A stretch of 33,408 nt of DNA from a virus. The notes beneath the pieces are model-generated. The model was not told the origin of the DNA. It was given only the letters and a program-made list of their open reading frames with translations, and did not search any database. The stretch is from the IMG/VR virus record IMGVR_UViG_3300029319_006373, positions 1-33,408 of that record; one strand, 5' to 3'. The position numbers and the translations under genes are program-made. This document shows positions 1 through 33,408 of this stretch, one piece after another; position 1 is the stretch's first letter; each line of letters opens with the position of its first letter.

Positions 1-992
1 CACCTACTGATATAAAAGATTTTGTGTCTACAGGTTCTACAATGTTAGACTTGGCAATATCAAACAAACCTGACGGTGGTATTGCAGTCGGTAGAATTAC
101 AGAGTTAAATGGACTTGAGAGTAGTGGTAAATCATTACTTGGAGCTCATATGCTCGCTGAGACTCAAAAGAAGGGTGGTGTTGCTGTCTATATCGATACT
201 GAAACAGCTGTTAGTACAGAATTTCTATCATCAATCGGTGTTGATGTAGAGAGTATGTTGTATCTACACTTAGAAACGGTAGAAGACATTTTTTCAGCTA
301 TCGAAGAAATCACAGCAAAGGTTCGTGAAAGTGATAAAGATAGATTAGTTACTATTTTGGTCGATTCACTAGCCGCTGCTTCAACAAAAATAGAAATGGA
401 TGCCGAGTTTGATAAAGATGGTTTCGCTACTTCAAAAGCTATTATCATTTCAAAAGCTATGAGAAAGATAACTCAGATGATTGGAAGACAAAGAATAGCT
501 CTTGTGTTTACAAATCAATTAAGACAAAAACTCGGAGTAATGTTTGGAGACCCTTGGACTACAAGTGGTGGAAAGGCATTACCATTTCACGCCTCAACTC
601 GTATAAGATTGAAGAATACTGGACAAATCAAAGATAAAAAGAACAATACTATTGGTATGAAGATGAGAGCTCAAGTCATTAAAAACAGACTTGGTCCTCC
701 TATGAGACATGCTGATTTTGAACTTTACTTTGAGACTGGTATTGATGATGAGGGAAGTTGGTTGAAAGTTATGAAAGACCATAGACTTGTTAAACAAGCA
801 GGTGCTTGGTACACAATGGACAATCACAAAGGAGTAGAACTCAAGTTTCAATCTAAAGATTGGGCTGAACAACTCAAAGATAAAGACTTTAGAACCTATT
901 GTTACAACTTAATATGTGAAAAGGTTATTCTCAAATACGAAAAGAACTTTGGTATAGATGATGTGGTCGTAGAAGAGGAACTAAGTGAGTAA
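1..992 (+). CDS. uvsX: UvsX/RecA-like recombinase, 5' partial
   Basis: RecA-family strand-exchange ATPase that would drive recombination and recombination-dependent replication. A GTG at 24 is a possible start, but the frame stays open to the window edge (frame from base 3), and the residues before it (DFVSTGSTMLDLAIS) match the conserved RecA segment just before the P-loop. The true start therefore lies upstream and the N-terminus is missing. Walker A reads GLESSGKS, followed by an acidic YIDTE strand; VTILVDSLAA is the Walker B strand and VFTNQLRQK resembles the RecA L2 region. About 329 residues are visible. It overlaps the next gene (exonuclease) by 8 bases, which suggests translational coupling. 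RecA and UvsX are hard to separate by eye; the T4-like neighbours favour UvsX. Confidence 0.88.
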   Translation, partial: PTDIKDFVSTGSTMLDLAISNKPDGGIAVGRITELNGLESSGKSLLGAHMLAETQKKGGVAVYIDTETAVSTEFLSSIGVDVESMLYLHLETVEDIFSAIEEITAKVRESDKDRLVTILVDSLAAASTKIEMDAEFDKDGFATSKAIIISKAMRKITQMIGRQRIALVFTNQLRQKLGVMFGDPWTTSGGKALPFHASTRIRLKNTGQIKDKKNNTIGMKMRAQVIKNRLGPPMRHADFELYFETGIDDEGSWLKVMKDHRLVKQAGAWYTMDNHKGVELKFQSKDWAEQLKDKDFRTYCYNLICEKVILKYEKNFGIDDVVVEEELSE

Positions 993-2001
993 TAAAAAGT
1001 ATCTTTCTATACTTGATGAAATCAAGAAGAAGGGTGGTTCTTTAGACGGCGGAAATCCTGATGATAAAGTACTTGTTATAGATGGCCTAAATACTTTTAT
1101 TAGAGTGTTTAGTGTTATACCAACTACTAACGATGATGGTATTCACGTTGGTGGAATAGTTGGTTTTCTGAGAAGTATAGGTTACGCTATTAATATGTTT
1201 AGACCTACCCGAGTCGTCATAGTGTTTGATGGCAAAGGTGGGTCTACACGCCGTAGAAAGTTATATCCTGAGTATAAACAAAATAGAAAAACAAAATACA
1301 GAGTAAATCGTACGTATGATTTTGCTTCTCAAGAAGATGAGAAACAAAATATGATGATGCAGTTACAACGAGTAGTTGAGTATCTTAACACTTTACCTAT
1401 AACGGTTTTATCTTATGACAATATCGAAGCTGATGACACGATAGGTTATATATGTCGTCAAGTCTTAACAGAGTCTAAGATTACAATTATGTCAACTGAT
1501 AAAGACTTTCTTCAGTTAGCTAATGGTAGAATCAAGATATGGAGTCCTACTAAGAAAAAGTTATATGATGAACAAACGGTCTTAGATGAGTTTGGTATTT
1601 CATCTCACAACTATATTTGGTACAGAGTATTAGATGGAGATAAATCAGACAACATCAAAGGTGTAAGAGGACTAGGTCTTAAAACAATTCAAAAAAAATT
1701 ACCGTTTTTGAGTGAGAATCGTATAGTTAATATAGATGAAGTAATTACAGAATTACCAGATTCAAAAGATGTTATAGAACTGAACTATAAATTGATGCAG
1801 TTATCAGACGTAGATATATCAGGTTCTACAAAAACAAAAATACAAGAGAAGATTAGAGAACCTATCAATAGATTGGTAAAGTATAAATTTCAAAAAATGT
1901 TTTTGGAAGATAAATTATATGCTGCTCTTCCTAATCTTAATAGTTGGTTATTAACTAACTTCAATCAGTTAAATCATTATGCAGAGAAAACAAATGAGTG
2001 A
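985..2001 (+). CDS. rnh: 5'-3' exonuclease / flap endonuclease (T4 RNase H-like)
   Basis: A 338-residue FEN-family nuclease, expected to remove RNA primers and flaps from lagging-strand fragments. The start is a GTG inside the end of the recombinase gene (overlap of 8 bases). Visible family landmarks are the metal-site aspartate in LVIDGLN (D33), IVFDGKGGSTRRRKLYPEYK with the basic arch, EADDTIGYI, STDKDFLQL, and the helix-hairpin-helix stretch DGDKSDNIKGVRGLGLKTI. T4 Rnh is about 305 residues, so length fits. It is followed by the helicase, whose start overlaps its stop, so recombinase, primer-removal nuclease and helicase form one coupled unit. The fold is confidently assigned; the gene name is by analogy to T4. 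Confidence 0.87.
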   Translation: MSNKKYLSILDEIKKKGGSLDGGNPDDKVLVIDGLNTFIRVFSVIPTTNDDGIHVGGIVGFLRSIGYAINMFRPTRVVIVFDGKGGSTRRRKLYPEYKQNRKTKYRVNRTYDFASQEDEKQNMMMQLQRVVEYLNTLPITVLSYDNIEADDTIGYICRQVLTESKITIMSTDKDFLQLANGRIKIWSPTKKKLYDEQTVLDEFGISSHNYIWYRVLDGDKSDNIKGVRGLGLKTIQKKLPFLSENRIVNIDEVITELPDSKDVIELNYKLMQLSDVDISGSTKTKIQEKIREPINRLVKYKFQKMFLEDKLYAALPNLNSWLLTNFNQLNHYAEKTNE

Positions 2002-3361
2002 AACACTAACACAATTCGGGACATCATTTCAGTCTAAGATTATTGCTTCGTTGTTACGAGACGTTAAGTTTATTCAGACGATTAATGATATTTTGAATCC
2101 TGATATGTTTGATTCAGACTCTAATAAATGGTTAGTAAATAGTATACGTGATTATTACACTCAGTATAAAAAACAACCTACACTCGAAGTAATCAAATAC
2201 AAAGTTGATGAAATAGAAAACGATGTTTTGAAGAGTGGGGTTGTTGATAAACTTAGAGAAGTATGGAAGAATATCGAGGCTACTGATTTAGAGTTTGTAC
2301 AATCTCAAACACTTGATTTTTGTAAGAATCAATCACTCAAGAATGCTATATTAGAATCAGTTGATTTGTTAGAAAACAAAGATTATGATGGTATAAAATC
2401 AATAATAGATGAAGCTATGAAAGCTGGTTCTGAAAGAGATTTAGGTCAGGACTATTTAACATCTTTAGATTTGAGATTAGAGGCTTCAGCTAGATTAACA
2501 ACACCTACTCCTTGGGATGTTATCAATGAGATTATGGACGGAGGACTAGGTTCAGGTGAGTTAGGTGTCATAGTAGCTCCCGCTGGTATAGGTAAATCTT
2601 GGACACTACAAGCTCTAGGAGCAGGAGCTTTGAAATCAGACAAAACGGTTGTTCATTACACACTTGAGTTAAATGAAAATTATGTTGGTCTAAGATATGA
2701 TAGTATCTTTACAGGTGTAACTACAGCTAATATCAAGTACTACAAAGATGATGTCAAATCAAAAATAGAAAATCTTCCTGGTAGACTTTTAATCAAATAC
2801 TTTCCTACAAAGGCAGCTTCTGTACAGACATTAGGAGCTCACTTGAAACAAATCGAGTTGAGTGGTATCAAACCAGATGTTGTTCTTGTAGACTATGCTG
2901 ATATTTTAATGCCGACAGGTAACTTCAGAGAGAAGAGACATGCTATAGGAAACATCTATGAAGATTTGAGAGGACTAGCTGGTGAGTTAGAAGTTCCTAT
3001 CTGGACTGCTTCACAAGCTAATCGTTCTGCTCTTGAAGAAGATGTGATTGGTGCTGATAAAGTAGCTGAAGATTATAGTAAAGTTATGACTGCTGATTTT
3101 GTAATGAGTATGAGTAGAAAAGTAGAAGACAAGATTGCCAACACTGGTAGATTTCACGTAATTAAAAACAGATTTGGTATTGATGGTGTAACTTATCCGT
3201 CTACAATAAATACAAATATAGGTCAAGTACAAATCTTTGAGGGTAGTAGCCAGTTCGGTAAAGATGCTCAAAGTAAGATGAATAATAGTGAAGAGTTTTT
3301 AAGAAAAGAATTAGCAAACAAATACAAGGATATGGGAAAAAAAGTTGACGGTTTTGAATAA
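1994..3361 (+). CDS. 41: Replicative DnaB-like helicase (gp41-like)
   Basis: Hexameric 5'-3' replicative helicase of the DnaB/T4 gp41 family, 455 residues from the ATG at 1994. That start lies 8 bases before the end of the exonuclease gene; an in-frame ATG at 1979 would add five residues (MQRKQ) and is less likely. The N-terminal 150 residues are helical, as in DnaB N-domains. Walker A is APAGIGKS (about 195-202), Walker B is PDVVLVDYADIL, and WTASQANRSALEED fits the DnaB glutamine/arginine segment. The C-terminus is lysine-rich. No primase is in the window, so a gp61-type partner would have to be encoded elsewhere. Confidence 0.87.
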   Translation: MSETLTQFGTSFQSKIIASLLRDVKFIQTINDILNPDMFDSDSNKWLVNSIRDYYTQYKKQPTLEVIKYKVDEIENDVLKSGVVDKLREVWKNIEATDLEFVQSQTLDFCKNQSLKNAILESVDLLENKDYDGIKSIIDEAMKAGSERDLGQDYLTSLDLRLEASARLTTPTPWDVINEIMDGGLGSGELGVIVAPAGIGKSWTLQALGAGALKSDKTVVHYTLELNENYVGLRYDSIFTGVTTANIKYYKDDVKSKIENLPGRLLIKYFPTKAASVQTLGAHLKQIELSGIKPDVVLVDYADILMPTGNFREKRHAIGNIYEDLRGLAGELEVPIWTASQANRSALEEDVIGADKVAEDYSKVMTADFVMSMSRKVEDKIANTGRFHVIKNRFGIDGVTYPSTINTNIGQVQIFEGSSQFGKDAQSKMNNSEEFLRKELANKYKDMGKKVDGFE

Positions 3362-3368
3362 ATCGTGA

Positions 3369-3387
3369 ATATACTTTCGTATATATT
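3369..3387 (+). promoter_or_regulatory. Probable promoter core upstream of the ribonucleotide reductase
   Basis: The 73-base gap before the reductase gene holds TTTCGTATATATT, sharing the TTCGTATAT core found at the two better promoters at 5447 and 10540. No good -35 hexamer sits at 17-18 bases; TTGAAT at 3354-3359 is 20 bases from TATATA at 3380. ATATAC (3369-3374) and GTATAT (3379-3384) form a perfect 6-bp inverted repeat around TTTC that could be an operator. The assignment rests on the shared core and the position. Confidence 0.4.
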
Positions 3388-3434
3388 ATACTTATATTTG
3401 TTACGAGAATAAGATTACAACAGGAGTTAGTTAG

Positions 3435-5426
3435 ATGGAAAAATTTAAGTTATCCGAAAAGTTTATAGATAAATACAAAAGAAAAAGACCCCCGTTCGGG
3501 TTCAACGGTCTTGGTGAATTAGTGTATATGAGAACATATTCTCGTATTAAAGATAACGGAAAAAATGAAAGATGGTGGGAAACCATTCAACGTGTAGTTG
3601 AGGGAACCTACACAATGCAAAAGAATTGGATTGAATCTCATCAATTAGGTTGGAATGCTTGGCAAGCTCAAAAGTCTGCACAAGAGATGTATGAGAGAAT
3701 GTTCAATATGAAGTTTTTACCTCCTGGACGTGGTCTATGGGCTATGGGTACACCTATTACTGAAGAAAAGGGATTATATGCAGCTCTGAATAATTGTGCC
3801 TTTGTATCAACAAAAACAATCAAAGAAGATTACTCAAAACCATTTTGTTTCTTGATGGATGCTTCTATGTTAGGTGTCGGTGTAGGATTCGATACAAAAG
3901 GAGCAGGTGAGATTATAGTCAAGGGTGTTAACAAAGATAGAAATGAAGAAGTCTTTGAGATACCTGATACTAGAGAAGGTTGGGTTGAATCACTTAGATT
4001 GTTATTAGAAAGTTATTTTCACGGTACAGCTCCTGTTGAGTTTGATTATAGTAAAATTAGACCAGCGGGTGTACCGATAAAAGGTTTCGGTGGTATGAGT
4101 TCTGGTCCTGAACCCTTGATGGAAGTTCATCAGGATATTATAAATGTGTTGGATAAAAATAAAGGTGAACCAATCACAATCACAACCATTGTAGATATTA
4201 TGAATTTAATCGGAAAGTGTGTTGTAGCAGGTAATGTTAGAAGAACAGCTGAGATTGTGTTTGGAGACCCACACAATGAAGAGTATTTAGATTTAAAAAA
4301 TTATGAAGTAAATCCACATAGAGACCAATATGGTTGGACAAGTAACAATAGTATATTTGCTGAGTTAGGAATGGACTATACAGAGGTTTGTAAACGTATT
4401 ACTGATAACGGTGAACCTGGTTTTGCCTGGTTAGATAATATGAGAAAGTATTCTCGTATGAAGAATGGAGGAGACAATAAAGACCATAGAGTAATGGGAG
4501 GTAATCCTTGTCTTGAACAATCACTTGAATCATACGAGTTATGTTGTTTAGTAGAAACGTTTCCTAGTAATCACGATTCATTAGAAGATTATCAGAGAAC
4601 ACTAAAGTATGCTTATCTGTATGCTAAAACCGTAACTTTAGGTAAAACACATTGGTCAGATACAAACAGAGTGATGTTAAGAAACAGAAGAATTGGATGT
4701 AGTGTAAGTGGTGTTGCTCAGTTTATAACAAACAAAGGATTAAATGAATTACAAAACTGGTTAGAAACTGGATATGATACTATACAAGATTGGGATAAAA
4801 AATATTCAGATTGGTTTGCTGTACCACGTTCAATCAAAACAACATCAGTCAAACCTAGTGGAACGGTATCACTATTAGTAGGAGCTACACCAGGGATGCA
4901 TTATCCTGAATCAAGATTTTATATTCGTAGAATGAGGTTATCTAAACATTCTGAGTTATTAGAACCATTAAAGAAAGCAGGATATAAATTAGAACCTGCT
5001 TTTGGTTCAGAGGATTCTACGATGGTTGTCGAAGTACCTGTAGATGTAGGAGAGGGAATAAGAACTGCGGCTGAACTATCAATCTGGGAACAATTCAGTT
5101 TAGCCGCATTCTTACAAAGACATTGGGCAGACAATCAAGTTAGTTGTACAGCTACGTTCGACCCTGAGAAAGAGGCCGACCAGTTACCTGCTGTCCTAAA
5201 TTATTTTCAATACAGATTAAAAGGTATATCATTATTACCAAGACACGATTATGGAGCTTACAAACAAATGCCATACGAAGCTATCGATGAAGATGAATAC
5301 AATAAACAAGTTAAAAAGTTAGGTAAACTTAGTTTTGTTGGTGTTGAAGGTGAGGAAGCTGAAATCGACAAGTTCTGTAATAATGACGCTTGTGAAGTTC
5401 CGGGAGAAAATATAAAAACCACTTGA
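3435..5426 (+). CDS. nrdJ: Class II (adenosylcobalamin-dependent) ribonucleoside-triphosphate reductase
   Basis: A 663-residue monomeric B12-dependent reductase that converts ribonucleotides to deoxyribonucleotides. The sequence keeps the family's whole cysteine set: C121 in NNCAF, the thiyl-radical C359 with E361 in NPCLEQ, C370 eleven residues later (the same spacing as C408/C419 in the Lactobacillus leichmannii enzyme), and a C-terminal shuttle pair C648/C653 with the same five-residue spacing as C731/C736. It is shorter than that enzyme (about 740 residues). T4-like phages more often carry class I NrdA/NrdB. It stands alone between two promoter-like gaps, so it may be a separate transcription unit. 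Activity needs cobalamin supplied by the host. Confidence 0.9.
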   Translation: MEKFKLSEKFIDKYKRKRPPFGFNGLGELVYMRTYSRIKDNGKNERWWETIQRVVEGTYTMQKNWIESHQLGWNAWQAQKSAQEMYERMFNMKFLPPGRGLWAMGTPITEEKGLYAALNNCAFVSTKTIKEDYSKPFCFLMDASMLGVGVGFDTKGAGEIIVKGVNKDRNEEVFEIPDTREGWVESLRLLLESYFHGTAPVEFDYSKIRPAGVPIKGFGGMSSGPEPLMEVHQDIINVLDKNKGEPITITTIVDIMNLIGKCVVAGNVRRTAEIVFGDPHNEEYLDLKNYEVNPHRDQYGWTSNNSIFAELGMDYTEVCKRITDNGEPGFAWLDNMRKYSRMKNGGDNKDHRVMGGNPCLEQSLESYELCCLVETFPSNHDSLEDYQRTLKYAYLYAKTVTLGKTHWSDTNRVMLRNRRIGCSVSGVAQFITNKGLNELQNWLETGYDTIQDWDKKYSDWFAVPRSIKTTSVKPSGTVSLLVGATPGMHYPESRFYIRRMRLSKHSELLEPLKKAGYKLEPAFGSEDSTMVVEVPVDVGEGIRTAAELSIWEQFSLAAFLQRHWADNQVSCTATFDPEKEADQLPAVLNYFQYRLKGISLLPRHDYGAYKQMPYEAIDEDEYNKQVKKLGKLSFVGVEGEEAEIDKFCNNDACEVPGENIKTT

Positions 5427-5452
5427 CAAGTATACTGATTTGTTCGTATATT
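5423..5452 (+). promoter_or_regulatory. Sigma-70-type promoter for the DNA polymerase operon
   Basis: TTGACA at 5423-5428, an 18-base spacer and TATATT at 5447-5452. The -35 box overlaps the TGA stop of the reductase gene. The surrounding TTCGTATATTC is identical at the 10516-10545 promoter, which also has TTGACA and an 18-base spacer. Confidence 0.7.
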
Positions 5453-5484
5453 CTAACATAATAAATTGAGGTTTTACAATCTAA

Positions 5485-7977
5485 ATGTATCAAGGCATCT
5501 ATTACGATAGAAGAGTCAATAAAATGCATATTTGGGACGATAAGTTTGGACATCAAACATTTCGTTACAAAAAGTATGCCTACACAAAACATAGAGCAGG
5601 AAACTTTGTCTCATTATATGGTGATAAATTAAAAAGAATAACAGAATGGGAAAAAGGACAACCTGATTTGTTTGAGTCGGATGTCAATCCTGAGATTCGT
5701 GTATTGGTAGATAATTATACTGATTCAGACGAACCTTCAGAGGGACATAGAACGATGATATTTGATATTGAGGTAGAGGTTACAGATGGATTTCCTAATA
5801 TCAACACAGCTGAAAACGTAATCACTTCGATAGCTTTCAATGACCCTGTTACAAACGAATACTTCTGTTATGTATTAGACCCCTACAATAAACTTAATAC
5901 AAAGAATACAAGTGATACTATCGTACAATTCAAAGACGAGTTTGATTTATTAAATGCTTTCTTCAAAAAATATTTAGAAATACAACCCACAATATTGACA
6001 GGTTGGAATGTCGAGTTCTTTGATGTTCCTTATCTGTATAATCGAGCTCAAAGAATAGTAGGTAGACAGATAGCTGACGTGTTGTCTCCGATAGGTATCG
6101 TTGAGTGGAGTGATTTTGCTAATAGATACAAAATAGCTGGTGTCAGTATTTTAGATTACTTAACATTATATAAAAAGTTTACATTCAGTCAACAACCTTC
6201 ATATAGATTAGATGCTATAGGAGAGTATGAAGTAGGTGAAAAGAAAGTTGAGTATGAAGGAACTTTGAATGATTTATATGAAAATGACTTAGATAAGTTT
6301 GTTGAGTATAACTTACAAGACGTAAAACTTGTGAAAAAGATAGATGAAAAACTAGACTTTATAGAGATTGCACGTGGTCTAGCTCATCTAGGACATTGTC
6401 CGTATGAAGATGTATTTATGTCCTCAAGATACTTAGAAGGAGCTATATTAGTTTATCTACGTAAACAAGAGATTGTTGCTCCTAATAAACCTACAAAGGG
6501 TATAAATAAATCCGAGAAGTTTGAAGGAGCTTATGTACAAGACCCTCAGAAAGGTAAACACGATTGGGTTTATGACTTAGATATTACCTCGATGTATCCG
6601 TCTTGTATTATGTCTCTAAACATATCTCCTGAAACTAAGTTAGGAAAGATAGAAGGTTGGAATCCTGAAGAGTTTATTGATAAAAAGAATAAAAAAACAT
6701 ATTCACTAACACGTGATGGTAATTTGATTAATCGTTATACTGAAACAGAACTAAAAAATATGCTCGACAACGAACAGATAGGTGTTGCAACAAATGGTGT
6801 TATGTACAGAACGGATAAAAACGGATTACTTCCTGCCTTATTGAGAAAATGGTTTGATGAGAGAGTCGAGTATAGAAAGTTATCTAAAAAACTACACGAA
6901 GAAGGTGATAAGGAAAAGTCAGATTACTTTGACAGAAGACAACACCTACAAAAAATTGTATTGAATAGTTTGTATGGTGTTTTAGGACTTCCTGCTTTCA
7001 GATTCTATGACCTAGACAATGCTGAGGCTGTTACAAGTACAGGTCAATCTTTGATTAAGTTTACTCGTAAGATTGGTAATGCTTACTACAACAAAGAACT
7101 TGGTGATACTAAAGATTATTGTATCTATATTGATACAGACTCAGTATTCTACTCTGCTCTTCCTTTAGTTGAAAAAAGGTATCCTGATGTCAACACACGA
7201 GATGAAGATGTAATGTCAAAAACTATTCTTAATATAGCTAGTGAGGTACAAGATTATCTAAACAAAGGATATGACTTCTTTGGTAAAAGATTTTGTAACT
7301 TAGATAAACATAGATTTGATATTAAACAAGAGGTTATTGCTAAGAGTGGATTGTTCGTTACGAAAAAACGATATGGTATGAAAATCATAAACGATAATGG
7401 TAAAAAAGTTGATAAGTTGTTAGTGAAGGGTTTAGATACGGTTAGGAGTAGTTTTCCGATAGCTATGAGAACTATGTTATCAAAGTTACTAGAAGATATT
7501 TTGATGAGTGTTCCTAAAACAGAGTTAGATAAATTTATTATCAACTTTAAAGATAGTATGAAACTTATGGACTTCAACAAGATTGCTATTCCTATTGGTG
7601 TGAAGGGAATAGGAAAGTATCACAAACCTGACGGAGTTGTTTTTCAATCACATAGATTAGGAACTCCTGTACACGTTAAGAGTGCTATATATTATAATGA
7701 CTTTCTAAAACATTTCAATATATCAAAACAATATTCACCCATAACAAATGGTGATAAAATCAAATGGGTCTATTTAAAACAAAATCCTTTAAATATCGAT
7801 ACAATAGCTTACAAAGGATATGAAGACCCTCCTGAGGTATTAAAATACATCAGAACTTACATTGATGCTACAAAACTATATGAAAAAGCTTTACATAAAA
7901 AAATTATGATGTTGTATGAGGCTCTCGGTTGGACTAAACCTACTGATGCCTCTAAGACATTGGAAAGATTTTTTTGA
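5485..7977 (+). CDS. 43: Family B DNA polymerase (gp43-like)
   Basis: The phage replicative polymerase with 3'-5' proofreading, 830 residues (T4 gp43 is 898). Exonuclease motifs: FDIEVE (D94/E96), TGWNVEFFDVPYL, and YNLQDVKLV. Polymerase motifs: A, DLDITSMYPS (364-373); B, KIVLNSLYG (490-498); C, YIDTDS (catalytic D550/D552). The C-terminal KTLERFF resembles the short hydrophobic clamp-binding tail of gp43. The start at 5485 is kept because the N-terminal residues match the usual gp43 opening, although GAGG (5468-5471) lies 13 bases upstream, rather far. The clamp and both clamp-loader subunits follow. Confidence 0.92.
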   Translation: MYQGIYYDRRVNKMHIWDDKFGHQTFRYKKYAYTKHRAGNFVSLYGDKLKRITEWEKGQPDLFESDVNPEIRVLVDNYTDSDEPSEGHRTMIFDIEVEVTDGFPNINTAENVITSIAFNDPVTNEYFCYVLDPYNKLNTKNTSDTIVQFKDEFDLLNAFFKKYLEIQPTILTGWNVEFFDVPYLYNRAQRIVGRQIADVLSPIGIVEWSDFANRYKIAGVSILDYLTLYKKFTFSQQPSYRLDAIGEYEVGEKKVEYEGTLNDLYENDLDKFVEYNLQDVKLVKKIDEKLDFIEIARGLAHLGHCPYEDVFMSSRYLEGAILVYLRKQEIVAPNKPTKGINKSEKFEGAYVQDPQKGKHDWVYDLDITSMYPSCIMSLNISPETKLGKIEGWNPEEFIDKKNKKTYSLTRDGNLINRYTETELKNMLDNEQIGVATNGVMYRTDKNGLLPALLRKWFDERVEYRKLSKKLHEEGDKEKSDYFDRRQHLQKIVLNSLYGVLGLPAFRFYDLDNAEAVTSTGQSLIKFTRKIGNAYYNKELGDTKDYCIYIDTDSVFYSALPLVEKRYPDVNTRDEDVMSKTILNIASEVQDYLNKGYDFFGKRFCNLDKHRFDIKQEVIAKSGLFVTKKRYGMKIINDNGKKVDKLLVKGLDTVRSSFPIAMRTMLSKLLEDILMSVPKTELDKFIINFKDSMKLMDFNKIAIPIGVKGIGKYHKPDGVVFQSHRLGTPVHVKSAIYYNDFLKHFNISKQYSPITNGDKIKWVYLKQNPLNIDTIAYKGYEDPPEVLKYIRTYIDATKLYEKALHKKIMMLYEALGWTKPTDASKTLERFF

Positions 7978-7992
7978 TTTTCAACAAACTCG

Positions 7993-8007
7993 TATATATG
8001 TATATAT
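7993..8007 (+). promoter_or_regulatory. Possible weak promoter before the sliding clamp gene
   Basis: The 53-base gap contains CTCGTATATATG followed by a second TATATATG, sharing the TCGTATAT core of the other intergenic promoters. I see no acceptable -35 box at the right distance, so this may be only an AT-rich leader. AGGAG at about 8021-8025 is the ribosome site for the clamp gene. Confidence 0.3.
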
Positions 8008-8030
8008 GGTTATAAATTCAAGGAGAAAAC

Positions 8031-8765
8031 ATGGATAAAAATAGTTTAGTCCGTTTCATAAACAAATACTACTTAGACGGTGTAGGTAATGCTGTCGTTC
8101 TAAATAGTAACTCGGAAAAACAACAACTAATGACTAAGAGTGTTTCGGAAGGAAACTCGATGTTAGCTTTAGTCAAGATGACTGATTGGAAACCTGATTT
8201 CGATGATTCGATTTTAGGTGTCTACTCAACTGATTCTTTACTTAGTATGATAAAAGTATTAGATAATGATGTGAAGATTTCAGTATTAAAGTCAGATGAG
8301 AAGGCTCTAGCTCTCAAGTTTAATGACTCAAATACTTCAGTAAATTATATGCTGTCAGACCCTTCTATCATTAATGAACCTCCTAATCTAAAAAACATTC
8401 CTGAGTTTGAATTGAATGTGAATATTACAGAGTATCTCAGAAAGACATTTTTAGCTGGTAAAGGTGCTCTTCCTGAAGTTACTAAGTTTTCTGTCGTAAC
8501 AGATGGTACAAGTGCTAAATTAGTTCTTGGATTCTCAGCCTCAACTAACACAAACAGAATAACTATTCCAGTTGAAACAACACAATCAGCTCATATGGAG
8601 ACTATGTCATTTAATGCTGAACATTTCGCTTCTATATTAAAAGCTAATGAAGAGTGTGAAACTGGTACTATGGAAGTCAGTAGTGATGGTTTAATTAAGA
8701 TGTCATTCAAAGTTGATAACTACGAAAGTCAGTATTGGTTAGTTGCTACTCAGGATGTTGATTAA
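8031..8765 (+). CDS. 45: DNA polymerase sliding clamp (gp45-like)
   Basis: A 244-residue protein with the size and placement of the T4 gp45 processivity clamp (228 residues), between the polymerase and the clamp-loader ATPase. The sequence alternates beta strands and lacks enzyme motifs, as clamps do; segments such as KISVLKSDEKALALKF and MEVSSDGLIKMSFKVDNYESQYWL fit the repeated clamp fold. A ring of this protein would tether the polymerase and, in T4, also takes part in late transcription. A strong AGGAG precedes the ATG. Its TAA overlaps the next start (TAATG). The assignment rests mainly on context and general resemblance. Confidence 0.8.
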   Translation: MDKNSLVRFINKYYLDGVGNAVVLNSNSEKQQLMTKSVSEGNSMLALVKMTDWKPDFDDSILGVYSTDSLLSMIKVLDNDVKISVLKSDEKALALKFNDSNTSVNYMLSDPSIINEPPNLKNIPEFELNVNITEYLRKTFLAGKGALPEVTKFSVVTDGTSAKLVLGFSASTNTNRITIPVETTQSAHMETMSFNAEHFASILKANEECETGTMEVSSDGLIKMSFKVDNYESQYWLVATQDVD

Positions 8766-9679
8766 TGTCAAACACTTTGTGGGTAGAAAAGTATCGTCCT
8801 AGCACGTTAGAGAACTATATAGGAAACGAACATCTTACATCTAAGGTAAAACATTACTTAGAGACTGGTGATTTACCTCACTTACTTTTGTTTGGTAAAG
8901 CTGGTACTGGTAAAACAACACTAGCTAAGATTCTTGTTAAGAATATAGAATGTGATTATCTCTATATAAATGCCTCAGATGAGAACAATGTTGAAACGGT
9001 CAGAACAAAAGTAAAAGAGTTTGCCTCTACAATCGGTTTCAAAGATATGAAAGTGATTATCTTGGATGAGTGTGATTACATTACTCCGAATGCTCAGGCC
9101 GCTCTTCGTAATCTTATGGAAACATTCTCTAAACATTGTAGATTTATCTTGACTTGTAATTTTGTTGAGAGAATCATAGACCCGATACAAAGTCGTTGTC
9201 AATCATTTCAAATTATACCTCCATCGAAAAGTGATGTAGCTAAACATCTACATAATATATTGATAAAAGAAAATGTAATCGATACGATAGAGGATATTAA
9301 AGTTTTAATTGATAGTAGTTATCCCGACATTCGTAGAGTTATCAATTCAGCTCAAAGAAATGTTGTGAATGGTAAATTGAAGTTAGATACTTCAAGTATT
9401 ATTCAAAATGACTACAAGTTAAAACTTTTAAAAATACTAAAGACACAAGATGGAAAAACAGCTTTTACTGAGATTCGTCAACTATTAGCCGACAATAAGA
9501 TTACAGACTTTGCAGATTTGTTTAGATTATTGTATGATGAAGTTGATGGATATGGTAAAGGTCACATAGCAGAATGTATTTTGATTATAGCAAGATACGA
9601 ACTTTCAGATAGTCAAGTAGTTGATAAAGAAATCAACGCTATGGCTATGATTATAGAATTATTAGGAGTCATTAAATGA
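8765..9679 (+). CDS. 44: Clamp-loader ATPase subunit (gp44-like, AAA+)
   Basis: A 304-residue AAA+ ATPase of the RFC/gp44 family that opens the sliding clamp and loads it on primed DNA. It begins with the family signature WVEKYRPSTLENYIGNE. Walker A is GKAGTGKT (44-51), Walker B LDECD (D101/E102), and the SRC arginine-finger motif is at 143-145. The C-terminal third is helical, as in the collar domain. T4 gp44 is 319 residues. TAATG links it to the clamp gene upstream, and ATGA to the zinc-ribbon gene downstream; the small subunit lies two genes further on. Confidence 0.92.
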   Translation: MSNTLWVEKYRPSTLENYIGNEHLTSKVKHYLETGDLPHLLLFGKAGTGKTTLAKILVKNIECDYLYINASDENNVETVRTKVKEFASTIGFKDMKVIILDECDYITPNAQAALRNLMETFSKHCRFILTCNFVERIIDPIQSRCQSFQIIPPSKSDVAKHLHNILIKENVIDTIEDIKVLIDSSYPDIRRVINSAQRNVVNGKLKLDTSSIIQNDYKLKLLKILKTQDGKTAFTEIRQLLADNKITDFADLFRLLYDEVDGYGKGHIAECILIIARYELSDSQVVDKEINAMAMIIELLGVIK

Positions 9680-9945
9680 GTATGCATCCAATGAGAAAAC
9701 CGAAACCACAACAAGCTCAAGTCAAGGTTGATTTGAGAGAAGCAGATACAATTAAGTGTGAACATTGTGATAATTATCTGTTCATAGCTTCTACTATTCT
9801 TAAACGATTATCTGCTTTAGTATCACCTACAGGAGAGGAAGCAATCATTCCTATCGATGTATATAGTTGTGGAAATTGTGGACAAGTACCTAAAGATATG
9901 TTAAAAGGTTCAGGATTAGAACAATCTGATGTCAAAACAAGCTAA
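9676..9945 (+). CDS. Zinc-ribbon-like small phage protein
   Basis: An 89-residue protein with two cysteine pairs, CEHC at about 34-37 and CGNC at about 71-74, separated by a strand-rich stretch containing SPTGEEAIIPIDVY. This layout suggests a zinc ribbon. Similar small proteins are, from memory, common next to clamp-loader genes of marine T4-like phages, but I know no proven function. It starts in an ATGA overlap with the clamp-loader gene and its end overlaps the next small gene by 17 bases, so it is probably co-translated with the replisome genes. A second in-frame ATG lies two codons after the first. Confidence 0.7.
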   Translation: MSMHPMRKPKPQQAQVKVDLREADTIKCEHCDNYLFIASTILKRLSALVSPTGEEAIIPIDVYSCGNCGQVPKDMLKGSGLEQSDVKTS

Positions 9946-10084
9946 GTATTCAGAAGCCGGAAAGGGAGATTCTAATAGAGTCTCGAATATAAAAAAGTAT
10001 GAAGAAAACTACGAAAAAATCTTTGATAAAAAAGAAAGGTCTGTTCGACCACATCAATCAAATAAAAAAGGTTCAAAATCCTAA
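9929..10084 (+). CDS. Small basic phage protein (51 aa) overlapping the gp62-like gene
   Basis: The ATG at 9929 opens a 51-residue frame inside the end of the zinc-ribbon gene. The protein begins MSKQAKYSEAGKGDSNR and contains YEENYEKIFDKKER. The pattern GKGD-x-x-R followed by Y-x-x-N-Y-x-x-I-F is one I recognise from small uncharacterised proteins of many tailed phages, so it is likely real. Otherwise the 53 bases between the two longer genes would be empty, unusual here. Its last 86 bases overlap the start of the clamp-loader small-subunit gene in another frame. Function unknown. Confidence 0.65.
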   Translation: MSKQAKYSEAGKGDSNRVSNIKKYEENYEKIFDKKERSVRPHQSNKKGSKS

Positions 10085-10508
10085 TTATTGGGAAACACTT
10101 ACAGAAGAAGATAAAAAGTCCTGGTCAAACTATATGATTCATAGATTTCTGTCTATGAATATGAATGTAATCGACCTAGTAAATGAATTACAAAAATATA
10201 ACTTAAAACCTCAAGACTTATACAAGTTATACACAAACATCTTACCTAAAGATAATAGATTTTATAAATATGTTAAAGGGAGAAGTGAAATGGCACATCC
10301 AAATTGGTTAGTAAATATTGTTACTAATCACGAAGAAGTTAGTAAAAAAGAAGCAATCGAGATGATTGATATGTATTACCTCACCGAAGGAGGAATGTTA
10401 GAGTTAGGTCAATTAGCTCAGAAATGGGGAATTGAACCTAAGAGAATAGAAGAAGCAGGACTGAATGTATTGGGTTCTTCTGATGGGTATACAGCAGGAA
10501 ATGGTTAA
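9999..10508 (+). CDS. 62: Clamp-loader small subunit (gp62-like)
   Basis: A 169-residue helical protein resembling the clamp-loader A (gp62) family of T4-like phages. Family-like segments are FDHINQIKKVQNPNYWETL, TEEDKKSWSNYMIHRFLSMN, and the YKLYTNILPKDNRFYKYVKG stretch. It would join the gp44-like ATPase to form the clamp loader. The first 14 residues are lysine-rich and share their DNA with the tail of the upstream small gene; the gp62-like part begins near residue 15. There is no clear ribosome site before 9999, so translation probably depends on ribosomes from the upstream frame. A promoter follows immediately. Confidence 0.75.
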   Translation: MKKTTKKSLIKKKGLFDHINQIKKVQNPNYWETLTEEDKKSWSNYMIHRFLSMNMNVIDLVNELQKYNLKPQDLYKLYTNILPKDNRFYKYVKGRSEMAHPNWLVNIVTNHEEVSKKEAIEMIDMYYLTEGGMLELGQLAQKWGIEPKRIEEAGLNVLGSSDGYTAGNG

Positions 10509-10515
10509 AAAACAC

Positions 10516-10545
10516 TTGACACGTATAGTAAATTATTCGTATATT
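10516..10545 (+). promoter_or_regulatory. Sigma-70-type promoter for the small accessory genes
   Basis: TTGACA at 10516-10521, an 18-base spacer and TATATT at 10540-10545, starting a few bases after the gp62-like stop. The TTCGTATATTC core matches the 5447 promoter. An AGGAG site follows before the ATG at 10569. Confidence 0.7.
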
Positions 10546-10568
10546 CAGGTATGTAAATTAGGAGAAAT

Positions 10569-10949
10569 ATGACAAATATAATTAAGGATAGTCCTCGTTC
10601 AGATGAAGATTACAATGTTGTAGAACAAATGGAAAAAGAGTGGCCCGAGATGACTTCAGAGTTTAAGAAGATTCAACGAGAACAATATGAATTATTCCTA
10701 CATAAACAACACGACTACGGTCCAGGTAATATATCAGTTGGAACAATGTTACAAACACCTGAGGAAATCAAATTATCCCTTACAGGTCTTTGGTTTAGAA
10801 TGAATGACAAGTTACAACGAGTAAAAACTTTATTGATGACAGGTAGAGAATCAGCAGTAAAAGATGAACCTCTCGAGGATGCTTATCTTGATGTAAGTAA
10901 TTATGGTATTATGGCTACAATAGTGGGACGAGGTAAGTGGGGTAAATGA
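10569..10949 (+). CDS. DUF1599 / nucleotide-modification-associated domain protein
   Basis: A 126-residue soluble protein. The core KIQREQYELFLHKQHDYGPGNI and the later GLWFRMNDKLQRVKTLL plus EDAYLDVSNYGIMATI match the DUF1599 pattern, a helical family with conserved K-x-x-DYG and DK-x-x-R residues found in many phages. By comparative genomics the family has been linked to nucleotide metabolism or DNA modification, but no reaction is assigned. It is the first gene after a good promoter, has an AGGAG site, and overlaps the following gene by ATGA. Confidence 0.65.
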   Translation: MTNIIKDSPRSDEDYNVVEQMEKEWPEMTSEFKKIQREQYELFLHKQHDYGPGNISVGTMLQTPEEIKLSLTGLWFRMNDKLQRVKTLLMTGRESAVKDEPLEDAYLDVSNYGIMATIVGRGKWGK

Positions 10950-11206
10950 AATTTCCGTTAGTACAATTATATGTTTTAAACAGAAGTAAGCCTATTGTAG
11001 AGGTAACAGGTATACCTGACCCCGTACAATGGGACTATTGTGATTTAGAAGGATTACCTCCTGAAAGAGAAGCTGGTACGATTAGTATGGTTAATCACGG
11101 TAAGATACCTAAAGGACAGCGTGAAAATCTACCTACAACATTTACTGCGACAAATGGAGCTCAGTATCTCATTGAGAATATACATTCATTAAGGTCAAAT
11201 AAATGA
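10946..11206 (+). CDS. Hypothetical protein (86 aa)
   Basis: I do not recognise this 86-residue protein. It appears strand-rich and proline-rich (GIPDPVQWDYCDLEGLPPE), with one cysteine, and has no membrane segment or signal peptide. It starts in an ATGA overlap with the DUF1599-like gene and ends in an ATGA overlap with the next gene, so it is almost certainly translated as part of this cluster. No function can be proposed. Confidence 0.6.
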   Translation: MKFPLVQLYVLNRSKPIVEVTGIPDPVQWDYCDLEGLPPEREAGTISMVNHGKIPKGQRENLPTTFTATNGAQYLIENIHSLRSNK

Positions 11207-11424
11207 AAAAAACATTTAACAAAACATCAAGAGAACATTGGGGTGTAAAGGTAGGAGATGAGTTTGAGTTGTCAGTTCCTCATACTATTCCAGGTCAAAA
11301 ACCTATACCCATAGGAACAAAAGTAGTCGTTGAAGGTATCTCACACTTTCCTACAATGTATATTGTATCTGATGGTCAAAATCAATTTAGTGTAGCAGTT
11401 CATAGTGTAAAGAAAATAAAATGA
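11203..11424 (+). CDS. Hypothetical protein (73 aa), beta-rich
   Basis: An unrecognised 73-residue protein with short predicted strands (KVGDEFELSV, TKVVVEGISHF, MYIVSDG, FSVAVHSVKKI), an arrangement compatible with a small SH3-like barrel. No catalytic motif is visible. ATGA overlaps at both ends place it in the same translationally coupled run as its neighbours, ahead of the Cas4/RecB-like nuclease. Confidence 0.58.
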   Translation: MKKTFNKTSREHWGVKVGDEFELSVPHTIPGQKPIPIGTKVVVEGISHFPTMYIVSDGQNQFSVAVHSVKKIK

Positions 11425-12284
11425 AAAGAATAAGTTATAGTCAATATAGTCAATGGGACTCTTGTCCTTACAAATGGAAACTTAATTACATAGATAAGTT
11501 AGGTGAATATACAGATAGTATTCATACATTGTTTGGTACAAGTATGCATGAAGTTCTACAAACCTATCTAACCGTAATGTATAATGATACCATTAAGATG
11601 GCTAATGCATTACCCTTAGATGAAATGTTACTTCATAGAATGAAAACAAACTACAAAAATATTATGGGCCGTAACGGGGGTGAGGTCTTTTGTGAACAGA
11701 AAGATATGGAAGAATTTTACTCACACGGACTTTTGATTTTGGAATGGTTTAAGAAGAAACGTGATATGTATTTTAGTAAGAAGAACTATGAGTTAGTTGG
11801 TATCGAAGTTCCTATCGAGTATGAATTACCTAACAGCATAAAGTTTATAGGTTATATGGATGTTGTTCTACACGATACTTTACGTGATAGATACAAGATT
11901 ATCGATATTAAGACCTCTACTATGGGTTGGAACAAGTATCAAAAAGCTGATAAAAACAAAACAGACCAGTTATTACTATACAAATATTTTTTCAGTAAAG
12001 AACAAGAAGTTCCTATCGATAGTGTTGACGTTGAGTACTTTATTGTTAAACGTAAACTTTACGAGAATCTTGATTTTCCTCAAAGAAGAGTCCAAACATT
12101 TTCTCCGGCTAGTGGTAAACCTAGTATCAATAAAGTAGTAAGTAATCTTCAGAGGTTTATAGATGAGTCTTTTGAAGATGGTAAACACAACTTAGAACGA
12201 GATTATTTAAAGTTACCTTCAAAGAAAAATTGTAAGTATTGTGAATTTAATCAAACCGAACATTGTGATGCAGGAGTAAAATAA
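11421..12284 (+). CDS. PD-(D/E)XK nuclease, Cas4/RecB-like, with probable Fe-S cluster
   Basis: A 287-residue nuclease of the RecB/Cas4 type. The opening SYSQYSQWDSCPYKWKLNYI is the usual N-terminus of this group. Catalytic elements are FGTSMHEVLQ, D147 in GYMDVV, and D162-I-K164 in IIDIKT, followed by the DQLLLYKYFF helix. C15 together with C271-x2-C274-x7-C282 near the C-terminus has the spacing of a 4Fe-4S cluster as in Cas4 and AddB. The role could be recombination, DNA degradation or end processing. No Cas1/Cas2 or CRISPR array is nearby, so a CRISPR role is not supported. Confidence 0.82.
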   Translation: MKRISYSQYSQWDSCPYKWKLNYIDKLGEYTDSIHTLFGTSMHEVLQTYLTVMYNDTIKMANALPLDEMLLHRMKTNYKNIMGRNGGEVFCEQKDMEEFYSHGLLILEWFKKKRDMYFSKKNYELVGIEVPIEYELPNSIKFIGYMDVVLHDTLRDRYKIIDIKTSTMGWNKYQKADKNKTDQLLLYKYFFSKEQEVPIDSVDVEYFIVKRKLYENLDFPQRRVQTFSPASGKPSINKVVSNLQRFIDESFEDGKHNLERDYLKLPSKKNCKYCEFNQTEHCDAGVK

Positions 12285-12703
12285 TGATAAGTAAAACTAC
12301 ACTAAGATTGAAACTTTCAGATTTTATCAATACAGATTTAGAAAAGTTTGTGATGGAAAAAGTAGACTCTATTCACAATGAATTAAATATAGCTATACTT
12401 TTGTATTTGTGGTTTGAGGAAGATGAAATCAAAGGTACAGATTTAAAAAACTTTCTTATGAGGTGGGAAGATAAGTTATCATTTCGTACGAGTGTAAGAC
12501 AAGGTAGTGAGATTAAGTCTCGTGATTTTATATTTTTTGATATTAAACCTGTAGGAATAAAAAATAGATATTGTAGATTTAATTATGATTATAAAGACCA
12601 ATCAGGATTAGTAGTAGGTCTAAGAGAGTTTTATAATGTAACAAAATTTGTTACTTCAGATAAAACAATTAAGGTTCAAAAGAGAAATGACTACGAAGAT
12701 TAA
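12284..12703 (+). CDS. Hypothetical protein (139 aa)
   Basis: An unrecognised 139-residue protein. The N-terminal half is helical and acidic (VMEKVDSIHNELNIAILLYLWFEEDEI) and the C-terminal half has aromatic strand-like segments (DFIFFDIKPVGIKNRYCRFNYDY). No cysteine pairs or nucleotide-binding motif are visible. It begins in a TAATG overlap with the nuclease gene and its last 17 bases overlap the SLOG gene. Context suggests DNA metabolism, but that is weak. Confidence 0.55.
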   Translation: MISKTTLRLKLSDFINTDLEKFVMEKVDSIHNELNIAILLYLWFEEDEIKGTDLKNFLMRWEDKLSFRTSVRQGSEIKSRDFIFFDIKPVGIKNRYCRFNYDYKDQSGLVVGLREFYNVTKFVTSDKTIKVQKRNDYED

Positions 12704-13097
12704 AGTAGGGATAGTTGGTAGTAGAGCCTATACAAATAAGAAAAAAATTAAAGATTTAATATTTGATATAAAACAAAAACATCCTGAGGCTGAAATAGTA
12801 AGTGGAGGTCAACAAGATGGAGCTGATGGATTTGCTAAAAAGTTCGCTCTTGAATTAGGTATGAAATACGTAGAGTTTCCTCCCTCACATTATAGTTGGA
12901 ATATGCATTGTAAATTACCTGCCACACAATACAATAGACCTTATTATGTGTCAAACTATTTTAAAAGAAATAAACAGATAGCTGAGTATAGTGATATTAT
13001 TGTAGCTTTTATACAACCAGGAACAGAATCAAAGGGAACAAATAACACTATACAATATGCTGAAAAAATGAAAAAATTAGTGAAAATATTAGATTAA
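12687..13097 (+). CDS. SLOG-superfamily (DUF2493/YspA-like) nucleotide-binding protein
   Basis: A 136-residue Rossmann-like protein. It begins VGIVGSRAYTNKKKI, then has IVSGGQQDGADGFAKKFA, a WNMHC stretch, and RNKQIAEYSDIIVAFIQPGTESKGTNNTI. The GSR ... SGG-x-x-GAD ... RN ... GT pattern is that of the SLOG/DUF2493 group, which binds nucleotides or nucleotide-derived signals and is distantly related to DprA and LOG proteins. The start at 12687 is preferred over an in-frame ATG at 12648 because AAGAGA precedes it and the family begins at the first strand. Ligand unknown; some SLOG proteins act in stress or immunity signalling, but nothing here shows that. Confidence 0.75.
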   Translation: MTTKIKVGIVGSRAYTNKKKIKDLIFDIKQKHPEAEIVSGGQQDGADGFAKKFALELGMKYVEFPPSHYSWNMHCKLPATQYNRPYYVSNYFKRNKQIAEYSDIIVAFIQPGTESKGTNNTIQYAEKMKKLVKILD

Positions 13098-13133
13098 GTA
13101 TATATTTATATATGTATATATCAAGAGGTTTAT

Positions 13134-13325
13134 ATGGAATATAAATTGACATCCGTCAAAATTCTAAAGGGGTTATATAGAAATTTCAAATCCAAAACGT
13201 TCGATGATGAATTTACATTACAGAAATTAGTCAATCGTACAATGGATTTATACGTTGTAGATAAAGACTTTAGAGATAAAATAAAAGAATATGATAAATT
13301 AATACCAAGTGGGAGTAGACTATGA
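13134..13325 (+). CDS. Small ribbon-helix-helix-like DNA-binding candidate (63 aa)
   Basis: A 63-residue protein with a short strand (LTSVKILKGLYRNFK), then a helix (FTLQKLVNRTMDLYVV) and a second charged helix. This order fits a ribbon-helix-helix (Arc/MetJ) fold, typical of small phage regulators. AAGAGG sits just upstream of the ATG, and the 36-base leader is a run of TATATA-type sequence that could hold a weak promoter. An antisense frame covers the same DNA but has no ribosome site. The gene overlaps the next by ATGA. If it is a regulator, its place just ahead of the glycan block is suggestive. Confidence 0.6.
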   Translation: MEYKLTSVKILKGLYRNFKSKTFDDEFTLQKLVNRTMDLYVVDKDFRDKIKEYDKLIPSGSRL

Positions 13326-13552
13326 GAGAAGATTTCATCAAAGCTAGTGTAATGAATTTTGAAGCTCAAATCGAAAAACACCGAATCAATGTCGAGAACC
13401 TTATGAGAAATTCTGTAGGTATCGGTGAGCACGGTGATGTTATGGAAGAGATTGAAAAAGAATTAGACCAGATGGCTAACTATGATGATAAGTTAGAAAT
13501 GTTGAAAAAATATTTTAAGAAAAGTCAAGATAAGAAAATTTTAAAAGATTAG
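13322..13552 (+). CDS. Small coiled-coil-like phage protein (76 aa)
   Basis: A 76-residue, highly charged helical protein beginning MREDFIKASVMNFEAQIEKH. Heptad-like hydrophobic spacing through the EEIEKELDQMANYDDKLEMLKKYF stretch suggests a coiled coil. Proteins of this look recur in marine T4-like phages from memory, without known function. It starts in an ATGA overlap with the preceding gene and is followed by an AGAGG site for the first glycosyltransferase. Confidence 0.58.
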   Translation: MREDFIKASVMNFEAQIEKHRINVENLMRNSVGIGEHGDVMEEIEKELDQMANYDDKLEMLKKYFKKSQDKKILKD

Positions 13553-13559
13553 AGGTTAT

Positions 13560-14945
13560 ATGGCTAAAAAGAAGATTCTTTTATTGTCAGATGATTTACG
13601 AATGTCGTCTGGTGTGGGAACGATGTCAAAAGAATTTGTTATAGGTACAGCTCATCATTACGATTGGGCCCAGATAGGGGGAGCTATCAAACATCCTGAA
13701 AAAGGTAAAGTCGTTAATATGGATAAATCTATCCGTGAGGAATCAGGTTGTGAGGACGCTAAATTAACTATTTACCCTATCGATGGTTATGGTAATCCTG
13801 ACTTATTACGTGAGGTAATGAATCGAGAAAGACCTGATGCAATACTTCACTATACAGACCCAAGATTTTGGAGATGGTTGTATGAAATGGAACACGAGAT
13901 AAGACAAGAGATACCTATCTTTTATTATAATATCTGGGACGATTGGCCTGCTCCTCACTACAACGAATTTTTCTACGAGAGTTGTGATTTAATAATGAAC
14001 ATATCGAAACAAACTTACTCTATTGTAAATGAAGTTTGGAAAAAGAATCCACCTGAGGACTGGCAGTTAACTTATCTACCCCATGGTGTCAGTAACAAAT
14101 ACTATCCAATCAATGTATTTGATGATGAGTACAAAGAAGTTCAAAAGTTAAGGTCTCAATTAACTGAAGATAATGTAGAGTTTATTGTATTTTATTGTAA
14201 CAGAAATATAAGACGAAAGATGCCAGGTGATGTCATTATGGCTTTCAAAACGTTTTGTGATATGTTACCTGAAGAACAAGCTGACAAATGTGCCTTATTA
14301 ATGCACACTCAACCTAGAGATGAAAACGGAACTGATTTACCTGAGGTTGCTAAACAAATGGCTCCTAATCGTAAAGTATATTTTAGTGATAGAAAGTTAG
14401 AGACAGAACAACTTAACTTATTGTACAATATGGTTGATGTAACGATTAACCTAGCTTCAAATGAAGGTTTCGGATTAGGAACTTGTGAATCATTGATGGC
14501 AGGAACACCTATTATTGTTAATGTTACAGGGGGACTACAAGACCAATGTGGATTCAAATACAAGAATAAATTTGTTACTCACAAAGATTATCTTGAAATA
14601 AAATCATTTCACGATGATAAAAAGTGGAAAGATAATCCAGACTTAACGTGGGGTGATTGGGTAAAACCTGTATGGCCTGCTACACGTTCGTTACAAGGTT
14701 CAATACCGACTCCATATATCTTTGATGACAGATGTAGATTTGATGATGCTGCTGATAGAATTAAAGAGTTTTACGATATGGGTCCTGAAAAAAGACAATC
14801 CTGTGGTCTCAACGGACACGAGTTTGTAATGGACAAAGACGTTATGATGTCAGTAAAAGCTATGTCAGATAATTTTATAAAACAAATGGACAAAGCTTTT
14901 GAGATGTGGAAACCTAGAAAACAATTTAGTTTATTTAAGGTATAG
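13560..14945 (+). CDS. Glycosyltransferase, GT4-like (GT-B fold)
   Basis: A 461-residue GT-B glycosyltransferase. The N-terminal domain opens with KKILLLSDDLRMSSGVGTMSKEF, a sugar-acceptor-side glycine loop, and the C-terminal domain carries LNLLYNMVDVTINLASNEGFGLGTCESLMAGTPIIV, the E-x7-E style donor-binding motif of family 4 transferases. It would move a sugar from an NDP-sugar to an unknown acceptor in the cytoplasm; there is no signal peptide or membrane segment. It heads the glycan block and is followed after 8 bases by a second family 4 gene. Confidence 0.82.
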   Translation: MAKKKILLLSDDLRMSSGVGTMSKEFVIGTAHHYDWAQIGGAIKHPEKGKVVNMDKSIREESGCEDAKLTIYPIDGYGNPDLLREVMNRERPDAILHYTDPRFWRWLYEMEHEIRQEIPIFYYNIWDDWPAPHYNEFFYESCDLIMNISKQTYSIVNEVWKKNPPEDWQLTYLPHGVSNKYYPINVFDDEYKEVQKLRSQLTEDNVEFIVFYCNRNIRRKMPGDVIMAFKTFCDMLPEEQADKCALLMHTQPRDENGTDLPEVAKQMAPNRKVYFSDRKLETEQLNLLYNMVDVTINLASNEGFGLGTCESLMAGTPIIVNVTGGLQDQCGFKYKNKFVTHKDYLEIKSFHDDKKWKDNPDLTWGDWVKPVWPATRSLQGSIPTPYIFDDRCRFDDAADRIKEFYDMGPEKRQSCGLNGHEFVMDKDVMMSVKAMSDNFIKQMDKAFEMWKPRKQFSLFKV

Positions 14946-14953
14946 GAGAAGTA

Positions 14954-16315
14954 ATGAGTAAACCAGTATGTTTAGTAACAGCTCCTGTAGCCACAAGAAG
15001 TGGTTATGGGGCTCATAGTAGAGACATTGTGAGAGCTCTTATCGAATTAGATAAGTATGATGTCAAAATTTATAATGTTCGATGGGGTAATACTCCTATG
15101 AATGCTCTTGATACTAATGATGATAATGACAAAATGATTATTGAGAGATTACTTCCGACTCCTCACTTACCTAAACAACCTGAAATTCATATTCACATAG
15201 TGATACCTAATGAGTTTCAACCTATAGCAAAATATAATATAGGAATCACAGCGGGACTTGAAACGACAGCTTGTCCGGCGGCTTGGATTGAAGGATTGAA
15301 TAGAATGAATGTAAATTTTGTACCTTCAACGTTTGTTAAGGAGGTTGTTGAGAAGACGGTCTTTGATGTTCAAGATGAAAGAACAAAACAAGTAACAGGT
15401 GAATTAAGAACAAATAAACCTATCGAAGTTCTGTTCGAAGGTACAGATACTAATATTTATAAGAAGACAACAGAGTTTAGTCCTTTGTTAGTTGATGAGA
15501 TGAAAAAAGTTGATGATACGTTTAACTTTCTATTTGTAGGTCATTGGTTAGCAGGAGGTTTAGGTAAAGATAGAAAAGACGTAGGGATGTTACTTAAAGT
15601 TTTTTACGAAACATTTAAGAATGACAAGAGAAAACCTGGACTTATATTAAAGACAAGTGGAGCAGGATTCTCAGTTCTTGATAGGGAAGCTATTTTAGGC
15701 AAAATAGAATCTGTTAAGTCAGGAATCAAAGGTGAACTACCTAATGTATATTTAATGCACGGTGATTTTTCTGATGAACAAATGAATGAACTATATAATC
15801 ATCCTAAAGTAAAAGCTCATATAAATTTAACTCACGGTGAAGGATTCGGAAGGCCTTTATTAGAGTCAACTATGTCAAAGAAACCTGTTATAGCTAGTGA
15901 TTGGAGTGGACACAAAGACTTTTTACCTAAAGATTTAGCTATACTTTTACAAGGACACTTAACTGATGTTCCTAAGGAGTCATTTCCAAAGGATATGCAC
16001 ATAAATGGAGCTAAATGGTTTACTGCTAACTATCAACAAACTTCAGCTATTATGAGAGATGTATTTGTCAATTATAAAAAATACAAAATAAATGCTGAAA
16101 AATTGACTATGGTAAATAAGTCGAAGTTCTCATTAAAACAAATGACAAAAGACTTAGGTGTATTACTTGACAAATATGTTCCTGAGTTTCCTAAAGAAGT
16201 TAAACTTGAACTACCTAAGTTGAAAAAAGTAGGAGCAAATGGAGCAAAGGGTGATACGGGTGATACAAAACCACCTACACCTGAAATGAAACTACCCAAA
16301 TTAAAGAGAGTATAA
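14954..16315 (+). CDS. Glycosyltransferase, GT4-like, with collagen-like C-terminal tail
   Basis: A 453-residue GT-B transferase. The N-terminus VTAPVATRSGYGAHSRDIV carries the Gly-Tyr-Gly acceptor-side loop; the C-domain has NFLFVGHWLAGGLGKDRKD and INLTHGEGFGRPLLESTMSKKPVIAS, the donor-site glutamates of family 4. After about residue 415 it continues into a repetitive, probably unstructured tail: LPKLKKV, then GANGAKGDTGDTKPPTP, then LPKLKRV, so two similar basic motifs flank a Gly-x-y collagen-like stretch. The tail may be a linker or binding arm. An AGGAG site precedes the ATG. Confidence 0.82.
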   Translation: MSKPVCLVTAPVATRSGYGAHSRDIVRALIELDKYDVKIYNVRWGNTPMNALDTNDDNDKMIIERLLPTPHLPKQPEIHIHIVIPNEFQPIAKYNIGITAGLETTACPAAWIEGLNRMNVNFVPSTFVKEVVEKTVFDVQDERTKQVTGELRTNKPIEVLFEGTDTNIYKKTTEFSPLLVDEMKKVDDTFNFLFVGHWLAGGLGKDRKDVGMLLKVFYETFKNDKRKPGLILKTSGAGFSVLDREAILGKIESVKSGIKGELPNVYLMHGDFSDEQMNELYNHPKVKAHINLTHGEGFGRPLLESTMSKKPVIASDWSGHKDFLPKDLAILLQGHLTDVPKESFPKDMHINGAKWFTANYQQTSAIMRDVFVNYKKYKINAEKLTMVNKSKFSLKQMTKDLGVLLDKYVPEFPKEVKLELPKLKKVGANGAKGDTGDTKPPTPEMKLPKLKRV

Positions 16316-16316
16316 T

Positions 16317-16799
16317 ATGGAAAAAGTAATAGATTGTCCTGTATGTTATGATACAGATAGATGTTTTGAAGATGTACAAGAAAATTATAGTTCTTTCTTA
16401 TGTTTCAAATGTGGATTTATGAGTGATTCAAGATATGAAATAGGAGGACTACAATTAATGGATAATCTTAAAAAGTCTCCTAGACTCGTACAGGAATTAC
16501 AATTCGAAGACAAAGATAGAAACATTGTTTGGTTCCCTGCTGTTATTAATATGGGAGAAAAGGGAATCATATTTCCAGATGTTCCTGATGAAAAGAAAAC
16601 AGACGAAGCTAGTTTCGATGCAAGAACTGAAAACTATGTATGGAAATATGCAGCTGTAGTTGATGTGCCTCAAGAAGACCAATCAAAATATGATAATCAC
16701 ACAAGAAGATTAGACGTTGAAAATGCTAAAGAGTTTTCTAAATATGAGTTTATGGAAGCCTGTAAAGAAATGGGAATCACAAGGGACATAAGTGGCTAA
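16317..16799 (+). CDS. Hypothetical protein with N-terminal zinc ribbon
   Basis: A 160-residue protein. The N-terminal CPVC (about 7-10) and CFKC (about 29-32) pairs form a probable zinc ribbon; the rest is strand-rich and acidic, ending in a helical segment that contains KYEFMEACKEMG. I do not recognise an enzyme. It sits one base after the second GT4 gene and overlaps the next gene's GTG start by 8 bases. It is not obviously related to sugar metabolism and may be a phage-core gene inside the glycan block. Confidence 0.6.
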   Translation: MEKVIDCPVCYDTDRCFEDVQENYSSFLCFKCGFMSDSRYEIGGLQLMDNLKKSPRLVQELQFEDKDRNIVWFPAVINMGEKGIIFPDVPDEKKTDEASFDARTENYVWKYAAVVDVPQEDQSKYDNHTRRLDVENAKEFSKYEFMEACKEMGITRDISG

Positions 16800-17250
16800 A
16801 CAAATCTACAAATGGAGTTCTGTTCGAGCCGGGGACATTATATCATTTAGATATAAGGGAAACAAACCTACAGCCACACTCACTACAATACTTGTATTGA
16901 ATCCTAAAATGCCGTATAAAGGTAAACAAGGTAATGTTTTTCATCTGATTGGATTGAAACTTGAGTCTCAAGGTAATATTCCTTTTATTAGAAATAGAAC
17001 AGAATTAGTTGAGTTACTTGACAGAATAGGAAATTTACAAGCAGTCGATGTTGAAAATGAAATCTATCGTGTTGAGATTCAAGGTACAGGACCACGAGGT
17101 CTACGTAAAGCAGCTTATACGAAACTCAAAAGATATTTCGAACAACACGGAAATTACAGAACTTATAGGTGGGAAGAGGCTACAAACTCAACGGTATTCT
17201 TAGAACCTATAAAATTACCTCAGAGATTCAGGGAAATTTTAAGTGCTTAG
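16792..17250 (+). CDS. Hypothetical phage protein (152 aa)
   Basis: A 152-residue protein from a GTG start, preceded by AAGGGA. It opens YKWSSVRAGDIISFRYKGNKP, followed by strands in TTILVLNPKM and FHLIGLKLE, and a basic C-terminal half (GPRGLRKAAYTKLKRYFEQHGNYRTYRW). The RAGD-x-I-x-F-x-Y beginning resembles uncharacterised proteins of marine myoviruses from memory. The SH3-like look and basic half could suit nucleic-acid binding, but that is only a guess. It overlaps genes on both sides by 8 bases. Confidence 0.57.
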   Translation: MAKQIYKWSSVRAGDIISFRYKGNKPTATLTTILVLNPKMPYKGKQGNVFHLIGLKLESQGNIPFIRNRTELVELLDRIGNLQAVDVENEIYRVEIQGTGPRGLRKAAYTKLKRYFEQHGNYRTYRWEEATNSTVFLEPIKLPQRFREILSA

Positions 17251-17887
17251 TTATGCTATCACGGTCTGTAATGAAGCTGTTGAGATACAAAACTTAGTTA
17301 CATTTCTATTAGATAACAAAAGAACAGAAGATGAAATAGTAATCACTTTTGACTCTAAAAACGGGTCAAAGAGTGTAGAGGATTACCTCAGAGCTAAATC
17401 AGTAAATGGTGAGTTTAGTTGGCATCCTTTTGAGTTTCAAGGTAACTTTTCTGATTTAAAAAATCACACTAAAAGTATGTGTAGAGGTGAGTATATTTGT
17501 CATTTAGATGCTGATGAAATACCTCACGAGACTTTAATTGAACAATTACCTCAGATAATCGAGATGAATGATGTTGATTTGATTTGGTTACCAAGAGTAA
17601 ATACGGTAGACGGAATGACAAAAGAACACGTTGAGAAGTGGGGTTGGAGAGTATCAGAAAAAGGTTGGGTTAACTATCCTGATTATCAAGCAAGAGTTTT
17701 TAGAAATACAGAAGAGATAAAATGGATACGACCACTTCACGAATATATTACAGGAAGTAAAACATACTCACATTTACCTCCGTATGAAGAATTAAGTTTA
17801 TATCATCATAAAACAATCGAAAAACAAGAACAACAAAATATGTTTTACAATCAAAATTTCAGTCCCGAAATGAACGTTAGGAGATAA
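17243..17887 (+). CDS. Glycosyltransferase, GT2-like (GT-A fold)
   Basis: A 214-residue GT-A transferase from a GTG start overlapping the preceding gene by 8 bases. It begins SYAITVCNEAVEIQNLV, the usual first strand of family 2 enzymes, and has the metal-binding motif in YICHLDADEIP (D-x-D). WGWRVSEKGWVNYPDYQARVFRN fits the acceptor-side half. The family normally runs 230-300 residues, so this is a short single-domain form. GGAG then TTG of the next gene follows directly after its stop. Confidence 0.75.
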   Translation: MLSYAITVCNEAVEIQNLVTFLLDNKRTEDEIVITFDSKNGSKSVEDYLRAKSVNGEFSWHPFEFQGNFSDLKNHTKSMCRGEYICHLDADEIPHETLIEQLPQIIEMNDVDLIWLPRVNTVDGMTKEHVEKWGWRVSEKGWVNYPDYQARVFRNTEEIKWIRPLHEYITGSKTYSHLPPYEELSLYHHKTIEKQEQQNMFYNQNFSPEMNVRR

Positions 17888-17888
17888 T

Positions 17889-19352
17889 TTGCCTAAAGAA
17901 TATCCATTACAACTATTTTGGAGACTCATAGATAATAAGTTATACGGAGTTAATCACGTTAGAAATCTTGGATTCGAAGAGTCAGAAGGTTTACGAATAC
18001 CTGACGAGTATCTTGATAATCAAGAGTTTGCCGTGTTGAGAACCGCTCACGGTATAGGTGATTGGGGTATTATTTCAGCTATGCCTAGATTACTAAAACA
18101 AAAGTATCCAAGTTGTAAAGTATATTTACCTTCTCCATTACTATTAGACAAATTGTTTAAAGAGTATGCTTCACAATGGAGTGTTTGGAACAATCCTTTT
18201 AATAATGTTAAAACTATATTTGATAATAATCCCTATGTAGATGGTTACAAAGATGACATACCAGGTGAAGTATTTCACGACCATTATAGAATATATGATA
18301 AAAACAAAACTGATATTCCTTTACTTGAACAAATTCTGAAGTTTTGGCAGTTTGAACCTGATGAACTTTCAGATTCACAACCTGAGTTATATTTTTCAGA
18401 TGAAGAACGAGAGAAAGGTGATTCAATAATTAATGAGTATACAGATGGAGAGTTTGGAGCTCTGTTAATATCTGATAGATATAAGTTTACAGACGACAAT
18501 CTAATAATAGATGTGTTAGAATCAAATCAGTTTCCTTATTTTTATTATTCACCTGTACCCTTACACGAAACATCATTTAACTTTATAGATAAGGCTCTTG
18601 ATATAAGACATATGGATATGAGAACACAACTATATATAAGGTCGAGAGCAAAAGTAAATGTAGGTAATCAGAGTGGAGCCTTACAATTAGTTGTCAGAGA
18701 TTCAGAAGTTTACGATGTAAAGAGACAATTTCCTATAGCAGGTAATATTGTTAAAGGTGAAAAATATTTAGTCGATGACTTCAAAAGAAATTTATTAGAA
18801 GATGTAGTTGATAAATCTGAATCAAAAACTACAACATCATTAAAGTTCAAAGCTGATTTCATTGACTTTTTTAGAAATACAGATTATGTAAACAAGACAC
18901 TTGTTGAGATAGGAAGTTCATTAGGACACGGTACTAAGGTGTTATGTAAGTTATTTAAAAAGGTTATAGCAGTAGATGTTTCCCCCGAAAAGCATGACTA
19001 TGCTCGAGAGTATTTAGGAGAGGTGAACAATGTTGAGTTTAAACAAATGGATGTATACAATCAAAAATGGGATTTCGAGGACAAAGATGCAATAGTATTC
19101 ATTGATTGTGTTCACGATTACAATCATCTAAAAAGTGATATTGATAACTCGATAGCTACGTTTGATAAACCTATTATTATGTTTGATGATTATGGATTAT
19201 TTCCTGACTTAAAACAATTAATCGATGAGTATGTTGAACAAGGTAAATTAAAGATATTAAAAAAGATTGGTGAACACAAGGGTAAATTCTATCCTGCTAC
19301 ACAAAATAAAATACTACGAGATAGTGAAGGACTGATATGTCAAACTCTATAA
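17889..19352 (+). CDS. Two-domain protein: GT9-like transferase fused to SAM methyltransferase
   Basis: A 487-residue protein starting at TTG, with GGAG at 17880-17883 five bases upstream. Residues about 45-300 resemble a heptosyltransferase-type GT-B fold: VLRTAHGIGDWGIISAMPRLLKQKYP is the opening strand and glycine loop, and RAKVNVGNQSGALQLV fits the late donor-side segment. Residues about 338-475 are a class I SAM methyltransferase: LVEIGSSLGHG (338-348), an acidic strand VIAVDVSPE, and VFIDCVHDYNHLKSDI with the family-24 look. The linker contains KSESKTTTSLK. The fusion suggests that one protein transfers and methylates the same sugar. The GT part is the less certain half. Confidence 0.65.
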   Translation: MPKEYPLQLFWRLIDNKLYGVNHVRNLGFEESEGLRIPDEYLDNQEFAVLRTAHGIGDWGIISAMPRLLKQKYPSCKVYLPSPLLLDKLFKEYASQWSVWNNPFNNVKTIFDNNPYVDGYKDDIPGEVFHDHYRIYDKNKTDIPLLEQILKFWQFEPDELSDSQPELYFSDEEREKGDSIINEYTDGEFGALLISDRYKFTDDNLIIDVLESNQFPYFYYSPVPLHETSFNFIDKALDIRHMDMRTQLYIRSRAKVNVGNQSGALQLVVRDSEVYDVKRQFPIAGNIVKGEKYLVDDFKRNLLEDVVDKSESKTTTSLKFKADFIDFFRNTDYVNKTLVEIGSSLGHGTKVLCKLFKKVIAVDVSPEKHDYAREYLGEVNNVEFKQMDVYNQKWDFEDKDAIVFIDCVHDYNHLKSDIDNSIATFDKPIIMFDDYGLFPDLKQLIDEYVEQGKLKILKKIGEHKGKFYPATQNKILRDSEGLICQTL

Positions 19353-20026
19353 TCTATACATCAATCTTTGGTAACTACGATGATGAACTTAATCAGAGAC
19401 TTCCTGAGGGATGGGATTGGAAATGTTTTAATGAAACAAATAGTTTATCTTTGTACTCAGATAATAATAGGAATGCTAAAAGATTCAAAGTTCTTCCTCA
19501 TAGATACCTACAAGATTATGAATATAGTATTTTCATTGATGGAAATATGAGTGTCGTTGGTAATGTAAATGAATTAGTAGAGAAGTATTTATCAGATAGT
19601 AATGTAGCATTCTTTAGTCATAACGAAAATACTTTAGATGCTAGAAATTGTATTTATGATGAGGCTAATTTAATTATTTCAGCTGGTAACTCTTGGATGG
19701 AAAAGACTCCTGAACGAGGAATGCTGAACTACAAAGACAATCCTCACGTAATTAAAAAACAACTTGATAAATATGCTACATTAGGTTATCCTTCTCAGAA
19801 TGGTTTGATAACAGGCATGGTAATACTCAGAAGACACAATGAACAAGATTGTATTGATACAATGGAAGATTGGTGGACAGAAATTAAATACGGAAGTAAA
19901 CGAGACCAGTTAAGTTTCAACTATGTAGCTTGGAAGAATCAACTCAAGTTTAATTATATGAAAGGTGACTCTCGTAATAATGAATATTTTACAAGAGACA
20001 CAAAACCTCACAAAGGTAAAAAATGA
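19337..20026 (+). CDS. TOD1/MUCI70 (DUF616)-type glycosyltransferase
   Basis: A 229-residue GT-A-like protein. IIYTSIFGNYDDELNQRLP is the opening of the DUF616/TOD1-MUCI70 family; RFKVLPHRYLQDYEYSIFIDGNM matches its central segment, with D-G-N in place of a plain D-x-D. Further on, NGLITGMVILRRHNEQDC and RDQLSFNYVAW follow the same family. It probably transfers a sugar to an unknown acceptor. It overlaps the fusion gene by 16 bases and the next gene by ATGA. Confidence 0.75.
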   Translation: MSNSIIYTSIFGNYDDELNQRLPEGWDWKCFNETNSLSLYSDNNRNAKRFKVLPHRYLQDYEYSIFIDGNMSVVGNVNELVEKYLSDSNVAFFSHNENTLDARNCIYDEANLIISAGNSWMEKTPERGMLNYKDNPHVIKKQLDKYATLGYPSQNGLITGMVILRRHNEQDCIDTMEDWWTEIKYGSKRDQLSFNYVAWKNQLKFNYMKGDSRNNEYFTRDTKPHKGKK

Positions 20027-20787
20027 AGAACATAGTTTTTATTCCTAATATCAATCTAGGTAACGGTCGAAGTGATTCATATCAATATTCAATCAATAGT
20101 TGGAAACACTGGTGTGATAAGAATGACGTTGAACTGATAGTCTGGGAAGATTTGATTTATCCTGTTGATTATATGAAGATAACTTGGCAGAGATATTATA
20201 TGTTTGATATTTTAGAAGGAAATAATATCGAGTATGACCAAATATTAATGGTAGATGCTGATACAATAGTTCATCCTGATTGTCCTAACTTCTTTGATGA
20301 AACAGAACGTAAGTATTGTGGAGTTCAAGTCGATGGATGTTATGAGTGGGTAACAAGAAGTATCAGAGGATTCGGTGATATGTTATTTGATGGTCAACGT
20401 ATACATCCATGGAGATATATCAACGGAGGTTTTCAAATTGTAAACTCAGAACACAAATCTTTTTTTGAATCAATGAAAACTTACTATCTTAACAACTCAG
20501 AAAAAATTACAAATGCTATAGATACTTTAAAGTGTGGAACTGACCAGACTATCGTGAATTATATGTTACATCAAGAAAAAATTGATGTAAAGATGTTACC
20601 TAGTTGTTACAATCTACAAGATTTATTTAGAAAAAATCTACTATATGTATCAGGTCGAGAATGGTGGACGGATGAATTACATTTCTTAGAAGCGGGTTGG
20701 GTTTATCATTATAATTCAATACCTCAAAATCCTATGAACAGAGACGCTAACTATTGGATAAAAAGAACATACGAGGAGTTATTTTGA
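20023..20787 (+). CDS. GT-A glycosyltransferase (GT8-like)
   Basis: A 254-residue GT-A protein. The N-terminal strand NIVFIPNINLG, the DQILMVDADTIVHPD metal-site motif (D-x-D), then WRYINGGFQIVNSEHKSFF and CGTDQTIVNYMLHQ follow the order of family 8-type transferases. There is no membrane segment. The overlap of its TGA with the TTG of the nucleotidyltransferase gene (TTGA) couples the two. The family number is approximate. Confidence 0.68.
   Translation: MKNIVFIPNINLGNGRSDSYQYSINSWKHWCDKNDVELIVWEDLIYPVDYMKITWQRYYMFDILEGNNIEYDQILMVDADTIVHPDCPNFFDETERKYCGVQVDGCYEWVTRSIRGFGDMLFDGQRIHPWRYINGGFQIVNSEHKSFFESMKTYYLNNSEKITNAIDTLKCGTDQTIVNYMLHQEKIDVKMLPSCYNLQDLFRKNLLYVSGREWWTDELHFLEAGWVYHYNSIPQNPMNRDANYWIKRTYEELF
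20773..20778 (+). promoter_or_regulatory. Ribosome site deciding a TTG start
   Basis: GAGGAG five bases before the TTG at 20784. It supports starting the nucleotidyltransferase there rather than at the in-frame ATG at 20754, which has no such site. Confidence 0.65.
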
Positions 20788-21215
20788 AAAATCAAAAAAT
20801 AATAGGATTCACGAGTGGTTACTTTGATATAATGCATCCCGGTCACGTTTTGATGTTAGATGAATGTAAAATGTATTGTGATTATTTGATAGTAGGTGTA
20901 CACTCATTTATCACTCAAACTCCTCAACCTGACGGAAGAAAAAAGAATCAACCTATTTGGACAGCAGATGAAAGACTAATGATGGTACAATCAAGTAAAT
21001 ATGTTGATAAGGCTTTTCTATATGATGGTGAAGAAGAGTTGTATAAGTATCTTAAAGAAAATCAAAACTTAATTAACGTTCGTATTTTAGGAGAAGACCA
21101 CAAAGATAAACCTTTCACTGGTGATGATTTAAAAATTAATATTGTTTTCAATACTAGAAGACATAATTATAGTACGACAAACACAATCAAAAAAATAATC
21201 GAAGAGAGAACTTAA
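20784..21215 (+). CDS. Cytidylyltransferase-type nucleotidyltransferase (TagD/RfaE-C-like)
   Basis: A 143-residue nucleotidyltransferase that would activate a small phosphorylated substrate with CTP or ATP. From the TTG start it reads IIGFTSGYFDIMHPGHVLML with the catalytic HPGH at 18-21, then the central DYLIVGVHS strand, and a C-terminal RHNYSTTNTIKKII matching the R-x-x-x-ST-x-x-I motif. Glycerol-3-phosphate cytidylyltransferase (TagD) and the C-terminal domain of HldE are the closest known types; substrate cannot be read from the sequence. In this block it could make CDP-glycerol or an ADP/CDP-activated sugar. Confidence 0.8.
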   Translation: MKNQKIIGFTSGYFDIMHPGHVLMLDECKMYCDYLIVGVHSFITQTPQPDGRKKNQPIWTADERLMMVQSSKYVDKAFLYDGEEELYKYLKENQNLINVRILGEDHKDKPFTGDDLKINIVFNTRRHNYSTTNTIKKIIEERT

Positions 21216-21970
21216 TGAATATTGAATTTGTATTTTCAGAGTTTGGAACTCGAATGACTGCTAATCAACCAGACTCATTTACTGATGAATACAGATTAGA
21301 CCCAACATATTCATCTGTCAAACAATTCTTTCCTGAAGCTAAACTAACGATGTATACTGATAATCGTGATTTGGGAAAAAACTATGATGATGTGGAGATT
21401 AGATTAGTTGACATAGAATCAAGTCCGTTTGATAAGAGTAATCATAGATGGGGTTGGCACGCTTGTGATTATTATCAGGTCAAAGGATTATTAGATTCAA
21501 AGGCAGATATAGCTATCTCAGTAGATTCTGATGTAATGTTCGTAAATGATGAAGTAAAAACTATTCTACCTATAACAGAAAGATTTGGAATATGTGTACC
21601 TCAAAATGAAAGACAGATGGTAAAAGTTGACGGTATACACACACGTGGTAATGATGGTGATTTTCATATTGAGGAAAGTTCTAACAGAGGAAATATTTTA
21701 ACTTATGACCTTTGGTGGATGTCTTTCGATACAAAAAATACTAGAAGTAGGAAATGGTTGTCTGAGTTCGGTAGATTAATGGTCTCAAATCCAAGACGAG
21801 CTCCATTACAAATGTCAAGAGCCGCCTGGAATACTGGTATTCATCCTTATGCTATGCCAATACAATGGGGAGTCGGACACGGACACGTTGGTTGTGGTAA
21901 TGAAATCATTTTACATTTAGGACATCAAAGAGTAAGAGAATATTATTTGGAGGGTAAAAATGTTAGTTGA
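21215..21970 (+). CDS. Putative GT-A glycosyltransferase
   Basis: A 251-residue protein with the features of a GT-A transferase: strand EAKLTMYTDNRD, a conserved-looking WGWHACDYYQVKGLLDS segment, then IAISVDSDVMFVND carrying D-x-D. A tryptophan-rich patch (YDLWWMSFDT) and WGVGHGHVGCGNEIILHLG follow. I cannot name a family. It begins in a TAATG overlap with the nucleotidyltransferase gene and overlaps the methyltransferase gene by 11 bases. Confidence 0.6.
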   Translation: MNIEFVFSEFGTRMTANQPDSFTDEYRLDPTYSSVKQFFPEAKLTMYTDNRDLGKNYDDVEIRLVDIESSPFDKSNHRWGWHACDYYQVKGLLDSKADIAISVDSDVMFVNDEVKTILPITERFGICVPQNERQMVKVDGIHTRGNDGDFHIEESSNRGNILTYDLWWMSFDTKNTRSRKWLSEFGRLMVSNPRRAPLQMSRAAWNTGIHPYAMPIQWGVGHGHVGCGNEIILHLGHQRVREYYLEGKNVS

Positions 21971-22658
21971 GTTAGCAAAGAAATATGATGTTGATATGTT
22001 TGAACTAGGTTATCTTGAACATTATGAAAAACGTTTTGATGATATAAGACTTGATGTCAAGAAGGTTTTAGAAATCGGTGTAGAGACTGGATGTTCACAT
22101 AGGATGTGGTTAGAATATTTTCCTAATGCCACAATTTACGGATTCGATATATTCAACGAGGATGATAGGTCAGGTTATTGTGATGTGTTACGTGAAAAGA
22201 TGAAAGACAATCCCTACTTAGACCGTTCAGTTTTATTTAAAGGTGACCAACAAGAAGTCAAAGATTTGAATAGATTTTTAACAATGCATGGAAGAGATTT
22301 TGACTTGATTATAGATGATGGTGGTCATACTATGAGACAACAACAAGTAACTCTTCCTATAATGTTAGAAGCCACTAAGTCAGGAGGTTATTATGTAATT
22401 GAGGATTTACACACCTGTAGTGGTCAATGGAAAACATTATATGGTTACGAAGTCATAGAGGAAGGTGATACAATCACAACTGATATTATCAACGATATAG
22501 AAAACAATTACTATTCAATTAAAGAGACAAGTTACATAAATGAACTTCAAATGAAAGATATACATAATAGTATCGAAAGTTGTAAGTTAGAAACAGGAAA
22601 CAAAAAATACAAAAATTATATTTGGCCAACACTACTTAGTTTTATGGTTAAAAAATGA
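21960..22658 (+). CDS. SAM methyltransferase, MycE/cephalosporin-hydroxylase-like
   Basis: A 232-residue class I methyltransferase. VLEIGVETGCSHRMWLEYFPNATIYGFDIF has motif I and the acidic end of strand 2; FDLIIDDGGHTMRQQQVTLPIMLEATKSGGYYVIEDLHT carries the metal-binding D-D-x-x-H segment seen in macrolide sugar O-methyltransferases such as MycE. It most likely O-methylates a sugar hydroxyl with Mg2+. GGAGGG lies shortly upstream of the ATG, and it overlaps the next gene by ATGA. Confidence 0.77.
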   Translation: MLVELAKKYDVDMFELGYLEHYEKRFDDIRLDVKKVLEIGVETGCSHRMWLEYFPNATIYGFDIFNEDDRSGYCDVLREKMKDNPYLDRSVLFKGDQQEVKDLNRFLTMHGRDFDLIIDDGGHTMRQQQVTLPIMLEATKSGGYYVIEDLHTCSGQWKTLYGYEVIEEGDTITTDIINDIENNYYSIKETSYINELQMKDIHNSIESCKLETGNKKYKNYIWPTLLSFMVKK

Positions 22659-23395
22659 GTAAAGTAGCTTTAATAGTTGAGACAAGAGAACATCCCGCTC
22701 TTCCTATGGTTTTAAAAAGTGTACGTAGAGCTCTCGATGATGATTGGAAATTACAAATCTATCACGGGAATAAAAATGTAGACTATATGAAAAAAATATC
22801 AGATACAGAATGGGGTCAGAATTTCATAATGACTCCAATGGGATTTGATGAGTTACCTCAATGGCCTGAATCAAATGATTTAATGGTTTCAAAAGAGTTT
22901 TGGAAACAAAGTGAAGGTAAAACAATTTTATATTTTGAAACAGATTGTATTATATGTTTTAATTCAAGATACACAATAAATGATTTTCTTGATTTTGATT
23001 ACATAGGAGGCTATTGGGGAAACAAAATACCTGACCTTGACGAAAAGTATACTTGGATAATGAATGGTGGTTTATCTATAAGAAAAAAGAAATTTATATT
23101 AGATAGTATAAAATACAAACATAAAGAATATCTACGAAGAGGAGGTAATCCTTGTGAAGATTATTTTTTCAGTGCTTGTGTAGAAGATAAACCCTTAGTA
23201 AGAGATGTGCTTTCTTTTTCGATTGATAATGGTTACGTGGCTCCTCAAGTAGGAGTTCCTTTCGGTCTACATAAACCTTGGGGTCTGATTCCTGCTAGAG
23301 GACACGGAGCTGGATATCCTGAAACTAAAAAAGTTTGTCGTACAGATAAAGATGGAAATTATTTAGAAGAATTTGAAAGATTACATAATGTATAA
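22655..23395 (+). CDS. DUF5672 family glycosyltransferase-like protein
   Basis: A 246-residue protein with the DUF5672 pattern: VALIVETREHPALPMVLKSV at the start, then ILYFETDCIIC, FLDFDYIGGYW, and WIMNGGLSIRKKKFILDSI with the Asn-Gly-Gly donor-site segment, followed by EDYFFSACVED. The family is treated as GT-A-like transferases and occurs in capsule and viral glycan loci. The late segment QVGVPFGLHKPWG fits as well. An ATGA overlap joins it to the preceding methyltransferase. Confidence 0.72.
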   Translation: MSKVALIVETREHPALPMVLKSVRRALDDDWKLQIYHGNKNVDYMKKISDTEWGQNFIMTPMGFDELPQWPESNDLMVSKEFWKQSEGKTILYFETDCIICFNSRYTINDFLDFDYIGGYWGNKIPDLDEKYTWIMNGGLSIRKKKFILDSIKYKHKEYLRRGGNPCEDYFFSACVEDKPLVRDVLSFSIDNGYVAPQVGVPFGLHKPWGLIPARGHGAGYPETKKVCRTDKDGNYLEEFERLHNV

Positions 23396-23401
23396 AGAAG
23401 G
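23396..23401 (+). promoter_or_regulatory. Ribosome site deciding the FkbM-like start
   Basis: AGAAGG seven bases before the ATG at 23409, just after the DUF5672 stop. It favours 23409 over the in-frame ATG at 23388 and TTG at 23373. Confidence 0.55.
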
Positions 23402-23408
23402 TTCTGAA

Positions 23409-24044
23409 ATGAGACTTGACTTAATACGAGAACGATTCGGTATTCCTAATGCTATTCTCGATGTAGGAGCTCATAGAGGACAATTTTTTACGTGGTCAAA
23501 AAAAGTATGGCCAGATACACCTATTTGGATGATAGAGGCTAATGAGATACACGAGCCATATCTAAAAGAATTATGTAGTAAATACAATGACCAATATTTG
23601 ATTTCAACATTGGGTGATTCAAACAGAAACGTTAACTTTTATACTAGAAGTGATAAACCAAAAACTGAAGGAGCCTCATACTATAAAGAGACAACCTATT
23701 GGGATATACCACACCTAGTAAAAGAGATACCTAAAACACTTCAAACTTTAGATGAACTATTTGAAGAGGGTAGTTATTTCGACCTCGTGAAATTAGACAC
23801 TCAAGGTTCAGAAGTTGATATATTAAAAGGAGGTTCTAAGTTATGTCAGAAAGCAGCTGCAATAATTGTTGAAGTCTCTTACGTAGATTACAATGAAGGA
23901 GCTCCTAAGTCTGATGAGGTTATCAAGTTTATGTCAGATTATGGTTACGGTCAATACTTTGAGATAGGAGAACATTACTCGAATGAACCTCAATGGAAAG
24001 ACATCGCAATTCAAAAAGATTTATGTTTTTACAAATCAAATTAA
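23409..24044 (+). CDS. FkbM family SAM methyltransferase
   Basis: A 211-residue methyltransferase. AILDVGAHRGQFFTWSKKVWP is the FkbM motif I, IWMIEANEIHEPYLKEL the acidic strand 2, and TLDELFEEGSYFDLVKLDTQGSEVDILKGG the hallmark K-x-D-x-QG-x-E segment. The family O-methylates sugars and other hydroxyls. Start chosen by the AGAAGG site; starts at 23373 or 23388 would overlap the previous gene. A 25-base gap with a GAGGAG site separates it from the neuB-like gene, one of the few real gaps in the block. Confidence 0.83.
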   Translation: MRLDLIRERFGIPNAILDVGAHRGQFFTWSKKVWPDTPIWMIEANEIHEPYLKELCSKYNDQYLISTLGDSNRNVNFYTRSDKPKTEGASYYKETTYWDIPHLVKEIPKTLQTLDELFEEGSYFDLVKLDTQGSEVDILKGGSKLCQKAAAIIVEVSYVDYNEGAPKSDEVIKFMSDYGYGQYFEIGEHYSNEPQWKDIAIQKDLCFYKSN

Positions 24045-24069
24045 ATAATTATTATAAAGAGGAGTTATT

Positions 24070-24903
24070 ATGCACACTTACGTTATAGCAGAAGTAGGTA
24101 TTAATCACAACGGAGACATTGAATTAGCTAAAGAACTTATTCACAAAGCCTTTATTGCTGGTTGTGATGCTGTCAAGTTTCAAAAACGTGATATTGAATC
24201 AGTTTATACTCAAGAGGAACTAGACACTCCAAGAGAGTCTCCTTTCGGGACAACAACCAGAGAACAAAAAGAAGGTATTGAATTTAATATCAAACAATAT
24301 AAGGAACTTCAGGCTTATGCTGAAGAGTTGAGTTTAGATTTTATCGTATCGTGTTGGGACCAAATGAGTTTGTTTCAAGTCGAAAAACATCTTGACGTTA
24401 AGTATCATAAAGTAGCTTCAGCTATGGCTACCGATAAGGAGTTTCTCGAAAAGTTAAACGAAACAAACAAACCTGTTATCTTATCGGTTGGAATGTGTAC
24501 GGATGAAGAAGTAGAAGCCGCTATGAATATATTAGACAATGTTGAATATGTTTTAGCTTGCACAAGTACGTATCCTACAGCTCCAGAAGAAGTAAATTTA
24601 CGTTATTTAGAAACACTAAAGAGATTATATCCAAATACAAAAGTCGGTTTTTCTAATCATTATAATGGAATGGATGCTTGTGTCGGTAGTGTGGCTTTAG
24701 GAGCTGAGTGTGTTGAGTTTCATATTACAAAACAAAGAGCTATGTATGGGTCTGACCAAGCTGCTTCGATACAAGATGTCGATGATTTATGTGATGCAAT
24801 CAGAAAAATGGAAGTTATGTTAGGTGATGGTATAAAGGTTGTCTACGATACAGAGAAACCTATAGCTCAAAAACTAAGAAAAGTAAATAATACCGTTGAG
24901 TGA
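24070..24903 (+). CDS. neuB: NeuB-like nonulosonic acid synthase lacking the SAF domain
   Basis: A 277-residue TIM-barrel enzyme of the sialic/legionaminic/pseudaminic acid synthase family, which condenses phosphoenolpyruvate with a six-carbon N-acyl sugar. YVIAEVGINHNGDIELAKELI is the family's opening; VKFQKRD, LACTSTYPTAPEEVNL and the two metal-site histidines (SNHYNG and VEFHIT) are present. The usual D-H after the second histidine reads D-Q (YGSDQAAS). The protein ends at EKPIAQKLRK, the point where normal 340-350-residue NeuB proteins continue into the C-terminal antifreeze-like (SAF) domain, so that domain is missing. GAGGAG precedes the ATG. Its TGA overlaps the TTG of the radical SAM gene. 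Confidence 0.87.
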   Translation: MHTYVIAEVGINHNGDIELAKELIHKAFIAGCDAVKFQKRDIESVYTQEELDTPRESPFGTTTREQKEGIEFNIKQYKELQAYAEELSLDFIVSCWDQMSLFQVEKHLDVKYHKVASAMATDKEFLEKLNETNKPVILSVGMCTDEEVEAAMNILDNVEYVLACTSTYPTAPEEVNLRYLETLKRLYPNTKVGFSNHYNGMDACVGSVALGAECVEFHITKQRAMYGSDQAASIQDVDDLCDAIRKMEVMLGDGIKVVYDTEKPIAQKLRKVNNTVE

Positions 24904-26572
24904 TATTCTAAAAGAAATTTCGTACAAGGAATTAGAAGGTATAAAGGTTACATTTATCAATATGCCTCTAAGAGAAGCTGCTCTTCCTAATACACCTCCT
25001 GAAGGTCCTGGAATATTAGCCGCTATCGTCAGAAGATACGGAGGACAACCTTCAATTATTGATTTGAATGGTTACAGAATAAAAGACAAGTTAAGTGAAA
25101 AGAGAGGTCTACCGAACGGAAGACATTTAACATATCGAGAAGCTGAAGATATGATTTCTAAACATATCGAAAATGTAGGTGACCAAGATATTATAGCTTT
25201 CTCAGGTAAAATTACAACTTTAAGATGGCAAGAAGAAGTAGCTAAAATGATAAGACGAATACAACCTGATTGTTTTTTAGTTACAGGTAATGGATTAGCT
25301 ACTGAAATCAAAGGAGGATTATTTACTTGGATACCTGAGTTAGACGCTATAGCAAGGTCAGAAGGTGATGGAATAATCATAGACATTTGTAAAGATGGAA
25401 AGTTAGTCAAAGAAAAGGGAATAAAAAAGGCTATAAACTCAGGTAAGTTAAGTAGTGGATATGCGGGTGAAATATTAAATAAACAAAGATTTATTTATGA
25501 AGGATTTAGGCCATCTAACTTAGATGACATTCCGTATGCTGCCTTGGACCTACTAGAAAATGACCCATACGGTTACAATGTTTTAGAAGATTATATCAAT
25601 ACACCAGTTTGGGGTATAGCAGCTAATAATAGTTCTGCTACACCTTTCACTATGAAACGTAGTTTGACTTCAGTCAGTAGTAGAGGTTGTCCTTATGCTT
25701 GTGCCTTTTGTTACAGAGGAGCTCAAGGTGAGAGAAACTATGGAATGAGAAGTGCTAATCATATAGCAATTCAAATTAGAGGTTACGTTGACAAATATGA
25801 TTTAGACTTTATTGGTTTTCCTGATGATAACTTTGCTGTTGATAAGAGAAGAATTAATGAAATGGTTCCTGTCTTTAAAGATTTTGGTCTTGACCACGTA
25901 AGATGGGGTACTCATACTAGAATGGATGAAGCTGACGAGAGAGCTTATAAGATGGCAGAGTCAGGTTGTGTATATATAGGATTCGGAGCTGAATCAGCTG
26001 ATGAACATACATTAACAAGAATGCAAAAGGGAGGATTTATACTGAAGAACGGACTTGTCCCGACTAAAGTAAATGGTAATACTTATCAGTTTCCTAAAAC
26101 TATGATGACTGCAGTTGAAACTTGTGCTGACGCCGGAATACATGCAAATTGTACCTGGATAATGGCTTATCCAGGAGAAGATTTAAAACACTTAAAGACA
26201 AGTGTAGCTTTTATACTTTGGCAACAACAATTTTGGACTAAAGGGCACACAAAGGGCTCTGATTCTTATGAAAGATTAAGGGACGGAGTTAATAGAGCTA
26301 TGTTCACAGCAACAGCTTATCCAGGAACTGAAATGTGGAAAGTTGTGAGAAGAGATTTACAGAAACACTTTGGCATAAGTTTTGATGGTATGGGAGAACC
26401 TGTTTGTGATGATAATTTTCATAATTACGTTTTGGAACTAGATGACGCTACTAAAATATTAAATGATAAAGACGGAAATCCTGTAAACTTTGGTGATATG
26501 TCGATGGACCAATTCTTACAAGCAAGAGAACATATCGATAATGATAACATTGAAAAAATATTGGAGATGTAA
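24896..26572 (+). CDS. Cobalamin-binding-type radical SAM enzyme
   Basis: A 558-residue protein from a TTG start that overlaps the neuB-like stop by 8 bases. Residues about 15-190 resemble the B12-binding domain of this class (FINMPLREAALPNTPPEGPGILAAIV, then DIIAFSGKITTLRWQEEV and CFLVTGNG), though no D-x-H-x-x-G ligand motif is obvious. The 4Fe-4S motif is C265-x3-C269-x2-C272 in RGCPYACAFCYRG, followed by IGFPDDNFAVD, the VYIGFGAESADE strand and CTWIMAYPGED. Relatives methylate unreactive carbons or rearrange sugars and antibiotics. Between a sugar acid synthase and its activating enzyme it probably modifies the sugar, but the reaction is unknown. Confidence 0.8.
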   Translation: MSDILKEISYKELEGIKVTFINMPLREAALPNTPPEGPGILAAIVRRYGGQPSIIDLNGYRIKDKLSEKRGLPNGRHLTYREAEDMISKHIENVGDQDIIAFSGKITTLRWQEEVAKMIRRIQPDCFLVTGNGLATEIKGGLFTWIPELDAIARSEGDGIIIDICKDGKLVKEKGIKKAINSGKLSSGYAGEILNKQRFIYEGFRPSNLDDIPYAALDLLENDPYGYNVLEDYINTPVWGIAANNSSATPFTMKRSLTSVSSRGCPYACAFCYRGAQGERNYGMRSANHIAIQIRGYVDKYDLDFIGFPDDNFAVDKRRINEMVPVFKDFGLDHVRWGTHTRMDEADERAYKMAESGCVYIGFGAESADEHTLTRMQKGGFILKNGLVPTKVNGNTYQFPKTMMTAVETCADAGIHANCTWIMAYPGEDLKHLKTSVAFILWQQQFWTKGHTKGSDSYERLRDGVNRAMFTATAYPGTEMWKVVRRDLQKHFGISFDGMGEPVCDDNFHNYVLELDDATKILNDKDGNPVNFGDMSMDQFLQAREHIDNDNIEKILEM

Positions 26573-26754
26573 TGACACATTTATTTGATACCACTGCAGA
26601 GGATATAATCAAAATGACCTGGGATGAAGTTGACGAGTTAATGGGTCTGATGATTAGAAACGGATTTTGGAAAGAGTTCGTTGATTATCTTGGTAAACCA
26701 CCTCACGTTATTAAACACGACCACTTTATAGATGAGATGAATAAAAAGAAATGA
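26572..26754 (+). CDS. Small acidic hypothetical protein (60 aa)
   Basis: A 60-residue protein, mostly helical, with TAEDIIKMTWDEVDELMGLM and a tail rich in histidine and lysine (PPHVIKHDHFIDEMNKKK). No family recognised. It is joined to the radical SAM gene by TAATG and to the HAD gene by ATGA, so it is probably translated. A short partner for the radical SAM enzyme is possible but unsupported. Confidence 0.55.
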   Translation: MTHLFDTTAEDIIKMTWDEVDELMGLMIRNGFWKEFVDYLGKPPHVIKHDHFIDEMNKKK

Positions 26755-27041
26755 TAATCTACGTTGATATAGATAACACAATATGTTTAACAAATAAAGA
26801 TGAATATGACAAATCAAAACCTTTGTATGATAATATTAAAAAAATAAATAAGTTATATGATGAAGGTAATAAGATTACATATTATACTGCTAGAGGGTCA
26901 ACAACTAAAATAGATTGGTTCGACTTAACAAAGAAACAACTCGATGATTGGGGTTGTAAGTATAATGAAATTAGTGTAGGTGAAAAACCTCACTATGATT
27001 TATTGATATGTGATAAAACAAAGAGAATTGAGGAGATATGA
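26751..27041 (+). CDS. HAD-superfamily phosphatase (capsule-type)
   Basis: A 96-residue minimal HAD phosphatase. YVDIDNTIC holds the nucleophile and acid/base aspartates (D6, D8); ITYYTARGSTTKIDW is motif II with the conserved Thr; KPHYDLLICDK carries the motif III/IV lysine and aspartate. Small enzymes of this type occur in capsule gene clusters. Here it could dephosphorylate the 9-phosphate form of a nonulosonic acid or a sugar phosphate. Coupled by ATGA to genes on both sides. Confidence 0.75.
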   Translation: MIIYVDIDNTICLTNKDEYDKSKPLYDNIKKINKLYDEGNKITYYTARGSTTKIDWFDLTKKQLDDWGCKYNEISVGEKPHYDLLICDKTKRIEEI

Positions 27042-27112
27042 TTTATCTACTTAGTCTAGTGTGTTTGTTTAGTCTTTGTGCTGCTCTCTACTTACTCGTG
27101 AGTAATAAATGA
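27038..27112 (+). CDS. 24-residue membrane micropeptide
   Basis: The ATG at 27038 opens a 25-codon frame ending TGA at 27110-27112. It encodes MIYLLSLVCLFSLCAALYLL plus VSNK, a single hydrophobic segment long enough to cross a membrane. GAGGAG lies just before the ATG, and ATGA overlaps join it to the HAD gene before and the neuA-like gene after. Without it there would be 67 unexplained bases in a block with almost no gaps. Function unknown; a membrane anchor or a translation-coupling leader are both possible. Confidence 0.6.
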   Translation: MIYLLSLVCLFSLCAALYLLVSNK

Positions 27113-27738
27113 AAGATGTAGTTTTTTTAATACCCGCTCGTAGAAACTCAAAAGGTTTTAAATTTAAAAATAGAAAGTTATTAGATTTTACTTTAGATAT
27201 TATTCCTGATGAGTTTTTAGAACAAGTTTATATTTCAACAGACGATGAAGAGTTAAAACAAAGGTCGATTGACAAAGGTATAAATGTCGTACATAGACCT
27301 GATGAAATAGCTCAAGATGAAACTTCGATGAGAGAAGTATTAGAACATTTTGTAGATGATAAGAAACTTCAAGATAATATTGATGTAGTCGTATTATATC
27401 TTACATATCCTCAAAGAACTTGGGAAGATGTAATTACAATATACAATTTTTATAAGGAACAAAATACTAAATCTGTCGTTTGTGCACTAGAATTGATTGA
27501 CCATCCCTATTTATGTTTTTACGAGAAAGATGATTTAAAAGGTGAAATGGTTATTGACCACGACTTATACAGAAGACAAGACTATCCTAAATGTTTTAGG
27601 TCAAGTATGTTTGTCTCGTGTTATAAACCCTCGATAGTAAGTAAACTACATAACAATATGTTTGAAAAAAATACAAAGTTTTATAAACTCGATGGTAAAA
27701 AAGTCGATGTTGATTTTGAGGAAGATTTAAAATTATGA
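27109..27738 (+). CDS. neuA: CMP-nonulosonic acid cytidylyltransferase (NeuA-like)
   Basis: A 209-residue nucleotidyltransferase that would activate the NeuB product with CTP. VVFLIPARRNSKGFKFKNRKLL is the family P-loop (usually IPARxGSKG; here Asn replaces the Gly). VYISTDDEELKQ, DETSMREVLEHFV, VVVLYLTYPQRTWEDV (L-x-P-x-x-R) and SSMFVSCYKP follow in the expected order; DVDFEEDLKL closes the domain. It is slightly shorter than typical 220-230-residue enzymes. It is followed by a sialyltransferase-like gene, as expected for a synthesis-activation-transfer set. Confidence 0.84.
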   Translation: MKDVVFLIPARRNSKGFKFKNRKLLDFTLDIIPDEFLEQVYISTDDEELKQRSIDKGINVVHRPDEIAQDETSMREVLEHFVDDKKLQDNIDVVVLYLTYPQRTWEDVITIYNFYKEQNTKSVVCALELIDHPYLCFYEKDDLKGEMVIDHDLYRRQDYPKCFRSSMFVSCYKPSIVSKLHNNMFEKNTKFYKLDGKKVDVDFEEDLKL

Positions 27739-28436
27739 TTATTAATATGTTGCTACGAGGTAGAAGTTTAGAATACTATCGAGATATTGAAGATGAACCT
27801 GACATTGTTTATCTTGTAAATGATATGCACAGAGAAGTTGATAGTGTTGAAGGTTTGAAGGATTATTTATTAGATAAAAATATTAATTTAACTATGAGTC
27901 TTGTAAAAGGTTCAGAATCAGGATTTCTCAAGATAAACTTTTTTAATGATTTTAATGTAACGAGATTAATCAGACCATATTTAGAGGGCCTTCGTCAGGA
28001 TGAACAAGATATACCAATGAAGAGCACTTTTTTAGATAATATTCATATACCTTTTATGCAAATAGGTCATAAGTATCCTTATGAATATCCTGGTACTGGT
28101 ATAGCAGCAATAGCAGATGCTGTTTTAACTCACCGACCATCTGTATTGAATATTGTAGGATTAGATTTCTATGATAACCTACGTGATGGTGAATCAAACT
28201 ATTTAGTGCCTAATTTTAAAAGTCGAGATTATTACGCTGATTATAGTGATTTAGAACAAAAAGGTGATACGTTTCAAGAAGAATTGTTGTCAGACTGGCA
28301 ATATAAAATGCAAAACTCACTATGTGATTTTAGTGATTTTTTACCTAAAATGAAAATTAATTTATGGACTAAATGTAATCTACTTATAGATAGATTAAAA
28401 AATTTAAAAAATATAACAATTAAGGAAGTAAAATGA
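27735..28436 (+). CDS. GT42/DUF115-like putative sialyltransferase
   Basis: A 233-residue protein with features of family 42 sialyltransferases such as Cst-II. The start MIINMLLRGRSLEYYRDIE resembles the CMP-binding glycine/serine loop (G-x-S-L), and PGTGIAAIADAVLTHRPSVLNIVGLDFYDN matches the conserved T-G-x-x-A ... I-x-L-x-G-x-DFY stretch, though the usual Ser before the glycine is Thr here. Context is the best support: it follows NeuA directly with an ATGA overlap. It would transfer the CMP-activated acid to a glycan. DUF115-type transferases share these motifs and remain an alternative. Confidence 0.58.
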   Translation: MIINMLLRGRSLEYYRDIEDEPDIVYLVNDMHREVDSVEGLKDYLLDKNINLTMSLVKGSESGFLKINFFNDFNVTRLIRPYLEGLRQDEQDIPMKSTFLDNIHIPFMQIGHKYPYEYPGTGIAAIADAVLTHRPSVLNIVGLDFYDNLRDGESNYLVPNFKSRDYYADYSDLEQKGDTFQEELLSDWQYKMQNSLCDFSDFLPKMKINLWTKCNLLIDRLKNLKNITIKEVK

Positions 28437-29650
28437 AAAAAGAGTTTTTAGACTTAGGTCAACAACCGATAGCTAATAAATTTCTACATTGGGAAGAAGT
28501 GATTGGTGATACTGATGACGAGGAATTTTTCTTTGATTTAAAAGTTGTTTTTGATGAAGAAACTAATCTTGTTTCACTCAAAGAATTTGTTAAACCAGAG
28601 TTGATGTTTAATGAAGATTACAAATATAACACCTCACTTTCTGTCCCTATGGTAGACCATTTCAAAAAGACAGCTGAGTTGTTGAAAGAACTTAGAAAAG
28701 ATTATGGTTACGAAACAGATAACGTATTAGAGATAGGTTCAAACGATGGACCTTTCGTTAGTAACTTTGAGAACGCTGTTTGTGTTGAACCTTGTGATAA
28801 CTTTGTAGAGAAAACAGAAGAACTCGGATATAAAACCTACAATGCGTTTTGGACAACTGAGTTAGCTGAAAACATAGTAAATGAATTTGGTAAAATGGAT
28901 TTAATTTATTCTGCTAATTGTATTTGTCATATACAAGACTTAGATGATTGTTTTCAAGCTGTTAAGAATACATTATCAGAAAAAGGAATGTTTGTATTTG
29001 AAGACCCATCATTATTACGTATGATGGAAAGAGGTTCTTATGACCAAATTTACGATGAACACGCTCACGTATTTTCTGTATTAGCTTTGAAAAAGATATT
29101 AGCTAGAAATGATTTACAAATATTTAGAGTTGATGATTTGTCTCACATTCACGGAGGTTCGAATAGAATTTACGTTAGACGAATGAATATAAATTCAAAT
29201 ATGTTTGATGCTTCAGGTTCAGTTTTTGAAGCTATCCGTCAAGAAAAAGAATTTGGACTAGATAAGTTTGAAACATACGAAGTATTTGCTAACAGAGTTG
29301 AAAAGTCTAAGAATGATTTAGTAGAAAAATTGAATCAGTATAAGAAAGAAGGAAAAAAAGTAGCTAGTTATGGTGCTACTTCTAAGTCTACAACGGTATT
29401 TAATTATTGTAATATAAATACAGACTTGATTGATTTGATTTCTGATACTACTCCTGATAAAATTGGTCTGTATGCTCCCGGTAGTCATATACCTGTTAAG
29501 AATAGAAGTGATGTAAATATTTTAGATTACGATGTTTTATTTTTAGGAGCTTGGAACTTTAAAGATACGATAGCAAATAAAGAACAAGAGTTTATAAAAA
29601 AGGGAGGTAAGTTTTTAACTCACGTTCCTCAAGTAATGGAGTTTTCATAA
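28433..29650 (+). CDS. NDP-sugar C-methyltransferase, N-terminal zinc site missing
   Basis: A 405-residue enzyme of the sugar 3-C-methyltransferase family (TylC3/TcaB9-like). After FLDLGQQPIANKFL come the SAM domain (VLEIGSNDGPFVSNF, LIYSANCICHIQDL, MFVFEDPSLLRMM), YDQIYDEHAHVFSVLAL with the catalytic Y-x-x-x-Y-x-E-H pattern (here Y-D-E-H), and the C-terminal Rossmann domain (VASYGATSKSTTVFNY). Normal members begin with a CxxC zinc ribbon just before FLDLG; here the protein starts at that point and a TAA lies in frame a few codons upstream. ATGA overlap with the transferase gene. It probably makes a branched sugar. Confidence 0.82.
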   Translation: MKKEFLDLGQQPIANKFLHWEEVIGDTDDEEFFFDLKVVFDEETNLVSLKEFVKPELMFNEDYKYNTSLSVPMVDHFKKTAELLKELRKDYGYETDNVLEIGSNDGPFVSNFENAVCVEPCDNFVEKTEELGYKTYNAFWTTELAENIVNEFGKMDLIYSANCICHIQDLDDCFQAVKNTLSEKGMFVFEDPSLLRMMERGSYDQIYDEHAHVFSVLALKKILARNDLQIFRVDDLSHIHGGSNRIYVRRMNINSNMFDASGSVFEAIRQEKEFGLDKFETYEVFANRVEKSKNDLVEKLNQYKKEGKKVASYGATSKSTTVFNYCNINTDLIDLISDTTPDKIGLYAPGSHIPVKNRSDVNILDYDVLFLGAWNFKDTIANKEQEFIKKGGKFLTHVPQVMEFS

Positions 29651-30033
29651 TGTATTATCACGAAGATGACAGAGCACAAAGATTATTCGATGTGTTCGAT
29701 GTAATAGATGGTCAAATAAATGTTTCATACGTCAACAGAGTTGGACATATTGTAGCTTGGCATAAACATAATATACAATCAGATTATTGGACTTGTATTA
29801 AAGGTTCATTCAAAGTAGGTATGGCTACTGAAGATGACGGATGTGATTTTGTTTATCTGTCTGATAAGAATCCACGAGTTATTGAAATGAAACCAGGTAT
29901 ATACCATGGATATACTGCTTTAGAACCCAATTCGATTCTAATGTATTATTTGACTGAGAAGTATAATCCTGAAGATGAGTTTAGAGTTCCTGTAGGATAT
30001 TTTGGTGAGGAGTGGGACGTACCAAACAAATGA
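29650..30033 (+). CDS. RmlC-like cupin (dTDP-4-keto-sugar 3,5-epimerase type)
   Basis: A 127-residue cupin. HEDDRAQRLFDVFDV is the RmlC opening, VGHIVAWHKHNIQSDYWTCIKGSFKVG has the RmlC G-W-H-x-H strand with Ala-Trp-His-Lys-His, and MKPGIYHGYTALEPNSILMYYLTEKYNPEDE matches its C-terminal half. Standard RmlC proteins are about 180 residues, so this is a short form. It could epimerise a 4-keto sugar or act as an isomerase. TAATG before and ATGA after couple it to its neighbours. Confidence 0.72.
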   Translation: MYYHEDDRAQRLFDVFDVIDGQINVSYVNRVGHIVAWHKHNIQSDYWTCIKGSFKVGMATEDDGCDFVYLSDKNPRVIEMKPGIYHGYTALEPNSILMYYLTEKYNPEDEFRVPVGYFGEEWDVPNK

Positions 30034-30449
30034 CAACATTAAGAGATGTAAAACTTTTTAGTCTTAAAACATTTATAGAACCCGACGGAAACTTAGTACC
30101 TATTGAGGATAAAGATTTACCTTTTCCTATCAAACGATTGTTTTATGTATTTGGTGTTAAGGGTCAAGATGATAGAGGAAGACATAGTCATTATAAGACT
30201 AAACAAGTTTTAATATGTCTCAGAGGTAAAGTCAGAGTAAATTGTGATGACGGAAAAAAACGAAGACAATGGATATTAAATGACCCTCAACAAGCTCTCT
30301 ACATACCAGAGATGATTTGGGATGAACAAATTTATAGTACAGAGGATACGATTTTATTAGTGTTAGCTAATACCGAATACGATGTAGAAGATTACATTGA
30401 AGACTATGAAAAATTTAAGGAGATGAAAAATGTACCCGAATCAAATTAA
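30030..30449 (+). CDS. FdtA/QdtA-like sugar 3,4-ketoisomerase (cupin)
   Basis: A 139-residue cupin of the WxcM/FdtA family, which moves the keto group of dTDP-4-keto-6-deoxyglucose from C4 to C3. LPFPIKRLFYVFGV, RGRHSHYKTKQVLICLRGKVRV, and DPQQALYIPEMIWDEQIYS with a final VLANTEYDVEDYIEDYEKF follow the whole family pattern. Start at 30030 (ATGA with the RmlC-like gene) rather than the GTG at 30012. A DegT aminotransferase, the usual next enzyme, is two genes later. Confidence 0.83.
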   Translation: MTTLRDVKLFSLKTFIEPDGNLVPIEDKDLPFPIKRLFYVFGVKGQDDRGRHSHYKTKQVLICLRGKVRVNCDDGKKRRQWILNDPQQALYIPEMIWDEQIYSTEDTILLVLANTEYDVEDYIEDYEKFKEMKNVPESN

Positions 30450-31122
30450 AACAAGAGAAAAAGAACCTTTTCCTTGGTTAACAATAGAAAACTTTCTACC
30501 TGAATCAATAGTAAGAGCAGCTGCTGCTAGTTATGATGAGATGACTGATGATAAGTGGGTCAAGTATGGCGGAGACGACTCAGGACAAATACAATATTGT
30601 AACCAACTAGGAAGACACAATATACCCTCAGCAGCACTACTTGTGTTAGACACTATAGCTCTTAAATTTGACCCGAACAAAGAGTTCGGAGGATTTAATG
30701 AACCTATGTTAACCGATAATGCATTTCCTGACACCGAATATTACGGGGGAGGTATGATGTTGACACCCAACACTAATAACGAGGGAGGTTATCTAGGATT
30801 TCACGTTGATGCTACAACTCACGGTAAATATAAGAATTGGAAGAGAGAATATAGTGCTATATTATGTTTATCTGAAGATTATGATAAGTCTTTCGATTTA
30901 GAAATACGAGATGATGAAGGACGTTCAGCAACAATACCGTATAAATTCAATCAACTAAATGTATTTAAGTGTTCAGATTCATCTTGGCATGGATTACCTG
31001 AGATAACAAAAGGACTCGATAGAAAGACATTAGGTGTAATGTATTGGTCTAGGATACCTGACGAAGCTATTGATAATGTTCAAGTTAAAGCAAAGTTTTG
31101 GAATGAAAGACAAGCCGCTTAA
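30430..31122 (+). CDS. 2-oxoglutarate/Fe(II)-dependent oxygenase
   Basis: A 230-residue oxygenase of the prolyl-4-hydroxylase-like superfamily. The iron triad is H125 and D127 in FHVDAT plus H187 in SSWHGLPE, with R198 (RKTLG) placed to bind 2-oxoglutarate. TIENFLPESIVRAAAASYDEM is the typical N-terminal helix. AAGGAG precedes the ATG, which overlaps the FdtA-like gene by 20 bases. Such enzymes are frequent in marine phages; substrate could be a sugar or a virion protein. Confidence 0.82.
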   Translation: MYPNQIKTREKEPFPWLTIENFLPESIVRAAAASYDEMTDDKWVKYGGDDSGQIQYCNQLGRHNIPSAALLVLDTIALKFDPNKEFGGFNEPMLTDNAFPDTEYYGGGMMLTPNTNNEGGYLGFHVDATTHGKYKNWKREYSAILCLSEDYDKSFDLEIRDDEGRSATIPYKFNQLNVFKCSDSSWHGLPEITKGLDRKTLGVMYWSRIPDEAIDNVQVKAKFWNERQAA

Positions 31123-31846
31123 GATATTAGTTACGGGAGGTCAAGGAGAGTTTGCTAAACAATTAGTAAAACATAATCCTGATTGTCAAATACTAACACC
31201 TAGTAAATCAGAATGTGATGTAACTTCATTTTGGTATATGGATAGGTATTTCTACAATTATCAAAAAGACTATGACTATGTGATTCATGCTGGAGCTATA
31301 ACACGACCAATGGTGATTCACGAAGAAAAACCTATGTTGAGTGTTAAAACAAATATCATAGGTACTGGTAATGTTGTTTTATGTTGTGAACGTTACAATA
31401 AGAAATTAATTTATTTATCAACCGATTATGTTTATCCAGGACAATCCGGTGATTACAAAGAGACAGATACTTTAAAACCTTTTACTAAGTATGGTTGGTC
31501 AAAACTAGGAGGTGAGTGTGCTGTTCAAATGTATCCTAATCACTTAATATTACGATTAGCTATGAATAAGAAACCCTTTCCACATCCTAAAGCGTTAGCT
31601 GATATGAAAAAGAGTTTAATGTGGATTGAAGATGTAGCCAAGATAGTCCCTAAGTTATTAGACAAGACAGGTATTATTAACGTAGGAGGAGAATCTCAAA
31701 CGGTATTTGATTTTGTAAAAAAAACTAATCCTAAGGTTGAAAAGATATATTTATCAGATATAGGTGATGTCAATATGGCTAAAGATTGTTCGATGAACAC
31801 ACAAAAATTAAAAAAGGTTTTAGATGATTCAACTATTCAACATTAA
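31103..31846 (+). CDS. RmlD-like NAD(P)-dependent sugar reductase/epimerase
   Basis: A 247-residue short-chain reductase. KILVTGGQGEFAKQLV is a dinucleotide-binding loop in which the third glycine is replaced by Ala; VIHAGAITRP, LIYLSTDYVYPGQ and YGWSK hold the S/T...Y-x-x-x-K catalytic set of the extended family. The sequence order is that of dTDP-4-dehydrorhamnose reductase (RmlD), which is usually 280-300 residues. Start at 31103 chosen since the family begins at this strand; an ATG at 31070 would add 11 residues and overlap the oxygenase gene further. Confidence 0.8.
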   Translation: MKDKPLKILVTGGQGEFAKQLVKHNPDCQILTPSKSECDVTSFWYMDRYFYNYQKDYDYVIHAGAITRPMVIHEEKPMLSVKTNIIGTGNVVLCCERYNKKLIYLSTDYVYPGQSGDYKETDTLKPFTKYGWSKLGGECAVQMYPNHLILRLAMNKKPFPHPKALADMKKSLMWIEDVAKIVPKLLDKTGIINVGGESQTVFDFVKKTNPKVEKIYLSDIGDVNMAKDCSMNTQKLKKVLDDSTIQH

Positions 31847-32765
31847 TTCTCATAACATAGATACATCTGAGTTTTCTAATCTTCTTCACGATGATTGTGT
31901 CGAGGAGTTTGAAAAAAAGATTGCTGATTATGTAGGTGCTAAGTATGCGTGTTCAATCAATAGTGCTACAAATGCTATCTTTTTAAGTATGCTTGAGAAA
32001 CCCAATCTCGTTCAAAGAAAACACGTTTCAGTTCCTAGTATGATTCCCCCTGTTGTCGTGAATGCTATTTTAACTAGCAGTATAGGTAATGTACTTGAAT
32101 TTTATGATGATGTAGACTGGGTAGGAGATTCTTATGTGTTACATAGATTTGATGATTATAAGATAGTTGACTCAGCTCAGAAGTTACAACAAAATCAATT
32201 CGTAAAAGAATGTAATCCTGAAGATATTATGATACTTAGTTTTTATCCCACTAAACCCTTAGGAGGTTCTGATGGAGGAATGATTGTTACAGATGATTAT
32301 GAAAAGTATAAATGGTATAAAGAGGCTGTATTAAATGGAATGAGTTATGCACAAAATAATTGGGAAAGAGGCATATCGTTTCCAGGATATAAAATGTATA
32401 TGAGTTCGATTCAAGCTAAAATATTATTAAACAACTTTCGAACCTTCGATAAAAAAATGAGAGTTCTGAAACAACTATGTGATACTTATAATAGAGAGTT
32501 AGGTTATGAAAACACGAGTCAACATCTTTACAGAATAGAAGTTATAGATAATAAAAAATTCATAAACAAAATGAAACAATTAGGAATAGTTTGTGGTATT
32601 CATTATCCTGCCTTACATAAAAATAATGTCTATAATCAAAACAAGAAATGGGATTGTCCTAAATCAGAAGAACTTCAAAATAGAACCGTCAGTTTACCGA
32701 TGAATGAAAAGTTATCATTCTTGGAGTTAGAATATATTATTGATAAAGTAAAAGAGAATTTATGA
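31824..32765 (+). CDS. DegT/DnrJ/EryC1-family sugar aminotransferase
   Basis: A 313-residue PLP enzyme. EEFEKKIADYVGAKYACSINSATNAIFLSML is the family's cofactor phosphate loop; ILSFYPTKPLGGSDGGMIV contains the PLP lysine (K144), so it should be a true aminotransferase. The late segment VCGIHYPALHKNNVYN and SLPMNEKLSFLELEYII match the family end. It is shorter than the usual 360-380 residues, mainly in the middle. After the FdtA-like isomerase it would make a 3-amino-3,6-dideoxy sugar. Starts inside the reductase gene (overlap 23 bases). Confidence 0.83.
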   Translation: MIQLFNINSHNIDTSEFSNLLHDDCVEEFEKKIADYVGAKYACSINSATNAIFLSMLEKPNLVQRKHVSVPSMIPPVVVNAILTSSIGNVLEFYDDVDWVGDSYVLHRFDDYKIVDSAQKLQQNQFVKECNPEDIMILSFYPTKPLGGSDGGMIVTDDYEKYKWYKEAVLNGMSYAQNNWERGISFPGYKMYMSSIQAKILLNNFRTFDKKMRVLKQLCDTYNRELGYENTSQHLYRIEVIDNKKFINKMKQLGIVCGIHYPALHKNNVYNQNKKWDCPKSEELQNRTVSLPMNEKLSFLELEYIIDKVKENL

Positions 32766-33307
32766 ATATACCATCACACGGAAAGTATCAGTGGTTATCT
32801 ATACTTTATGCTTTTGTAAGTGAGTATAAACCTACAAAGGTTGTAGAGTTAGGACCCGCTACAGGTTACACAACCATCACAATGGCTCAAGCTCTTAAGG
32901 ATAATAACAACGGACACATTAACTCTTATGATATTTGGAATGACCAATATTGGGGAACACAAGAAAATTGTCAGAATGAAATAAATAACTGGAACGTACA
33001 AGATTATGTTACCTTAAAACATATGGACTTTTACGATTGGATAGAAACTAACGAAGAATTTGATTTCCTATATATGGACATTGATAATGACGGTGATAAA
33101 ATATTAAAACTTTATGAAAGTGTTAAACCTCAAATCGAAACAGGTTCAATAGTTCTCTTTGAAGGAGGTTCAGAGGAACGTGATAAATATGTTGATGAGA
33201 ATGTAACTAAAATGAATGATGTCAAAGATATACTAGATTATAACCTACTAACGAATGATACAAAATATTCGGTTTCAGGAATATGGAATAAGGAAATGTA
33301 TCAATGA
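32762..33307 (+). CDS. Class I SAM methyltransferase
   Basis: A 181-residue methyltransferase-like protein. TKVVELGPATGYTTITMAQAL is motif I (E-L-G-P-x-x-G), INSYDIWND the acidic strand, DYVTLKHMDFYDWI motif II, and FDFLYMDIDNDGDKILKLYES the catalytic-strand region resembling family 24. Substrate unknown; sugar or amino-sugar methylation fits the location. Joined to the aminotransferase gene and to the next gene by ATGA overlaps. Confidence 0.7.
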   Translation: MNIPSHGKYQWLSILYAFVSEYKPTKVVELGPATGYTTITMAQALKDNNNGHINSYDIWNDQYWGTQENCQNEINNWNVQDYVTLKHMDFYDWIETNEEFDFLYMDIDNDGDKILKLYESVKPQIETGSIVLFEGGSEERDKYVDENVTKMNDVKDILDYNLLTNDTKYSVSGIWNKEMYQ

Positions 33308-33408
33308 AAAAGATATTAGTTATAGCTACAGGATGGCATTTTAGTTCACAATTTTACACCTATATGCCAAGACAAAAAGTACCTGAGGGTTATCAAATAG
33401 ATTACTTT
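33304..33408 (+). CDS. Unidentified protein, 3' partial
   Basis: Open frame from an ATG in an ATGA overlap to the window edge, 35 codons visible. It begins KKILVIATGWHFSSQFY and continues MPRQKVPEGYQIDYF, an alpha/beta first strand and loop like that of glycosyltransferases or nucleotide-sugar enzymes. Too short for a family call. Confidence 0.6.
   Translation, partial: MKKILVIATGWHFSSQFYTYMPRQKVPEGYQIDYF

Follow-up and report, generated by a model that had tools for sequence, protein, structure and literature searches.

A small phage gene that appears to share coding sequence with the start of a gp62-like clamp-loader gene

Coupled and overlapping genes in described systems

Overlaps of the sort considered here, in which a small gene (s51) runs into the gene for a gp62-like clamp-loader small subunit (gp62), are common in phages. 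Among the described systems, the clamp-loader genes 44 and 62 of T4 are translationally coupled, as stated in PMC2988022. In T4, the start of gene 62 is a single base away from the stop of gene 44. The locus reported here resembles this system in holding the same two genes in one operon, with gp62 lacking a strong start of its own in several relatives, but differs in that two further genes, zr89 and s51, intervene, and in that gp62 starts inside the gene upstream of it, 86 bases before that gene's stop.

Split ribosome-binding sites, in which a hairpin lies between a distal Shine–Dalgarno (SD) sequence and the AUG, are described for T4 genes 25 and 38 (PMC3014915). The comparable element in our sequence, in contrast, is predicted only, lies inside the coding sequence of another gene and leaves 14 bases. 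A conserved overlap between T4 dsbA and gene 33 is read as translational coupling (PMC2988020); there too a small DNA-related gene overlaps the next essential gene, although the genes are different and no data on reciprocal constraint were seen for them. Same-strand overlaps in prokaryotes form when a start or stop codon moves into a neighbouring gene (PMC3887535). The present case differs in that a gained gene appears to have supplied the new start, and in that a series of loci is available in which the small gene is intact, shortened or absent. Among the open-licence papers searched, we found no report of the s51/gp62 overlap.

The whole analysed stretch, here called the window, is a viral record of 33,408 bases. 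Its replication genes are of T4 type, those from the large subunit onwards lying on the + strand, and follow the order polymerase (5485-7977), clamp (8031-8765), gp44-like clamp-loader large subunit (8765-9679), zr89 (9676-9945), s51 (9929-10084) and gp62 (9999-10508). The large subunit matches phrog_168 (E 5e-81), and its stop shares 4 bases with the next start. The zr89 gene encodes an 89-aa zinc-ribbon-like protein with two CxxC pairs that resembles the product of the gene between gp44 and gp62 in Microcystis phage Mel-JY01 (34% identity, 68 columns); we found no Pfam match above the cut-off for it. The 169-aa gp62-like protein matches phrog_225, 'clamp loader' (E 8e-13), and shares 34% identity with the clamp loader annotated in Mel-JY01 (103 columns). 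Its gene belongs to the clamp-loader operon, with phrog_168 (gp44) and phrog_223 (gp45) directly upstream. The top four Foldseek matches to its low-confidence model (pLDDT 66.8) are T4 clamp-loader entries, none of them significant (best E 0.21). The gene that follows gp62 (10569-10949) matches PF07659 (DUF1599, nucleotide modification associated) and phrog_1485; regA follows gene 62 in T4 and in P-TIM68.

Conservation and constraint in the two frames

Relatives were collected in five scans of viral contigs, with the best 80 loci taken per scan, giving at least 218 loci with gp62 and an FDH-type motif. These comprise 88 unique sequences and 63 representatives less than 95% identical, 41 with s51 and 22 without. 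Eleven loci whose gp62 is without the F[DQ]H motif were excluded from the counts; in all five of these that were looked at (L252, L256, L258, L074 and L242), s51 overlaps gp62. The two groups are not clean, as some loci without s51 retain a remnant of the s51 tail. One of the 22 (L273) is a cut-off contig beginning inside s51, and this misgrouping makes the with/without contrasts slightly conservative. With related sequences and a gene that undergoes exchange, the permutation p-values given below serve as guides and are not exact.

The s51 frame of 51 codons shares 17 bases with zr89. Its overlap with gp62 is 86 bases long (9999-10084, the gp62 frame being +1), the length that the preliminary description had reported from the window alone. 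The first upstream stop in the gp62 frame lies at 9990-9992, so a gp62 start before 9999 is impossible. Homologues that begin only after 10084, which the preliminary description had seen as a threat to its reading, were absent: in 40 of the 41 s51-bearing representatives, the conserved Phe is preceded by an in-frame gp62 ATG at a distance of 15, 17 or 18 codons. We also considered a later start and rejected it, as the s51-bearing loci have no further in-frame start codon in common and, in the cultured homologue, Mel-JY01, whose gp62 starts 'MAKNLFDHL', the core opens with LFDH. The overlap had been described as encoding the basic tails of two proteins, and this needs qualifying, since on the gp62 side the first predicted helix, which is conserved (residues 15-25, LFDHINQI...), is encoded there too. 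Upstream of this helix, an N-terminal extension predicted to be disordered (residues 1-14, 9999-10040) lies over the conserved [YW]..IF core of s51, and the s51 stop codon (10082-10084) falls within the gp62 codons for Pro28 and Asn29.

Spurious ORFs of 30-108 aa are present near s51, so its length by itself is no proof of a gene. Its stop is at the same place in 39 of the 41 representatives, two tails ending elsewhere, and the frame is open to that point or beyond in 40. All 58 unique s51-bearing sequences carry TTC as the codon for gp62 Phe16 (10044-10046 in the window), where TTT would be TGA in the s51 frame, and 56 of the 58 have the same s51 stop; a frame broken in close relatives, another outcome that the preliminary description had set against itself, was thus not seen. 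When the gp62 proteins were held fixed and codons were drawn by usage, the s51 frame stayed open through the overlap in 1.8% of draws, corresponding to 0.7 of 41 expected against 40 of 41 seen, the 41 being related rather than independent trials. This random synonymous recoding rules out a chance open frame.

Synonymous variation is suppressed in both frames, and only within the overlap. Across gp62 codons 11-28 the observed/expected ratio is 0.47, against 0.76 in the rest of gp62, in the 41 representatives with s51 (column permutation p 0.0045), and the low value persists on thinning to 32, 21, 9 and 6 sequences (p 0.003-0.013). The same codons in the 22 representatives without s51 give 0.87 against 0.75 (between-group difference p 5e-5). 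In the s51 frame, synonymous variation falls from 0.94 before the gp62 ATG to 0.43 after it (p 0.0047), and pN/pS is 0.34 in the non-overlapping s51 core. Single codons follow the same pattern. The Phe codon of FDHIN is TTC in 41/41 representatives with s51 and 14/22 without (Fisher p 8e-5; after thinning, 21 versus 15 sequences, p 0.008, and 9 versus 9, p 0.08), while the other conserved Phe in these 41 genes is encoded by TTT in 29 of them. The base that forms the internal gp62 ATG is T in 40/40, and Asp elsewhere in s51 is GAC in 7/40. A tree-based paired test of the Phe codon had only 2-4 informative pairs (p 0.125-0.5), and its sign test is not informative. Selection on the s51 stop codon itself was considered and dropped, the stop-forming CCT being equally common without s51 (17/20) and with it (40/41).

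A constraint acting on the RNA, through structure or an effect of the start region, could in principle produce the same suppression, given that the overlap is a gene start, where synonymous change is often limited, and that the window's type of locus has a predicted hairpin. We consider this very unlikely: where s51 is absent, these gp62 codons vary freely although they lie just as near the start, and the overlap sites that do vary at normal rates are those with a mild effect on s51 (V/I, P/S, D/N, K/E), while sites at which a change would give an s51 stop or a radical replacement hardly vary. This pattern also speaks against mere homogenisation. Taken together, frame conservation and reciprocal synonymous constraint, the checks that the preliminary description had called for, show from sequence comparison that both readings of the overlap are under purifying selection. 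Its view that both frames are real is upheld, and dual coding is well supported.

Initiation of the gp62-like gene

The preliminary description held that gp62 is without a ribosome site. This is so in the window, where the anti-SD energy of the gp62 start is 0 (of the 39 gene starts scored, 2 have this value and 23 reach -4.4 kcal/mol or better), but it is not so generally, as an SD-like site is present within the s51 codons in 30 of the 34 loci with other s51 types. An energy of -4.4 or lower precedes the gp62 ATG in 25/27 loci of the class with 17 codons before the Phe and in 5/7 of the 18-codon class, compared with 0/6 of the 15-codon class, which is the window's s51 type; the value for loci without s51 is 1/21, with the most upstream ATG or GTG scored, which is not always the likeliest start. 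The SD-like stretch may be a mere reflection of the R-R-G-I codons, because it is also present in s51 copies without gp62 (L262). The only other scored start in the window without SD-like pairing, at 1979, opens a frame that overlaps the previous one by 23 bases.

It had further been proposed that the amount of gp62 is set by ribosomes that finish s51 and restart at gp62. The missing SD in the window and the translational coupling of the T4 clamp-loader genes, as given in PMC2988022, would suit this proposal. Against it, coupling of this kind is looked for within about 20 bases of an upstream stop; in the window the gp62 start has the s51 stop 86 bases downstream and the zr89 stop 53 bases upstream, whereas in 15 of the 19 measurable loci without s51 no more than 20 bases separate the gp62 start from the zr89 stop. 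The SD-like sites of the other s51 types also argue against it. We regard reinitiation after s51 as highly improbable, and this regulatory reading of the overlap, judged from the sequences, needs replacing. A possible fusion of s51 with gp62 by frameshifting was weighed as well; gp62 lies in the +1 frame, and we noticed no shift site common to the loci.

For the window's type, a split ribosome-binding site is a tentative possibility. The purine run GGAAAGG (9959-9965), which comes from the GKG codons of s51 and could act as a distal SD, lies 33 bases before the gp62 ATG, and a predicted hairpin between the two, GAGAUUCU-AAU-AGAGUCUC (9966-9984), would reduce this to 14 bases if folded out. The hairpin is found in 7/7 unique sequences of this type, in six of which at least 96.8% of synonymous resamplings are less stable. 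Additionally, it appears exactly in the type that is without a proximal SD, with 5/6 window-type representatives at a stability value of 0.02 or below against 0/33 of other types (L225 omitted from this control), although background gp62 windows in the same six genes reach that value in 5.6% of cases. Covariation was looked for among the eight pairs of the hairpin and none was found: there are no compensatory changes, five pairs never vary and the innermost pair is lost in three of the seven sequences. The resulting spacing of 14 is also larger than the 5 and 11 given for T4 genes 38 and 25 (PMC3014915). The region around the gp62 start is 54% A with a folding energy of -1.4 over 50 bases, and such an unstructured A-rich start may be enough for initiation in the window.

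The slot between zr89 and gp62, and the s51 family

Among the measurable loci with s51, 36 of 39 have the s51 start at the zr89 stop, with the gp62 start lying inside s51. Where s51 is absent, the position at the zr89 stop is mostly held by gp62, as noted above, and in the remaining 4 of the 19 loci another gene lies between them. The cultured Mel-JY01 shows the compact order gp44, zr homologue (4-base overlap) and gp62 (1-base overlap). The distance from the gp62 start to the Phe is mostly 6-13 codons without s51 and 15, 17 or 18 codons with it, which marks the gp62 extension as the newer part.

Several observations make the locus read as one slot in which small genes are exchanged. On the gp62 tree, in which just 17 of 60 inner branches are well supported, 16 changes are needed to account for where s51 is present, and the neighbours L270 and L225 (100/99 support) carry different s51 types. 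Three loci (L252, L258 and L074) have the same s51 core joined to another gp62 type, with a different tail. In L060 (5763-6080) and L134 (2174-2464), a gene with an FmdB-type zinc ribbon stands in place of s51 and ends at the same stop inside gp62; the matches to PF09723 have E 4e-10 and 7e-8, the weaker of them below the cut-off. Three further loci (L021 1824-1931, L151 3949-4044 and L142 948-1031) retain s51 remnants without the GKGD core, with gp62 back at the zr89 stop; these look like internal deletions of s51, and as natural deletions they are useful for asking whether s51 is dispensable.

A further 42-aa frame, translated for L165 only (bases 3874-4000), sits between zr89 and s51 and shares a few bases with each; the spacing is similar in L121 and L274. 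The slot between zr89 and gp62 seems to collect small genes.

The exchanged tails and the shared stop used by the FmdB-type gene, together with family members elsewhere that are without this tail, would also fit a passive tail, in which the s51 core alone matters and gp62 dictates what follows up to the first stop. We think this unlikely, as synonymous change in gp62 is suppressed and the Phe codon is invariably TTC in s51-bearing loci only. These two observations indicate that truncation at the Phe codon is avoided.

The reading that we consider probable is that a real gene, s51, took the slot, that gp62 came to start within it, that both readings have since been kept, and that initiation is internal rather than dependent on ribosomes that have finished s51. 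Under this reading, s51 would encode a small basic phage protein and would have taken over the stop-start position at zr89 that gp62 holds in relatives without it, the gp62 start moving to an ATG inside s51. The new, disordered stretch at the gp62 N-terminus would then be a second reading of the conserved s51 core, and the new C-terminal tail of s51 a second reading of the conserved first helix of gp62. Initiation of gp62 would be its own, using in most loci an SD-like site that lies within s51. For the window's type it would probably proceed via the unstructured A-rich region, perhaps helped by the hairpin bringing the distal purine run nearer, or by s51-translating ribosomes opening the message. 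A bolder version appears to us rather doubtful. In it, s51 would be a mobile cassette bringing a ready internal start to any gene downstream, able to insert before an essential replication gene, occupy the coupled position and place gp62 under this new start; in the window's type, a split site wholly within the s51 codons would let ribosome transit through the hairpin tune the clamp-loader ratio.

The s51 family shares the core GKG[DS]..R...[YW]..[NK][YW]..IFGKK, followed by a variable charged tail. The window's s51 carries both GKG[DS]..R and [YW]..[NK][YW]..IF, and G, K, G, R and F are invariant in an alignment of 44 sequences (A1, without L225; L056, L178, L181 and others of the 41 were omitted from A1 or A3 for size). 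Outside the gp62 slot, family members have unrelated tails and end shortly after IF(GKK), and the fetched stretches hold no gp62, gp44 or zr89 match; this applies to 9 clear loci and to 27/27 examined from at least 48 found. Searched with s51 at E <= 1, neither Pfam nor PHROGs gave a match; NCBIfam gave a single one far below the cut-off, and solved structures nothing below E 0.84. For its relatives, all PHROG matches were weak, the best at E 0.0047 and 0.015, and PF25742 was matched below the cut-off (E 0.092). Among annotated phages there was no nucleotide match, and s51 and three relatives gave weak protein matches only (best E 0.7); 187 pattern matches in cellular genomes included none that was confirmed. 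The s51 model is of low confidence (pLDDT 66.9), with one helix at residues 21-32. From gene position only, our guess is that s51 is a small basic protein acting with the replication machinery.

On these searches, the s51 family consists of very small phage proteins without a significant match in the three curated collections Pfam, PHROGs and NCBIfam. The series of loci with, without and with a shortened s51 before one essential gene illustrates how a long same-strand overlap would arise by gene gain and a new internal start. Additionally, the natural gain and loss of s51 makes its effects unusually easy to test, and the s51/gp62 loci offer direct tests of how subunit ratios may be set in a clamp-loader operon that is without a stop-start signal.
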